A stretch of 64,000 nucleotides of DNA from Microbacteriaceae bacterium (lineage in GTDB: Bacteria > Actinomycetota > Actinomycetes > Actinomycetales > Microbacteriaceae): positions 1 to 64,000 of the forward strand of contig JAHBSP010000004.1 in assembly GCA_019639055.1 (NCBI GenBank). Reading direction: 5' to 3'. Positions 1-64,000 of the stretch are shown here, in pieces. Within the stretch, counting starts at the first letter, position 1, and the number at the start of each line of letters is the position of its first letter. Under the pieces are notes generated by a model. That model ran no database searches. It was not told the DNA's origin and saw only the letters and a list, made by a program, of their open reading frames with translations. The translations under genes were made by a program, and so were the position numbers.

Positions 1-292
1 AGCGACTGATCTCGTGGGTGCGACCTCCAACCTTGCCCTTAATGCTTTCTCGGTCATTGCGAGTGTTAGTGGATCTAGGCAACATTGAATACTCAGCACT
101 CACCCAACCTTTGCCCTGCCCAGCCATCCAGCGTGGAACTCCGGGGGTGAAGGATGCTGTTGCCAACACTTTGGTGTTGCCGAAACTTATAAGAGCACTG
201 CCTTCTGCGTGCTTAGACCAGCCGCGCTCAATAGTCACTTCACGTAGCTCTGAATTGCTTCTGCCATCGGCTCTTAAATCTGCTTCACTCAT
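1..292 (-). CDS. rph: Ribonuclease PH, N-terminal part (runs off the window)
   Basis: Phosphorolytic 3'-5' exoribonuclease that trims tRNA 3' ends. Translating the complement from the ATG at 290-292 gives 97 residues with no stop before the window edge. The reading shows the RNase PH amino-terminal pattern: RADGR near residue 7, an [11 protein letters not shown] segment, [13 protein letters not shown], a GVPRW motif, then EYSMLPR and RTHEISR. The C-terminal half with the catalytic region is outside the window. An open frame exists on the opposite strand here, but it has no recognisable product and is a shadow. It sits 44 bases beyond murI on the same strand, the murI-rph order seen in many actinobacteria. 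Confidence 0.93.
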
Positions 293-336
293 ACTGTTTC
301 CAAACTCTTTCTATTGAAATTTCTGCGCGTGCGACG

Positions 337-1134
337 TTAATTTTTAAGTACTTCAATTTTGCCGAGACTCGGCCCAATCAGACGCCCGGCCAGCTCACTA
401 AACCCTTTGGTCTCTTTACCTGTTACTTCAAACCGATGTTCGGGTGGAGTCGTTTCCGTTCGTTCAATTCCGAGTCGCACCAGTTCGCGGTAGACATCAT
501 TAGCGGTTTCAGTATCTGAAGAAACTAGGGTTACCCCATCTCCCATCACATAAGAGATAGCACCCTTCAGATACGGGTAATGCGTGCAACCAAGCACTAA
601 AGTATCTATGCCAGATTCCTTCAAAGGTTCTAAATATTCGTGTGCAACCTGCAAAATTTCATCGCCAGTGGTAATTCCGTTTTCGACAAATTCCACAAAT
701 CTCGGACAAGCTTTTGTGTGTAATTCCAGGTGTGGTGCGGCAGCAAAAGCATCCTCGTAGGCGCGTGAAGCAACCGTTGCCCGAGTACCAATCACTCCAA
801 CCTTATTATTGCTGGTAATTTTTATAGCGCTTCGAACAGCTGGCTGAATAACCTCCACAATTGGCACGCTGTAGCGTTCCCGCGCATCCCTAAGCATCGC
901 GGATGAGGCGGTGTTGCAGGCAATCACCACCATCTTTACCCCAGAGTCAATCAGGTGATCAATTGCCTCAAGCGCATACTTTCGCACATCCGCGAGAGGT
1001 TTCGGGCCGTATGGAGAATTAGCAGTATCCCCTAAATAATGGATCTCTTCATTGGGCAGCTGGTCGATGATTGCACGCGCTACCGTCAAACCGCCGACGC
1101 CAGAATCAAAAACTCCAATTGGCGCATTACTCAC
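337..1134 (-). CDS. murI: Glutamate racemase
   Basis: Interconverts L- and D-glutamate, supplying D-Glu for peptidoglycan. The 265 residues match the normal family length. The substrate motif FDSGVGGLT is near residue 9. The two catalytic cysteines are visible as ACNTASS (Cys73) and GCTHYP (Cys183), so the enzyme should be active. It lies 26 bases past the stand-alone EIIA gene and upstream of rph on the same strand, so the three may be cotranscribed. Cytoplasmic and likely essential by family role. Confidence 0.96.
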
Positions 1135-1160
1135 GTATTAAGCCTACCGATTCTTGGGAA

Positions 1161-1544
1161 TTATCTTGGTTTTACAGCAGTAACTCTTGGTGCAAAATCA
1201 CTAAGCGGTGAGCCTGGCGTGAAGGTTTTTGCAAGCTCTGGCTGCATAGCAAGCACGAGAAGTAGTGGAAGATTTGCTCCTCCGATTACTGTCAAATCTT
1301 TGTGATCTTTGGATACAAGTTTCGCAATATTATCTGGAGTGCCACCTACCATATCGCTTAAAACAATTTGGATCTGATGCTCTGATACTAAGGCAGCAAC
1401 TCTATCCTTAAAACTTTCTGGGGTTTCTGTAGCGTCCAATTCAAGTGACCAGACGCCATTAAGTGCACCAGTCATGAGTTTTGCTGATTCGAGCAACGAG
1501 GAAGAAAATGTCCCGTGCCCTACAATCAAAATTTTTCTATTCAA
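1161..1544 (-). CDS. Mannose-family PTS EIIA protein, stand-alone copy
   Basis: Phosphoryl carrier of the mannose/fructose/sorbose PTS family, 127 residues, the size of a single IIA domain. The phosphoacceptor histidine lies in VGHGTFSSSL (His10), and the family motif GGTPDN is near residue 67. It is a clear paralogue of the IIA at 9093-9470; both share the GHG, FKD/FRD, QIVL and GGTPDN blocks. It is separated from the PTS operon by a 346-base spacer with its own candidate promoter and hairpins. It has no partner IIB, IIC or IID beside it. It could serve the same transporter, another one elsewhere, or act in regulation like DhaM-type IIA proteins; the sequence does not decide. Confidence 0.85.
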   Translation of the reverse strand: MNRKILIVGHGTFSSSLLESAKLMTGALNGVWSLELDATETPESFKDRVAALVSEHQIQIVLSDMVGGTPDNIAKLVSKDHKDLTVIGGANLPLLLVLAMQPELAKTFTPGSPLSDFAPRVTAVKPR

Positions 1545-1570
1545 GTGAAAATCACCATTAGTAAGCCTAG

Positions 1571-1592
1571 TCCTTTTAACTGATTAAAAGGA
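1571..1592 (-). promoter_or_regulatory. AT-rich hairpin just upstream of the EIIA gene
   Basis: A perfect 9-bp inverted repeat, TCCTTTTAA and TTAAAAGGA, around a 4-base loop. On the minus strand it directly follows the GC-rich hairpin at 1594-1623 and ends 26 bases before the EIIA start codon. The right arm contains AAAAGGA, which resembles a ribosome binding sequence but is too distant to serve this start. Its function is unknown; it may tune the leader RNA or help transcription stop after the hairpin before it. Confidence 0.5.
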
Positions 1593-1593
1593 G

Positions 1594-1654
1594 GGGGCCG
1601 GAGACTGCACAAACTCCGGCCCCGGGCCGAGGCGACTGCACAAACACCCCGACC
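1594..1654 (-). promoter_or_regulatory. Two tandem hairpins with the same 10-base loop
   Basis: Two adjacent stem-loops, 1594-1623 and 1625-1654. Read on the minus strand, both have the loop TTTGTGCAGT and 10-bp stems. The stem sequences differ: GGGGCCGGAG with CTCCGGCCCC, and GGTCGGGGTG with CGCCTCGGCC. The second pairs fully if G-U pairs are allowed. An identical loop on different but still paired stems suggests selection on the RNA structure. They lie in the predicted leader of the stand-alone EIIA gene. They might be attenuators, a small RNA or protein-binding sites; no known family was recognised. Confidence 0.6.
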
Positions 1655-1734
1655 GGTCTTCCGACTCAAAGATTTTGCATTAACCTTGAGCCAAACTTTC
1701 TACTAAAACTGATTCGTCTTAGTTTCTTAGATTC

Positions 1735-1762
1735 ATATTAGCGAATAGTAAACCCCTTGCAA
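1735..1762 (-). promoter_or_regulatory. Candidate promoter for the stand-alone EIIA gene
   Basis: On the minus strand a -35-like TTGCAA (1757-1762) is followed after 16 bases by a -10-like TAATAT (1735-1740). It sits in an AT-rich stretch downstream of the HPr terminator. Transcription would begin near 1728 and give a leader of about 180 bases holding the shared-loop hairpins. The assignment rests on the match to the consensus only. Confidence 0.45.
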
Positions 1763-1838
1763 GTTAAAAAGTCCCATTTGAAGAGTAAGACGAATTTTAT
1801 GTAAAGATTTTCATTATTGCAGTTTTCGGGGAATGAAA

Positions 1839-1871
1839 GAGGCGGGAGCCTGTACGAAAAACTCCCGCCTC
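1839..1871 (-). terminator. Terminator-like hairpin after HPr
   Basis: Perfect 10-bp stem, GAGGCGGGAG with CTCCCGCCTC, starting 20 bases after the HPr stop and followed on the minus strand by a T-rich but broken tail. It probably ends the PTS operon transcript. On the top strand its 13-base loop contains CTGTACGAAA, which resembles the CTGCACAAA in the two hairpins at 1594-1654, so it may belong to the same structural family. Confidence 0.7.
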
Positions 1872-1890
1872 TGACTTGACTCTTCAGCTA

Positions 1891-2190
1891 TTACTCGCTG
1901 TCGAGATCCTTTTCGATCAGTTCGATCAGTGCCTCAGCGACGCTTTGAGCGTTCTCACCGGAAACTGAAACAGTAACCTCATCACCCTGATTAATACCAA
2001 GACCAATCAGTGAAATAATGCTCTTCAAGTTTCCAGAACGACCATCGGTCGTGCTGATTGTAATGTCGTTTGCGTGCTTAGCAGCTTCCTGGATGACCAC
2101 GGCTGCTGGGCGCGCGTGTAGACCCGACTGGGAGCCTACAACGGCACTTAGCTCATAGTTTTCTGAAACTTCTGTAGTTTCTTCTGACAT
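1891..2190 (-). CDS. ptsH: HPr phosphocarrier protein of the PTS
   Basis: Carries phosphate from PTS enzyme I to IIA domains. The 99 residues include about 10 extra acidic N-terminal residues compared with a typical HPr of 85-90. The phosphorylated histidine is in GLHARPAA (His25), and the second conserved block GNLKSIISLIGLG holds Ser57, the site equivalent to the regulatory serine of Firmicutes HPr. Whether a kinase for it exists cannot be seen here. It is the last gene of the operon, 12 bases after the aldehyde dehydrogenase, so it is probably induced together with the transporter. No enzyme I gene is in the window. Confidence 0.93.
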   Translation of the reverse strand: MSEETTEVSENYELSAVVGSQSGLHARPAAVVIQEAAKHANDITISTTDGRSGNLKSIISLIGLGINQGDEVTVSVSGENAQSVAEALIELIEKDLDSE

Positions 2191-2202
2191 TAAGTTATTC
2201 CT

Positions 2203-3672
2203 TCAGTTAGTACGGAAGAAGATGTTCTTCTCTTGCATGTACTTGTAAAGACCAACTCCACCAATACCACTTTGCTTGTAGCCTTCGGAAGGAGCGCGTG
2301 TTCCACCTGGGGCGAACCACTGGTTTACATATACCTGACCAGCCTGTAGGTGATCTGCGACGTAGCTAGCACGGTTGATGTCCTTAGTGAACACACCTGA
2401 AGCTAGACCCATTGTGGTGTCATTAGCAATACGAAGCGCATCATCAATGTCATCAAATGGGGTCAAAGATACAACTGGGCCGAAGATTTCTTCACGAGCA
2501 ATGATGCAAGAAGGATCGACATTCTCAAAAATAGTTGGAGGAATGTAGAAACCGTTTGCAAGATCGCCTTCGTAACGTTCACCACCGAGGATTAGTTTGC
2601 CCTGAAGGGTAGCCTTTGCCTCGTCAATGTAACGCCAGACGCTCTCGTAGTGGCTCTCGCCAACCACTGGACCGGTGGTGGTGGAATCTAGAAGTGGGTC
2701 ACCAATAACTAGCTGCTTAGCTGAAGCAACCAATTTTTCGGTGAATTCATCGTAGATACCACGCTGAACAAGAATTCTTGAACCACAGACACAAATCTGA
2801 CCACTGTTGGAGAATCCACCCATGGTGGACCACATAACAGCAACATCAAGATCTGCATCGTCAAGAACGATGTTCGGGTTTTTTCCACCTAGTTCGAGCG
2901 ATACGCGACGAACACGGTCTGCACTGTTGTGAAGAACCTGGCGACCTGACTCAACACCACCGGTTAAGGAGATGAAGTCAATCTGAGGGTGTTTCACCAG
3001 TGCATCACCAACAGAACCACCAGGACCTGGTAGCACTGTGATTACACCTGCTGGAAGAATTTCGCTAATAATCTTGGCGAAGTGTAGGAAGGAGGCGGAA
3101 GCGATGCTTGCTGGCTTCACTACTGCTACGTTTCCTGCTGCCAAAATTGCTGCAACGTTCTGGAGACCGGTCCAGATAGGACCGTTCCATGGAAGTACTT
3201 CAAGAACTACACCGTATGGTTCAAGCTTTGAACGGTGCCAGACACCTGGGTCTCCGACATCGACACTGTGACCACTAAGGTTCATCGCCTTACCAGCGTA
3301 GTAGTGAAGAGCATCAAGGGATACGCCAACGTCGCTGTAACGGAAACCGTTTACGGTCTTTCCAACATCAACGGCGTCAAGGAACTCTAGTTCCTCCTTG
3401 TGTTGATCAAAAGCTACAGCAATCTTGCGCAGGTATTCTGCACGACCATTACCGTTAACTTTTGACCAGACCTCTTCATACGCCTTTCGTGCAGCGGCAA
3501 GAGCTTCATCAACCTGAGCCAGGCTAGGCACCCAGTAGCTACCCACAACTCGCTTATCGCGAGGTGAAATGATATCTACTGTCTTTTCGCCCTGATGAGT
3601 CTTACCGCCTGCAACGAATTCAAACGGCTTCTCGAAGAGCTTCCAACGTGGGTCGGATGCTACATCTGTCAT
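2203..3672 (-). CDS. NAD(P)-dependent aldehyde dehydrogenase
   Basis: Oxidises an aldehyde to its acid. From the ATG at 3670-3672 the protein has 489 residues, the normal ALDH length. A longer start at 3696 is possible but would overlap the aldolase gene by 19 bases. Visible features are the PWN motif (Asn163), the general-base glutamate in LELGGKNP (Glu260) and the catalytic cysteine in GQICVCGSR (Cys294). It follows the aldolase by 5 bases and precedes HPr. In this context it may remove the short aldehyde released by the aldolase, such as glycolaldehyde or lactaldehyde, but that is inference and the substrate is unknown. Confidence 0.92.
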   Translation of the reverse strand: MTDVASDPRWKLFEKPFEFVAGGKTHQGEKTVDIISPRDKRVVGSYWVPSLAQVDEALAAARKAYEEVWSKVNGNGRAEYLRKIAVAFDQHKEELEFLDAVDVGKTVNGFRYSDVGVSLDALHYYAGKAMNLSGHSVDVGDPGVWHRSKLEPYGVVLEVLPWNGPIWTGLQNVAAILAAGNVAVVKPASIASASFLHFAKIISEILPAGVITVLPGPGGSVGDALVKHPQIDFISLTGGVESGRQVLHNSADRVRRVSLELGGKNPNIVLDDADLDVAVMWSTMGGFSNSGQICVCGSRILVQRGIYDEFTEKLVASAKQLVIGDPLLDSTTTGPVVGESHYESVWRYIDEAKATLQGKLILGGERYEGDLANGFYIPPTIFENVDPSCIIAREEIFGPVVSLTPFDDIDDALRIANDTTMGLASGVFTKDINRASYVADHLQAGQVYVNQWFAPGGTRAPSEGYKQSGIGGVGLYKYMQEKNIFFRTN

Positions 3673-3677
3673 TTTAT

Positions 3678-4451
3678 TTACTCTGCTGCTTTCCAAGCGT
3701 TTGCTTGCTTTACAGCCTCTTCAACCGAAGCACCTTCGTGAAGAATAGCTGCTAGACCGCGCACTACACCACCAGGGTTAGAGCTGGTCCAAATGTTGGT
3801 TCCAATTGCGACACCAGCAACACCTGCCTTGTTTACAGCATCGTGTACTGGGCCATAGACCTCTTCTAGGCTTCCCTTAGCGTGTCCACCAAGGATGATC
3901 ACTGGGCGTGAAGCGTAGTCAACAACAAGCTTCATGCTCTCTGGGTCACCGGTGTAGAAGGTCTTTACGATGTCAGCACCAATTTCAGCGGATACGCGAG
4001 CACCTGCAGCAATAGCCTCTGGGCTACGCATGTCAGCTGCAGAGAATCCACCAGGAACTGGTTCTGCAAGGTATGGAAGACCGTATCTTCTTGACCAAGC
4101 CGCAACAGCAGCTGCCTGCTCTACGGTCTTGTCATCCTTCTGGAATGGAAAGAGGATGGTCTTGATTGAGTCAGCACCAGCAAGAGCTGCACGCTCTACC
4201 TCTAGTTCAGGGTTGGTTAGGCCAACGCTGGTGATTACTGCGGTGTCACCGAAGTCATCTGCGTAGTGCTCGGTTGAACCGAAAGGTGCTAGAAAAGCAT
4301 CTGCACCGGCACGAACAGACTCACGTACGGTACGACCATACTTAACTAGACCCTCAACTGGTGTGTCAAGGAAGTTGGTGTGGTCCATAGCTACAACGAG
4401 TAGTTTTCCGTCGGGACGGAGGATTCTGTTGACTCCTCTGTGTTTCGCCAT
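3678..4451 (-). CDS. Class I aldolase of the DhnA/LsrF/FbaB type
   Basis: Schiff-base aldolase of 257 residues. Recognisable parts are VVAMDHTNFLDTP near residue 19, the Schiff-base lysine in GADIVKTFYTG (Lys163), and the phosphate-binding LGGHAKGS and GVAIGTNIW blocks near the end. Members cleave phosphorylated ketoses or act on related C5 compounds such as the LsrF substrate. It sits between a zinc dehydrogenase and an aldehyde dehydrogenase. A plausible scheme is oxidation of a PTS-delivered sugar phosphate to a ketose phosphate, then cleavage to a triose phosphate and an aldehyde. The exact substrate is not visible from sequence. Confidence 0.88.
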   Translation of the reverse strand: MAKHRGVNRILRPDGKLLVVAMDHTNFLDTPVEGLVKYGRTVRESVRAGADAFLAPFGSTEHYADDFGDTAVITSVGLTNPELEVERAALAGADSIKTILFPFQKDDKTVEQAAAVAAWSRRYGLPYLAEPVPGGFSAADMRSPEAIAAGARVSAEIGADIVKTFYTGDPESMKLVVDYASRPVIILGGHAKGSLEEVYGPVHDAVNKAGVAGVAIGTNIWTSSNPGGVVRGLAAILHEGASVEEAVKQANAWKAAE

Positions 4452-4542
4452 TATTTTTTCTCCTTCATTTGATTTTGAAGTTCGACCCGCTCTGCGAGTC
4501 CGAAAGTATTTTTATTTGGATATATGGATTGGATGTCTGAAA
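4452..4542 (-). other. 91-base spacer before the aldolase gene
   Basis: AT-rich spacer inside the operon. It carries an imperfect hairpin around 4481-4504, TTCGACCCGC facing GCGAGTCCGAA, and a purine-rich GAAGGAG just upstream of the aldolase ATG that serves as its ribosome binding site. The hairpin may stabilise or process the transcript; there is no clear T-tract to call it a terminator. Confidence 0.4.
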
Positions 4543-5595
4543 TTACATCTCGACAACGACACGGTATGTGCCGACGCCGATTGCTTCTTCAAGAGCACCC
4601 TTAACATCTTCTAGTGGGTAAACTGCCTGAACGAATGGCTCTAGGTTCACGTTGCCGTGCCTAATCAACCATGCTGCGTTCATGAAGTCAACCTTGTCAG
4701 ATGAAAGTGAACCAATTACACGGTGTTCGTGGTTGTGGATCTTGTTAGGGCTCAGGGTTAGTGGTCCCTCTGGGTGAGCAGATGCGAACAGCACGAAGGT
4801 ACCCTTCTCTGAAAGCATTGCATAACCCTGCTCGTTAGCCTTAGGGTGACCGATTGCTGCGATAACAACATCTGCACCGCGACCATCGGTTAGCTCAAAT
4901 ACCTTAGCGATTGGGTCTTCCTTGGATGCATCGATGATTTCATCTGCTCCAAGTTCCTTAGCCTTAGCCAGACGACCTGCGTCAACCTCGCTAACAATTA
5001 CGCGAGCACCGCGTGCCTTAGCTGCTACTAGGTTGAATAGACCCATAACACCCGCACCGATAACTACAACTTCGCTACCTAGTACAACGCCAGCTAGCTT
5101 GGTTGAGTGAATTGCACATGAAAGTGGCTCTGCAAGAGCAGCGTACTTAGCAGGTGCGTCACCGACTAGGAATAGACCGTCGTCTGGGTGCACCTTGTAC
5201 TGTGCGAAACCACCAGGGCCCCAACCAGCGTCACCGTAGTCAACGGATCCGTCGTAGTGGAACTTACATGCGCGGTCTTGTCCGCGAACACAGTAGTAGC
5301 AGGCGCCACAACCGGATGCACCGATTGCTACACGGTCGCCAACCTTTAGTGTTCCGCGATACTCTGGGCCAAATTTTACGATGGTTCCGATGATTTCGTG
5401 ACCACCAACGAATGGGAATTTGTTTTCCTGCTGACCGGAGAAGCTACGCTGTTCCCAGGTGCAAATAGCTGTTGCTTCAAGCTTGATCAGGGCCTGGCCA
5501 TAGCCGGGTTCTGGAGTATCTACCTCTACGAGTTCGATCTCTCCCTTGCCCTTCATAGAGCCAACTAGGAATTTAGCGGGCACTTCAATAGACAT
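4543..5595 (-). CDS. Zinc-dependent medium-chain alcohol/polyol dehydrogenase
   Basis: NAD(P)-linked dehydrogenase of 350 residues from the ATG at 5593-5595, which has AAGGAGT a few bases before it. Longer readings would run into the EamA gene. Catalytic zinc ligands are suggested by the ICTWEQ cysteine and GGHE, and the structural zinc by four cysteines in GCGACYYCVRGQDRAC. A Rossmann motif GAGVMG lies mid-protein. The family includes sorbitol dehydrogenase and L-sorbose-1-phosphate reductase. With a SorC-type regulator and mannose-family PTS beside it, a role on a sugar or polyol phosphate is likely but unproved. Confidence 0.9.
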   Translation of the reverse strand: MSIEVPAKFLVGSMKGKGEIELVEVDTPEPGYGQALIKLEATAICTWEQRSFSGQQENKFPFVGGHEIIGTIVKFGPEYRGTLKVGDRVAIGASGCGACYYCVRGQDRACKFHYDGSVDYGDAGWGPGGFAQYKVHPDDGLFLVGDAPAKYAALAEPLSCAIHSTKLAGVVLGSEVVVIGAGVMGLFNLVAAKARGARVIVSEVDAGRLAKAKELGADEIIDASKEDPIAKVFELTDGRGADVVIAAIGHPKANEQGYAMLSEKGTFVLFASAHPEGPLTLSPNKIHNHEHRVIGSLSSDKVDFMNAAWLIRHGNVNLEPFVQAVYPLEDVKGALEEAIGVGTYRVVVEM

Positions 5596-5638
5596 AATGA
5601 CTCCTTGGTTATTGTGTGTTTCGGTATTGGAACCTGGG

Positions 5639-6646
5639 TTATTTGGTCGGGTCAGCGACCAAATCAACCTCTGTTTCAAAATCTGCCTGAACCGGCTTTT
5701 TCTTTGCTGAGAGTTGTCCGACAATCACTCCCAACAAAACGAGACCGAGTCCAAGCAAAACTAGGGGTTGCAGTATTTCTTCAAAGAAGAGCACACCAAA
5801 TAGTGCGCCAAAGGCGATACTCAAAGAAGTAATCATGACAGATTTAGTTACTGTCGTGTATCGCACTGAAAGTGTTACCGATGCAAGGGCAACCGCATTT
5901 ACCAAACCGGCAATCAATACCGCACCCAAGTGTTCCGCAGGAAGTTTAGCGAATTCTGCGAATGGGTTGGCGTGTAGCCCCCAGATAGTAATAAATAATG
6001 CTGTTGCTCCAGCTGCATTAGAAACCAGCAGAGTCAGTATCGATCTGCCAGGTTTGCGCTGAGCAGCACGGCTAGCTGCATTCGAAATTGTGTAGCAGAA
6101 ACCTGAAATCATTGCGACCAAGATTCCAGAAATTACTGTGAAATCTAATTCAGCGTTTAGGAATCCAGGGGAAGCCATAAAGACCAACCCAATAACAATT
6201 ATTCCGGCTCCAACAAGTTGCTGATTAGTTGGGCGCTCTTTCAAGAATGCCCAAGAGATAAACACGCCACCGAGCACTGAACCAGCCTGCACCGCAGCGG
6301 TAGCGATTGCTACACCGGCGAGATTTAGTGCTGAGAATAGTAGCGAGTTTCCGACAAGAAAACTCATGGTGCCACCAAATACTAATAGACCAAGAATCTT
6401 ACCGCCGATAAAAAATTCTGATTTAGGGTTTGCCGCTACTGGGCGAACCACTATGGCCATCACCGAAATGATTACCAAGAGTGGCAGTAGACGAACCAGC
6501 GAACCGACGAAAGGGTCGATCGTGCCAGATACGGGCTTTAGGAATACATTCACTCCCGCGTAACATGCGGCCGCAATTAGCGCCAATGTTTCGCCAAGAC
6601 CGAACTGGAATCCGCCCTTGTCTGCTCGCTGGTTCATCACTGTCAT
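5639..6646 (-). CDS. EamA/DMT-family membrane transporter
   Basis: Inner-membrane protein of 335 residues with about ten hydrophobic segments in two repeated halves, as in the drug/metabolite transporter superfamily. The C-terminus is hydrophilic and acidic. It lies between the PTS IID gene (20 bases away) and the zinc dehydrogenase (43 bases away), so it is part of the operon. PTS import does not need it; it may export a product or by-product such as an acid or alcohol, or take up a related compound. The start at 6646 is the first of two nearby ATGs. Confidence 0.85.
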   Translation of the reverse strand: MTVMNQRADKGGFQFGLGETLALIAAACYAGVNVFLKPVSGTIDPFVGSLVRLLPLLVIISVMAIVVRPVAANPKSEFFIGGKILGLLVFGGTMSFLVGNSLLFSALNLAGVAIATAAVQAGSVLGGVFISWAFLKERPTNQQLVGAGIIVIGLVFMASPGFLNAELDFTVISGILVAMISGFCYTISNAASRAAQRKPGRSILTLLVSNAAGATALFITIWGLHANPFAEFAKLPAEHLGAVLIAGLVNAVALASVTLSVRYTTVTKSVMITSLSIAFGALFGVLFFEEILQPLVLLGLGLVLLGVIVGQLSAKKKPVQADFETEVDLVADPTK

Positions 6647-6666
6647 TATTTGTTAGTCCCTAATCC

Positions 6667-7608
6667 TTAACCTGCAGCTGGGTAGGTGCAAGCAGCGTAT
6701 GGCTGGAAGATAGAGGAACCACAAGCGTCAGTTACCCACATTGGCTCTGGCCCAAAGAATGGGTAAGCACCGATGAAGGATACGACGATGATGATCACAA
6801 GAAGTGTGATTGGGTGCATGCCGCGCTGCAATAGCCACCAGCAGAGCAGTACCGTTACTAGCGGTAGTAGACCTGGTAGTAGCTTGTCGAAGACATCGGT
6901 CTGTAGAGCGAGGGTTGTGCCCTCTGCCTCAATACGTAGACCAACGTATACGACTACGAAGCTAGCGGATAGTGCACCAAGCACCATGTTACCGAGAACG
7001 CTAGCGCCAACCACTACCTTGTCGAGCAAGCCCGACTTGAATAGGGATGTGGCCAGCGATCGGCCTTGCTTATAACCTTGAGTAAATGCAACATAGTGAA
7101 CGCCGACATGCCAAATAAGCATGAATACGATGAACATAATTGCACCCCATGGGTTACCTGATCCAGAAACGCCACCAGTGGCAGCATCTAGACCGGTTAG
7201 ACCGATGGCTACGGCAAGCAGAATTGGCACAAGGATACCCTGAGTGATGGTGTCACCAATACCTGCAAGTGGTCCCATAAGACCTACCTTGGTGGAGTTG
7301 ATGGCATCTTCAGTAACAGGACGGCCGTTGGCGCGCTGCTCTTCCATTGCGTATACAGCACCGTGGATAACAGAACCAATGTCTGGAGCGGTGTTGAAGA
7401 AGATAAGGTGACGCTTTAGCGCAGCCTTGGTTTCTTCTGGGTCGTCTCCATATAGACGCTTGATTGCTGGAATCATCGAGTGTGCGAAAGCAGTTGCCTG
7501 TAGACGCTCGTAGTTGTAGTTCGAGTGTGAGAAGAAGGTCCAGTATAGCCAGCCCTTAATCACATCTTGACGAGTAAGTCGCTTCTCTAGTTCTAGGTTG
7601 TCGCTCAC
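6667..7608 (-). CDS. Mannose-family PTS IID subunit
   Basis: Membrane subunit of a mannose/fructose/sorbose-type PTS, 313 residues, starting at a GTG. The N-terminal cytosolic part shows family features including GWLYWTFFSHSNYNYERLQ and GPLAGIGDTITQG. Several hydrophobic segments follow toward the C-terminus. It begins one base after the IIC stop, so translation is probably coupled. IID forms the translocation complex with IIC. Confidence 0.93.
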   Translation of the reverse strand: MSDNLELEKRLTRQDVIKGWLYWTFFSHSNYNYERLQATAFAHSMIPAIKRLYGDDPEETKAALKRHLIFFNTAPDIGSVIHGAVYAMEEQRANGRPVTEDAINSTKVGLMGPLAGIGDTITQGILVPILLAVAIGLTGLDAATGGVSGSGNPWGAIMFIVFMLIWHVGVHYVAFTQGYKQGRSLATSLFKSGLLDKVVVGASVLGNMVLGALSASFVVVYVGLRIEAEGTTLALQTDVFDKLLPGLLPLVTVLLCWWLLQRGMHPITLLVIIIVVSFIGAYPFFGPEPMWVTDACGSSIFQPYAACTYPAAG

Positions 7609-7609
7609 T

Positions 7610-8554
7610 TTATGCTCCTTCCGAAGTCTTTGGCGCTTTCTCTGGCTTAGTTACCGAGGAAACCCGGTCTCCAAGTAGAGTTACGTGAAGTACAGCTAGA
7701 GCACCACCGATAACTGCAATAACAGTTAGCGGAACTGCGCCGGCGCTGGTGACGAACACGAAGTAGCCGATGAAGAAGTAAGGAATTGCTGAACCACGGA
7801 AAATGAACCGCATGTTCAAAGCAATACCAATTGCTGGAAGAATACCACCAGAAATTGCCATTGCGTGGAGCACCCAAACTGGGAATCCGTTGATCAAGTC
7901 AATAATGAATCCGCCACCAAGCCATAGGGCAATGGTTACAGGTACTGCTGTGATCAGGAATAGCCAAATCTGCGGATAAAGAACGTTCGCAAGGATTACT
8001 CCTCGTGTGCTTCCTTCATCTGCAGCCTTGTCGGCCATGTGTACGAATACCGAGTCAACGGTCATCCTTGCATTCCATACGATGGTGCCTAGAAGACCGA
8101 TTGGGGCAGCAAGGGTTAGCGCGGTACCGTAATCAAGGCCACCAGCAAGTGCTAGTGCGGTACCTACGTAACCTGCTAGAGCTGGGTCACCAGGAATCTG
8201 GCCACCTGCGGAAATGAATCCGAGGTATACCAAGTTGATGGCTGCACCAATAAGTGCACCCTGTCCTGGGTCACCAAACACGAAACCAACTAATAGACCA
8301 GCTGCCAATGGGCGGTAGATGGTGTAGAAGCTGGAACCGAATAGCCAAGGGCTTGATGCTAGGTAGTACAAAATACCAACTAGCGCCGCTTGGAACAGGT
8401 TAATCTGTGTTGGCTGGGCTTCAGTTTCCTGCACCACGGTTAGACCGTGTGCGATGTTGGGGATGTTGATGGCAATAATTACCGTCATCACCAACAGCGC
8501 AATACGCACAGGATTGCTGATTTCACGCTTTGCCAGCGCGCGATTAATCATCAT
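7610..8554 (-). CDS. Mannose-family PTS IIC subunit
   Basis: Sugar-translocating membrane subunit, 314 residues, highly hydrophobic. It contains the Gly-rich core typical of IIC(Man), GALIGAAINLVYLGFISAGGQ. The ATG at 8554 is preceded by GGAGGT. A second ATG directly follows and cannot be ruled out as the start. IIC and IID decide which sugar passes, but sequence alone does not name it. It lies 21 bases after the IIB gene. Confidence 0.92.
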   Translation of the reverse strand: MMINRALAKREISNPVRIALLVMTVIIAINIPNIAHGLTVVQETEAQPTQINLFQAALVGILYYLASSPWLFGSSFYTIYRPLAAGLLVGFVFGDPGQGALIGAAINLVYLGFISAGGQIPGDPALAGYVGTALALAGGLDYGTALTLAAPIGLLGTIVWNARMTVDSVFVHMADKAADEGSTRGVILANVLYPQIWLFLITAVPVTIALWLGGGFIIDLINGFPVWVLHAMAISGGILPAIGIALNMRFIFRGSAIPYFFIGYFVFVTSAGAVPLTVIAVIGGALAVLHVTLLGDRVSSVTKPEKAPKTSEGA

Positions 8555-8575
8555 TGACCTCCGCTGTTTTCTTTC

Positions 8576-9052
8576 TTATTTATCGAGTGAACTAAATGGC
8601 GTTGCCGCTTCGTCATAAACGATGCGGAATTCAACTTTCGTTCCACGCTTCTCTAGTTCTCTCATTGCTTCAATCTCTGCGTCATCGACAGAGATGTTCT
8701 TGTAAAAGGTGCGTCGCCCTTCGCGAGCACCCATACCGCCGACGTTCAGAACTGGAATACCAGCCCCTCTTTCGACTATCTGAAGAGCCGTTACCGGACT
8801 CTTCACAAGCACGAAAGTGGGTTCATCACTTTCGGCAAGTTCTTTAACTCGAGGTGCGCCCTCTTCAACTCCGTAAACTTCTACGTCTACTCCGGTTGGG
8901 GCAGCAAGCTCAAGAATTTCCTTAAGGAAATCGTCATTTGCTGTTTCGTCATCAACAATCACAATTGTCTTAGCGCCGAGAGCACGAAGCCAGATTGCCA
9001 TGACTTGACCATGGATCAATCGGTCATCGACCCTAACTAATTTCAAAGTCAT
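8576..9052 (-). CDS. Mannose-family PTS IIB subunit
   Basis: Cytoplasmic phosphotransfer subunit of 158 residues. The phosphorylated histidine is in DDRLIHGQV (His14 or 15 by family position). IIB passes phosphate from IIA to the sugar during import. It is a separate polypeptide here, not the fused IIAB of enteric ManX. It follows IIA by 40 bases and precedes IIC. Confidence 0.94.
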   Translation of the reverse strand: MTLKLVRVDDRLIHGQVMAIWLRALGAKTIVIVDDETANDDFLKEILELAAPTGVDVEVYGVEEGAPRVKELAESDEPTFVLVKSPVTALQIVERGAGIPVLNVGGMGAREGRRTFYKNISVDDAEIEAMRELEKRGTKVEFRIVYDEAATPFSSLDK

Positions 9053-9092
9053 ATTGTCACTATCTCCTTATTTTAATTTCTTAGAACTGATG

Positions 9093-9470
9093 CTAGTTCT
9101 TACGGGTTCTAATTTTGGGTCCGACACTTAACAAAAATTCGTCAGTAATTTCGGAATTGCCCGGATTTACACCCAGTGACAACTCTAAAACTAGTGGTAA
9201 AGATGCACCACTAATTACCAAAACATTTGGATACTGTTTAGAAAGCAGTGCCATTACGTTATCTGGTGTGCCTCCAGGGAGGTCGGTTAGAACGATTTGT
9301 GGTTCCTCTTCATCGAAAAGAACCTGAACTTTATCGCGGAAAGTCTGCGGGGTTTCTCCTGGAAATAGCCCCTCAGTTCTTACCTGAGCTAGTTCGCCCG
9401 CGATCATTTGCGCACTGGACTTTAGGGCTGCTGGGAATTCTCCGTGACCCAAAATCACGATACCTGCCAC
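9093..9470 (-). CDS. Mannose-family PTS IIA subunit (operon copy)
   Basis: First gene of the operon, 125 residues, GTG start with GGAAGAGAG upstream. The phosphoacceptor histidine is in ILGHGEFP (His9) and the family motif GGTPDN is near residue 67. It receives phosphate from HPr and gives it to IIB. A paralogue lies at 1161-1544. The regulator gene is divergently oriented 139 bases away. Confidence 0.94.
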   Translation of the reverse strand: MAGIVILGHGEFPAALKSSAQMIAGELAQVRTEGLFPGETPQTFRDKVQVLFDEEEPQIVLTDLPGGTPDNVMALLSKQYPNVLVISGASLPLVLELSLGVNPGNSEITDEFLLSVGPKIRTRKN

Positions 9471-9513
9471 TTTATCTCTCTTCCTTGTCGATATTCTGGC
9501 GTTAAATTACTCC

Positions 9514-9527
9514 GGAAATAACTTTCC
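9514..9527. promoter_or_regulatory. Inverted repeat, candidate SorC-type operator
   Basis: GGAAA-TAAC-TTTCC lies in the spacer between the PTS operon and its divergent regulator. A symmetric site here would suit control of both directions by the adjacent SorC-family protein. It is short and found by eye only. Confidence 0.35.
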
Positions 9528-9547
9528 TTGTGTATTTCCTACCAGCC

Positions 9548-9576
9548 TTCCAATTCTCAAGCAAGCCAAGTATAGT
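9548..9576 (+). promoter_or_regulatory. Candidate promoter of the SorC-family regulator
   Basis: TTCCAA (9548-9553), 17 bases, then TATAGT (9571-9576), placed 33 bases before the chosen start codon. The spacing is ideal and the -10 is a five-of-six match. Confidence 0.5.
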
Positions 9577-9609
9577 GAAAATAGTTGCATAACAAAATTG
9601 GGGATTAAA

Positions 9610-10593
9610 TTGGCAAGGAAACCGCAAGACGAAGCGATTTGTAGGCTAGTAGCCGACCTTTACTACGATCGCCACTTCAGCTTGAAAGAAATAGCGGAAA
9701 TGACCTCCATGTCAATCGCAACTATTTCTAGGCTTCACCACGAAGCAAGGCAGCGTGGAATTGTCAAAATCAATGTAGATCTCGGAATTGATGAGAATGC
9801 GCACCTCGGGGAGCAACTCAAAGAATACCTCGGTGCTGAAATATTAGTTGTCCCTGGTGACAACACAGATTTGGTGCGTGACTCAAAAACGACCGGCGCA
9901 TTAGCATTTAGACACATCGAAAAATACATTAAAGAAGGCATGACAATCGGCTGGGCGAGTGGTAACACCATGTTCGGTCTAGTGAACTCAATTAATAAAC
10001 TCACCCATTTGCGGGTAAATTCTGTGCCGCTTATTGGCGGTTGGGACATCCTGCACCCTCACTTAGACTCCAATCTGCTTGCATCCAAAGCAGCCGAAGT
10101 GCTAGGTGGCCGCTCATACAACCTGATGGTGCCAGCAAAACATGACTCGATTGAGCAGGTGGAGCAGGCTATGCAAAACCCACAGGTTCAGGCAACAGTT
10201 GAAAAATGGGACAACGTAGACCTTGCGCTATTCAGTAGTGGTCTTCCGCCTGAAGTAGACGTATATAACTACACAGTTATAAGAAATGTCAGCGAAGAGA
10301 TTAGACAGAGCGCGGTAGATTCCGGAGTGGTAGGCGATATCATGGGCCACAATTTCACCATCGACGGTGAAATTATCGATCTTGACTGGACCAGGCTTCT
10401 AGTTACGATTCCAATGGATAAGCTACTAAAAATTCCCAACCTGATCGCGGTAATTGCCGGCGCGAAGAAGATTCCTTCGCTAATTGGAATGGCAAGAACG
10501 GGCGTCACTTCGCTGATAATTACCAACGCTGGTGTCGCTAGAGGCGCGCTAAAGATACTAGCTGCCGAGCAACGTCTAACTTCAAGCTTCTAA
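9610..10593 (+). CDS. SorC-family sugar-responsive transcriptional regulator
   Basis: About 327 residues. The N-terminal helix-turn-helix spans roughly residues 18-45 (FSLKEIAEMTSMSIATISRLHHEARQ in part). The rest is the SorC sugar-phosphate-binding fold related to glucosamine-6-phosphate isomerase. I chose the TTG at 9610 because GGGGA ends 5 bases before it; another TTG four codons upstream has no such site. It is the only plus-strand gene near the PTS operon and faces away from it, the usual arrangement for a local regulator. Members respond to phosphorylated sugars, so the effector is probably the PTS product or a later intermediate. Confidence 0.88.
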   Translation: MARKPQDEAICRLVADLYYDRHFSLKEIAEMTSMSIATISRLHHEARQRGIVKINVDLGIDENAHLGEQLKEYLGAEILVVPGDNTDLVRDSKTTGALAFRHIEKYIKEGMTIGWASGNTMFGLVNSINKLTHLRVNSVPLIGGWDILHPHLDSNLLASKAAEVLGGRSYNLMVPAKHDSIEQVEQAMQNPQVQATVEKWDNVDLALFSSGLPPEVDVYNYTVIRNVSEEIRQSAVDSGVVGDIMGHNFTIDGEIIDLDWTRLLVTIPMDKLLKIPNLIAVIAGAKKIPSLIGMARTGVTSLIITNAGVARGALKILAAEQRLTSSF

Positions 10594-10614
10594 AGCTTTG
10601 GCATAACCTCCGTT

Positions 10615-11502
10615 TTAGAGGGTGGCGTAAACTTCGCGAAGAAGCTTGGCAGTTTCAGAAGGGGTTTTACCAACCTTCACGCCAACAGCCTCAAAAGCTT
10701 CCTGCTTTGCCTGAGCTGTTCCACTAGAGCCGGAAACGATTGCACCAGCGTGCCCCATAGTTTTGCCCTCTGGTGCGGTAAATCCTGCAATATAAGCAAC
10801 AACCGGCTTGGAAACGTTGTCCTTTATATAGGCAGCTGCACGCTCTTCAGCGTCTCCACCGATTTCACCAATCAGCACAATCGCTTTGGTTTCAGGATCT
10901 TTCTCAAAAGCTTCAAGCGCATCAATGTGTGTGGTACCGATAATTGGGTCGCCACCGATACCAATAGCACTTGAGAAACCTAGATCGGCAAGCTCTGCCT
11001 GCATCTGGTATGTCAAAGTGCCTGACTTAGACACTAAGCCAATAGCGCCCTTGCCGCTGATATTTCCGGGAATGATCCCAGCATTCGACTCTTCTGGAGA
11101 AATAATGCCAGGGCAGTTAGGACCGATGATGCGGGTTTTGTTACCCTTCTCCTTAGCAAGTGCCCAGAACTGAGCGGTATCGTGAACAGGGATACCCTCG
11201 GTGATAACAATCGCCAATGGGATTTCTGCCTCAATCGCTTCAATCGCTGCGTCTTTAGCAAATGCTGGAGGAACGAATATAAGTGAAACGTTTGCACCAG
11301 ACTCTTTCATAGCCTCTGCAACAGTTCCGAACACTGGAAGAGTGTGGCCCTCAATCTCGACCGAAGTTCCAGCCTTGCGTGGATTTACACCACCAACCAC
11401 ATTCGATCCGTAGCGAAGCAGCAAAGTCGCGTGCTTCATCCCTTCCGAGCCGGTTAGACCCTGAACGATGATTTTGGAATCTTTATTAAGAAAAATAGAC
11501 AT
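10615..11502 (-). CDS. sucD: Succinyl-CoA synthetase alpha subunit
   Basis: TCA-cycle enzyme subunit joining succinyl-CoA cleavage to nucleoside triphosphate formation. The 295 residues match the family. [10 protein letters not shown] and SKSGTLTYQ are visible, and GHAGAIVSG holds the histidine that is phosphorylated in catalysis. It follows sucC by 5 bases. Its stop faces the SorC-type regulator gene tail-to-tail, with only 21 bases between them. Confidence 0.96.
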
Positions 11503-11507
11503 AATCC

Positions 11508-12680
11508 CTACCTCGCTGCCGCTGCTAGTTCGGCAGCCTTAGCGGCGCCTTCATCAAAAGTTTTTGCCACTGTAACTAGTGGATGGTTAGCCTCAGCCAG
11601 AATCTGACGAGCGGCTTCAACATTGTTGCCGTCTACGCGAACGACGATTGGCTTAGTTGCACTGCTACCGAGAGCTTCGAGAGCCTGCACAATACCCTTA
11701 GCGACCTGATCGCCGGAAGTGATGCCTCCGAAGACGTTCACAAATACGCTCTTTACCTGCTCGTCGGAGAAAATAACCGAAAGGCCATCAGCCATTACCT
11801 GAGCGGATGCACCACCACCGATGTCGAGGAAGTTGGCCGGCTTCACACCGCCGTGTTTCTCACCAGCGTAAGCAACTACATCCAGTGTGCTCATTACAAG
11901 CCCTGCGCCGTTGCCGATGATTCCGACCTCGCCGTCAAGTTTTACGTAGTTAAGTCCTAGAGCCTTAGCCTTTGCTTCAAGTGGGTTTTCAGCATCCTTA
12001 TCAACGTATGCTTCGTGATCTGCGTGACGGAACTCAGCATTCTCATCAAGAGAAACCTTGCCATCTAGCGCGATAATGTCGCCCTCTTCGGTAAGAACCA
12101 GTGGGTTTACCTCAACCAGGGTGGCATCCTCAGAAACATAAACGTTGTAGAGCTTTACAAAAACTTCAGCAACCTTGTCGACCAATTCTGCAGGGAACTT
12201 CGCCGCAACTGCAATCTCTTTGGCTTTTGCTAGGTCAATACCTGTGAGCGGGTTGACTTCAACCTTAGCGAGCGCTTCAGGGCGCTCAACAGCGAGCTGC
12301 TCGATTTCCATACCACCCTCGTAACTGCATAGGGACAGGTATGAGCGGTTGGCGCGATCAAGTAGCACCGAGAAATAAAATTCTTCAGCAATTCTGGCAC
12401 CGGCAGCGATCATCAGTCGCTTCACGATGTGCCCCTTGATGTCTAGACCGAGGATTGCCTTAGCGTGTTCGTAGGCTTCGTCAGGAGTTTTAGCAACTTT
12501 GACACCACCAGCCTTACCACGGCCACCGGTCTTGACCTGAGCCTTGACAACAACAACTCCACCGAGTTTTTCTGCAGCAGCACGAGCCTCTTCAGGGGTG
12601 TCAGCAACGATACCTGCAAGCACCGGAACTGAATACTTCTCAAATAGGTCTCGGGCCTGGTATTCGTAAAGATCTGCCAC
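11508..12680 (-). CDS. sucC: Succinyl-CoA synthetase beta subunit (ADP/GDP-forming)
   Basis: Nucleotide-binding subunit of succinyl-CoA synthetase, 390 residues, GTG start. The N-terminal ATP-grasp begins with [10 protein letters not shown] and continues through [16 protein letters not shown]. The C-terminal CoA-ligase part has FLDIGGGA and NVFGGI. First gene of the sucCD pair. Confidence 0.96.
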
Positions 12681-12760
12681 GATTCTCTCTATCTATTAAT
12701 GCGCAGTAAATATAAGCAACCTAACTACTTTACCGCGACTTTAGCGGGTGTTCATAACTC

Positions 12761-12789
12761 AGATAGTGAGAAATATTGCACGGAGTCAA
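12761..12789 (-). promoter_or_regulatory. Candidate sucCD promoter
   Basis: On the minus strand TTGACT (12784-12789) and CTATCT (12761-12766) are 17 bases apart. The site overlaps the last codons of pcrA and would give a leader of about 75 bases before sucC. The -10 is a weak match. Confidence 0.35.
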
Positions 12790-15062
12790 AGCTTAGTGAT
12801 TGGCGCAATCTTAATCAGCAGTGTCTTCCTCCCGAAGTTGCTGAAATCTACGACTGCTTTTGCCTTAGATCCTTCGCCGGTTACATCCATCACTCTGCCC
12901 TGCCCGTAGTTGTCGTGGTTGATCCGATCCCCCGGGGATAATTGCAAATCACCGTTGTCACGAACTGAGCTAATCGAATTCTTCCACTCTATTTTTTGCT
13001 TGGGTGGGTCATCCTGCCAACTGGATGTGCCAAGCAGGCTACGATCTTCCGCAGCTTTCCGAGGTGGCCGGCTCTTCCAATTCAATAGCTCGGCAGGGAT
13101 TTCGTCTAGGAAACGCGATGGCGCTGCCGCTTCAATATCGCCATAAACAGCGCGTGATCCGGAAAGGGAAATGTGTAGGTTCTTCTTTGCTCTGGTGAGT
13201 GCAACATAAAGCAATCTGCGCTCTTCATTCACTCCACCAGGTTCACCGAGAGAAATTCGGTGCGGAAGCAAGCCTTCCTCTAAACCTGTGACAAAGACTG
13301 CATCGAACTCTAGACCTTTAGCAGTGTGCATAGTCATCAGCGATACCGTGCCACTCTCGTCGTCGAGGTCATCAACACCGGCAACCAGCGCAGCCTCCGC
13401 CAAGAAACCTACCAGCCCACCCTCAGGGTTTTGCTTCTCATACTCAATAGTCACGGCGAGAAGTTCTTCAACGTTTTCAGCCCGCGCCTCATCCTGCGGA
13501 TCGCGAGTAGCTCGGTAACTGCGTAAAACTCCGGTGCGGTCAATTATGAGCTGAAGCACTTCTGAAACTTTACCCTCGGCGGCTAGCGCCTCAGCATCGT
13601 CAAGAATTGCAGTCAGAACTTTAATTTCAGCAACAACTTTCGGACCGAGTGGTAGTTCATCCACATGAGCTAGAGCCTGCCGCAAAGAAAGATGCTGAGT
13701 TTCTGCATAAACCTGAAGCTGTGCTTCTGTTGCTGGCCCGATACCGCGTTTCGGAGTGTTAAGGATGCGCCGAAGCGAGAGCGAGTCCAAAGGATTGGCC
13801 ACAGAAAGCAGGTAAGCAATCGCGTCCTTGACTTCTGCACGGTCATAGAACCTGGTTCCACCAATTACCCGGTACGGAACCGCTGCACGAGTAAAGACTT
13901 CTTCAATAGGGCGGGACTGTGCATTGACGCGGTAAAAAACAGCCATCTCCCTGTATGGCGTGCCAGTAATACGGAGCTGTTCAATCGCATCGGCGACAAA
14001 CTGTGCTTCGTCATGCCCGTTATAACCGACATATGCCGATACCAACTCCCCTGAACCGGCACTGGTCCAGAGGTTTTTATCTTTGCGGTCGAAGTTATGG
14101 GAAATTACTCCGTTGGCAGCGTCAAGAATGTTTTGGGTGGAACGGTAGTTTTGCTCCAGCAGAATTACCTGCGCACCTGGGAAGTCGCGCTCAAATTCGA
14201 CAATGTTGCGAATGTCTGCGCCGCGGAACGCATAAATTGACTGATCTGAGTCACCCACTACGGTGAGAGATGCGGGATTGGTGGGCAAATCCCTACGAAT
14301 AGCCAAATCCTCAGGTAGGTGCATCGGATCTATTGGGCGAGTAAGTTCACGAATCAGCTGATACTGGGCATGGTTCGTGTCCTGATACTCATCGACCAGG
14401 ATGTGCCTAAACCTGTGTCGGTAGCGATTTGCGACTTCAGGGAAATCCCTCAGCAGATAAACGGTTTCTGCTACTAAATCATCGAAATCGAAGGCATTGG
14501 ATGCGCGAAGCTCTTCCTGATACCTGCGAAAAACCTCGGCGGTGTAGCTGGCATAGGGGTTATTGGAGTCGATACCACGAGCAAAAGCGTCAGCATCTTT
14601 CAACTCATTCTTTGCTTTAGAAATCATCGCTTGCACACCGCCGGGTTTTAGCCCGTGGTATTCAGCACCAGTGTCTTTCAACAGTCTTTTAATCAGTGCC
14701 CGCGAATCGGAAGAATCATAAATCGAGAAAGACTTCAAATATCCTAGATGCTCTGCTTCTTTTCTGAGGATGCGCACACAGGCTGAATGGAAAGTGGAAA
14801 TCCACATCCATTCCCCGGTTTCACCAAGAAGCTGATGCACACGCTCGCGCATCTCCGCAGCGGCTTTGTTTGTGAAGGTGATGGCTAGAATCTGGCTGGG
14901 CCAGGCATCCCTGGTTTCGATTAAATGTGCGATTCTATGAGTAAGTACCCGAGTTTTGCCCGATCCCGCACCGGCAACTATTAAAAGTGCGTCTCCGCGG
15001 TATTCAACGGCAGCTTTTTGCTGCGGATTTAAACCTTCGAGTAGGGCAGAATGGGCGTTCAC
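12786..15062 (-). CDS. pcrA: ATP-dependent DNA helicase PcrA/UvrD
   Basis: Superfamily 1A 3'-5' helicase for repair and replication restart, 758 residues, GTG start. Walker A is AGAGSGKTRVLTHR near residue 30, followed by TFTNKAAAEMRERV. Motif II is ILVDEYQDTNH, motif III VVGDSDQSIYAFRGA and motif IV QNYRSTQNIL. Motifs V and VI are seen as MTMHTAKGLEFDAVFV and EERRLLYVALTRAK. The C-terminal tail ends in a GDRINHDNYGQGRV segment, the Tudor-like interaction domain that PcrA uses to contact RNA polymerase. It is 47 bases downstream of the phosphodiesterase gene. Confidence 0.95.
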   Translation of the reverse strand: MNAHSALLEGLNPQQKAAVEYRGDALLIVAGAGSGKTRVLTHRIAHLIETRDAWPSQILAITFTNKAAAEMRERVHQLLGETGEWMWISTFHSACVRILRKEAEHLGYLKSFSIYDSSDSRALIKRLLKDTGAEYHGLKPGGVQAMISKAKNELKDADAFARGIDSNNPYASYTAEVFRRYQEELRASNAFDFDDLVAETVYLLRDFPEVANRYRHRFRHILVDEYQDTNHAQYQLIRELTRPIDPMHLPEDLAIRRDLPTNPASLTVVGDSDQSIYAFRGADIRNIVEFERDFPGAQVILLEQNYRSTQNILDAANGVISHNFDRKDKNLWTSAGSGELVSAYVGYNGHDEAQFVADAIEQLRITGTPYREMAVFYRVNAQSRPIEEVFTRAAVPYRVIGGTRFYDRAEVKDAIAYLLSVANPLDSLSLRRILNTPKRGIGPATEAQLQVYAETQHLSLRQALAHVDELPLGPKVVAEIKVLTAILDDAEALAAEGKVSEVLQLIIDRTGVLRSYRATRDPQDEARAENVEELLAVTIEYEKQNPEGGLVGFLAEAALVAGVDDLDDESGTVSLMTMHTAKGLEFDAVFVTGLEEGLLPHRISLGEPGGVNEERRLLYVALTRAKKNLHISLSGSRAVYGDIEAAAPSRFLDEIPAELLNWKSRPPRKAAEDRSLLGTSSWQDDPPKQKIEWKNSISSVRDNGDLQLSPGDRINHDNYGQGRVMDVTGEGSKAKAVVDFSNFGRKTLLIKIAPITKL

Positions 15063-15109
15063 TGTATCTATTGTAGAGCGGTCTGCAGACAGCAGTTCCA
15101 GTGAAGTGA

Positions 15110-16087
15110 CTAATACCCCAGAGCAGCTAAAGCAAGGTCAGGATGATCGGCAAATATACCGTCTACACCGGTGGCAATTATGTGCCTAAATTCACCCTCC
15201 CAATTGCCGTGAGTAGCCGGATCATCTCCGATTTGAAACTCCGGTTGTAGGAAATGGTTTTCAGGGCGAAGGGTCCAAGTGAATACATCTAGCCCTGCAT
15301 CCTGCGCGCGCGTGACAATATCTGGATCTGAAAAGAGCATCGATTTAGCGACACTGACCCCGTCAATCCAACTGGCAAGGTCTGCGAGCGCGTCATCAGA
15401 GAGGTAGCTACTATATTTCCGAGCACCAGCGCCGAGCCTTGCGACTTCGTCGTGTGGCGCGCCCTCTGATTCCAGTAAGAAAACAAGATTTGCGTCTAGA
15501 CCCTCTAAATGCAATCTTCTTAGAACTGTCAGTTCAAAGCTTTCAATTATTGAGTAGCTGTGATCCCAGTCTTCTTTATTACATTCCTCGATGAATAATC
15601 TCGCCATATCGAAACCTTGACTTGCAAAATAATCAGCGTGCTTAATCTCGAAAACAATTTGTGGCATAAATCCAGAGGTGACGTTGGTTTCCTGAGCAAG
15701 TTCAAGAAGTTCTCGCAGCTGCATAATTGGATATTTACCATCGAAGCGAGTATTGCTCTGGCGCAGTTCTGGAAGACGCTCTTTACAGCGGAGGGCGGAG
15801 AGCTCATCCCAAGTGAAGTCCTCAACAAACCATCCGGTCTGTTCGATCCCTAAATAGCTTTTGGTGGTTTTTAGGTGCGCAAATTCTGGATGTTCAGCGA
15901 CGTCGGTAGTCCCTGATATTTCATTTTCGTGCCGGATGACCAAAACGCCATCCTTGGTCGGCACCAAATCAGGCTCCAACGCTTTCGCCCCCAGTTCAAG
16001 CGCCAATCTATACGCAGGGAGAGTGTGTTCTGGAAGATAACCCGATGCGCCCCTGTGGGCAATTACTAATGTTTGTGGCAAGCTCAC
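15110..16087 (-). CDS. glpQ: Glycerophosphodiester phosphodiesterase
   Basis: Hydrolyses glycerophosphodiesters to glycerol-3-phosphate and an alcohol. The 325 residues start at a GTG. The catalytic HRGASGYLPEHT and the metal-ligand region ALEPDLVPTKDGVLVIRHE (shown here in part) are near the N-terminus. No signal peptide is visible, so it is probably cytoplasmic, unlike exported GlpQ. Its product would feed the GlpD-type dehydrogenase at 20897-22624. It is divergent from the gene at 16138. Confidence 0.88.
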   Translation of the reverse strand: MSLPQTLVIAHRGASGYLPEHTLPAYRLALELGAKALEPDLVPTKDGVLVIRHENEISGTTDVAEHPEFAHLKTTKSYLGIEQTGWFVEDFTWDELSALRCKERLPELRQSNTRFDGKYPIMQLRELLELAQETNVTSGFMPQIVFEIKHADYFASQGFDMARLFIEECNKEDWDHSYSIIESFELTVLRRLHLEGLDANLVFLLESEGAPHDEVARLGAGARKYSSYLSDDALADLASWIDGVSVAKSMLFSDPDIVTRAQDAGLDVFTWTLRPENHFLQPEFQIGDDPATHGNWEGEFRHIIATGVDGIFADHPDLALAALGY

Positions 16088-16137
16088 AGCACCAATCTAT
16101 AAGATGGAAAGTGAAAACATTAGGAGGCTTATTAGCT

Positions 16138-16953
16138 ATGTCAAACCCAGCCTGGAACAACTCCGCTGCTTTCTCGCAGACCGGTAAAGGCGTCGACTTT
16201 GCACGCACAAGTGCGGTGATGCACACAGCAACCAGCGAACAGTTGCAGCAGATGTATGAAATGCCTGCGGCAACCACAGCCCAGACCGACCGCATGAGCT
16301 ACGACGATGTACTTATGAAGATTGCCGGCAGTTTTGCTGTGCTTGTTGCTTTCGCTTTTGTTGGATGGCAGTTCCCCGTTGTCACTATTCCTGCAGCGAT
16401 TGTAGGATTCGTGCTTGCTATGGTGAACATCTTCCGCAAGCAACCACCACTACCTGCTCTTATTCTTGCCTACGCCGCTGTTGAAGGTCTTTTCGTCGGC
16501 GGTATCAGCAACATGTTCAACTACCTAGTAGAAGGTAGTGTGCTTCAGGCTGTTATTGGAACCTTCATTGTTATCGGTGTAACTCTGGCACTCTACTCAA
16601 CAGGAAAGTTCCGTCCGACACCTAAGTGGACCAAGGTCGTGGTGATTGCCATGATCGGTTACCTAATGTTCTCGGTTGTGAACTTCATTCTGATGATGAC
16701 CGGTGTGACCTCTGGAATGTTTGGCCTTCGCAGTGTCGAATTTATGGGAATCCCTCTCGGTGCAATCTTGGGTGTTGTTGTTATCTTGCTCGCCGCCTAC
16801 TCGCTGGTGTTGGATTTTGACAACGTGCGTGTTGGTGTAGAGCGAGGAGCTCCTCGCGTTTACGGCTGGAGTGCAGCATTTGGAATCATGGTTACCGTGA
16901 TCTGGCTTTACCTAGAAATTCTTCGCCTGATTGCGATATTGAACCAGCGATAA
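16138..16953 (+). CDS. Bax inhibitor-1 / YccA family membrane protein
   Basis: A 271-residue protein with a cytoplasmic N-terminus of about 65 residues followed by seven hydrophobic segments. AGGAGG at 16121-16127 sets the start at the ATG at 16138, so upstream in-frame codons are not used. The family includes YccA/YetJ-like proteins, linked to pH-dependent calcium leak and FtsH interaction in other bacteria. Actinobacterial members of this length are usually annotated only as Bax inhibitor-1/YccA proteins. A hairpin with a T-tract follows the stop. Confidence 0.85.
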   Translation: MSNPAWNNSAAFSQTGKGVDFARTSAVMHTATSEQLQQMYEMPAATTAQTDRMSYDDVLMKIAGSFAVLVAFAFVGWQFPVVTIPAAIVGFVLAMVNIFRKQPPLPALILAYAAVEGLFVGGISNMFNYLVEGSVLQAVIGTFIVIGVTLALYSTGKFRPTPKWTKVVVIAMIGYLMFSVVNFILMMTGVTSGMFGLRSVEFMGIPLGAILGVVVILLAAYSLVLDFDNVRVGVERGAPRVYGWSAAFGIMVTVIWLYLEILRLIAILNQR

Positions 16954-16970
16954 CCTTCCGTTCATAATAT

Positions 16971-17008
16971 GGCCTCCGATATTTATAGTGTCGGAGGTTA
17001 TATTTTTT
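16971..17008 (+). terminator. Rho-independent terminator
   Basis: CCTCCGA pairs with TCGGAGG around an 11-base AT-rich loop. An AT extension and a run of six T follow. It is placed 17 bases after the Bax-inhibitor-like gene. Confidence 0.8.
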
Positions 17009-17063
17009 CTGCAATGATGCTATCTTGACGAAGTAAGACATTGAACTGAAAGGAAGGCTTGTC

Positions 17064-17558
17064 ATGAGCAATGACGCCCCTAACGAACCTCAACTTCCAC
17101 CAACACCACCTGCACCACCCGCATACGGTGCACCTGCAACACCACCCGCATACGGTGCGCCAGTTCCTCAGGGATACGGTCAGCCACAATACGGTTATAT
17201 CCAGCCAAAGAACGGTGTAGCTACCGCATCTATGTGGCTAGGTATCATCGCTATTGCGTGCATCCTGATCGCATTCGGACTAGTTATGTCAGTTGCTGGC
17301 ATGATTCTTTCTGGAGGATACGGAGCTGCTATCGGCCTCGTGGGCTTTGCTGGCATCCTGATGCTGGCGAGCGGTCTGCTTGGTCTGCTTGCGGTTATCC
17401 TTGGTCACGTTGGTATTTCTCGCAAATACAACGGTCTTGGTAAGGCGAAGGCAATCGTTGGCCTAATCCTCGGATACATAGTGGTCGCACTGTGGATTTG
17501 GTCAATTATCAACAATGCCATTAATGGCGGCGGATCCTCAATGGACTTTAATTTCTAA
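17064..17558 (+). CDS. DUF4190-type small membrane protein with Pro-rich head
   Basis: A 164-residue protein of unknown function. The first 50 residues are rich in Pro, Ala, Tyr and Gly, with repeated PAYGAP units. Two long hydrophobic stretches follow, separated by a hydrophilic IGISRKYNGLGKAKA loop typical of DUF4190 proteins, then a short Gly/Ser-rich tail. AAAGGAAGG precedes the ATG. The next gene is a shorter paralogue. The family is common in actinobacteria; no role is claimed. Confidence 0.75.
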   Translation: MSNDAPNEPQLPPTPPAPPAYGAPATPPAYGAPVPQGYGQPQYGYIQPKNGVATASMWLGIIAIACILIAFGLVMSVAGMILSGGYGAAIGLVGFAGILMLASGLLGLLAVILGHVGISRKYNGLGKAKAIVGLILGYIVVALWIWSIINNAINGGGSSMDFNF

Positions 17559-17576
17559 TATTGAGTTCTGAAAAGA

Positions 17577-17612
17577 TGCTGGTCCAGTTATTTAGCTGGG
17601 CCAGCATTCTTT
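17577..17612 (+). terminator. Rho-independent terminator
   Basis: An 11-bp stem, TGCTGGTCCAG with CTGGGCCAGCA, paired throughout with one G-T, then TTCTTT. It separates the two DUF4190-type genes, so the second probably has its own promoter or depends on read-through. Confidence 0.8.
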
Positions 17613-17625
17613 AACTTGTACGATT

Positions 17626-18009
17626 ATGATTCCTGAAATGCCTTCATCGCCTCCGCCACAGGGGCAAAACAATAATGCTCCAGCGACCGCTGCACTCTGG
17701 TTAGGATCCATTGGTTTTATTTTTGCGGTTTCCAGCTCGATTTTTATCCGCATGAGCGGTTCATATTTGAGTCCGAATAATCCCTCACTACTTATACTCA
17801 CAATTTGGTTCTCAATACTATTTTTTGTTAGCGGAATCCTTGGACTGCTAGCAATCATTTTCGGACACATTGGCGTAGGTAAGTTCTACAACGGTTTGGG
17901 GCGCTGGAAAGCCATCATGGGCCTGGTAATGGGCTACATAGCAGTGATTCTTTGGGTATTTCCGAACATTTTGCAACCACCTGCAGGTTTAGAATCTGTG
18001 CTCGGATAG
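17626..18009 (+). CDS. Second DUF4190-type membrane protein
   Basis: A 127-residue hydrophobic protein resembling the C-terminal two thirds of its neighbour: a short Pro/Gln/Asn head, hydrophobic segments and the shared loop GHIGVGKFYNGLGRWKA, followed by another membrane segment. There is no good ribosome binding site at the ATG at 17626, and a second ATG lies at 17638. The start is therefore unsure, and low expression or decay of the gene copy is possible. It converges with guaA. Confidence 0.65.
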   Translation: MIPEMPSSPPPQGQNNNAPATAALWLGSIGFIFAVSSSIFIRMSGSYLSPNNPSLLILTIWFSILFFVSGILGLLAIIFGHIGVGKFYNGLGRWKAIMGLVMGYIAVILWVFPNILQPPAGLESVLG

Positions 18010-18036
18010 TCTCTCCAAATCAGTTCTTAGCGGGCG

Positions 18037-19599
18037 TTATTCCCACTCAATAGTTCCCGGCGGCTTGCTGGTCACGTCAAGCACTACCCGATTTACCCCT
18101 GCAACTTCGTTGGTGATGCGGTTGGAAATCTTAGCGAGAAGATCGTAAGGAAGCCTCGACCAGTCGGCGGTCATTGCATCCTCGGAAGAAACCGGACGAA
18201 GCACAATAGGATGCCCGTAAGTGCGACCATCACCCTGCACACCTACCGACCGCACATCAGCAAGCAAAACCACAGGACACTGCCAAATCACGGCATCCTG
18301 GCCGGCGGCGGTTAGTTCGTTACGCACAATAAGGTCTGCTTCACGCAGTAGGTCAAGGCGTTCCTTAGTGACTTCACCAACGATTCGAATACCGAGTCCT
18401 GGCCCGGGGAATGGTTGCCTAGCGACCATTGCTGCTGGGAGTCCGAGCTCGCGACCAATCGCTCGCACCTCATCCTTGAAAAGCTGCCTTAGAGGTTCCA
18501 CGAGTTCAAACTTGAGATCTTCAGGAAGACCACCAACATTGTGGTGACTCTTGATGTTCGCGGTTCCGCTACCACCGCCTGATTCGACAACATCCGGATA
18601 GAGTGTGCCTTGCACTAGGAAACTAACCTCATCGCCTTCGGCGCGAGCCTCTTCAACAAGTTGCACCTGCACTTCTTCAAAGACGCGGATGAACTCCCGA
18701 CCAATAATTTTCCGTTTAGTTTCAGGCTCACTCACTCCGGCAAGCGCATCGAGGAACCGCTTCTGGGCGTCGACAGTTATTAACCTTACCCCGGTGGCAG
18801 CCACATAATCGCGTTCAACTTGTTCGCGCTCACCAGCGCGCAAAAGGCCGTGGTCAACAAAAACACAGGTGAGCTTCTCGCCGATTGCTTTCTGCACCAG
18901 TGCAGCCGAAACAGCGGAATCAACACCACCAGAGAGCGCTGCAATGGCTCGACGATCGCCAATCTGAGCCTTAATGGCTGCTACCTGATCGGCGATAACA
19001 CTGTCACTGCTCCAGTTCTTCTCAAGGCCAGCATTTTTATAAAGGAAATTCTCAATCACTTCCTGGCCGAAAGTGCTGTGCTTTACTTCCGGATGCCATT
19101 GCACACCGGCGATGCGCGCATCCTCAGACTCGAAAGCGGCAACTTCAGCAACCGGGCTGGATGCAAGAACAGTAAAACCGGCTGGTGCTTTCACAACTGA
19201 ATCACCGTGGCTCATCCAAACACTCTGATCGACTGGAGTGCCTTCTAGCAAGCAGCCTGTGGAGCTAACGCCTACATCGGTTGCGCCGTATTCGCTAACA
19301 CCGGTCTTAGCGACCTCACCGCCCAAAGCACTGGCCAGCACTTGGAATCCGTAGCAAATACCCAGAACCGGAACTCCGAGGTCTAGTACGCCATCGGTAA
19401 GCTTCGGCGCACCTTCCTCATACACACTAGAAGGGCCGCCAGAAAGCACCAGAGCAAGTGGCTCCTTCGCTTTGAATTCTTCCAGGGATGCCGTGTGCGA
19501 GATGACTTCTGAATACAAGCCGGCTTCGCGCACACGTCTTGCAATTAGCTGCGCGTACTGAGCACCGAAATCAACTACTAGGACGGGCCTAACTTGCAC
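18037..19599 (-). CDS. guaA: GMP synthase (glutamine-hydrolysing)
   Basis: Converts XMP to GMP. The 520 residues start at a GTG after CAGGAG. The class I glutamine amidotransferase domain comes first, with its cysteine in GICYGFQ. The ATP pyrophosphatase loop is [10 protein letters not shown] near residue 221. The GMPS dimerisation domain follows and ends [11 protein letters not shown]. The start overlaps the DUF3817 gene by 11 bases. Together with guaB and guaB3 nearby it makes up the guanine branch of purine synthesis. Confidence 0.97.
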
Positions 19600-20008
19600 G
19601 CTGTTGCTCCTGTTGGTTTAGTTCCCTAACCGCCTTACGATGTGCAAAGAATTCGACGATAAAGGAAAGGAATGGCACGACGCCACCAAAAGCAACAAGG
19701 ACCAGCCAGAAGAAAGGCCAGCGCATAAGCGACCAGAGTCTAAAGTCGGCGATTAGGAAAACTACATAGAACCATCCATGCACTACCAGAATCCAGGTGG
19801 ACAGGTTGATGCCCTCAGCGCTCTCACGAGGGGTGCCAAGCCAGAACCCACTGTGTTCCCCACCGAAGTAGATATCGGCACTAAAACCGTAACGGAACAC
19901 CATCAGCACAACCAGCAACAACAGGAAAAAGCCTGTCAGCCAAGATGCAATTCGATAAAACCAGAGTGCCTTATTTACCGCTACCGGGTCAAGAGTTCGT
20001 TTCGCCAC
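19589..20008 (-). CDS. DUF3817 family small membrane protein
   Basis: A 139-residue protein with three or four hydrophobic segments and a charged C-terminal tail. The pattern fits the actinobacterial DUF3817 family, often found beside guaA or related to cytochrome-oxidase-associated membrane proteins; its function is unknown. It overlaps guaA by 11 bases and follows the SURF1 gene by 28 bases, so it is likely in one transcript with both. Confidence 0.75.
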
Positions 20009-20036
20009 CCTATAAGTCTAAAGGGTTACAAGGGTG

Positions 20037-20900
20037 CTAATCAGAGGATTTTGAAAGCTCCGCCTTTGCTCCAGCTTCTTCCCTAGAATCAGTGGCAACA
20101 CCAGTCGCTTCTGTAGCCGCATCCTGGTGCCTTTCCATATCATCACGGACTAGGCGGTACCAAACATAAACGCTAAAGCCCGCGAAAAATACCCACTCGA
20201 TAGCATAAAAAATGTTTAGCCAGTTCAATTCCGGATCAATGGGGGCAGGAACCGTTTTGATAGTTTCTAAACCAGCGACTTCCAGATTCGACTGAATCAA
20301 AAATCCACTAAAAAGTTCTGCTCCCGCAGAGTCAAGTTCAGGAGTATTGATAAGAGCCATGGTGGCAAATCTGTTCCAGACATTGCTATCACCCTTATTT
20401 GGAGTTTCAGGTGGAGAGAATCTACCCAGAAGCGAAACATTATCATCTAAAGAAATTTCACTACCGTTTTGTTTTATGGCGATGTCTGTTAGTGCGCTCC
20501 CCGTGCATCCATTGTTTAGCGCACAAAAACTTTCTGGATTCTCGGTAAAACCTAGGGCGACAAAAAGTTGGGCTCCGGTCTGTGCCTCAATAAAGCGAGC
20601 GCTTAGCCAGTAGCCGGGGCGGTCATCCTGAAACCTATCAGCGACTATAAACACTGCGTTATCGAATTTCGCGGTAACTGTGACCATGCGCCCATTAGCT
20701 TCAACAACCGTTTGCGTGGATGGCTGCTGCACACTTAGAAGCGCCACAGGATCCTCTGTGGGATTATTCGGCGACTGCACTCCCCGATCCCACTGCCAGG
20801 TCGCTAAAAGCCCGAGCACGAAAGCTACCAACAGTGCCACGAAGAATCCAAACACCCACTGCGGGCGTCTGGCTACAGACCAGAAAGTGATTTTCTTCAA
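20037..20900 (-). CDS. SURF1 family cytochrome c oxidase assembly protein
   Basis: A 287-residue protein with the SURF1 layout. A first membrane helix near residues 13-35 is followed by a large outer loop. A second helix near 235-255 (NIFYAIEWVFFAGFSVYVWY, shown in part) is followed by a charged tail. It assists assembly of the haem-copper oxidase, implying aerobic respiration. It overlaps glpD by 4 bases (ATGA), which suggests coupled translation. Confidence 0.85.
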   Translation of the reverse strand: MKKITFWSVARRPQWVFGFFVALLVAFVLGLLATWQWDRGVQSPNNPTEDPVALLSVQQPSTQTVVEANGRMVTVTAKFDNAVFIVADRFQDDRPGYWLSARFIEAQTGAQLFVALGFTENPESFCALNNGCTGSALTDIAIKQNGSEISLDDNVSLLGRFSPPETPNKGDSNVWNRFATMALINTPELDSAGAELFSGFLIQSNLEVAGLETIKTVPAPIDPELNWLNIFYAIEWVFFAGFSVYVWYRLVRDDMERHQDAATEATGVATDSREEAGAKAELSKSSD

Positions 20901-22624
20901 TGCTTGATTACATCCGGTGCTTGAAGGCGAACACGATCGGCGGACTCGTCATCCGGCTGTTCCTGACTGGCAAGCTCAGCAGCTACCCTTTTCAGGTAGT
21001 GCTCAACTTCCCACTGGGTTTGACCCTCATCCCAGCCAAGAACTTCTGCCATAAGCGCCGCAGCGACAGGGGCTGCAGAAACTCCTCGATCCCAAGCCTC
21101 AATAGAAATTCTGGTACGTCTTGAGAGCACATCCTCCAGATGCAAAGCGCCCTCGTGAGTGGCTGCGTAAACAACTTCGGCCTGGATGTAATCATCGGCT
21201 CCAGGAAGAGGTTCAATTAGTTCAGGGCGTCGGCTAAGCAAATCTAAGATTTCGTCGGTCATGACTCCGAAACGGTTTAGCAGATGCTCAATTCTTACCC
21301 GATGAACACCAAAAGCTTTCGCAATCTTTGCTCGCTTATTCCAGGCAGCCTGATAACCTTCGGCACCAATAAGTGGAATATTGTCAGTGATGCTCGGAGG
21401 TACTTTGTCGTCAAGTGCTGAAGCGGCGGAATCAATCGCATCCTTAGCCATGATTCGGTAAGTGGTGAACTTACCCCCTGCCACTACAACCAGTCCGGGC
21501 ACAGAATGTGCCACCATGTGTTCGCGCGACAGTTTTGAAGTTTCGTCACTCTCACCGGAAAGGAGCGGCCGCAGTCCTGCGTAAACTCCCTCGACATCCT
21601 CTCGGGTTAGTGGCACAGCCAAAACCTCGTTAACTTTATTTAGTAGATAGTCGATGTCTTTAGCGGTGGCCGCCGGGTGGGCAAGATCTAGCTTCCACTC
21701 GGTATCAGTGGTGCCAATAATCCAGTGCCTGCCCCAAGGAATAACAAAAAGCACACTCTTCTCGGTGCGAAGTAGCAGCCCCATCTTTGATTGGAAACGA
21801 TCTCGCGGAATCAGAATATGAATACCTTTGGATGCACGCACCTTAAACTGTCCGCGTTCACCAACCATCGCTTGGGTTTCATCGGTCCAAACTCCGGTAG
21901 CGTTCACTACCTGCTTGGCGCGAATTTCAAATTCTTCGCCACTCTCGTAATCTTTCGCCTTCACACCGACTACGCGCTCGCCGACTTTCAAGAAACCGAC
22001 AACTTTCACGCGGTTGGCAACATGTGCGCCATAGGCTTTAGCGGTGCGAGCAAGTGTTGCGACGTATCTGGCGTCGTCCTCTGAAGCGTCGTAATAGGCG
22101 AGACCGCCACGAAATACGCCGTCTTTTAGACCGGGGATGGCTCGGTGCATCTGCTTCCGAGAAAGGTGCCGATGATGTGCCACTCCTGGTTTTGCGAAGC
22201 CGGTGTAGCTGAAAAGATCGTAGAGAGCCATGCCGGCGCCGACATAAAAGCGCTCCCAAACCGGCTCAGTAAGTGGGTACAGGAAGCGAACAGGCTTTAC
22301 AAGGTGAGGGGCAAGCCTTTGTAGTAAAAGGCCTCGCTCAATAAGTGCTTCACGAACCAACGGGAAATCAAGCTGCTCTAGGTAGCGAATACCGCCATGA
22401 ATAAGTTTTGAGGATCTGCTAGAAGTTCCGGATGCCCAGTCGCGCTGCTCCAAAAGTCCGGTGCGAAGACCTCTGGTCACCGCATCGAGGGCAGCACCAG
22501 TGCCGACCACGCCACCACCAACAACAAGGATGTCTAATTCCTTAGCGCGCATATTGGCGATTGCCTCGGTGCGCTCCTCCGGCCCAAGTTTGTTGGATAG
22601 TTTGGCGGTTTTTGGTCTAGCCAT
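20897..22624 (-). CDS. glpD: Glycerol-3-phosphate dehydrogenase (FAD)
   Basis: Oxidises glycerol-3-phosphate to dihydroxyacetone phosphate and passes electrons to quinone at the membrane. The 575 residues are in the family range. The FAD-binding GGGVVGTGAALDAVTRGL starts near residue 36, followed by GTSSRSSKLIHGGIRYLEQ, and a C-terminal DAO-C domain is present. It overlaps guaB3 by 8 bases. It could use glycerol-3-phosphate made by the phosphodiesterase at 15110-16087. Confidence 0.94.
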   Translation of the reverse strand: MARPKTAKLSNKLGPEERTEAIANMRAKELDILVVGGGVVGTGAALDAVTRGLRTGLLEQRDWASGTSSRSSKLIHGGIRYLEQLDFPLVREALIERGLLLQRLAPHLVKPVRFLYPLTEPVWERFYVGAGMALYDLFSYTGFAKPGVAHHRHLSRKQMHRAIPGLKDGVFRGGLAYYDASEDDARYVATLARTAKAYGAHVANRVKVVGFLKVGERVVGVKAKDYESGEEFEIRAKQVVNATGVWTDETQAMVGERGQFKVRASKGIHILIPRDRFQSKMGLLLRTEKSVLFVIPWGRHWIIGTTDTEWKLDLAHPAATAKDIDYLLNKVNEVLAVPLTREDVEGVYAGLRPLLSGESDETSKLSREHMVAHSVPGLVVVAGGKFTTYRIMAKDAIDSAASALDDKVPPSITDNIPLIGAEGYQAAWNKRAKIAKAFGVHRVRIEHLLNRFGVMTDEILDLLSRRPELIEPLPGADDYIQAEVVYAATHEGALHLEDVLSRRTRISIEAWDRGVSAAPVAAALMAEVLGWDEGQTQWEVEHYLKRVAAELASQEQPDDESADRVRLQAPDVIKH

Positions 22625-23765
22625 TTAGCGGATCTGGCTCTTCTTTGCTCGGACTGGTTGCAGGTGGCGCAATCACGACATCCACTCGCTGGAATTCTTT
22701 CAAATCTGAATAGCCAGTCGTTGCCATTGAACGCTTCAAAGCACCAATTAGGTTTGCGGTGCCGTCGGCAGAGTGTGCTGGCCCGAAAAGTACCTGCTCA
22801 AGCGGGCCATTCTCCCCCACCCAGACGCGCTTACCGCGTGGCAGATCAGGGTGCTGGCTTTCAGTGCCCCAGTGGTAACCGCCACCCGGAGCTTCGCTTG
22901 CGCTCGCTAGAGTGCTTCCCAGCATGAGTGCGTCTGCACCACAGGCAAAAGCTTTCACCATATCTCCGGAAGTACCCAAACCTCCGTCTGCAATAACGTG
23001 AACATAGCGGCCACCGGACTCATCGAGGTAATCTCTGCGAGCGGCAGCGACATCCGATACAGCAGAAGCCATCGGCACTCTAATTCCTAGAGTTGTGCGA
23101 GTGGAAGATGCTGCACCACCACCGAAACCAACCAAAACTCCAGCCGCTCCTGTACGCATTAGGTGAAGGGCCGGGGTGTAGGCAGCTACACCTCCGACAA
23201 TCACCGGCACATCTAGTTCATAAATGAACTTCTTTAGGTTGAGCGGTTCACCACTTGAAGAAACGTGCTCCGCAGAAACCGTGGTGCCACGGATCACGAA
23301 GATATCGACTCCTGCCTTCAACACAGTTTCATAGTGTTCGTTCACAGCTTTAGGGCTGAGCGAGCCAGCAACTATTACTCCTGCTTCACGAATTTCTGCG
23401 AGCCGAGCAGCAATAAGCTCCGACTTGATTGGCTCCATATAAATTTGCTGGAGACGAGCGTGCGAGGTCTCTTTGCGAGAGAGCTCCTCAAAATATGGGG
23501 TGGGATTCTCGTAGCGGGTCCATAGGCCCTCTAGGTTGAGCACGCCTAAACCGCCCAAGCGCCCCAACTCAATCGCAGTCTGCGGACTCATCACCGAGTC
23601 CATGGGTGCACCAATTACCGGAATATCGAACTTATAGGCGTCAATGCTCCAAGAAGTGTTTACATCTTCAGGGTCGCGAGTCCTACGGTGCGGCACAATA
23701 GCGATGTCGTCAAAACCCCAAGTTCGGCGAGCGCGTTTTGCGCCTCCAATTTCAATATCACTCAC
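22617..23765 (-). CDS. guaB3: GuaB3 family IMP dehydrogenase-related protein
   Basis: A 382-residue relative of IMP dehydrogenase lacking the CBS domain insert. It keeps the TIM-barrel phosphate-binding pattern. Actinobacterial GuaB3 proteins stand directly beside guaB, as here with 9 bases between them. At the loop where IMP dehydrogenase has its catalytic cysteine, the visible stretch VGFGGGAASSTRTTLG has no cysteine, so it is unlikely to be an ordinary IMP dehydrogenase. Some related proteins are reported as GMP reductases; that is only a possibility here. Confidence 0.88.
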   Translation of the reverse strand: MSDIEIGGAKRARRTWGFDDIAIVPHRRTRDPEDVNTSWSIDAYKFDIPVIGAPMDSVMSPQTAIELGRLGGLGVLNLEGLWTRYENPTPYFEELSRKETSHARLQQIYMEPIKSELIAARLAEIREAGVIVAGSLSPKAVNEHYETVLKAGVDIFVIRGTTVSAEHVSSSGEPLNLKKFIYELDVPVIVGGVAAYTPALHLMRTGAAGVLVGFGGGAASSTRTTLGIRVPMASAVSDVAAARRDYLDESGGRYVHVIADGGLGTSGDMVKAFACGADALMLGSTLASASEAPGGGYHWGTESQHPDLPRGKRVWVGENGPLEQVLFGPAHSADGTANLIGALKRSMATTGYSDLKEFQRVDVVIAPPATSPSKEEPDPLNG

Positions 23766-23774
23766 GGATATAGT

Positions 23775-26966
<3,192 letters not shown>

Positions 26967-26977
<11 letters not shown>

Positions 26978-27920
26978 AGCAAAGAGAATTGAGTACGCAG
27001 AGATTGGCGGGCCTGAGGTCCTCTATTTAGCCGACATTGAAATTCCGGCACCTGCTGAAGGCCAACTGCTCGTAGAAATCAAGGCCGCGGGTGTGAACCC
27101 GATTGATTGGAAGATTCGTTCAGGTTTCCGTGGTCGTCGCGCACCTTCCGTTCTTCCTACTGGCACCGGTTTCGATGGTGCAGGCGTGGTGGTGGATGCT
27201 GGCACCAGTAGCAAATTCAAAGCCGGTGACCGCGTCGCACTGAATGAATCCCCCGGCACCTACGCAACGCACCTGCTGGTAAAAGAAGCACACGCTCATC
27301 CGCTTCCAGACAATCTCTCCTTCGGCTTCGGTGCAGGTCTTGGTATCCCGGGAGGTACTGCCTACCAGGTGCTGAAGTCCCTGAATATCGGTAAAGGTGA
27401 TGTGATTCTTATTCACGGGGCTTCAGGTTCTGTGGGACAGTGCGCAATCCAATTTGCTAAAGGTTTCGGTGCTGAAGTCATTGGAACTGCGAGCGCAAAG
27501 AATCTTGACCGCGTTACAGAACTCGGCGCCTTAGCTATCGAATATGGACCCGACTTGAAGCAACGCCTTGAGGCACTAACTGATAAGAAGATCACCGCTA
27601 TCTACGACTTCGCTGGTGCGGATGGCGTTTTCGAGACTTCCTACGAAATCCTTCCCGACAAGAGTCGTATTGGCACGATTGTTCTCGGTGCTGATGCGGT
27701 TGAGCAGGGCTTCTTGGCCTGGTCGGGTGGTAGCCCAATCCCATTGACCGCAGAGGAAAGCGCTTGGCGGGCAGAAGCTCCGGATATCGCTATAGAGCTT
27801 GGTGCTAAGGGCGAGTTTGAAGTAGAGATCGGGCTGGAGCTTCCGCTCAGTTCAGCGGTTGAGGCACACCGCCTTGTTGAACAGGGTGGAGTGCGCGGAA
27901 AGATTGTCCTTATTCCTTAA
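26967..27920 (+). CDS. NADP-dependent quinone-oxidoreductase-like MDR protein
   Basis: A 317-residue medium-chain reductase without zinc-ligand cysteines. An N-terminal GroES-like fold (PAEGQLLVEIKAAGVNPIDWKIR, shown in part) is followed by the nucleotide-binding HGASGSVGQCAIQFAKGFGAEVIGT near residue 150. Such enzymes reduce quinones or enones with NADPH. It overlaps the end of aidB by 11 bases, so the two are probably co-expressed. The substrate is not known. Confidence 0.85.
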
Positions 27921-27956
27921 ACCAATAATGTTACGGCAGACTCCAGGACGCTTGCT

Positions 27957-28808
27957 TTAATCTTTAGGCCGGTTGGCACTGGTGGCAATGTATTTTGCCC
28001 TGCCCTTTTCGCCTCCCTTTACGAAAAGCGGTAGCAGCTTAGGTATCGACCACGGCCAGAAGTTCACGAGCCTAGTGGTGAGTGAGTCGCTGAAGGGCAC
28101 ATAGTTTTCCAACTTTGGTTTCCGAATAGCTTTCATGTACTTTTCGGCGATAGCTTTCGGATGATGCACTTTACCGATAAAGTTCAGCACGCTTCCCCCG
28201 TGAGTCGCCTCGAAATAGAGCATTGGGGTATCTACCGCGCTGGGGAATATTCCTGAAACCGCGACACCGGTGTGCGCGAGTTCCGCATTTAGCGCTTGGA
28301 AGTAAGCACGCATCCCCGCCTTCGCCGCCGAATAAACCGCACTGCTTGGCATCGCGATTATGCCACCCATGGAGATTGTGCCCATGATGTGCCCGCTGTT
28401 CTTTGCGCGCAGAATTGGTGTTACCGCGTTCAGAATGCGCACATTCGCTTCCAGCATTATGCGCAGGTGCTTCACGGCCTGATCGTCACTTATTTCGCCA
28501 ACATCGCCAGGGATAATGATTCCCGCATTTGCAACAAAAATATCCAACTCGCTAGCAAATTCGTTCTGGATGCGTTCAATCAGCTTCCGCAAACTGGCGT
28601 CATCTGTGAGGTCGCAGCCAACAGCAATTACTCCTTCAATTCCGCGAGAAGCATTAGCTTTAGTGACCATATCGGCGGTAAGGTCAACGCCGACCACCTG
28701 ATAGCCTGCCTGTTGCAGAAGTGGGGTAAGTTCCAGCCCGATACCACCGGCTGCTCCGGTCACAATTGCTATTCCAGAACCTGAGGTTCCTCTTCGAACC
28801 TTAGCCAT
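27957..28808 (-). CDS. Short-chain dehydrogenase/reductase
   Basis: A 283-residue SDR. The cofactor motif TGAAGGIG is near residue 18, the NAG motif is FVANAGI, and the catalytic tetrad is suggested by SSAVYSAAKAG. The C-terminal tail is extended and basic, as in membrane-associated SDRs. It lies 7 bases downstream of the flavin monooxygenase, so the two are likely one transcript. A monooxygenase and SDR pair often acts on ketones or alcohols, but no substrate can be assigned. Confidence 0.88.
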   Translation of the reverse strand: MAKVRRGTSGSGIAIVTGAAGGIGLELTPLLQQAGYQVVGVDLTADMVTKANASRGIEGVIAVGCDLTDDASLRKLIERIQNEFASELDIFVANAGIIIPGDVGEISDDQAVKHLRIMLEANVRILNAVTPILRAKNSGHIMGTISMGGIIAMPSSAVYSAAKAGMRAYFQALNAELAHTGVAVSGIFPSAVDTPMLYFEATHGGSVLNFIGKVHHPKAIAEKYMKAIRKPKLENYVPFSDSLTTRLVNFWPWSIPKLLPLFVKGGEKGRAKYIATSANRPKD

Positions 28809-28815
28809 CTTTTAC

Positions 28816-30183
28816 CTACTTTTTCTTCTTATAATCAAGCACTGCCTGCTTAGCGGCCGCTCCATCCGCAGTTATTACCGAATCAAACAGTCCAGTTTTT
28901 AGTTTTGGCCAACCCATCTTTTTGACTAGCTTCCGCGCATACTTTTTGTAAGCGTTGATTTCGGTGTAGTTGGAGTGGCGATCCGTCGCAATAAATTTGA
29001 TCCCACCGCTAAGATCCGGATGATCGTTGGCAATCATTTTCTGGAACTCTTGGTAGCGTTCTGGGCGCTTTGTTTTATCGTCTACGTGTGATGCGACCAT
29101 GTTGGAAATGTAGTCGATCAGGGTGTATGCACTGGAGTTGGTTTCAATAAAACCGACGGCATAAAGACCTTCGCGCTTTCTTGGGAATGCGTTCATATAC
29201 ATTTGCGGGCGACCGCCAGACCAATCCACATATTCATCAGGCACATACGGCATTTTCACGTCATAGCCGGTGGCGTAAATAACCGCATCAATCTGCTCAT
29301 CCGTGCCGTCCTTGAATAGAACCTTCTTACCGTCGAAGCGATCAATGTCTGCTTTGACTTTAACGTTGCCGTGTTGCAGGTGATGCAAAAACTGCGAATT
29401 CAGTAGTGGGTGTGATTCAAAAAGTTTGTGATCCGGTTTAGGGAGTCCCCATCTGGTCACATCACCAACAAGTAGCCGCAGTAGCGGAGTAAAAAGTAAG
29501 CGCTCCAACCAAATGGGCATGGTTGGACCCTTTTCGGAAAACTCATCAGCAGGGACACCGAAGACGTGTTTAGGAATGAAATGGTATCCGCGGCGAACAC
29601 TGACGAATGTTTTACCTGCCACTGGTGCTAAGTCACTGGCAATATCGGCACCAGAGTTTCCAAGTCCCACAACTAGAACATTCTTCCCTCGGAAACGTTC
29701 CGGATTCCGATATTCGTTTGAGTGGATAATTTCTCCGCTGAACTTTCCTTCGTGTTTCGGCAATTTTGCGTGCCAGTTCACTCCGGTTGCGGCAATCACC
29801 GCATCGTACTCTTTAGCTTTACCAGCAACTGTTACCTGCCATTTGCCGCTCGGTAACTGCTCCACTGACTGCACATCAGCACCAAATTGGATGCCCCGCT
29901 TCAGATCAAAGGCGTTGGCGAAGCTCCTTGAATACTCGAGAATATTGTCACCGCTCGGGTAATCGGGAAAAGTTTTGGGCATCGGGAAGTCAAAGAAACC
30001 ACTGCAATCTCTTGAAGAGATGAAGTGGGCGCTGTCATACCTAGGGCTACCCGGATTAGTCTGGTCCCAGATGCCACCAATGGCAGAGTGTCGCTCGAAC
30101 TGGTCGTAATCAATGCCTCTATATTTCAATGCTCTAGCGATGCTAAGCCCAGCAGGACCAGCACCAATTACCGCAACCTTCAT
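28816..30183 (-). CDS. Flavin-containing monooxygenase
   Basis: A 455-residue NAD(P)H- and FAD-dependent monooxygenase. The N-terminal FAD motif is GAGPAGLS and the NADPH motif is VGLGNSGADIA. The FMO signature FSGEIIHSNEYRNPERF lies between them, and ATGYD comes late in the protein. It could be an FMO or a Baeyer-Villiger enzyme; the single FxGxxxHSxxY pattern fits both groups. It follows a lipoprotein gene by 14 bases. Confidence 0.88.
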   Translation of the reverse strand: MKVAVIGAGPAGLSIARALKYRGIDYDQFERHSAIGGIWDQTNPGSPRYDSAHFISSRDCSGFFDFPMPKTFPDYPSGDNILEYSRSFANAFDLKRGIQFGADVQSVEQLPSGKWQVTVAGKAKEYDAVIAATGVNWHAKLPKHEGKFSGEIIHSNEYRNPERFRGKNVLVVGLGNSGADIASDLAPVAGKTFVSVRRGYHFIPKHVFGVPADEFSEKGPTMPIWLERLLFTPLLRLLVGDVTRWGLPKPDHKLFESHPLLNSQFLHHLQHGNVKVKADIDRFDGKKVLFKDGTDEQIDAVIYATGYDVKMPYVPDEYVDWSGGRPQMYMNAFPRKREGLYAVGFIETNSSAYTLIDYISNMVASHVDDKTKRPERYQEFQKMIANDHPDLSGGIKFIATDRHSNYTEINAYKKYARKLVKKMGWPKLKTGLFDSVITADGAAAKQAVLDYKKKK

Positions 30184-30197
30184 CGCTTGCGAATCTC

Positions 30198-31463
30198 CTA
30201 ACCGGCGACTAAATCAAGTCTGTTTAATATCCCTAAATCAGTGTATGTGAAATGCTCAAAACTGGAAAAAATACTGTTTCCACTGTTGTTGAAGATAGTT
30301 ACACCGCTTGGGCCGATGTATTTAATGGCTTGGCCGGCAGCCATTACCCAGGAGCATTCAGAGTAGGAGAAGCATTCAAACCCTTCAGAAAGTAGGTAGG
30401 CACCTGTGACTATTGCCCCGCCGCCCTCAACAGCAGTGGGTTCAGTGGATCTCGTCTCATCCCCATAATAAATTTCTGTGAGGCTGGCTAGGGCTGCAAT
30501 AACTACGAGATCGTAAGTTTCTGCGAGCTCTCCCCAAGAACCTAACCATGGATTACTGGCTAAGAGATGTTCACGGAAAGTGCCAAAAGGAATGACATTG
30601 CGGTAGAGGTTGATACCCTCCACTTTCTCTTTTAGGTCGGTGCTCCCCAGATTTGCGGAAAAGGCTCCAAATACTGAGATTTGGTCGTTAGTAGCTCCAA
30701 CAGCCTGGAGTTTTGGAATGAAAGCGGTCGACTGGTTAACGTCAGAAGTGACAATTAGGTAATGCCCACCGACAACTGCAGTAGATATCTCGCTCTCAGC
30801 CTCCGAGAAGTCAAGAATTGTTGAGCCTTCAGCAAACTGTAATTCGCGAATTGAATCAAAGCCAAGGGCAATATCTGAAACATCACTACTGTCGAGTCTG
30901 AAAATCGTTAGCGGACCATCTGTTGTTAGCGCTAAATAGCGTCCAAATCCTGCCAATTCCGTTGCTTTGGTGAGGTAGTAGCCATCCGCTCCCAAAGTTG
31001 CGTCAGGCTGATTGGCACCAACGCCCAAGAAAGCAATTCCTTTTGCCTCGGCAAGAGGAAGTAGCACCTCCGTAAGTGCCGGGTCTATTGGCGCAAGCAC
31101 TGCATCCACTCCGGCGTCTGCTAATGCTTCAAAAGCTTTAGTTACACTCTCGCTGGTGGTGCCACCGTTTTTGTGGACAACCCTAACTAGTTCACCTGGT
31201 TCTCCCTGCGAAAGGTGAAGCCCCCCATCCTGATTTATATCGCGAACCGCAGTCTCCACAGCGGTGATTAGCGCATTAGCTACCGTGTTCTGTTCAAGGG
31301 TTGGATAGAGCGTTCCAATAAGTAATTTGCCGTCAGAAGTGTCCGGCTTCAGCTTTGCAGTAGAAGTTTCAGTGGGCGGTGGTGTCTCGTTCGGAACGCT
31401 ACATGCTGTAAAAATAAGTGCAATGCTTGCAAGTGCGGTGGCAGAAACCGAAAGACGCTTCAT
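30198..31463 (-). CDS. Periplasmic-binding-protein-like lipoprotein (Leu/Ile/Val-binding fold)
   Basis: A 421-residue exported lipoprotein. The signal peptide covers about 20 residues, ending in a lipobox IFTAC at Cys21. A type I periplasmic binding fold follows, with pieces such as GTLYP, FEALADAGVDAVLAPIDPA and AKGIAFLGVGANQPD. No ABC permease or ATPase is beside it, so it may serve distant transporters or act as a sensor. It heads the short FMO-SDR transcript. A bidirectional terminator lies between it and groES. Confidence 0.8.
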   Translation of the reverse strand: MKRLSVSATALASIALIFTACSVPNETPPPTETSTAKLKPDTSDGKLLIGTLYPTLEQNTVANALITAVETAVRDINQDGGLHLSQGEPGELVRVVHKNGGTTSESVTKAFEALADAGVDAVLAPIDPALTEVLLPLAEAKGIAFLGVGANQPDATLGADGYYLTKATELAGFGRYLALTTDGPLTIFRLDSSDVSDIALGFDSIRELQFAEGSTILDFSEAESEISTAVVGGHYLIVTSDVNQSTAFIPKLQAVGATNDQISVFGAFSANLGSTDLKEKVEGINLYRNVIPFGTFREHLLASNPWLGSWGELAETYDLVVIAALASLTEIYYGDETRSTEPTAVEGGGAIVTGAYLLSEGFECFSYSECSWVMAAGQAIKYIGPSGVTIFNNSGNSIFSSFEHFTYTDLGILNRLDLVAG

Positions 31464-31479
31464 TTTTACAGTTTAAACA

Positions 31480-31518
31480 AAATAACCCCAAGAGCAATAC
31501 AGGCTCTCGGGGTTATTT
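31480..31518 (-). terminator. Terminator after groES
   Basis: Long inverted repeat: AAATAACCCC plus AGAGC facing GCTCT plus GGGGTTATTT, with one mismatch and a 7-base loop. T-rich tracts flank both sides, so it could work in both directions. It is 10 bases after the groES stop on the minus strand. Confidence 0.85.
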
Positions 31519-31528
31519 TTTATGAGTC

Positions 31529-31825
31529 TTAGCGAACTACTACTGCGAGAATGTCGCGAGCGGAAAGAATCAGGAATTCTTCTCCACCGTACTTGACTTC
31601 AGTTACGCCGTACTTTGAGTAAATCACCTTGTCGCCAACAGCAACATCAAGTGGTACGCGGTTGCCGTTGTCGTCTATACGACCCGGTCCAACTGAAACA
31701 ACTTCGCCCTCTTGTGGCTTTTCTTTAGCAGAGTCTGGAATGAATAGACCAGATGCAGTAGTCTCCTCTGCTTCTAACTGCTTGATGACGATACGATCCT
31801 CGAGCGGCTTAATTGAGACCGACAA
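31529..31825 (-). CDS. groES: Co-chaperonin GroES
   Basis: Caps the GroEL chamber. The 98 residues begin [13 protein letters not shown] and include the mobile loop [10 protein letters not shown]. The start is a TTG with GAGGAA upstream. No groEL follows; the next feature is a terminator, so groEL lies elsewhere. A CIRCE element about 90 bases upstream indicates HrcA control. Confidence 0.96.
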
Positions 31826-31913
31826 CTTGGTTCCTCAGCTTTCTGTGACGTAAAAATTATGGTCAGTATTAGCAATTCTCACTAATACATCCATAAGCAC
31901 TTTACCGCTTTAG

Positions 31914-31940
31914 TTAGCACTCTCGCAATACGAGTGCCAA
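31914..31940 (-). promoter_or_regulatory. CIRCE operator with overlapping groES promoter
   Basis: TTAGCACTC, nine bases, GAGTGCCAA: the HrcA-binding consensus TTAGCACTC-N9-GAGTGCTAA with one mismatch. On the minus strand a -35-like TTGGCA (31935-31940) and a -10-like CTAACT (31912-31917), 17 bases apart, overlap it. HrcA binding would therefore block groES transcription outside heat shock. The same site lies about 50 bases upstream of the divergent methyltransferase gene. Confidence 0.85.
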
Positions 31941-31976
31941 CTATTAGGATGATTTTCGCTAACAGCTTGATGCTTC

Positions 31977-31991
31977 TAAACTTATGGAGTG
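31977..31991 (+). promoter_or_regulatory. -10 box of a probable leaderless transcript
   Basis: TAAACT at 31977-31982 lies 6 bases before the GTG start at 31989, and no ribosome binding sequence is usable in between. That geometry fits a transcript that begins at the start codon, which is common in actinobacteria. A matching arrangement occurs before the MurE-like gene at 60399. Confidence 0.5.
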
Positions 31992-33167
31992 GACGCATCA
32001 CAGTTACGACAATTTCTAGAAAGCGGATTTCCGCTACTGGAGTCGGTAGAAGCAGACATCGAAGACTTGGATGCGCCCACCGCGGTCGACAAATTACGCA
32101 AAGCCGGGCACCCTGCCGAACTGGTATCAACCGTCCTCACTCAAGCAAAATTACGTAGAAAAGCGGTCGCAAAATTCGGTCCATATGCTGAGCGGATGCT
32201 ATTCACCGAAAACGGTTTAGAGATGGCGACAAGACTTCCGGTCGGTGCCGTCCATGCGCACCGGTTTCGCGCATCCGGAATTGAAAGGCTGATTGAACTG
32301 GGGTGCGGAATCGGTGGTGACACCCTCGCTTTTGCAGCCGCAGGATTGAACGTGAAAGCGGTCGAACAGGATGAAGTTACCGCAGCAATCGCTACCTGGA
32401 ACCTAGCATCTTTCCCAAACGTGAAAGTGGTCCATCAAAATGCAGAGAATACTGATGTGACGGGTGAAGAAGCAATCTGGGCCGACCCGAGCAGGCGAAC
32501 AGAGCGTCGCCGAGGAATCGTCAACCCGGAAGATTACTCTCCAACGCTCACTGAGCTCTACAAGAAAGTCGGCGGAAAGCCAATGGGAGTAAAGGTCTCC
32601 CCGGCTCTAGATCATGAGGCAATACCGGCAGGAACTGAAGCACAATGGATTACCCACAACGGGGAAACGGTTGAGCTAGTGCTCTGGTCAGGTAAACTCG
32701 CCCGTTCTGGTGTCGCGCGTTCTGCCCTGGTAGTAACCGATTCCGGCTATCAAGAAATCAACGCCGAAGCCCCGACAGCGGATGAGCTCCCCGGACCATT
32801 GCGTAAATACATTTATGAACCAGTTGGTGCGGTGATTCGTGCTCAGCTGGTAGGGATGCTCGCAAGGCAGCTATCCGCTCATCCCATTAGCCAAGGAATC
32901 GGCTACCTAACTGCAAGAGGCAAAATCGACACCGCCTTTGCCACCTGTTTTGAAGTGCTAACCACCACTCGTCTCGATGCTAAAGAGATTAGTGCTGCAC
33001 TCACAGAAGCCGGAATCGGCAAATTAGAAATCAAAAAACGTGGCGTTGATATCGATCCAGAAGCATTTCGTAAGCAACTAAAACTTGGCAGATTTAAGAA
33101 AAAAGGTGTGCTTATCCTGACCCGAGTTCTAGGAGAACACCTAGCTATTATTGCTCAAAGGGTTTGA
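31989..33167 (+). CDS. Class I SAM-dependent methyltransferase, THUMP-like type
   Basis: A 392-residue protein. The SAM-binding [19 protein letters not shown] is near residue 105. It also has WADPSRR, where many nucleic-acid methyltransferases carry an acidic-Pro-Pro motif, and a C-terminal domain with ITKRG-like [17 protein letters not shown]. It resembles the actinobacterial THUMP-domain-like methyltransferases, whose substrate (probably RNA) is not settled. The start is a GTG. Its 3' end overlaps tsaD on the opposite strand by 27 bases. Confidence 0.75.
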
Positions 33168-34664
33168 AACCGGCATGATCGGATCAACGGCAAAGGTAAG
33201 CGCGGATGCCGGGAGCCCAGCAGAAATAAGCTCGGCACCGAGTGCGGCAATCATCGCGCCGTTATCGGTGGCAAGTTTTAGTGAAGGAATCAGCAGTTCA
33301 ATGCCGTTTGCTTCACAAAGCCTCGCAGCCTCGTCTCGAAGCTGGGCGTTGGCAACCACACCGCCACCGAGCATCAGCCGAGGTATCTCATAGTGCTTGC
33401 AGGCATCAATCGCTTTAGTGAGCAAAACGTCAATAACAGCCGCTCTGAAGCTGGCAGCAATGTCAGCTACCGGAACTTCTTCCCCGCGCTGTTTCAACTG
33501 CTGAACGGTGCGCCAAACCGCTGTTTTTAGTCCAGAGAATGAGAAATCGAAGCGATGCTCTGCCTGATCTTTTGGAAGCGTCAGTGCCCTGGGAAAGTTG
33601 AAAGCATCCGGATTTCCAGAAGCAGCAGCCTTATCAATGTGTGGACCTCCCGGATAGGGAAGATCGAGCAATCTAGCCACCTTATCGAATGCTTCACCGG
33701 CAGCATCATCAAGAGTTTGCCCCAAAAGCTCGGTGTCGGTCACCAAGTCGCGCACTAGCAGAAGCTCAGTGTGCCCGCCAGAGACAAGCAGGGCAATCGC
33801 CGGATACTGCAAATTCGTGGCTGGCTCACCTACGGCATTTAATAGCCCCGCACTCACATGCCCAACAAGGTGATTCACCCCATAGATTGGTTTTCCTGTG
33901 GATGCGGCGAGCGCTTTGGCCGCGCCAACACCGACCATCAGAGCACCGGCGAGACCAGGACCTGCAGTAACTGCGATAGCGTCGATGTCGGCAAGTGTGA
34001 CGCCGGCTGTTTCTAAAGCACGCTTGATGGTTGGTTCAAACGCTTCTAAGTGTGCCCTAGCTGCGATCTCCGGAACTACGCCACCAAAACGTTCATGCTC
34101 AGGCGCAGATGAGGCAATCTCGTTAGCGAGTAGCGTGCGACCTCTGACAATACCGACACCGGTTTCATCGCATGATGTTTCGATACCAAGCACAAGTGGT
34201 TCCCTAGACATTTCCAGCATCATACTGAGGGCATCCACTTTGCCACCCTCGTAATAGCCTTTACGCACTCGCACATCAACAAAACCGAGTTTGCGGTAGA
34301 GCTGCTGGGCGACCTGGTTATCTAGCCGCACTTCAAGATGCACACGAAGAGCATTTTGCGCCTTCGCTACTTCGAGTAACCGCTGCATAAGCGCCAAACC
34401 AACGCCTTTACCTCGTGCTAGCGGGTCGACGGCAATTGTTGCAACATCTGCGTCTGCGCTATCTGGGGCCAACACTCCTGCATAGCCAATAACTTCTTTA
34501 CCTTCTCCGGTTGTCTCAGCTACGAAATAGTGCCTTGCTGGGCCTAGAAGTTCCGCTTCCAAAGCCCGAGCACTCCAGGGGTCACTCGGGAAGGATGCTA
34601 GCTCAATCGCCACTATCGGTTCTAAATCAAAGTGGTTGGCTTCGCGAATTTCAAAATCGCTCAT
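33141..34664 (-). CDS. tsaD: RimI-TsaD fusion: ribosomal-protein acetyltransferase plus t6A synthase
   Basis: A 507-residue protein joining two usually separate enzymes in one frame. Residues 1-150 form a RimI-like GNAT domain with the acetyl-CoA loop RGKGVG at 84-89. From about residue 152 the TsaD domain begins [18 protein letters not shown], with metal ligands in HLVGH (His265 and His269) and later SGGHTELL. TsaD transfers the threonylcarbamoyl group to A37 of tRNAs reading ANN codons. The internal Met152 could be a second start giving TsaD alone. It overlaps tsaB by 4 bases. Confidence 0.93.
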
Positions 34665-35236
34665 GCGCCACCCTCCTTTTTAAGCTGCGGTACAGCATCC
34701 GCGTCACGGAGGTAGAAAGGAGTGAGGATATTTTGCTCAGAGTTTTCGGCGAGATACCCCCCAAGCCGGGCGAGATTTATTGCGGAGATTTCGGAGAGCT
34801 TGTGCACATCCTCAGCCAGTTCAGTGTTTTGAATAAGTGTCGGCCCGAATATTCGAACACCGCTTGTGTCATAATGACTCACTGCGTGCTCTCGGCGGCG
34901 AACATCGGTTCCGACCTTGCCAAGGTCTGCCATGGCGTCGTGTGAACACACGCCAAAATATGGGATGCCGCGACCGAACGCCAAGGCCCTCCCAGCAGCG
35001 ATTCCGATTCGTAGTCCTGTAAATGGTCCAGGGCCCATACCGATGACTACACCCCGAAGATTTTCTCCAGTGGATGCGGTATGCGAGTCAGCGACCTCAA
35101 GCGCCTGTTCGATAAAAACTCCGATAACTTCTGCGTGCGCTCTGGTGTCACTAGATTGCACCTCGTAGAGCACTTCGCCACCTTTGCTGAGGAGTGCGAG
35201 AGCGGTGCCGATGGACGTATCAATGCCCAAAAACAT
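34661..35236 (-). CDS. tsaB: TsaB, t6A complex dimerisation subunit
   Basis: Partner of TsaD in tRNA t6A formation, 191 residues. It starts [14 protein letters not shown] and contains the family block [22 protein letters not shown]. It belongs to the ASKHA-like fold without the catalytic metal site. Coding regions overlap tsaE (17 bases) and tsaD (4 bases), so expression is coupled. Confidence 0.93.
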
Positions 35237-35690
35237 TTGCTGCCTCCTCGTTAAAAGTCAGGGTACGAATCTCTGTTTCGGGATCCGCTTCAATCTCGAT
35301 CTCGAAATATCTTCCCGGAGCCCATTCGGGATCGATTTTGCCTCTTCCCCACTCAATTACGGTAGCGTTTTGTTCAAAGTCGAGGTCGAGGTCCTCCAAC
35401 TCGTATGCTGAGGCGAGGCGATAAGCGTCGACGTGGATTAGTCCGAAACTACTTCTTGCTTCACTTGAGTCTCTGCGATACTGTCTAGAAATTACAAACG
35501 TCGGGCTGGAAACCGCGTCGGTAATTCCGAGCCCTGCTGCTATTGATTTGGTGAGGGTAGTTTTACCGGCACCCAAGTCCCCAACCAGAACCAGTACATC
35601 GCCACCTCGAAGAGAGGCAGCTATTTTGGTGCCGAATTCGTGCATCCGCTCCAAAGAATCTATAGAAATTTGGGGGCGCTGATCAGACAT
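35220..35690 (-). CDS. tsaE: TsaE, t6A ATPase
   Basis: P-loop ATPase that activates the TsaB-TsaD pair. The Walker A is GDLGAGKTTLTK. FVISRQY, HVDAYRL and VIEWGRG are typical of the family. I chose the ATG at 35690 (156 residues) over a TTG four codons earlier because GAAAGAAA precedes it. It overlaps alr by 8 bases. Confidence 0.93.
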   Translation of the reverse strand: MSDQRPQISIDSLERMHEFGTKIAASLRGGDVLVLVGDLGAGKTTLTKSIAAGLGITDAVSSPTFVISRQYRRDSSEARSSFGLIHVDAYRLASAYELEDLDLDFEQNATVIEWGRGKIDPEWAPGRYFEIEIEADPETEIRTLTFNEEAANVFGH

Positions 35691-36795
35691 ATTTTCTTTC
35701 AACCCTAGAACCGAGTCTTGTCAGAAGTTCGTAATTGATTGTGTCTGCCTCGATTGCCCAATCCTCTAAGGATGGTTCACCGCGCTCAGGATCGCCATAA
35801 ATTATAACTTCAGACCCGATAGCGGGAGAATCAGTGCCTAATTCGACCACAAACTGGTCCATAGCGACAGTTCCGACCACCGGGTAGCGCTTACCTACAA
35901 TGCTCACCCAAAGTTTCTCTGGGCGACGAATTCGCGGTAATCCGTCAGCGTATCCGCAACCAACAAGGCCAAGTCTCGTATCTTCTTTGGCGCGAAATCT
36001 GAACCCGTAGGATACTCCCGCACCAGCTTTTACTTCCCGGGTACCGAGTAGTTCTGCAGTGAGTTTCAGCGCCGGTTTCAAGCCGAAAGCGTGAGAAGAG
36101 GATGCAGTGATTGGCGAATAACCGTAAATCGCGATTCCGGAGCGCACCATATTGAATTTCGCAGAGAGAGGCATCAGTATAGTTTCACTCGCAGCCACAT
36201 GCAAAAATTCTGGCTTCAGCCCCGCAGCTTTGGCTTCTTCAACAATCTGCTGGAAAACCTGCACCTGCGCTTCATTCTCGTCTACGCTCGTATTCGAGAG
36301 GTGGGTGAAGATTCCCTGCACTTTCAGGATGCCTGCCCGCTCCATCCGCGCAGCCTCCTGAAACGCTGTGGCCCGCGAAGTTGCATCGAACCCATTCCTA
36401 CTCAAACCAGAATCCATCTTCAGATGCACAGAAGCGTGGCTCCCAGAAGTGGCCAGAAGTGTCTTCTCCAAAAGTTCCAGGTGACGAAGGTCACTTAGAG
36501 CGAGAGTGATCTTTTGTGAAAGCGCGAGCGCAAAATCATCAGATTCGGAAAGACCCCAGGCAAGAATTGGTGGTTCGGGAAGCGCGGCTCGAATCTTGAA
36601 AGCTTCGGCCAGGTCGAAAGTCCCCAGCCAGTCGGCGCCTCCAGCAATAGCAGCGGTGGCCGCTTGGGTAACGCCTAGACCGTATCCCCCAGCTTTTACA
36701 ACCGCTAGAAAAGAAGAATCCGAGTTCAAGGACTTTAGGTAGCGAACATTTGCAGAAATCGCATCGAGACTTACTTCAGCTACACGCTTGGTCAC
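35683..36795 (-). CDS. alr: Alanine racemase
   Basis: PLP enzyme making D-alanine for peptidoglycan, 370 residues. The PLP lysine is Lys34 in VVKAGGYGLG; the family usually reads VVKADAYGHG, so two residues after the lysine differ. The second catalytic residue, a tyrosine, is in AGVSYGFRF. It overlaps acpS by 4 bases. The order tsaE-alr-acpS-glmS groups wall-precursor genes. Confidence 0.93.
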   Translation of the reverse strand: MTKRVAEVSLDAISANVRYLKSLNSDSSFLAVVKAGGYGLGVTQAATAAIAGGADWLGTFDLAEAFKIRAALPEPPILAWGLSESDDFALALSQKITLALSDLRHLELLEKTLLATSGSHASVHLKMDSGLSRNGFDATSRATAFQEAARMERAGILKVQGIFTHLSNTSVDENEAQVQVFQQIVEEAKAAGLKPEFLHVAASETILMPLSAKFNMVRSGIAIYGYSPITASSSHAFGLKPALKLTAELLGTREVKAGAGVSYGFRFRAKEDTRLGLVGCGYADGLPRIRRPEKLWVSIVGKRYPVVGTVAMDQFVVELGTDSPAIGSEVIIYGDPERGEPSLEDWAIEADTINYELLTRLGSRVERKYV

Positions 36796-37217
36796 TTGGC
36801 ACCGCCTAGACCGCCTGAACCAGATACGTGTTCATGCTTTGCGTCACCATTGTCGCCGAGTCTTTCCAACAACACATAAGCGATAGCAATACCGCCATCG
36901 TGGCTGATACTCAAATGCGCTTTGGCGTTTAGGTTCGAAATAAGTTCTGCACACCCGCCGGTGAAGCGAAAAAATGGACGGTCCCCTCGGGAGGTGATTT
37001 GCACATCCTGGAAACTGAAATCCTCGATGCCACCAGCAGCTTTAATGAACGCCTCTTTGGCTGCGAATTTGCCGGCCATAGAGAAGAATCTTGACCCAGC
37101 TTCGGCAATCTCTGTTTCAGATAGCAGCCTAGGAAGAAGTGCGGGCTGTTTTTCGGTTTGCTTCCGAAATCGCTCCACATCGACCACATCGACCCCGATG
37201 CCGATAATTCCAGCCAC
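36792..37217 (-). CDS. acpS: Holo-[acyl carrier protein] synthase
   Basis: Attaches 4'-phosphopantetheine to acyl carrier protein. The 141 residues include GIGVDVVDVERF at the N-terminus with the magnesium-binding aspartate, FAAKEAFIKA, and HLSISHD. A Gly/Ser-rich C-terminal tail of about 15 residues is extra. It overlaps glmS by one base and alr by four. Confidence 0.93.
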   Translation of the reverse strand: MAGIIGIGVDVVDVERFRKQTEKQPALLPRLLSETEIAEAGSRFFSMAGKFAAKEAFIKAAGGIEDFSFQDVQITSRGDRPFFRFTGGCAELISNLNAKAHLSISHDGGIAIAYVLLERLGDNGDAKHEHVSGSGGLGGAK

Positions 37218-39070
37218 TATTCAACCGTTACGCTCTTAGCCAGATTGCGAGGTTGATCCACATCAAGTTTTTTGGCTGTAGCAAGCTCCAAGGCAAAGAA
37301 TTGTAAAGGAACAACGGCAAGAAGCGGCTCGAATAGAGGGTCGGCAAGCGGAACTGGAATAACCATATCGCTCGATGAAAGCACTGAAGCATCCCCCGCT
37401 TCAGCGATGGCAATCACTTGCGCACCTCTAGCGGATATTTCTTTGATGTTGGAAACAACTTTTGAATGAATCTGCTCGCTGCCTCTTGGACTTGGAACAA
37501 TCACAATCACGGGTTGCCCACCCTCAATCAGCGCGATTGGCCCGTGCTTCAATTCACCTGCAGCGAATCCTTCAGCATGAATATAAGAAAGCTCCTTAAG
37601 CTTCAATGCACCTTCCAATGCCACAGGGTAACCAACATGCCTTCCCAAGAAAAGCACTGAAGGAGTAGACGCTAAACCAACCGCTAAAGATTTAACATCT
37701 TCATGAAGCTCTAAAGCTTTTCCAATTTTCTCAGGAATTGAAACCAGTTGATCGACTGCGCGACTTAAAACTGACTCTGAAATAGAATTTCGCAACTTTG
37801 CAAAATGTAACCCAAAAAGATAGAGGGCTGTGACCTGTGCAACAAACGCCTTAGTACTCGCTACGGCGACCTCTGGGCCAGCGTGTGTATAGAGAACGGC
37901 GTCTGACTCGCGAGGGATGGTAGCACCCTGAGTGTTGCATATAGAAAGCGTCCGAGCACCAAGTTCCTTTGCCTTGCGAACAGCCAACATAGTGTCCATC
38001 GTTTCGCCAGACTGACTAACTGAAATCACGAGAGTATTAGAGTCAATAACCGCTTCTCTGTAACCAAATTCGTGACTCAGCTCTACCTCAACGGGAATCT
38101 TTGCCCATTCCTCTACCGCATATTTTGCAACCATTCCGGCGTATGAGGCAGTTCCGCAAGCAAGAATTACAATCCTATTGATACCGAGAAGTATTTCCTC
38201 AGAAAGTGTCCCCAGTTTTCCAAGATTTACTTCGCCATCATGTATCCTGCCGGTTAGCGTACTGGATACCGCAGTTGGAGATTCATAGATCTCTTTCACC
38301 ATGAAACTTGACCAACCGCCTTTTTGTGCGGCAGAAGCATCCCAGTCGACTTCAAATTCTTGGAAAGATGCCTCTTGTCCATTGAAGTCTGTAACTATGA
38401 AGCCTTCAGGGATTATTTCCACAATCCGGTCTTCATCTACAGCAATAGCACGATTTGTATACTGCACAAATGCGGCAACATCCGATCCGAGGAAAGTTTC
38501 GTTATCGCCGATACCTATTACAAGTGGGGACTTATGCCGAGCTGCAAGGACAAGTTCCGGATATTCAGTATGAACGGCAAGGATCGTAAACTGACCAACA
38601 AGCATCCTGGCTAGCCTACGAAATGCCTCCCGAAAATCGCCTAACTCATCGGTGAGTTTACCCAAGTAGACAGCGGCTGCTTCGGTATCGGTTTCACTTG
38701 AAAACTCGTAGCCTTCTGCTGCAAGCTCAGCTTTCATTTCAGCAAAATTTTCGATAATGCCGTTGTGAATAAGCGCAATCTTGCCGTCGTTAGATAGGTG
38801 AGGGTGTGCGTTGTTATCAGTTGGACCGCCATGTGTTGCCCAACGAGTATGACCAATACCTGCTGAACCAGCAGGCAAGGGTGAACTAGCTATTGCATCC
38901 TTGAGTACTTTTAATTTGCCGGCACGTTTGATATTGTGAAGGGTATTATCATCCGTGCCAATTAATGCAATTCCAGCAGAGTCATATCCTCGATACTCTA
39001 ACCTTGATAGGCCGTTGATCAGCACTTCTGAGATATCTTTTGGGCCAGCGTATCCGACGATTCCACACAT
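37217..39070 (-). CDS. glmS: Glucosamine-6-phosphate synthase
   Basis: Makes glucosamine-6-phosphate from fructose-6-phosphate and glutamine. The 617 residues begin MCGIVGYAG, leaving Cys2 as the N-terminal nucleophile of the glutaminase domain. Two SIS domains follow (residues about 295-600), with sugar-phosphate residues in SQSGETMDT, and the chain ends LAKSVTVE. No glmS ribozyme was seen in the 32-base spacer upstream. It sits between glmM and acpS. Confidence 0.96.
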   Translation of the reverse strand: MCGIVGYAGPKDISEVLINGLSRLEYRGYDSAGIALIGTDDNTLHNIKRAGKLKVLKDAIASSPLPAGSAGIGHTRWATHGGPTDNNAHPHLSNDGKIALIHNGIIENFAEMKAELAAEGYEFSSETDTEAAAVYLGKLTDELGDFREAFRRLARMLVGQFTILAVHTEYPELVLAARHKSPLVIGIGDNETFLGSDVAAFVQYTNRAIAVDEDRIVEIIPEGFIVTDFNGQEASFQEFEVDWDASAAQKGGWSSFMVKEIYESPTAVSSTLTGRIHDGEVNLGKLGTLSEEILLGINRIVILACGTASYAGMVAKYAVEEWAKIPVEVELSHEFGYREAVIDSNTLVISVSQSGETMDTMLAVRKAKELGARTLSICNTQGATIPRESDAVLYTHAGPEVAVASTKAFVAQVTALYLFGLHFAKLRNSISESVLSRAVDQLVSIPEKIGKALELHEDVKSLAVGLASTPSVLFLGRHVGYPVALEGALKLKELSYIHAEGFAAGELKHGPIALIEGGQPVIVIVPSPRGSEQIHSKVVSNIKEISARGAQVIAIAEAGDASVLSSSDMVIPVPLADPLFEPLLAVVPLQFFALELATAKKLDVDQPRNLAKSVTVE

Positions 39071-39102
39071 GAGATAAGTCTACAAATTATTTATGGGATG
39101 CA

Positions 39103-40461
39103 CTAAGAGAGTTCGCTACGAACAATACTCGCAAGCCTGCCCGCAATCTCGTCTGCAACCGTTGCCTCGGTTGCTTCAACCATGACTCGAATGATTTTCT
39201 CGGTCCCGGATGGCCTCAGTAGGATACGGCCACTCTCACCGAGTTCTGCTTCCGCATCGGCTACAGCCTTTGAAATAACAAGGTTCTCTTGAAGCCGAGT
39301 CTTATCCACTCCGGAAACATTGATCAGGGTCTGTGGTGCAACTTTCATCACCGAAGCAAGCTCTGCAAGGGATTTTTTAGTCGCAACCACTTCTTCGGCA
39401 AGTTTTAGACCGGCTAATAACCCATCACCGGTGGTGCTGTGGTCTGCAAGAATAATGTGCCCACTTTGCTCACCACCGAGGTTGCTCTCACCCTCAGCTA
39501 GTTTTTCGAGCACGTAACGGTCGCCAACACCAGTGACCTCAACCTTAATACCCTGTTCCTTCATTGCGGTATGTAGGCCGATATTACTCATAACTGTGGC
39601 GATGATTTTGTTGCCCCTTAGTTTTCCTTCGCGCTTCATAGAAACAGCGAGGATAGCCATAATCTGGTCTCCGTCGACAACGCGACCCTCTGCATCCACC
39701 GCTTGAACGCGATCTGCGTCGCCATCGAGTGCGATACCAAAATCTGCGCCGTGCTCAACCACAGCTTTTTGCAAGTGCTCGATATGCACCGAGCCGACGC
39801 CATCATTGATATTTGTGCCATTTGGCTCTGCACCAACCAGAGTGACCTTAGCCCCAGCATCGGCAAAAACCTGCGGTGCAACTGCTGATGCAGCCCCGTT
39901 TGCAGCATCAATGACGATATGCAGACCATCAAGCGTTTTATTTATGGAACCGAGCAGATGCAACACGTACCGATCCTCTGCATCCGCAAAACGACGGCGT
40001 TCACCTACCTCGGCACCGGTTGGGACTAAGACGCCTTCGTGCATCCAAGCCTCGATACGATCCTCAACCTCGTCAGGAAGTTTCGTGCCTCCAACGGCAA
40101 AAAACTTAATGCCGTTGTCCTGAAAAGGATTGTGGGATGCTGAAATCACCACACCCAGGTCGGCTTTAGTATCCGCAACCAGGTATGCGAGTGCTGGAGT
40201 GGGAAGTACTCCAGCATCGAGCACGTCAACACCGCTGGAGGCTAAACCTGCCGTTACTGCTGCATTGAGAAATGCCCCAGAGATCCTAGTATCCCTCGCA
40301 ACAATGGCTATAGGTTTGCGTCCTTCTTCACGACGTTTCTCAGCCGTTCTTCCTCTGCTTAGAACTGCAGCAGCAGCTTGGGCAAGTTCAAGCGCAAGAG
40401 TTGCGGTGAGTTCACCGTTGGCAACCCCGCGTACCCCATCGGTTCCGAACAGTCTAGCCAT
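39103..40461 (-). CDS. glmM: Phosphoglucosamine mutase
   Basis: Interconverts glucosamine-6- and -1-phosphate for UDP-GlcNAc. It has 452 residues and an N-terminal [10 protein letters not shown]. The phosphorylated serine is Ser109 in VISASHNPF. The magnesium loop is DGDADR and the C-terminal phosphate site [14 protein letters not shown]. It lies between rpsI (20 bases) and glmS (32 bases), so wall synthesis is coupled to a ribosomal operon. Confidence 0.96.
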
Positions 40462-40481
40462 CGGTTTAGCCTACTAGCGGA

Positions 40482-40970
40482 TTAACGCTTCGAGTATTGT
40501 GGAGCCTTACGAGCCTTCTTCAGACCGGCCTTCTTGCGCTCGATGATTCGAGCATCGCGAGATAGGAATCCGGCCTTCTTAAGCGCTGGGCGGTTGTTCT
40601 CACGGTCAATTTCATTGAGGGCGCGAGAAATACCTAGGCGAAGAGCACCAGCCTGACCGCTTGGGCCACCCCCGGCAATACGAGCAATTACATCGTAGGA
40701 ACCGCTTAGCCCTAGCAGGCGGAATGGATCCATGATTAGTTGCTGGTGAAGCTTATTAGGGAAGTAATCGGTGATGTCACGGCCGTTTACAGTGATCTTT
40801 CCAGTACCTGGAACAACACGCACACGAGCGACAGCTTCCTTACGACGGCCAACAGCTGAGCCGGATACCTGAAGAGCTACGCGAGGTGCATTGGCAGCTG
40901 GAGCTGCGGGAGTTTCGGAAGTGTAGTTACCCTCGGTAACTTCTTCGTTCAATTCTTCGTTATTAGCCAC
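40482..40970 (-). CDS. rpsI: 30S ribosomal protein S9
   Basis: A 162-residue S9. The first 30 residues are an acidic and Ala/Pro-rich extension, followed by the conserved body ([17 protein letters not shown]) and the basic tail ending [12 protein letters not shown], which reaches the P-site tRNA. It follows rplM by 10 bases. Confidence 0.97.
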
Positions 40971-40980
40971 GTTCTATTCC

Positions 40981-41439
40981 TTACTTAGCTGAAAGCTGTG
41001 AAATCTGGTCAATGATGTATGGTTTTGGCTGCTGTGCCTGGTGTGGGTGCTCTGCACCGCGGTACACCTTAAGTTTCTTCAGCTGAGCAGCGCCAAGCTT
41101 ATTCTTTGGAAGCATGCCACGAATCGCCTTTTCTACGGCGCGTTCTGGGTTCTGCTCAAGAAGTTCAGCGTAACCGGTAGCGCGGAGTCCGCCAGGGTAA
41201 CCAGAGTGGCGGTATGCCTTCTTCTGAGCTAGCTTCTGGCCGGTAAGTGCTACCTTGTCGGCGTTGATAACGATGACGAAGTCACCGGAGTCAATGTGGT
41301 TGGCGAAGGTTGGCTTGTGCTTTCCACGAAGCAGAGCTGCTGCGTGGCTGGCTAGTCTACCTAGGACAACATCGGTTGCATCGATTACTACCCAATCATG
41401 GGTGATCTCAGATGCTTTAGGAGAAAATGTGCGTGTCAA
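40981..41439 (-). CDS. rplM: 50S ribosomal protein L13
   Basis: A 152-residue L13 with [29 protein letters not shown] and [13 protein letters not shown]. The start is a TTG without a strong ribosome binding sequence. It opens the operon running rplM-rpsI-glmM-glmS-acpS-alr-tsaE-tsaB-tsaD. A predicted leader of about 135 bases could hold control signals. Confidence 0.97.
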
Positions 41440-41581
41440 GGCGCATTCGCTTTCTGTTGAGGTGATCTTGAATCCCGCTCCGATTACGCATTTTGCTTCT
41501 AAACCCGGGCTAAACCAGTTTGTTTAGGGCCGAATGCGAGCTTGGAGGGCTCAGGGATGCTCGGTTGAGCACCAAGGGTAT

Positions 41582-41610
41582 ACTTTACGTGATTTGTGCT
41601 GGCTTTTCAA
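41582..41610 (-). promoter_or_regulatory. Candidate promoter of the rplM operon
   Basis: On the minus strand TTGAAA (41605-41610), 17 bases, then TAAAGT (41582-41587). Transcription would start near 41575, just outside the 89-bp repeat, with a leader of about 135 bases before rplM. Confidence 0.5.
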
Positions 41611-41623
41611 CCTGTTCTGAGCA

Positions 41624-41712
41624 CTCCCTATCCTTTATTTTGGTACTCCCTACCTTTTTTGAAGCGAGCCTACCTTTAACAGGGGTAGGCACATCCCAAT
41701 AAAGGTAGGGAG
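41624..41712 (+). repeat. 89-bp element, copy 1 (left of truA)
   Basis: This element reappears in opposite orientation at 42770-42857 with only three differences: two substitutions and one missing T. Its ends are inverted repeats, CTCCCTA[C/T]CCTTTATT facing AATAAAGGTAGGGAG, and an inner hairpin GCCTACC with GGTAGGC lies around 41668-41690. The motif CTACC/GGTAG occurs five times. It looks like a miniature inverted-repeat element or a REP-type site. No target duplication is visible. Confidence 0.85.
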
Positions 41713-41847
41713 TAGGGATGCGCAAAACGACAAACAACGAAACCAGAGTGGCACCATTAGCAAAGACTAAGCGTTGGCAATCATCCAGCTGCCTCCCTTA
41801 GCCCCTTACTTACATATTGATACTGACGCCGCTTTGGCGAAGATTCA

Positions 41848-42708
41848 TCACAGCTCCCGAATTCCTCGCGTTTGCTCTGCACGACTGGCCAGCTCATTAT
41901 CAGCAGGGTATTCCACCGCAAGGAGGGTGAGTCCGTGAGCTGGGGCGACTTTGATTTCTGGACTGCGCTCTGCAGCATCCAACAGTTCAGTAAGCCTTGC
42001 CAGATTGAGTCGTCCCTTTGCAACCTCCACCAGCGCACCAACCAGGTTACGCACCATGGAATGGCAAAAGGCGTCTGCTTTCAAATGAGCGATAACCGTT
42101 TTGTCCGCCCCACGCCTCCAATGAAACTCTTGCAGATTTCGGATGCTCGTGCTTCCTTCTCGCGGTTTGCAGAATGCCCCAAAATCACGCAGCCCGAGTA
42201 GCACCTCACTGGCCTGATTAAGGATGCTCAGATCAAGGACGCTTTCAACACGCCAGTGATCGAGGCGGCTCAGTGGATTGTAGGGAGCTTCGGCATCACT
42301 AATCTTGTATTCGTATGTGCGCGAGAGTGCCGAAAATCTGGCATCAAAGCCGGGTGGTGCATCCTGAATCTTGTGAGCAGCCACATCGAAATCACGTGAA
42401 AGAGCTTTTGATAGTTTGCGATTTAGTTCCGCGGCAAAGCTATTTTCTGTCCTGGCAAAGCCCTTTGCCACGATAGCTTCAGGAATATCCAGATGTGCAA
42501 CCTGGCCGAGCGCATGAACGCCGGCATCTGTCCGCCCCGCCACAGTTAACCGCGGAAAGTAATCGACCCCGTCTGCGCGAGGAAGAACCAGTATTAGTGC
42601 ATCTTCAAGCACCCCTTGAACGGTACGTAATTCGGGCTGGGTCGCCCACCCGTTGAAATTGGTGCCGTCGTATGCGATATCCAGTCGGTAGCGTGTTTGC
42701 CCATCCAC
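41848..42708 (-). CDS. truA: tRNA pseudouridine(38-40) synthase
   Basis: Forms pseudouridine in the anticodon arm. The 286 residues start at a GTG and carry YDGTNFNGWATQPELRTVQG. The catalytic aspartate is Asp61 in GRTDAGVHA, and MVRNLVGALVEV is present. It lies between two oppositely oriented copies of an 88/89-bp element, separating it from rplQ and from rplM, which it usually joins in actinobacteria. It therefore probably has its own promoter. Confidence 0.95.
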   Translation of the reverse strand: MDGQTRYRLDIAYDGTNFNGWATQPELRTVQGVLEDALILVLPRADGVDYFPRLTVAGRTDAGVHALGQVAHLDIPEAIVAKGFARTENSFAAELNRKLSKALSRDFDVAAHKIQDAPPGFDARFSALSRTYEYKISDAEAPYNPLSRLDHWRVESVLDLSILNQASEVLLGLRDFGAFCKPREGSTSIRNLQEFHWRRGADKTVIAHLKADAFCHSMVRNLVGALVEVAKGRLNLARLTELLDAAERSPEIKVAPAHGLTLLAVEYPADNELASRAEQTRGIREL

Positions 42709-42769
42709 ATAATTGAGTTTACTGGTGCATTATTACAGGTTCGCTTGTTTTGGACTACGCTCAGCACTG

Positions 42770-42857
42770 CTCCCTACCTTTATTGGGATGTGCCTACCCC
42801 TGTTAAAGGTAGGCTCGCTTCAAAAAAGGTAGGGAGCACCAAAATAAAGGGTAGGGA
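42770..42857 (-). repeat. 88-bp element, copy 2 (right of truA)
   Basis: Inverted copy of the element at 41624-41712. Read on the minus strand, it differs from copy 1 at position 8 (C for T), at one T missing from a TTTT run, and at one G for A near position 21. Copy 2 lies between the rplQ terminator and truA. The near identity of non-coding sequence suggests recent duplication or gene conversion. Confidence 0.85.
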
Positions 42858-42873
42858 GTCGCTACTAAAACCA

Positions 42874-42906
42874 AAAGTGCCCCAAAGTTCATAACTTTGG
42901 AGCACC
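42874..42906 (-). terminator. Terminator of the alpha operon (after rplQ)
   Basis: On the minus strand a hairpin with GTGC plus CCAAAGTT arms (one internal mismatch) around a short loop is followed by TTTTGGTTTTAG. It lies about 20 bases after the rplQ stop. Confidence 0.8.
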
Positions 42907-42924
42907 TTGAAATGTTTTAGAGTA

Positions 42925-43518
42925 TTACTCTTTGTCGCCTGCCTCGACAGCCTCGTCGACAACTGCTTCTGCAGCTACTTCAACTTCTTCGGCCGCATCA
43001 GCAACAGCTTCTTCAGCAACCTCGGAGACAGCCTCATCAGTAACTTCAGTCACTTCTTCGGCCTCTTCAGCGCTTTCCACTACTTCCGCAGCTACCTCTG
43101 CCGCTGCCTTAGCTGCTGGCTTCTCAGCCTTAGCCTTAGCTGGCTTTGCCTTAGGGGAAACTGGCTCCAGTACTAGCTCGATAACTGCTAGTGGAGCATT
43201 GTCACCCTTGCGGTAACCGAGCTTAGTAATACGGGTGTAACCACCCTCGCGCTCAGCAACCTGTGGAGCAATCTCAGTGAAAAGGATGTGCACAGCGGTC
43301 TTGTCTGTAACCTGAGCAAGCACACGACGACGAGCGTGTAGGTCACCGCGTTTTGCAAAAGTTACCAGACGCTCAGCAAATGGCTGTAAGCGCTTCGCCT
43401 TAGTCTCGGTTGTGGTAATACTTCCATGAGTGAACAACGCTGTTGCAAGGTTGCGAAGCATCAGTCTCTCGTGAGCTGGCCCACCGCCTAGACGTGGACC
43501 TTTAGTTGGTTTTGGCAT
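42925..43518 (-). CDS. rplQ: 50S ribosomal protein L17 with acidic C-terminal tail
   Basis: Residues 1-120 are a normal L17 ([25 protein letters not shown] at the start, shown in part). Residues 120-197 are an Ala/Lys then strongly acidic Glu/Ala/Val extension with runs such as [12 protein letters not shown]. Extended L17 tails occur in actinobacteria. It is the last gene of the alpha operon, 27 bases after rpoA. Confidence 0.96.
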
Positions 43519-43545
43519 TCTATGTTCTCCGTTTTAGAAAATCGT

Positions 43546-44526
43546 TTAGTCGTCGAAGGAAGTGAAGTAGTGTGCGGTGTCAAAACCACCAACTGAGTCT
43601 TTAAGACTTAGGCCCATCTCAGCTAGCTTCTCCTTTACCTCATCTACCGACTTCTGTCCGAAATTGCGAATGTTCAAAAGCTGGTTCTCAGAAAGAGCAA
43701 CAAGCTCAGAAACGTTGTTGATACCTTCACGCTTTAGGCAATTGTATGAACGCACCGAAAGGTTCATCTCTTCCACAGGGATGATTAGCTCGGTTGAAAG
43801 GATCTGCTCCACAGGGGCTGGTCCAATTTCAATACCTTCGGCCTGAGTGTTCAGGTCATGAGCAAGACCGAATAGCTGCACTAGGGTGCTTCCAGCACTT
43901 GCGAGTGCATCTCGTGGAGTGATTGCAGGCTTGGTTTCAACATCAACAATAAGACGGTCGAAGTCGGTACGCTCACCGGCACGAGTTGCCTCGACACGGT
44001 AAGTAACTTTCAGCACTGGTGAATAGATTGAGTCAATTGGAATAGTTCCAACTTCGCCGCCTTCGATGCGGTTCTGCTGAGCAGAAACGTATCCACGACC
44101 GCGCTCGATCGTGAGTTCTACCTCAAGCTGAGCTTTGTCGTTGATGGTGGCAATAGCAAGTTCTGGGTTGTGAATTTCTACACCGGCGGGAGCAGAAATA
44201 TCTGCAGCGGTGACAACACCGGCACCAGTTTTGCGCAGGTATGCAACGATTGGCTCATCGTTGTCTGAAGAAACTACAAGCTGCTTCAGGTTAAGGATGA
44301 TCTCGGTAACGTCTTCCTTAACTCCAGCAATGGTGCTGAATTCGTGAAGCACACCGTCAATACGGATGCTGGTAACTGCTGCTCCTGGAATAGAAGAAAG
44401 CAGGGTGCGACGGAGGGAGTTCCCAAGTGTGTAACCGAAACCTGGTTCTAGTGGTTCAATCATGAACCGTGAACGGAAATCGGATACTACCTCTTCAGTT
44501 AATGTGGGGCGTTGTGCGATTAGCAC
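43546..44526 (-). CDS. rpoA: RNA polymerase alpha subunit
   Basis: A 326-residue alpha subunit. The N-terminal dimerisation domain carries [31 protein letters not shown] (shown in part), and the C-terminal DNA-binding domain has [20 protein letters not shown]. The usual rpsD does not stand between it and rpsK; a 111-base spacer with a strong hairpin is there instead. Confidence 0.98.
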
Positions 44527-44595
44527 TATTCATTCCTTTCAGCGAAAGATCCGCTATCTGACACTTTCGTTTTGAATTTATTAAATTTTGTTGAC

Positions 44596-44630
44596 CGTTG
44601 GGTAGTAACCGCTCGGCTTGCTACCCAACG
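44596..44630 (-). promoter_or_regulatory. 10-bp hairpin between rpsK and rpoA
   Basis: Perfect arms CGTTGGGTAG and CTACCCAACG around a 15-base loop, 7 bases after the rpsK stop and 69 bases before rpoA. The sequence after it on the minus strand is AT-rich but has no T-run, so it is more likely a partial terminator or RNA-processing site that adjusts rpoA output than a full stop. Confidence 0.6.
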
Positions 44631-44637
44631 AGTAAAA

Positions 44638-45042
44638 CTAGACGCGACGACGCTTTGGAGGGCGAACGCCGTTGTGGGTCTGTGGGGTCACATCGCTGAT
44701 GGAACCAACTTCAAGGCCGGCTGCCTGAAGTGAACGGATTGCTGTCTCGCGACCGGATCCTGGACCCTTCACGAATACGTCAACCTTCTTCATACCGTGC
44801 TCTTGAGCAACCTTTGCAGCCTGCTCCGCCGCTAGCTGAGCAGCGAATGGGGTCGACTTACGGGAACCTTTGAAACCAACGCCACCTGAAGAAGCCCAGC
44901 TGATAACTGCGCCACTTGGGTCAGTGATGGAAACAATGGTGTTGTTGAAGGTGCTCTTAATGTGAGCTTGCCCGACGGCAATGTTTTTCTTGTCCTTACG
45001 GCGTGGCTTACGAACTGCTCCGCCTGATTTAGGTGCTGCCAT
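44638..45042 (-). CDS. rpsK: 30S ribosomal protein S11
   Basis: A 134-residue S11 with an N-terminal Lys/Arg-rich stretch, then [28 protein letters not shown] (shown in part) and the end [17 protein letters not shown]. It follows rpsM by 30 bases. Confidence 0.98.
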
Positions 45043-45072
45043 TTATCTAAAGTCTCCTTATACCAGCGCTAA

Positions 45073-45447
45073 CTAGCGTGCTTTCTTCTTACCGGCCACG
45101 GTCTTCTTAGGACCTTTACGAGTACGAGCGTTAGTCTTTGTGCGCTGACCGCGTACTGGAAGACCACGACGGTGACGAATTCCCTCATATGAGCCGATTT
45201 CCACCTTGCGACGGATGTCTGCCTGAACTTCACGGCGAAGGTCACCCTCTACCTTGAACTCAGTTTCAATGTGTTGACGAAGTTCTAGTAGCTGGTCGTC
45301 AGTTAGATCCTTTACACGGATGTTTTCGTCAATTCCGGTAGCGGCAAGAGTCTGGATGCTCCTGGTACGTCCGACACCGTAGATGTATGTAAGTGCAATC
45401 ACCACGCGCTTATCACGTGGGATGTCTACACCTGCTATACGAGCCAT
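45073..45447 (-). CDS. rpsM: 30S ribosomal protein S13
   Basis: A 124-residue S13 beginning [26 protein letters not shown] (shown in part). The start is the ATG at 45447 with AGGAG before it; an upstream in-frame extension has an unrelated Gly/Pro-rich sequence and is rejected. The tail is basic. Confidence 0.97.
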
Positions 45448-45589
45448 GCGGCTATCTCCTAATGGTGATGGAGGTCTGCGAGTAATTCCTGGACCAGAGC
45501 CTCCGCCTCCGGGTGTCCTCTCCACTTCAAGTGAAGATTCTCGGTATTACCTTGGGATATTTAGTTATAAAGCTTGCTTAAACTTGGGT

Positions 45590-45703
45590 CTAACCCTGAC
45601 GCTGCTTGTGGCGTGGGTTCTCGCAAATAACCATTACACGACCGTGACGGCGAATTACCTTGCACTTGTCGCAAATTGGTTTAACTGATGGGTTTACTTT
45701 CAT
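45590..45703 (-). CDS. rpmJ: 50S ribosomal protein L36
   Basis: A 37-residue protein with ATG at 45701-45703 and stop at 45590-45592. It reads MKVNPSVKP at the start, then the zinc ribbon ligands Cys11, Cys14, Cys27 and His32, and ends KQRQG. This is the zinc-containing form of L36. It sits between infA (54 bases away) and rpsM (142 bases away) in the usual order. Confidence 0.96.
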
Positions 45704-45757
45704 TTTTCCTCGCTGGCCTCGTGCCCGAATGCTCGGGTCGTTCCTTATCCGGCTCTA

Positions 45758-45979
45758 TTACCTGTACCGATAAACGATACGACCACGAGTTAGGTCGTAT
45801 GGGCTAAGGGCAACGACCACACGGTCTTCAGGAAGGATGCGAATGTAGTTTTGGCGCATCTTTCCAGAGATGTGAGCCAGCACTTTGTGCCCGTTCACAA
45901 GCTCAACGCGGAACATTGCGTTAGGTAGAGCCTCGTATACGCGACCCTCTACTTCAATATCCTTGTCTTTTTTTGCCAT
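45758..45979 (-). CDS. infA: Translation initiation factor IF-1
   Basis: A 73-residue S1-like OB-fold protein. The start at 45979 gives the standard [14 protein letters not shown] head, and the end is [12 protein letters not shown] longer in-frame reading upstream is not family-like. A 171-base spacer separates it from map and may hold a promoter. Confidence 0.97.
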
Positions 45980-46150
45980 AACCTCTTGTTGTTTCGGTTT
46001 AGTTTTAGATACCGGTCTTGCGGTATTTGTCTCATTCACTAATCTTGATCGTGAGCTTCTAGTAATTGTTTACAAAATCTGCACACCAAAACCGGCGCAT
46101 TTGACACCAAACATACAGTTTATGTGTTTTTATGCCATGATGCAAGTTAA

Positions 46151-46981
46151 TTAGGAAAGAGGTCGCGGCTCGACTCCATACGCGGCCAAACCCGCGGCTC
46201 CGCCATCGGCAGCTGTGCTAACCCAAATTCCTTTATTGTGCACCAAAACTGTATGCTCCCACTGGCAGGAATCCTTGCCATCTTTCATGGTGACGGTCCA
46301 GCCATCCGGCTGTGTGAAAGAAACCGGGCTACCTGCACTGATAATCGGTTCGATTGCTACTGCAAGGCCAGCTTTGATTTGTGGACCACGATTGTGCACT
46401 TCGTAATTGAAAACCGGAGGTTCTTCATGCATGTCGCGGCCAATTCCGTGACCAATATATTCGGCAAGGATGCCGTAATCGGAATTCTCATGGATGTATT
46501 TTTCTATAGCTGTGCCGACTTCATTGAGGTACTTACCTTTTGCGAGAGCAGCAATACCCGCCCACATAGCGTTCTTGGTTACTTCAGACAACTTTTCACG
46601 GGCAGCGACGAGCGCCGGGCGATTCGGGTCTGGTACGACAACTGTGACCGCAGCATCCGCATTCCAGCCGTCGATAATTGCGCCACAGTCAATCGAAATC
46701 ATGTCTCCAGCTTGGAGTTTTTCATCGGTAGGAATTGAATGAACTACATTGGCATTTACGGAAGTACAGAGGGTATGACTATAACCGGGAACTAGCTTGA
46801 AATTCGGTTCTCCACCAAAATCGCGAATGGCTTTTTCGGCGATTGCATCAAGCTCGAGAGGGGTAACGCCCGCTTTGACCGCAGCTGCAGCTGCTTCAAG
46901 GCCGAGCCTAGTAGCGATACCAGGAGCAATCATGGAACGCAGCTGAGCCTCAGTCTTGTAGAGAATTCCCTTGCTACGCAT
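46151..46981 (-). CDS. map: Methionine aminopeptidase, type I
   Basis: Removes N-terminal Met from new proteins. The 276 residues include a first metal ligand in ISIDCGAIIDGWNADAA and the metal-binding GHGIGRDMHEEPPV; further ligands lie near EPIISAG and EHTVLV. It is one base from adk, as in many actinobacterial secY-adk-map operons. Confidence 0.95.
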   Translation of the reverse strand: MRSKGILYKTEAQLRSMIAPGIATRLGLEAAAAAVKAGVTPLELDAIAEKAIRDFGGEPNFKLVPGYSHTLCTSVNANVVHSIPTDEKLQAGDMISIDCGAIIDGWNADAAVTVVVPDPNRPALVAAREKLSEVTKNAMWAGIAALAKGKYLNEVGTAIEKYIHENSDYGILAEYIGHGIGRDMHEEPPVFNYEVHNRGPQIKAGLAVAIEPIISAGSPVSFTQPDGWTVTMKDGKDSCQWEHTVLVHNKGIWVSTAADGGAAGLAAYGVEPRPLS

Positions 46982-46982
46982 G

Positions 46983-47588
46983 CTAAAGCTGTTCTGTTAC
47001 TTCGTCGTCGCTTAGATTTTCTAGGGCAGTCATGATTCTAGAAGTAACATCTTCGACACTTCCGAGTCCGTTGACCGGCAAAAGGATACCTCGTTCACGG
47101 AAAATCGCGAGAATAGGTTCAGTCTGTTCCGCAAAAACAATCTGGCGGTGATGAATAGCCTCTTCGGTGTCATCACTTCGCCCCTGCTCAATTGCGCGCT
47201 GACGTAACCGCTTCACAACCTCATCAATGTCTGCTTCGAGCTGGATAACACCATCTAGAGCAAGACCATGATCCGCAAGGAAACCGTCTAGGAACTCCAC
47301 TTGACCAACTGTGCGTGGAAAACCGTCTAGCAGGAAGCCGTCACGAGCATCCTCCTGCAAGAGGCGGTCTGCAACAACTTCACAAGTTAGTTCATCAGGT
47401 ACGAAATCTCCGGCATCAAGTATGCTCTTGACCTGTTGCCCGAGTTCGGTATCGTTGGCGATATTCCATCGGAAGATATCCCCGGTGGCGATTGCCGGAA
47501 TACCGAGAACCTCAGAAATTACAGCTGATTGTGTTCCCTTACCTGCGCCTGGTGGGCCAACGATAAGGAGTCTTTTAGAAGCAATCAC
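46983..47588 (-). CDS. adk: Adenylate kinase
   Basis: A 201-residue nucleotide kinase with P-loop GPPGAGKGTQ and DGFPRTVGQVEFLD. Its start GTG overlaps the secY stop (GTGA). No cysteine-type zinc LID is seen; the LID region reads RLRQRAIEQGRSDDTEE, the short form. Confidence 0.95.
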   Translation of the reverse strand: MIASKRLLIVGPPGAGKGTQSAVISEVLGIPAIATGDIFRWNIANDTELGQQVKSILDAGDFVPDELTCEVVADRLLQEDARDGFLLDGFPRTVGQVEFLDGFLADHGLALDGVIQLEADIDEVVKRLRQRAIEQGRSDDTEEAIHHRQIVFAEQTEPILAIFRERGILLPVNGLGSVEDVTSRIMTALENLSDDEVTEQL

Positions 47589-48895
47589 TTCAGGAGCCCC
47601 TCGTAGTGTCGTTGTTGCAACTGAGCATCTATCTGCTTAACAGTGTCTAGACCGACACCGACCATAATCAGAATGGATGCGCCACCAAATGGGAAGTTCT
47701 GGTTTGCCTGGAAAAGACTGAAGGCGAAAATTGGGATCATCGCGATTGCGGCCAAGTAAATAGAACCAGGAAGAGTAATCCTGGAAAGCACATAACTCAG
47801 GTATTCAGCGGTTGGTCGCCCTGCACGAATACCTGGAATAAATCCACCGTACTTCTTCATATTGTCTGCAACTTCTTCGGGGTTGAATGTAATTGCAACA
47901 TAGAAGTAAGCAAATGCAATGGTTAGGAAGAAGTAAACAAGCATATAAACCGGGCTGTTTTGGTTGACCAACCAGGTGTTTACCCAGATAACCCAGTCTG
48001 GGGTATCTGCCGCGTCTGCAGGTGCTGCAAACTGAACCAAAAGCATCGGTAGGTAAAGAAGTGAAGACGAGAAGATAATTGGGACCACACCGGCCTGGTT
48101 CACCTTAATCGGAATATAGGTGTTGTTGCCGCCGTAAGTTCTCTTACCGACCATTCTTCGCGCATACTGCACCGGAACACGGCGCTGGCTCTGCTCAACG
48201 AAAACGACTAGGAATACCAGCAGGATACCGACAGCGAGAACTACCAAAAGGGTTTCGATTCCCTTGGTTACTGCAATTGCTGCTAGTGAGCTTGGGAAAG
48301 TTGCTGCAATAGAAGTGAAGATCAAGAGGCTCATACCGTTGCCGATACCGCTCTCAGTAATTTGTTCACCCATCCACATGATTAGTGAGCTACCAGCGGT
48401 CATTGTGAGAACCATCAGCAGAATACTGTGCCACTCTTCGCTAGTTACCACACCCAAGCACTGGGTACCGAATAGTGTTCCCTGAATTGCAAGGGTGATC
48501 ATCACGGTTGCCTGCAGGATTGACAGCGCAATATTTAGGTAACGGGTGTACTGATTAAGTTTTGCTTGACCCTGCTGTCCCTCTTTATGAAGAGCTTCGA
48601 AACGAGGGATGACTACACGCAGCACCTGAATAATGATGGACGCGGTAATGTACGGCATAATTCCCAGTGCAAAAACTGAGAGTTGCAGTAGCGCACCACC
48701 ACTAAACATGTTGATCATCGACATTAGACCTTGGGTGCTTGATGCGGGATCAATACACTCTCTCAAGATGCCGTAGTCGACGAATGGAACTGGGATAAAT
48801 GTGCCCATTCGATAGAGTGCGATAATCAAGACACTTATACCGATCTTCCTTCGAAGATCGGGGGTCTTTAATATCCGAGCTATAGCACTAAACAA
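47585..48895 (-). CDS. secY: Protein translocase subunit SecY
   Basis: Channel of the general secretion pathway, 436 residues with ten hydrophobic segments. Family marks are PFVDYGILRE near residue 35, GGALLQLSVFALGIMPYI and GIRAGRPTAEYL. The start is a TTG. It follows rplO by 48 bases and overlaps adk by four. Confidence 0.97.
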   Translation of the reverse strand: MFSAIARILKTPDLRRKIGISVLIIALYRMGTFIPVPFVDYGILRECIDPASSTQGLMSMINMFSGGALLQLSVFALGIMPYITASIIIQVLRVVIPRFEALHKEGQQGQAKLNQYTRYLNIALSILQATVMITLAIQGTLFGTQCLGVVTSEEWHSILLMVLTMTAGSSLIMWMGEQITESGIGNGMSLLIFTSIAATFPSSLAAIAVTKGIETLLVVLAVGILLVFLVVFVEQSQRRVPVQYARRMVGKRTYGGNNTYIPIKVNQAGVVPIIFSSSLLYLPMLLVQFAAPADAADTPDWVIWVNTWLVNQNSPVYMLVYFFLTIAFAYFYVAITFNPEEVADNMKKYGGFIPGIRAGRPTAEYLSYVLSRITLPGSIYLAAIAMIPIFAFSLFQANQNFPFGGASILIMVGVGLDTVKQIDAQLQQRHYEGLLK

Positions 48896-48943
48896 GTGAG
48901 CCTCCAGTTTTGCTTAAGTGGGTCACAATGTGACCCACTTATG

Positions 48944-49645
48944 CTACTTTACAGAACCGCCAGCTGCGGTAATCTTTTCTTCTGCACTTCTAGAAACTTT
49001 ATCGACAGAAATCGAGAGTTTCACGTTAATTTCGCCATTACCGAGAACTTTAACTTTCTCGCCACCACGAACTAGTCCCTTGGACACTAGGTCAGCAACT
49101 GTAACGTCGCCGCCCTTTGGATAGTGCTTGGCTAAATCATCAAGATTTACAACCTGGTATTCGACACGGAATGGGTTCTTAAAGCCTCGCAACTTAGGTG
49201 AACGCATAACAAAGTTGAGCTGACCACCCTGGAAGCCTGGCTTTACCTGGTAACGAGCCTTGGTTCCCTTGGTACCACGACCTGCGGTCTTACCCTTAGA
49301 ACCTTCACCACGACCAACACGAGTGCGATCTTTCTTCGCTCCAGCTGCAGGACGAAGGTGATGTACCTTCACTACTGCAGGGCGTGCTTCTTCGGACTCG
49401 CTTTTAGCAGGTGCCTTAGCTTCTGCTGCTTTTGCTGTTGCAGGCGCTTTAGCAACAGTTTCCTTAGCAGGAGTCTTTGCCGCAGCAGGCTTCTTAGCTG
49501 GAGCCTTAGCAGCAGATTTCTCTGATGCTGCCTTTGGGGCTGCTTTAGCAGCTGTAGTTTTTGCAGGAGCTTTAGCAGCTGCTGCTTTAGCCGGAGCCTT
49601 AGCAGCAGGCTTCTTAGCCGCTGTCTTCTTTTCTTCTTCTGCCAT
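48944..49645 (-). CDS. rplO: 50S ribosomal protein L15 with histone-H1-like head
   Basis: The last 140 residues are a normal L15 ([28 protein letters not shown], shown in part). The first 90 are almost only Ala, Lys and Pro with repeated KAPAK and AAKKPA units, plus a short acidic patch. Such a head resembles the tail of histone H1 or HupB-like proteins and could bind rRNA or polyanions. The frame is open and the start has a normal context next to rpmD. Confidence 0.94.
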
Positions 49646-49827
49646 TAGTCGATCTCCTCAACCTTCACGAGATGTGCTGCTGCGCGAATGTATCCGCGGT
49701 TTTGAGCGTTGTCTTCGCGAATTACCGAGTCACCGATTCGCTTTAGCCCTAGGCTACGTAGCGAGTGACGGTGTGCGTGTTTTTCGCTAATCTTTGACTT
49801 AATTTGGGTAATTTTTAGCTGAGCCAT
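49645..49827 (-). CDS. rpmD: 50S ribosomal protein L30
   Basis: A 60-residue L30 ([27 protein letters not shown], shown in part). It overlaps rpsE and rplO by one base each. Confidence 0.96.
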
Positions 49828-50516
49828 TAGACACCTGCCTTAGCTTTGGCCGCATCTGCTGCTTCAGCGCGCACTAGACGAGCTGGTGCAACTTCATCAA
49901 GGTCTTTACCGCGACGAGCTGCCACAGAGCGTGGTTCTTCAAGTTTCTCCAAAGCAGCCACTGTTGCGTGCACAATGTTGATTGTGTTTGCGCTACCGAG
50001 GGACTTGGAAAGCACATCGTGAATTCCTGCACACTCGAGCACTGCACGCACTGGACCACCAGCGATAACACCGGTACCTGATGCTGCAGGGCGAAGTAGT
50101 ACTACACCAGCTGCTGCTTCACCCTGAACTGGGTGTGGGATGGTTGAGCCAGAGCGTGGAACGCGGAAGAAATTCTTCTTAGCTTCCTCGACACCCTTCT
50201 GGATAGCGATTGGAACTTCGCGTGCCTTGCCGTAGCCGACACCGACCATTCCATTGCCATCACCAACAACTACTAGAGCGGTGAAAGCGAAACGACGTCC
50301 ACCCTTCACAACCTTGGCAACACGGTTGATTGCTACAACACGCTCAAGGAATGCACTCTTGTTGTCTTCTCTGGTACCGCGGTCTCCGCGCTGTGGCTGA
50401 CGCTCGCGGCTTCCGCGACGAGCTTCTCTACGCTCCTGGGCTGATTCTGCTAAGGCTTCATCAACTACTGCTGGAGCAGTTACTTCTGTTACTGATTCAG
50501 TCACTTCTTCACTCAT
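49827..50516 (-). CDS. rpsE: 30S ribosomal protein S5
   Basis: A 229-residue S5. The N-terminal 50 residues are an extra acidic then Arg/Gln-rich stretch ([19 protein letters not shown], shown in part). The conserved body follows with [18 protein letters not shown] and IPHPVQG. An Ala-rich C-terminal tail is also present. It overlaps rplR by 4 bases. Confidence 0.97.
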
Positions 50517-50872
50517 AGTTCTAGTCCGCCTTCTCTGGCACCGTCAGCGATCGCAGCAACACGTCCTGCGTATCTGTTACCACCACGATCGAATACGACC
50601 TTGGAAATACCCGCAGCCTTTGCACGGCTTGCGATTAGTTCGCCAACCTTACGAGCCTTAGCGGTCTTGTCATCCTTGGATGCGCGTAGATCTGCTTCAA
50701 GAGTCGATGCGCTTACAAGGGTGTGGCCCTTCACATCGTCTACCAGTTGCACGAATACGTGACGGGCTGAGCGGTTAACCACTAGACGTGGGCGCTCTAC
50801 ACTTCCTGAAATGTGCTTACGTACACGAGCGTGACGGCGAGCACGCTGTGCTGACTTGGATACGTTAGCCAT
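50513..50872 (-). CDS. rplR: 50S ribosomal protein L18
   Basis: A 119-residue L18, standard length, with the 5S-rRNA-binding C-terminus [26 protein letters not shown] (shown in part). It overlaps rplF by one base. Confidence 0.97.
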
Positions 50873-51411
50873 TACTTCTTACCAGCCTTTCCGGCCTTGC
50901 GACGAACAACTTCGCCTGCGTAGCGAATACCCTTACCCTTATATGGTTCAGGCTTCTTAATCTTGCGGATGTTTGCTGCGGTTTCACCAACAGCCTGCTT
51001 GTCGATACCCGACACAGAAACTTTGTTGTTGCCTTCCACAGTGAAAGTGATTCCAGCAGGTGGGCTCACACGGACAGGGTGAGAGAAACCAAGAGCGAAC
51101 TCTAGATCCTGTCCCTGCTGTGATACACGGTAACCGGTACCAACAATCTCAAGGTCCTTCTTGTAGCCCTCAGTAACTCCAACCACTAGGTTGTTCACCA
51201 GGGTGCGGGTTAAGCCGTGACGCTCGCGTGCATCGCGATCATCGTTTGGGCGAGAAACCAGAATCTGGCCCTCTTCTTGACTTACCTGAATTGGTTCAGG
51301 AGCGTTCAAACTTAATTCACCCTTAGGGCCTTTGACGGTCACTAGCTGCCCATCGATACTTACAGTAACGCCGGCAGGAATTTCAATAGGGAGTCTTCCA
51401 ATTCTTGACAT
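50872..51411 (-). CDS. rplF: 50S ribosomal protein L6
   Basis: A 179-residue L6 with [15 protein letters not shown] and the C-terminal signature [14 protein letters not shown]. It lies six bases after rpsH. Confidence 0.98.
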
Positions 51412-51417
51412 TTGCTC

Positions 51418-51816
51418 TTACCAAACGTAGGCGATAACTTCTCCGCCCACGCCTTTCTGAGTTGCCTGGCGGTCAGTTAGCATGCCGCTAGAGGTGGAAA
51501 GAATCGCAATACCTAGGCCACCGAGTACGTGAGGTAGTTCGGTTGACTTCGCGTAAACACGAAGACCAGGCTTTGATACACGCTTGATGCCCACGATGCT
51601 ACGCTCACGGTTTTGACCGTACTTGAGCTTAATCACTAGGGTCTTGCCAACGCGAGCGTCTTCTACAGACCACTCAGCGATGTAACCTTCGCTCTTTAAA
51701 ATTTCAGCAATTGAGCCCTTGAGCTTGCTGTAAGGGAGCGCTACGGTTTCGTGATATGCGGAGTTTGCATTGCGCAATCTCGTCAGCATATCTGCGACCG
51801 GATCGGTCATTGTCAT
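51418..51816 (-). CDS. rpsH: 30S ribosomal protein S8
   Basis: A 132-residue S8 ([15 protein letters not shown] and a C-terminal [12 protein letters not shown]). Two ATGs lie two codons apart; the first fits the spacing from AAAGGAAA. A 70-base gap precedes it where other genomes carry rpsN, and no S14 frame is seen in that gap. Confidence 0.97.
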
Positions 51817-51886
51817 TTGTTTATTTTCCTTTTCTCTGCCGGTTTCAACACCCTTTACAAGAGAGTCGACCCTTCAGATCAGTGCC

Positions 51887-52471
51887 TTACGGCTGTTCGG
51901 TTTTGAATGGGAAGCCGAGCGCTCTAAGGAGCGCGCGACCTTCATCGTCTGTCTTTGCAGTGGTAACGACTGTGATGTCGAAACCGCGGACGCGGTCAAT
52001 CTTGTCCTGGTCAATTTCGTGGAACATGCTCTGCTCACTGAGGCCAAGGTTGAAGTTACCATTGCCATCGAATGTGCGCTCGTTCAGTCCACGGAAGTCA
52101 CGAATACGAGGAAGTGCCAAGTTGATTAGTCGGTCTAGGAACTCCCAAGCGCGATCGCCACGAAGAGTTACGTTTGCACCAATTGCTTGACCTTCACGCA
52201 GTTTGAACTGGGCAATGGACTTGGTGGCGCGGTTAACTTTTGGCTTCTGACCGGTGATTGCTGTTAGGTCGCGGATTGCACCTTCAATAATCTTTGAGTC
52301 CTTAGCGGCTTCACCAACACCGGTGTTTACAGATACCTTCACAATTTTAGGAATCTGGTTCACATTGGCGTAGTTGAATTCCTTCTGAAGGAAAGGAACA
52401 ATTTCCTTGATGTATTTTTGCTTCAGGCGAGGCTGGATTTTGCCAGCCACCGCAGCGGTTTTTTCAGTCAT
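51887..52471 (-). CDS. rplE: 50S ribosomal protein L5
   Basis: A 194-residue L5 with [14 protein letters not shown] and the 5S-rRNA-contact region [15 protein letters not shown]. It overlaps rplX by one base. Confidence 0.98.
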
Positions 52472-52830
52472 TACAGGTCCTTACCTGACTTCTTTGAATA
52501 GCGAACCTTCTTAGTGATAGTTTCGCCATTCTTGGTCTCTGTTACAGTGCGGAAACCAACACGGGTTGGCTTCTTGGTCTCAGGGTCTACTAATGCCACA
52601 TTTGAAATGTGAAGTGGTGCTTCGTGAGTCTCAATACCACCGGTCTTAGAACCGCGCTGGTTCTGACCTTGGCGGATGTGCTTTGTCACGAAATTGATAC
52701 CCTCAACAATTACGCGGTTTTCATCACCCAGAACTTCGATAACCTTGCCCTGCTTGCCACGGTCACCGCCACGCTTCTGGCTGGCTCCGGTAATTACCTG
52801 AACAATATCTCCCTTGCGGATGTTAGCCAT
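52471..52830 (-). CDS. rplX: 50S ribosomal protein L24
   Basis: A 119-residue L24 with a KOW motif ([27 protein letters not shown], shown in part). It lies two bases after rplN. Confidence 0.97.
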
Positions 52831-52832
52831 AA

Positions 52833-53201
52833 CTAAATCACCTCCGGTGCTAGAGAAACAATCTTCATGAATTTCTTGTCACGAAGCTCGCGAGCAACTG
52901 GGCCGAAGATACGGGTACCACGTGGCTCGCCATCGCTCTTTAGAATCACTGCAGCGTTCTCATCAAACTTAATGTATGAACCATCTGGGCGACGGGTTTC
53001 TTTAACCGCACGCACAATTACTGCCTTTACAACATCACCCTTCTTAACGTTTCCGCCAGGAATTGCATCCTTGACGGTCGCAACGATGATGTCACCAAGG
53101 CCAGCGTAGCGACGGGTAGAGCCACCGAGCACACGAATGGTCAGCAACTCCTTGGCACCGGTGTTATCGGCTACCTTGAGTCTTGATTCTTGCTGAATCA
53201 C
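52833..53201 (-). CDS. rplN: 50S ribosomal protein L14
   Basis: A 122-residue L14, standard length, starting [20 protein letters not shown] and ending IVSLAPEVI. It follows rpsQ by 33 bases. Confidence 0.98.
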
Positions 53202-53234
53202 TTTCTACTCCTTGATCTAGAGCACCAAGTATTA

Positions 53235-53522
53235 CTACTTAGCGCGCTCGATGATTTCTACTAGGCGCCAGCGCTTTGTTGCGCTTAGCGGACGGGTTTC
53301 ATGAATTAGCACTAGATCGCCAACACCTGCGGTGTTTTCTTCATCGTGTGCCTTGACCTTTGAAGAGCGGCTAATAACCTTGCCATAAAGGGGGTGCTTA
53401 ACCTTGTCTTCTACCTCAACGGTGATGGTCTTGTTTTGCTTGTCGCTTACTACGTAGCCACGACGAGACTTGCGGTAACCGCGAGGCTCTGCTTGTGGCG
53501 ACTGGGTTTCTTTAGCGGCCAT
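53235..53522 (-). CDS. rpsQ: 30S ribosomal protein S17
   Basis: A 95-residue S17 with [13 protein letters not shown] and [16 protein letters not shown]. It overlaps rpmC by one base. Confidence 0.97.
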
Positions 53523-53842
53523 TAGTTGCTCTCCTCGACTTCTACAGTCTCAGTCTCAGCTTTCGCTTCTGTTTCTGCTTTTTTACGGGTTTTCTTTGCT
53601 GGAGCTTCTACAGGGGCTGGGGTTGCACGAATACCTAGTTCGCGCTCGCGCAGCACAGTGTAGATACGAGCGATGTCACGCTTTACGGCACGGATGCGAC
53701 CGTGAGCGTCTAGCTGACCGGTTGCGCCCTGGAAGCGAAGGTTGAATAGTTCTTCCTTCGACCTCTTCAGCTCAGCGATCAGACGATCGTCTTCGTAAGC
53801 ATCCAGTTCAGTGATTGCTAGTGCCTTAGTTCCTACGGGCAT
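53522..53842 (-). CDS. rpmC: 50S ribosomal protein L29, C-terminally extended
   Basis: A 106-residue L29. The usual body of about 70 residues ([21 protein letters not shown], shown in part) is followed by an Ala/Lys/Glu-rich tail of about 33 residues. It overlaps rplP by one base. Confidence 0.95.
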
Positions 53843-54261
53843 TATGCGTCACCACCTTCACGCTTGATGATTCTTGCCTTTAGCGGCAACTTGTGAATTG
53901 CACGGGTTAGTGCTTCACGGGCTACGGTCTCGTCGACACCGGAAAGCTCAAAAAGCACGCGACCTGGCTTTACGTTTACTACCCACCACTCCGGTGAACC
54001 CTTACCGGAACCCATACGAGTTTCAGCTGGCTTCTTGGTCAGTGGACGGTCTGGGAATACGTTGATCCAAACCTTTCCACCACGACGAATGCGGCGGTTG
54101 ATTGCGATACGTGCAGACTCAATCTGCCTGTTGGTCACGTATGCAGGGGTTAGAGCCTGAATACCGTATTCACCGAACGCCACAGTGGTGCCACCGGTTG
54201 CAGCGCCGGATCTACCCGGTCTGTGCTGCTTACGGAATTTAACTTTACGTGGAATAAGCAT
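53842..54261 (-). CDS. rplP: 50S ribosomal protein L16
   Basis: A 139-residue L16, standard length ([17 protein letters not shown] at the start and [13 protein letters not shown]). It overlaps rpsC and rpmC by one base each. Confidence 0.98.
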
Positions 54262-54995
54262 TAGGAATTCGCTCCTTCAGTTGCCTCAGCACGCTGACGG
54301 CGTGGACGATCCGGACGACCCTGCTTCTGGTTTGCCTGCTCACGAGCAAGCTCCTTGTTGGTGAGGTCACCTTTGTAAATCCATACCTTCACACCGATGC
54401 GGCCGAAAGTGGTCTTTGCCTCATAGAATCCGTAGTCGATGTTGGCGCGGAGTGTGTGTAGTGGAACTCGACCTTCACGGTAGAACTCGCTACGACTCAT
54501 TTCAGCACCACCTAGACGGCCGGATACCTGAATACGGATACCTTTAGCGCCTGCACGCTGCGCACCCTGCAAACCCTTACGCATAGCTCGGCGGAAAGCC
54601 ACACGAGCGCTGAGCTGCTCAGCAATCCCCTGAGCAACGAGCTGCGCGTTTGCTTCTGGGTTCTTTACTTCAAGGATGTTCAGCTGAATTTGCTTACCGG
54701 TTAGCTTCTCGAGATCCTGACGAACGCGATCTGCTTCTGCACCACGACGACCGATAACGATACCTGGACGAGCGGTGTGGATGTCCACACGCACACGGTC
54801 ACGAGTACGCTCGATTTCAATGTGGGATACACCTGCGCGGTCTAGTTTCTCTGCAAGCATCTGACGGATGCGAACATCCTCAGCTACATAGTCAGCGTAG
54901 CGCTGGCCTGGCTTGGTGCTGTCGGAGAACCAACGGGACCTGTGATCGGTGGTTATACCGAGGCGGAAGCCGTACGGGTTAACTTTTTGACCCAT
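54261..54995 (-). CDS. rpsC: 30S ribosomal protein S3
   Basis: A 244-residue S3. It starts [14 protein letters not shown], carries the KH motif [10 protein letters not shown], and ends in a basic tail. It overlaps rplV by one base. Confidence 0.98.
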
Positions 54996-55384
54996 TACTT
55001 GGTTCCCTTCTTTGCGACTGCCGGCACGGGCAGTTCTGGAGTGGACAGCACAACAGTGATGTGACTGGTGCGCTTGAAAATACGGTCTGCTTGACCCTTA
55101 GCGCGGGTCTTTAGACGCTTGAGAGTGGTTCCCTCATCTACAAAAATCTTTGAGATATAGAGGTCACGCTCATCAAAGTATTCACCAGTCTTGTCAGCGG
55201 TCACGCGCGCATTTGCAATAGCTGAGTTAACCAGCTTCGCAATTGGCTCGGTTACGTCCTGGTGAGAGAACTTTAGGATAGCTAGTGCCTCTTCGGCCTG
55301 CTTTCCGCGGATTAGGTTAACAACTCGACGAGCCTTCTGCGGGGTAACGCGAATGCTTCGCAGTTTTGCGATTGATTCAACCAT
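54995..55384 (-). CDS. rplV: 50S ribosomal protein L22
   Basis: A 129-residue L22 with [19 protein letters not shown] and a beta-hairpin region [15 protein letters not shown] that lines the exit tunnel, the site known for macrolide effects in the family. Confidence 0.97.
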
Positions 55385-55403
55385 TTCTTACCTCCCGGTC
55401 GCC

Positions 55404-55685
55404 TTAGCGGCGACGGCCTTTCTTGTCGTCTTTTACGTGACCACGGTAGGTACGAGTTGGAGCGAATTCTCCAAGCTTGTGACCTACTAGGGTCTCGGTG
55501 ATGAATACTGGCACGTGCTTACGACCGTCGTGAACAGCGATTGTGTGACCGATAAAATCAGGCACAATCAGTGAGCGACGTGACCAAGTCTTGATTACGT
55601 TTTTTGTTCCTGCTGCGTTCTGAGCGCGCACCTTCTTGTAAAGATGCTCGTCGACGAAGGGACCCTTCTTTAGACTGCGTGGCAT
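55404..55685 (-). CDS. rpsS: 30S ribosomal protein S19
   Basis: A 93-residue S19 ([16 protein letters not shown] and [15 protein letters not shown]). It lies nine bases after rplB. Confidence 0.98.
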
Positions 55686-55694
55686 CTATATCTC

Positions 55695-56534
55695 CTAACG
55701 CTTCTTCTTGCCGACGTTGCGACGACGAACGATAAACTTGTCACTTTCGAGGTTTGGCTTTCTGGTGCGTCCCTCTTTCTGACCCCAAGGGGTAACAGGG
55801 TGACGACCACCGGAAGTCTTACCTTCACCACCACCGTGAGGGTGGTCTACTGGGTTCATGACCACACCACGAACTGTAGGGCGAACACCCTTCCAGCGCA
55901 TACGGCCTGCTTTACCCCAGTTGATGTTTGCCTGCTCAGCGTTCCCAACCTCACCAACGGTGGCACGGCAACGAAGATCTACGTTGCGGATTTCACCACT
56001 TGGGAGACGAAGCTGAGCGTAAGGACCATCCTTAGCAACCAGACGAACGGATGCGCCAGCTGAGCGAGCCATCTTGGCGCCTCCCCCTGGCTTCAGTTCG
56101 ATTGCGTGAATAACGGTACCTACTGGAATGTTGCGAAGTGGCAGGTTGTTACCTGGCTTGATGTCTGCGCTTGGACCGGACTCAACAATATCGCCCTGCT
56201 TTAGTTTGTTAGGAGCGATGATGTAGCGCTTGGTGCCATCAACGAAGTGAAGTAGCGCAATGCGAGCGGTACGGTTTGGGTCGTACTCAATGTGAGCGAC
56301 CTTAGCGTTTACGCCATCCTTGTCGTTACGACGGAAGTCGATGACACGGTACTGACGCTTGTGTCCACCACCGATGTGACGAGTGGTAATACGACCTGAG
56401 CTGTTGCGGCCACCAGTCTTGCTTAGTGGGCGAAGTAGCGACTTCTCTGGGGTAGACCTTGTGATTTCAGCAAAGTCTGCAACAGATGAGCCACGACGAC
56501 CAGGAGTGGTGGGCTTGTAGTTACGAATAGACAT
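55695..56534 (-). CDS. rplB: 50S ribosomal protein L2
   Basis: A 279-residue L2, with [18 protein letters not shown] and the peptidyl-transferase-near [17 protein letters not shown] in the C-terminal third. Confidence 0.98.
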
Positions 56535-56551
56535 ATTTCTCTCGTTCCGCC

Positions 56552-56854
56552 TTATGCCTGCTGGCTAAAGATGTCGATCGAACCACGGGAAAGGGTGACA
56601 ATGGCACGCTTGGTGTCTTTGCGCTTGCCCAGTCCGTGACGGGTGCGGAGCACCTTACCCTTGCGGTTCATGGTGTTGATGCTTGCGACCTTCACGTCAA
56701 AGATTTTCTCGATAGCGAGCTTAATCTCTGGCTTGGTAGCACGAGGGTCTACCTCGAAGGTGTACTTACCCTCGTCGATTAGGTTGTAGCTCTTTTCAGA
56801 AACAACCGGCGCGAAGATAATGTCGCGTGGATCCTTGAATGAGTTAAGGGTCAT
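56552..56854 (-). CDS. rplW: 50S ribosomal protein L23
   Basis: A 100-residue L23 ([13 protein letters not shown] and [15 protein letters not shown]), located at the tunnel exit in known ribosomes. It overlaps rplD by 4 bases. Confidence 0.97.
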
Positions 56855-57495
56855 GCGTTCACCTCAGCATTCTTGTTCTTGTTGGCTACGAAAGCGTCGA
56901 ATGCTGTCTTAGTGAAGATCAGGTCGTCGCTAACGAGCACGTCGTATGCGTTCAACTGGTCCCAAGCAAGCAGCTGGACATTCCAGATGTTGCGTAGGGA
57001 AAGGATTGCGTTGTCTTCGTCACGATCAACCACGATAAGTACGCGCTTGGTTGCGTTCAGGCTGGTTAGAACATCCTGAGCTGCCTTGGTTGAAGGTGCG
57101 TCTAGATCGAAAGCGGTTGTGATGGTGATGCGCTCACCACGTGCGCGGTCAGAAAGAGCACCAAGAAGTGCCTTAGCAACCATCTTCTTAGGGGTGCGCT
57201 GGTCGTAACTACGAGTAGTTGGACCGTGCACAATTCCACCACCGCGGTGTTCAGGAGCGCGGATAGAACCCTGACGAGCACGACCAGTACCCTTCTGCTT
57301 GAATGGCTTGCGACCAGAACCGGAAACTTCTCCACGACCCTTAGTGTTGTGGGTTCCCTGGCGAGCAGCTGCAAGCTGAGCGGTGACAACCTGGTGCAAC
57401 AGTGGCACGTTGGTTTCTACATCGAAGATGTCTGCTGGAAGTTCAGCACTTCCGGACTTCTTGCCCTTAGCGTCGATGATGTCAACAGTAGTCAT
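56851..57495 (-). CDS. rplD: 50S ribosomal protein L4
   Basis: A 214-residue L4 with the tunnel loop [43 protein letters not shown] (only key part cited here: [10 protein letters not shown]). It overlaps rplC by one base. Confidence 0.97.
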
Positions 57496-58142
57496 TACTT
57501 GCTACCACCCTTCACTGCGTTACGGACAAATACGATACGACCCTTAGCGCCAGGAACTGCACCCTTAACAAGGATTAGTCCGCGCTCTAGGTCTACTGCT
57601 TGAATAGCTAGGTTCTGCACGGTTACGCGGTCAGTTCCCATGCGTCCGGCCATGCGCTTTCCTTTGAAAACGTGACCAGGGGTGGACGACTGTCCGATTG
57701 AACCAGGCTTACGGTGGTTACGGTGTGCACCGTGGGATGCGCTAACACCCTGGAAGTTGTGACGCTTCATAACACCCGCGAAGCCTTTACCCTTGCTGGT
57801 TCCTACAACGTCAACAACTGAGCCAACTTCGAAGATTTCAGCGGTCAATTCCTGACCTACTTCGTAGTTTGCTGCATCGTCGGTGCGAATCTCAGCTAGG
57901 TAGCGGCGAGGGGTTACACCTGCTGCCTTGAAGTGACCAGACTCTGGCTTGTTCACCTTGCGTGGGTCAATCTGACCGTAAGCAATCTGAACAGCTGAGT
58001 AGCCATCCTTCTCTTGTGAACGTAGCTGGGTGACAACGTTGGTGCCGACCTCAACCACAGTTACTGGAATAAGTTTGTTGTTTTCGTCCCAAACCTGGGT
58101 CATGCCCAGTTTGGTTCCTAGTAGTCCTTTAGTGTTTCTCAT
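57495..58142 (-). CDS. rplC: 50S ribosomal protein L3
   Basis: A 215-residue L3 from the ATG at 58142 ([18 protein letters not shown], shown in part), with GAGGT before it. A longer frame reading upstream has no L3 similarity. [20 protein letters not shown] is the conserved core. Confidence 0.97.
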
Positions 58143-58152
58143 CGCGATACCT

Positions 58153-58461
58153 CTAGAGTTTGATCTCGATGTTGACGTCGGACGGTAGGTCAAGGCGCAT
58201 GAGTAGATCGACCGCTTTAGGAGTTGGGTCGATGATGTCAATTAGACGCTTGTGGGTGCGCTTCTCGAAGTGCTCACGGCTGTCCTTGTATTTGTGTGGT
58301 GAGCGAATAACTACCACCACGTTCTTCTCGGTCGGAAGAGGTACCGGGCCGACGACGGTTGCGCCTGCACTTGTAACGGTATCTACTATCTTGCGCGCCG
58401 AGGCGTCCAGACCGGCATGGTCATAGGACTTTAGTCGAATGCGGATCTTTTGTGCCGCCAT
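58153..58461 (-). CDS. rpsJ: 30S ribosomal protein S10
   Basis: A 102-residue S10, the standard length, starting [19 protein letters not shown]. The ATG at 58461 fits the family; a longer frame is not used. First gene of the S10 operon. Confidence 0.98.
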
Positions 58462-58779
58462 GACTGTATCTCTCTTTCGCTTATCGGCCGTCGTGGACTT
58501 TCCCAATTCTTTAGGATGCCCACCGCACCGGGTTTATTTGACGTGTACCCCCGCTCGGGCGTGTCGCATTATTTTTGACTCACTTTGAGCATGGGGACTT
58601 GTCGATTTCAAGTCTTTAGTGACTTATCCAAAGTTGCCTTCGGAAAGTGTTCGCTGCCAGCGGCCTTGGAGATCCTCGGCACAATCTAGGGCAGTGATTC
58701 GCGCGCCAAAAAGGCACAGCGAAATGCTGAACTTCACTAGTTTGCCACAGATTTAGGCGCTATGCAAATTAAAACGACT
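58462..58779 (-). promoter_or_regulatory. 318-base leader region of the S10 operon
   Basis: A stretch without a gene between the MurE-like gene and rpsJ, both read leftward. On the minus strand TTTGGC (58705-58710) and TAGATT (58683-58688) form a candidate promoter with a 16-base spacer, giving a leader of about 215 bases. A short inverted repeat GACTTG facing CAAGTC lies near 58598-58616. I see no tRNA and no clear terminator after the upstream gene. The leader may carry r-protein feedback control, but no known motif was recognised. Confidence 0.4.
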
Positions 58780-60399
58780 CTAAGAATATTCAACTTCATA
58801 GCCTTGTGGGCCGTAACCGGCTGGCCAAGGGCGAGCATGCCATCCGTGTTCTACAAGCGCCTCTCTGGCAGACTGGCGCGCAGAAAAACTATGTTTTACA
58901 CCCATGATTTCTCGGTAGTTTTGATGCCCAGGACCAGCCCAAAAAATGGAATCCTCGGCAGTTGCTAACGAGACCGCCTTGCGCACAGCATCCTCTGGTG
59001 GGACTACCTCGTAAATTTCAATATCTGGTTTTGAATCGAGAGCAGCGTCATAAAGCACCTTACGGATCGAAGCTGCGTCTTCAGTGCGAGGTTGGTGATC
59101 GGTAATGATTACCACTTCACTTCCGTTGACAGCTTCTTTTGACATGTCATAGCGCTTAGTGGCATCGCGATCCCCAGAGACACCAAAAACCATGATTATG
59201 CGACCAGGTGTAACTTCGCGTATTGCTTTTAGAGTCTTAGCGAATGCATCAGGAGTATGCGCAAAGTCAACAAAAATAGCTGGAGAGTCTGAAGCGGAAA
59301 CATTTTCGGTTCGCCCAGGAACAGGCATTATCGGGTCAGCTTGCTCCAGAGTGCTCTTAATTCGCTCGAAATCGATTCCGGACTCTACCAGCATCACCAC
59401 AGCCAGCGCAGCATTCATTGCCATATGCTCGCCCATCACGGGCACCGAAGATTTTAGAGACTTACCACCAGGGCCTGTCAATTCGTACTCGGTTCCGTAG
59501 CGGTCAATATGCGTGGCCTTCACATTCCAATCAGCAGGGATGCCCGGATCGCTAGATACGGTCACGACCGGAATCTCAGAAGCATCCACAACTTTCTGGC
59601 CCCATTCAGAGTCAAGGCAAACCACACCTATCCTCGCCCTGGCTCTGGTGAAAAGTTCTAATTTAGCTTCCAGGTAGGTCTGCATATCACCATAATCGTC
59701 AAGATGATCGTGGGAAAGGTTAGTGAAACCAACCACATCGAAAAATAGTCCGTCAACTCGGTTACGAGTAAGCGCCTGAGCTGAGACTTCAATTGCTGCA
59801 TATTCAACCATTTTTTCCTGCATCGCGGCTACTAGCGCGATTAGGTCGGAAACCTCTGGGGTGGTGAGTCCACTAATCCCCCGCCAGTTTCCGACTCGGC
59901 GTTCTGCGGTAGAGGAAAGTCCAGAGCGAGTGCCTAAGGCTACCAACATCCCGTCGAGAATATGCACCGTGGAAGTTTTACCATTAGTGCCGGTAACGCC
60001 AAGTAACTTCGGGGGTTGGTTTGGCTGAAAGTTGTAAATAATTCGAGAAACTTCTGGCAGAGCAAGTCGGGGCTTTTCTACCACGATAATAGAGATACTC
60101 GGATCAAGTTCCCGAATAATCTGTGCGCCTTCGAAATCGGTAAGCACAGCAACTGCGCCGTGACTGACTGCTTCCGGTAGGTACTTGGCCCCGTGAGTTA
60201 TTTCACCACGAACTGCTACAAACAAATCACCGGCACGGACTTTCTTGGCAACGAGCGTGACACCGGTTACTGCCTGATCGGCATTTCCATCAACATCAGC
60301 ACCGATTGCTTCAGCTATAACCTCAATTGCGGTTTCGCGAGGCTCAAGCGGCCGAATAGTCGGCGGCTCTTTTGCAACCACAATGTCGGCATCAACCAT
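58780..60399 (-). CDS. MurE-type UDP-N-acetylmuramyl-tripeptide ligase family protein
   Basis: A 539-residue Mur ligase with the three-domain layout. An N-terminal UDP-binding domain is followed by the ATP loop GVTGTNGKTST (residues 135-145), TTPE, the carbamylated-lysine region YLEAKLELF (Lys246), and HDHLDDYGDM. The position that reads DNPR in meso-diaminopimelate-adding MurE reads DHQPR here (434-438). The third amino acid added to the wall peptide is therefore probably not standard. Its setting between tuf and rpsJ, away from the main division and wall cluster, suggests a second or specialised MurE. A leaderless start is likely. Confidence 0.88.
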   Translation of the reverse strand: MVDADIVVAKEPPTIRPLEPRETAIEVIAEAIGADVDGNADQAVTGVTLVAKKVRAGDLFVAVRGEITHGAKYLPEAVSHGAVAVLTDFEGAQIIRELDPSISIIVVEKPRLALPEVSRIIYNFQPNQPPKLLGVTGTNGKTSTVHILDGMLVALGTRSGLSSTAERRVGNWRGISGLTTPEVSDLIALVAAMQEKMVEYAAIEVSAQALTRNRVDGLFFDVVGFTNLSHDHLDDYGDMQTYLEAKLELFTRARARIGVVCLDSEWGQKVVDASEIPVVTVSSDPGIPADWNVKATHIDRYGTEYELTGPGGKSLKSSVPVMGEHMAMNAALAVVMLVESGIDFERIKSTLEQADPIMPVPGRTENVSASDSPAIFVDFAHTPDAFAKTLKAIREVTPGRIIMVFGVSGDRDATKRYDMSKEAVNGSEVVIITDHQPRTEDAASIRKVLYDAALDSKPDIEIYEVVPPEDAVRKAVSLATAEDSIFWAGPGHQNYREIMGVKHSFSARQSAREALVEHGWHARPWPAGYGPQGYEVEYS

Positions 60400-60412
60400 G
60401 CCTATAAGTTTA
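60397..60412 (-). promoter_or_regulatory. -10 box of a probable leaderless MurE-like transcript
   Basis: On the minus strand TAAACT (60407-60412) lies 7 bases before the ATG, and no ribosome binding sequence is present. Transcription would start at or next to the start codon. It matches the arrangement at 31977-31991. Confidence 0.5.
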
Positions 60413-60453
60413 CTAAAAGCTCACAGTAGAAAAGCATCCTGAAGCTGGAACAC

Positions 60454-60482
60454 AAAAAGGCCCCGGATATTACTCCGGGGCC
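60454..60482 (-). terminator. Rho-independent terminator after tuf
   Basis: A perfect 8-bp stem GGCCCCGG with CCGGGGCC and an 8-base loop; on the minus strand it is followed by TTTTTGTG. It begins about 20 bases after the tuf stop. Confidence 0.88.
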
Positions 60483-60503
60483 GATTTTGTAGTTTTTTGC
60501 TAA

Positions 60504-61697
60504 CTAAGCGTTGATCTTGGTTACAGTTCCTGCACCAACGGTACGTCCACCCTCGCGGATAGCGAACCCTTGACCTTCTTCGATAGCAATTGGCTGAATC
60601 AATTCTACTGACATGCTTACGGTGTCACCTGGGAGCACAAGCTCGGTACCCTCTGGAAGGGTGATAACACCGGTTACGTCAGTGGTACGGATGTAGAACT
60701 GAGGACGGTAGTTGCTGTAGAACGGGTTGTGACGTCCACCTTCTTCCTTGGAAAGGATGTAAGCGGTTGCCTCAAACTTGGTGTGAGGGGTCACAGAACC
60801 AGGCTTTACAACAACCTGGCCACGCTCTACGTCTTCACGCTTGGTACCACGAAGTAGTAGACCGGTGTTGTCACCAGCCTGAGCCTCGTCCACTAGCTTG
60901 TGGAAGGTCTCAATACCGGTAACGGTGGTCTTCTGTACTGGACGGATACCAACGATTTCAACTTCAGAGTTAACTGCGAGACGACCACGCTCAACCTTAC
61001 CGGTAACAACAGTACCGCGACCGGTGATGGTGAATACGTCTTCAACAGGCATTAGGAATGGCTTGTCAAGGTCACGAACAGGCTCTGGAACGTTAGCGTC
61101 CACAGCTTCCATAAGACCTAGAACAGCCTCAGTCCACTTAGCGTCGCCCTCAAGTGCCTTTAGACCGGAAACGCGAACAACTGGAGCGTTGTCACCGTCG
61201 AAACCGTTTGCGCTTAGAAGTTCACGAACCTCAAGCTCAACGAGTTCTAGGATTTCTTCGTCGTCAACCATGTCTGACTTGTTTAGAGCTACGAGAAGGT
61301 ATGGAACACCAACCTGCTTTGCAAGCAGAACGTGCTCGCGGGTCTGCGCCATAGGACCGTCGGTTGCAGCTACCACGAGGATAGCGCCGTCCATCTGAGC
61401 AGCACCGGTAATCATGTTCTTGATGTAGTCGGCGTGACCAGGGGCGTCTACGTGAGCGTAGTGACGGTTTGGGGTCTCGTATTCAATGTGGGTGATGTTG
61501 ATGGTAATACCACGCTGACGCTCTTCAGGAGCTGAGTCAATCTGAGAGTAGTCGCGTGCAACGTTCACGGATGAAGGGTACTTGTCTGCAAGTACCTTCG
61601 AAATTGCCGCGGTAAGAGTGGTCTTACCGTGGTCAACGTGACCGATGGTACCGATGTTAACGTGCGGTTTAGTCCGCTCGAATTTGGCCTTAGCCAC
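60504..61697 (-). CDS. tuf: Elongation factor Tu
   Basis: A 397-residue GTPase that brings aminoacyl-tRNA to the ribosome. The start is a GTG with AAGGAGG in front. GTP motifs are [14 protein letters not shown] near residue 18, DAPGHADYI and NKSDMVDD. The kirromycin-site region is conserved at the C-terminus. Confidence 0.98.
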
Positions 61698-61720
61698 TGC
61701 GGTCCTCCTTGGGACAATAG

Positions 61721-61788
61721 GTAAGAATCGGGCTTGATTCTTACGGGATCTTCTTTTTCTATCGTATAACGCGAATCATGGGATTCGC
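61721..61788 (-). promoter_or_regulatory. Two hairpins in the tuf-fusA spacer
   Basis: Perfect inverted repeat GTAAGAATC/GATTCTTAC (61721-61744) lies 10 bases upstream of the tuf ribosome binding site. A second one, GCGAATC/GATTCGC (61771-61788), lies further toward fusA. They may set the fusA/tuf expression ratio by partial termination or protect the RNA. Neither has a strong T-run. Confidence 0.5.
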
Positions 61789-61837
61789 ATACGCCGGCAG
61801 AATCCTAGCGTTTGCTCGGATCTGACCAGTAGGCGAC

Positions 61838-63952
61838 TTACTCGCCCTTGCTCTTCTGGATAATCTCGTCTGCTACGTTACGAGGAACTTCAGAGTAACT
61901 GTCGAAAGTCATGGTGTAAACGGCACGTCCAGAAGTCTTGCTTCTGAGGTCACCGATGTAACCAAACATCTCTGACAGTGGGACGAGTGCACGAACAACC
62001 TTCACACCGGTGGCATCTTCCATTGACTGGATTTGCCCACGACGTGAGTTGAGGTCACCGATTACGTCTCCCATATATTCTTCTGGGGTACGAACCTCGA
62101 CACTCATTAGTGGTTCTAGCAGTACAGGGTCTGCCTTCCTGGCGGCTTCCTTGAAAGCCATCGATCCGGCAATCTTGAAGGCCATTTCAGACGAGTCAAC
62201 GTCGTGATATTTACCATCAAGAAGTGTTGCTTTGACGCCAACGGTTGGGTATCCGGCGAGGACACCTACCTGCATAGCATCCTGAATACCGACATCAACG
62301 GATGGGATGTACTCGCGTGGAACGCGACCACCGGTCACCTTGTTGTCGAATTCGTAAATCTTTTCTGCGGAAACCTCAAGCGGCTCAAGCATGATGATCA
62401 CACTAGCAAACTGACCGGAACCACCGGACTGCTTCTTGTGAGTGTATTCGTGCTTGTCAACCACGCGACGAATGGTCTCGCGGTATGCAACCTGTGGCTT
62501 ACCAACGTTAGCCTCAACCTTGAATTCGCGCTTCATACGGTCAACGAGGATGTCTAGGTGAAGTTCACCCATACCTGCGATAACAGTCTGACCGGTTTCG
62601 TGGTTGTACTCGACACGGAAAGTTGGATCCTCTTCAGCAAGTTTCTGAATAGCAACACCAAGCTTCTCCTGGTCGGCCTTGGTCTTTGGCTCAATAGCAA
62701 CCTGTAGCACAGGTTCTGGGAAGCTCATTGACTCAAGAACGATTGGGTGATCCATGTCGGTTAGAGTGTCACCGGTTGTGGTGTCTTTAAGACCGATAAC
62801 CGCGTAGATGTTTCCAGCACTCACGCTATCAACAGGGTTTTCCTTGTTGGCGTGCATCTGGAACATCTTACCGATGCGTTCCTTCTTGCGCTTGGTCGAG
62901 TTAAGTACCTGCGCGCCGGACTCTAGGTGACCTGAGAATACGCGGATGTAGGTTAGACGACCAAAGAATGGGTGAGCCACAATCTTGAAAGCTAGTGCCG
63001 AGAAAGGAGCCTTAGAGTCCGCTGGGCGGCTGTCTAGTGATTCCTCATCGCCCGGTAGGTGACCCTCAACTGGTGGAAGATCAAGTGGGCTTGGAAGGTA
63101 AGCAACAACAGCATCCAGCATTGGCTGTACACCACGGTTCTTGAAGGATGAACCACAAAGAACTGGGTACATGCGGCTGGAAACGGTTAGTTCACGAATA
63201 CCAGCCTTGATATCTTCAACAGAGAACTCTTCCCCACCGAGGAACTTCTCAAGAAGTTCGTCGTTAGCTTCCGCAACAGCCTCGATAAGCTGTGCGCGGT
63301 ATTCTTCTGCCTTTGCCTGAAGATCTGCAGGAATTTCCTGAATCTCGTACTTGGCACCCATGGTTACGTCACCCTTTGCGTCACCTGGCCATACCAGTGC
63401 GCGCATTTCGATTAGGTCAACTACACCAACGAAGTCGTTCTCAGAACCAATTGGAAGCTGAAGAACTAGTGGTTTAGCGCCTAGACGCTTGATGATTGTG
63501 TCCACGGTGAAGTAGAAGTCAGCACCGATCTTGTCCATCTTGTTGACGAAGCAGATACGTGGAACGTTGTACTTGTCAGCCTGGCGCCAAACGGTTTCAG
63601 ACTGAGGTTCTACACCTTCCTTACCGTCGAATACTGCAACAGCACCGTCAAGAACACGAAGAGAACGCTCCACCTCAACGGTGAAGTCAACGTGACCTGG
63701 GGTGTCAATGATGTTGATCTGGTTCTTGTCCCAGAAACATGTAACAGCAGATGAAGTAATGGTGATACCACGTTCCTGCTCCTGCTCCATCCAGTCGGTT
63801 GTTGCCGCGCCGTCGTGGGTTTCACCAATTTTGTGGTTTACACCGGTGTAGAACAGGATACGTTCAGTGGTTGTTGTCTTACCAGCATCGATGTGAGCCA
63901 TGATGCCAATGTTGCGGACCTTTGTTAGGTCAGTCAGCACGTCTTGTGCCAA
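61838..63952 (-). CDS. fusA: Elongation factor G
   Basis: A 704-residue translocase with GTP motifs [13 protein letters not shown] and NKMDKIG; five domains of normal length. The start is a TTG preceded by GGAGG. It follows rpsG by 21 bases, the standard str-operon order. Confidence 0.98.
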
Positions 63953-63973
63953 GGGATCCTCCGTAGTTTGTGA

Positions 63974-64000
63974 CTACCAGCGGTAGTGAGCGAATGCGCG
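63974..64000 (-). CDS. rpsG: 30S ribosomal protein S7, last eight codons (runs off the window)
   Basis: The complement reads RAFAHYRW and stop, which is the conserved S7 C-terminus, and it stands directly before fusA as in the str operon. The rest of the gene is outside the window. Confidence 0.9.
   Translation of the reverse strand, partial: RAFAHYRW

Follow-up and report, generated by a model that had tools for sequence, protein, structure and literature searches.

Palindromic repeats of short length, dispersed over a genome and placed at gene ends, are a familiar kind of sequence. MITEs are short, non-coding, geneless units with inverted terminal repeats that are dispersed through intergenic DNA (PMC10969869). 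The GTAG REPs and REPINs with RAYT are palindromic repeats of gene 3' ends, often placed between convergent genes and carrying GGTAG units, with the REP itself being a GTAG-tagged hairpin of 20-40 bp present in high copy (PMC3733652, PMC3116915). For REPs lying between convergent genes, the distance to the upstream ORF's 3' end has been reported to be under 20 bp in most cases (PMC3733652). RUP and BOX from Streptococcus pneumoniae, as well as ERIC, are intergenic repeats of about 100 bp restricted to single lineages (see also PMC10969869). A repeat bearing likenesses to all of these has been detected in a Microbacteriaceae genome of 1,415,698 bases (17 contigs, 99% complete), where two copies enclose truA. 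Positions below refer to the window, the whole stretch of 64,000 nucleotides that was analysed, and the features around truA are as follows.

41623..41712, + strand: copy 1 of the element, 90 bp, in the truA-rplM gap
41623..41637, + strand: box 1 of copy 1, outer and direct, ACTCCCTATCCTTTA; 12 of 15 columns invariant over ten copies
41646..41712, no strand assigned: imperfect palindrome core of copy 1 (67 bp, boxes 2-5), same sequence as the copy 2 core
41848..42708, - strand: truA, enclosed by copies 1 and 2 (ORF and tblastn, Microbacteriaceae loci, best identity 57%)
42770..42859, - strand: copy 2 of the element, 90 bp, in the rplQ-truA gap
42770..42836, no strand assigned: imperfect palindrome core of copy 2 (67 bp)
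42845..42859, - strand: box 1 of copy 2, outer and direct, ACTCCCTACCCTTTA, from the ten-copy alignment
42874..42908, - strand: terminator-like hairpin of rplQ, transcriptionally upstream of copy 2

The two truA copies are inverted with respect to each other and align without gaps, differing only at columns 9 and 23, where each has a substitution; the 67-bp palindromic core shows no difference at all, and the similarity is far from chance (BLAST E = 5.7e-39). The near-identical inverted elements described around truA in the first-pass annotation are real. Their inverted-repeat ends are as it described, and an internal CCTACC/GGTAGG pair is present. It had given lengths of 88 and 89 bp with two substitutions and a single-base gap; the substitutions stand, while the true length is 90 bp each and the gap arose because the coordinates were a base or two short. 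A promoter-like site lies directly beyond copy 1 on the rplM side (41610-41582; chance alone predicts one site of this kind over the stretch), and the copies therefore happen to bracket truA.

A sequence profile built from ten copies recovers exactly ten in the host genome, with 71-98% identity, a gapless alignment and one common polarity. Copy counting had been proposed in the first-pass annotation as the check on its repeat, the contrary outcome being an element that occurs only at truA, and with ten copies the family extends well past this locus. The same profile finds no copy in 399 other genomes of the Microbacteriaceae, the family to which the host is assigned by its truA matches, and 30 relatives have nothing of the kind at their truA loci. 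A tolerant exact pattern, which recovers nine of the ten known copies, gave zero matches both in the contigs of 84,980 species and in viral contigs, collections that may omit the host's own or near-identical records. A plasmid search returned nothing, a phage search a single 38-base match at chance level, and an Rfam search zero matches. The sequence family is undescribed in the databases and literature searched.

Several candidates were rejected. Pattern matches in two related viral contigs (L114 1631-1695 and L115 832-896) are closely similar phage stretches, each a 65-bp segment CTCCCTACC...GGTAGGGAG with an interior unrelated to the element. Matches to CTCCCTAC in relatives fall inside a conserved coding stretch, and two half-site matches (C14:125029 and C15:7174) lie outside any element context, the latter in a coding ORF and the former apparently so. 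An arm extension of 122 nt past the 90 bp is weak and was excluded from the element.

With the ten copies oriented by the extra outer box (box 1) for alignment, each unit displays five CCTACC-type boxes 20-22 bp apart, three in one orientation and two in the opposite one (CCTACC at columns 5, 27 and 47, GGTAGG at 62 and 82, of columns 1-90). The dyad falls at column 57, the box steps are 22, 20 and 20 bp, and box 1 stands 22 bp outside the first box of the palindrome. The inverted termini are near-perfect over 9-10 bp (ACTCCCTACC / GGTAGGGAG) in the ten copies, one of which carries a single substitution, and the flanks share no general similarity, leaving sharp borders. Core mismatches in other copy pairs range from 1 to 17 of 67, against zero in the truA pair, whose near-identity may have come about through gene conversion. 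In the C5/C11 pair, 1 of 67 core positions is mismatched against 6 of 23 in the head, a mosaic pattern that suggests exchange between copies.

This layout sets the element apart from the described families to different degrees. A REP is a hairpin of 20-40 bp, whereas the element measures 67-90 bp, has five spaced boxes with no hairpin of their own after them, and is present in ten copies; a RAYT (Y1_Tnp) gene is absent from the host genome. Such a gene can be missing from REP hosts through loss. To our knowledge, a five-box layout is not a feature of RUP, BOX or ERIC, their layout having been compared by description. The ends of Tn7 and Mu carry several direct boxes about 20-22 bp apart in unequal number per end; box spacing and uneven ends are alike here, a resemblance only, as the element does not have TG...CA termini and the genome has no rve match. 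Integron attC, CIRCE and KOPS were also considered as possible likenesses; GGGTAGGG, present in some terminal boxes, fits the KOPS consensus, but the boxes point in both directions.

The ten copies all lie between genes, in DNA for which a crude ORF model puts the coding share of the window at about 94%, and they adjoin unrelated genes in both orientations. Eight of them begin 5-18 bp past a stop codon or tRNA end, in agreement with the reported placement of REPs at gene 3' ends (PMC3733652). Five lie between convergent genes, none between divergent genes, and one is close to a contig end.

Convergent genes: aldo-keto reductase/PMT
Convergent genes: tRNA-Phe/NmrA
Convergent genes: glyoxalase/ABC2
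Convergent genes: ABC transporter/GNAT
Convergent genes: DCC1/DUF559-like
Co-directional genes: rplQ-truA
Co-directional genes: truA-rplM
Co-directional genes: atpI-like-atpB
Co-directional genes: AFG1 ATPase-tRNA-Gly

Such positions would suit a role at the RNA level of the sort proposed for REPs, either as a bidirectional transcription terminator or as a 3' mRNA-stabilising hairpin, and the truA copies have a predicted fold of -40 to -43 kcal/mol (z -4.3 to -5.5) on either strand. Nevertheless, this explanation is improbable. Compensatory change occurs at one pair only, the covariation term is -0.06, and conserved box 1 is unpaired. A left arm resembles the right arm of its own copy less (0.72) than it does the right arms of other copies (0.76), with 99.9% of arm-similarity permutations equal to or better than the observed value. 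The GC-rich hairpin followed by a T run that marks an intrinsic terminator is not seen, there being no T run after the element hairpin, and the terminator scan makes no call on the element; since rplQ moreover has its own, separate terminator-like hairpin, a terminator role is unlikely. The suggestion in the first-pass annotation of a transcription boundary specific to truA has likewise not been borne out, because eight copies stand at unrelated genes and the rplQ hairpin precedes copy 2.

Conservation tracks the boxes and not the base pairs, and it is therefore likely that DNA-protein contacts are under selection; the five-box array suggests a DNA site for a protein. One explanation is that the array is bound by a host protein, such as a nucleoid, segregation or transcription-insulating factor. 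With five boxes at two-turn spacing, an oligomer would be loaded at ten places along the chromosome, situated at gene ends, and the sites would have been multiplied by duplication and kept for function. The protein-binding array anticipated by the first-pass annotation gains partial support here, because the conserved boxes are parted by spacers variable in sequence and constant in length (columns 16-22, which change freely, and 72-75). Box 1, although outside the palindrome, is among the best-conserved parts of a family diverged down to 71%, and the copies stand beside unrelated genes in either orientation. However, the array is confined to a single species, no candidate protein has emerged, element-sized excess DNA suggests recent arrival, and ends bound by a transposase would look alike, leaving a host factor as the main, though less likely, alternative. 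Rather more speculative is the proposal that the ten arrays could be loading sites of an undescribed oligomeric DNA-binding protein peculiar to this lineage and concerned with chromosome organisation or gene-end insulation, the arrays being spread by a mechanism that targets the 3' ends of genes.

Gap lengths at truA may reflect insertion. In a comparison with other genera, the rplQ-truA gap measures 217 bp in this genome and 85-121 bp across the six closest relatives retaining the gene order, an excess of about one element. The truA-rplM gap is 409 bp, against 153-206 bp in the nearest relatives where readable, so that the excess is one element plus about 110-165 bp; even with the element subtracted, this gap (41440-41847) exceeds that of relatives by over 100 bp. 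The atpI-atpB gap is 281 bp here and varies among relatives: most of those in which the upstream match is clear have 143-190 bp, but at least one has a similar length by hand estimate. At C5, a DUF559/AbiEi-like ORF enters the element, its last 20 or so codons lying past the homologue-matched region.

The inverted, almost identical truA copies also raise recombination between them, by which inversion of truA would be possible. That they are sites for inverting the segment, of the phase-variation type, is very hard to credit, given that the other eight copies are solitary and that truA, a housekeeping gene, stands where it usually does in Microbacteriaceae and faces the usual way.

The best explanation, and on balance a probable one, is a lineage-specific, non-autonomous, MITE-like mobile repeat, a reading favoured because the element is found only in one genome, is always intergenic and usually lies just past a gene end. 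The miniature mobile element raised in the first-pass annotation is accordingly the best fit to ten sharp-bordered, lineage-restricted, intergenic copies and to the element-sized excess at truA, with a low copy number (ten) counting against it. Transposition and an enzyme acting in trans are what we infer, unlike the family, borders, box array, restriction, placement and excess length, which were read directly, because neither a target-site duplication, nor a full-length parent, nor a match to four transposase families was found. Flank matches extend over at most 0-3 bases in the ten copies, as in mismatched copy pairs; a full-size parent with these ends is judged absent because the terminal box has no further copy in an element-like context; and family-by-family searches of the 99%-complete genome gave no match to Y1_Tnp, rve, DDE_Tnp_1 or Transposase_mut. 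The element resembles MITEs as a short non-coding unit with terminal inverted repeats and in its multiple dispersed copies with sharp borders, and differs in having, as searched, no target-site duplication and no parent or transposase with the same ends. Of five MITE features, two are thus present and two lacking as tested; for the fifth, empty sites in close relatives, the gaps compared are shorter by about one element (rplQ-truA, other genera) or of varying length (atpI-atpB). The element is accordingly named MITE-like rather than MITE.

Under this mobile-repeat explanation, the element ends would be arrays of transposase boxes, one end having three and the opposite end two. Once bound to these boxes, a transposase supplied in trans would bring the ends together and place a copy at a new site, with copies surviving only where they are harmless, between convergent genes and downstream of gene ends. 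That the truA pair is nearly identical would then reflect recent local copying, or gene conversion between inverted copies, and the trans-acting enzyme would by now be lost, or not recognised.

A separate oligonucleotide bias was observed in the same DNA. The octamer GGATGCGC is the commonest 8-mer in 129 kb sampled, with 41 occurrences on both strands against 6.6 expected from an order-3 Markov model (sixfold), mostly within genes. It is enriched at the truA loci of the nearest relatives (17 against 2.8) and not in Aquiluna/Rhodoluna (2 against 3.7), and could possibly be a Chi-, KOPS- or uptake-type signal. Its sites in the window are as follows.

GGATGCGC: 882, 13763, 14499, 14768, 19116, 25450, 26053
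GGATGCGC, remaining sites: 32069, 32269, 41716, 47675, 50678, 56049, 57735

Over the whole genome, AGGGATGCGC has 32 occurrences and the reversed control 0, and the presence of AGGGATGCGC in the flank of two copies was rejected as part of the element, since it belongs to this genome-wide bias. As a post hoc observation, GGATGCRC begins within 7 bases of the right end in three of the ten copies, in the same orientation (window 41716; L049 4195 and 4211; L052 4078), well in excess of its background of about 2 per 10 kb on each strand.

In so small and gene-dense a genome, 1.4 Mb with no match to four common transposase families, one would not expect short mobile repeats. If the element has moved recently, the enzyme would have come from the cell or from a visiting element; if it is instead a protein-binding array, it would mark an unknown chromosomal factor. 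Apart from that, the element is an ordinary kind of repeat family.
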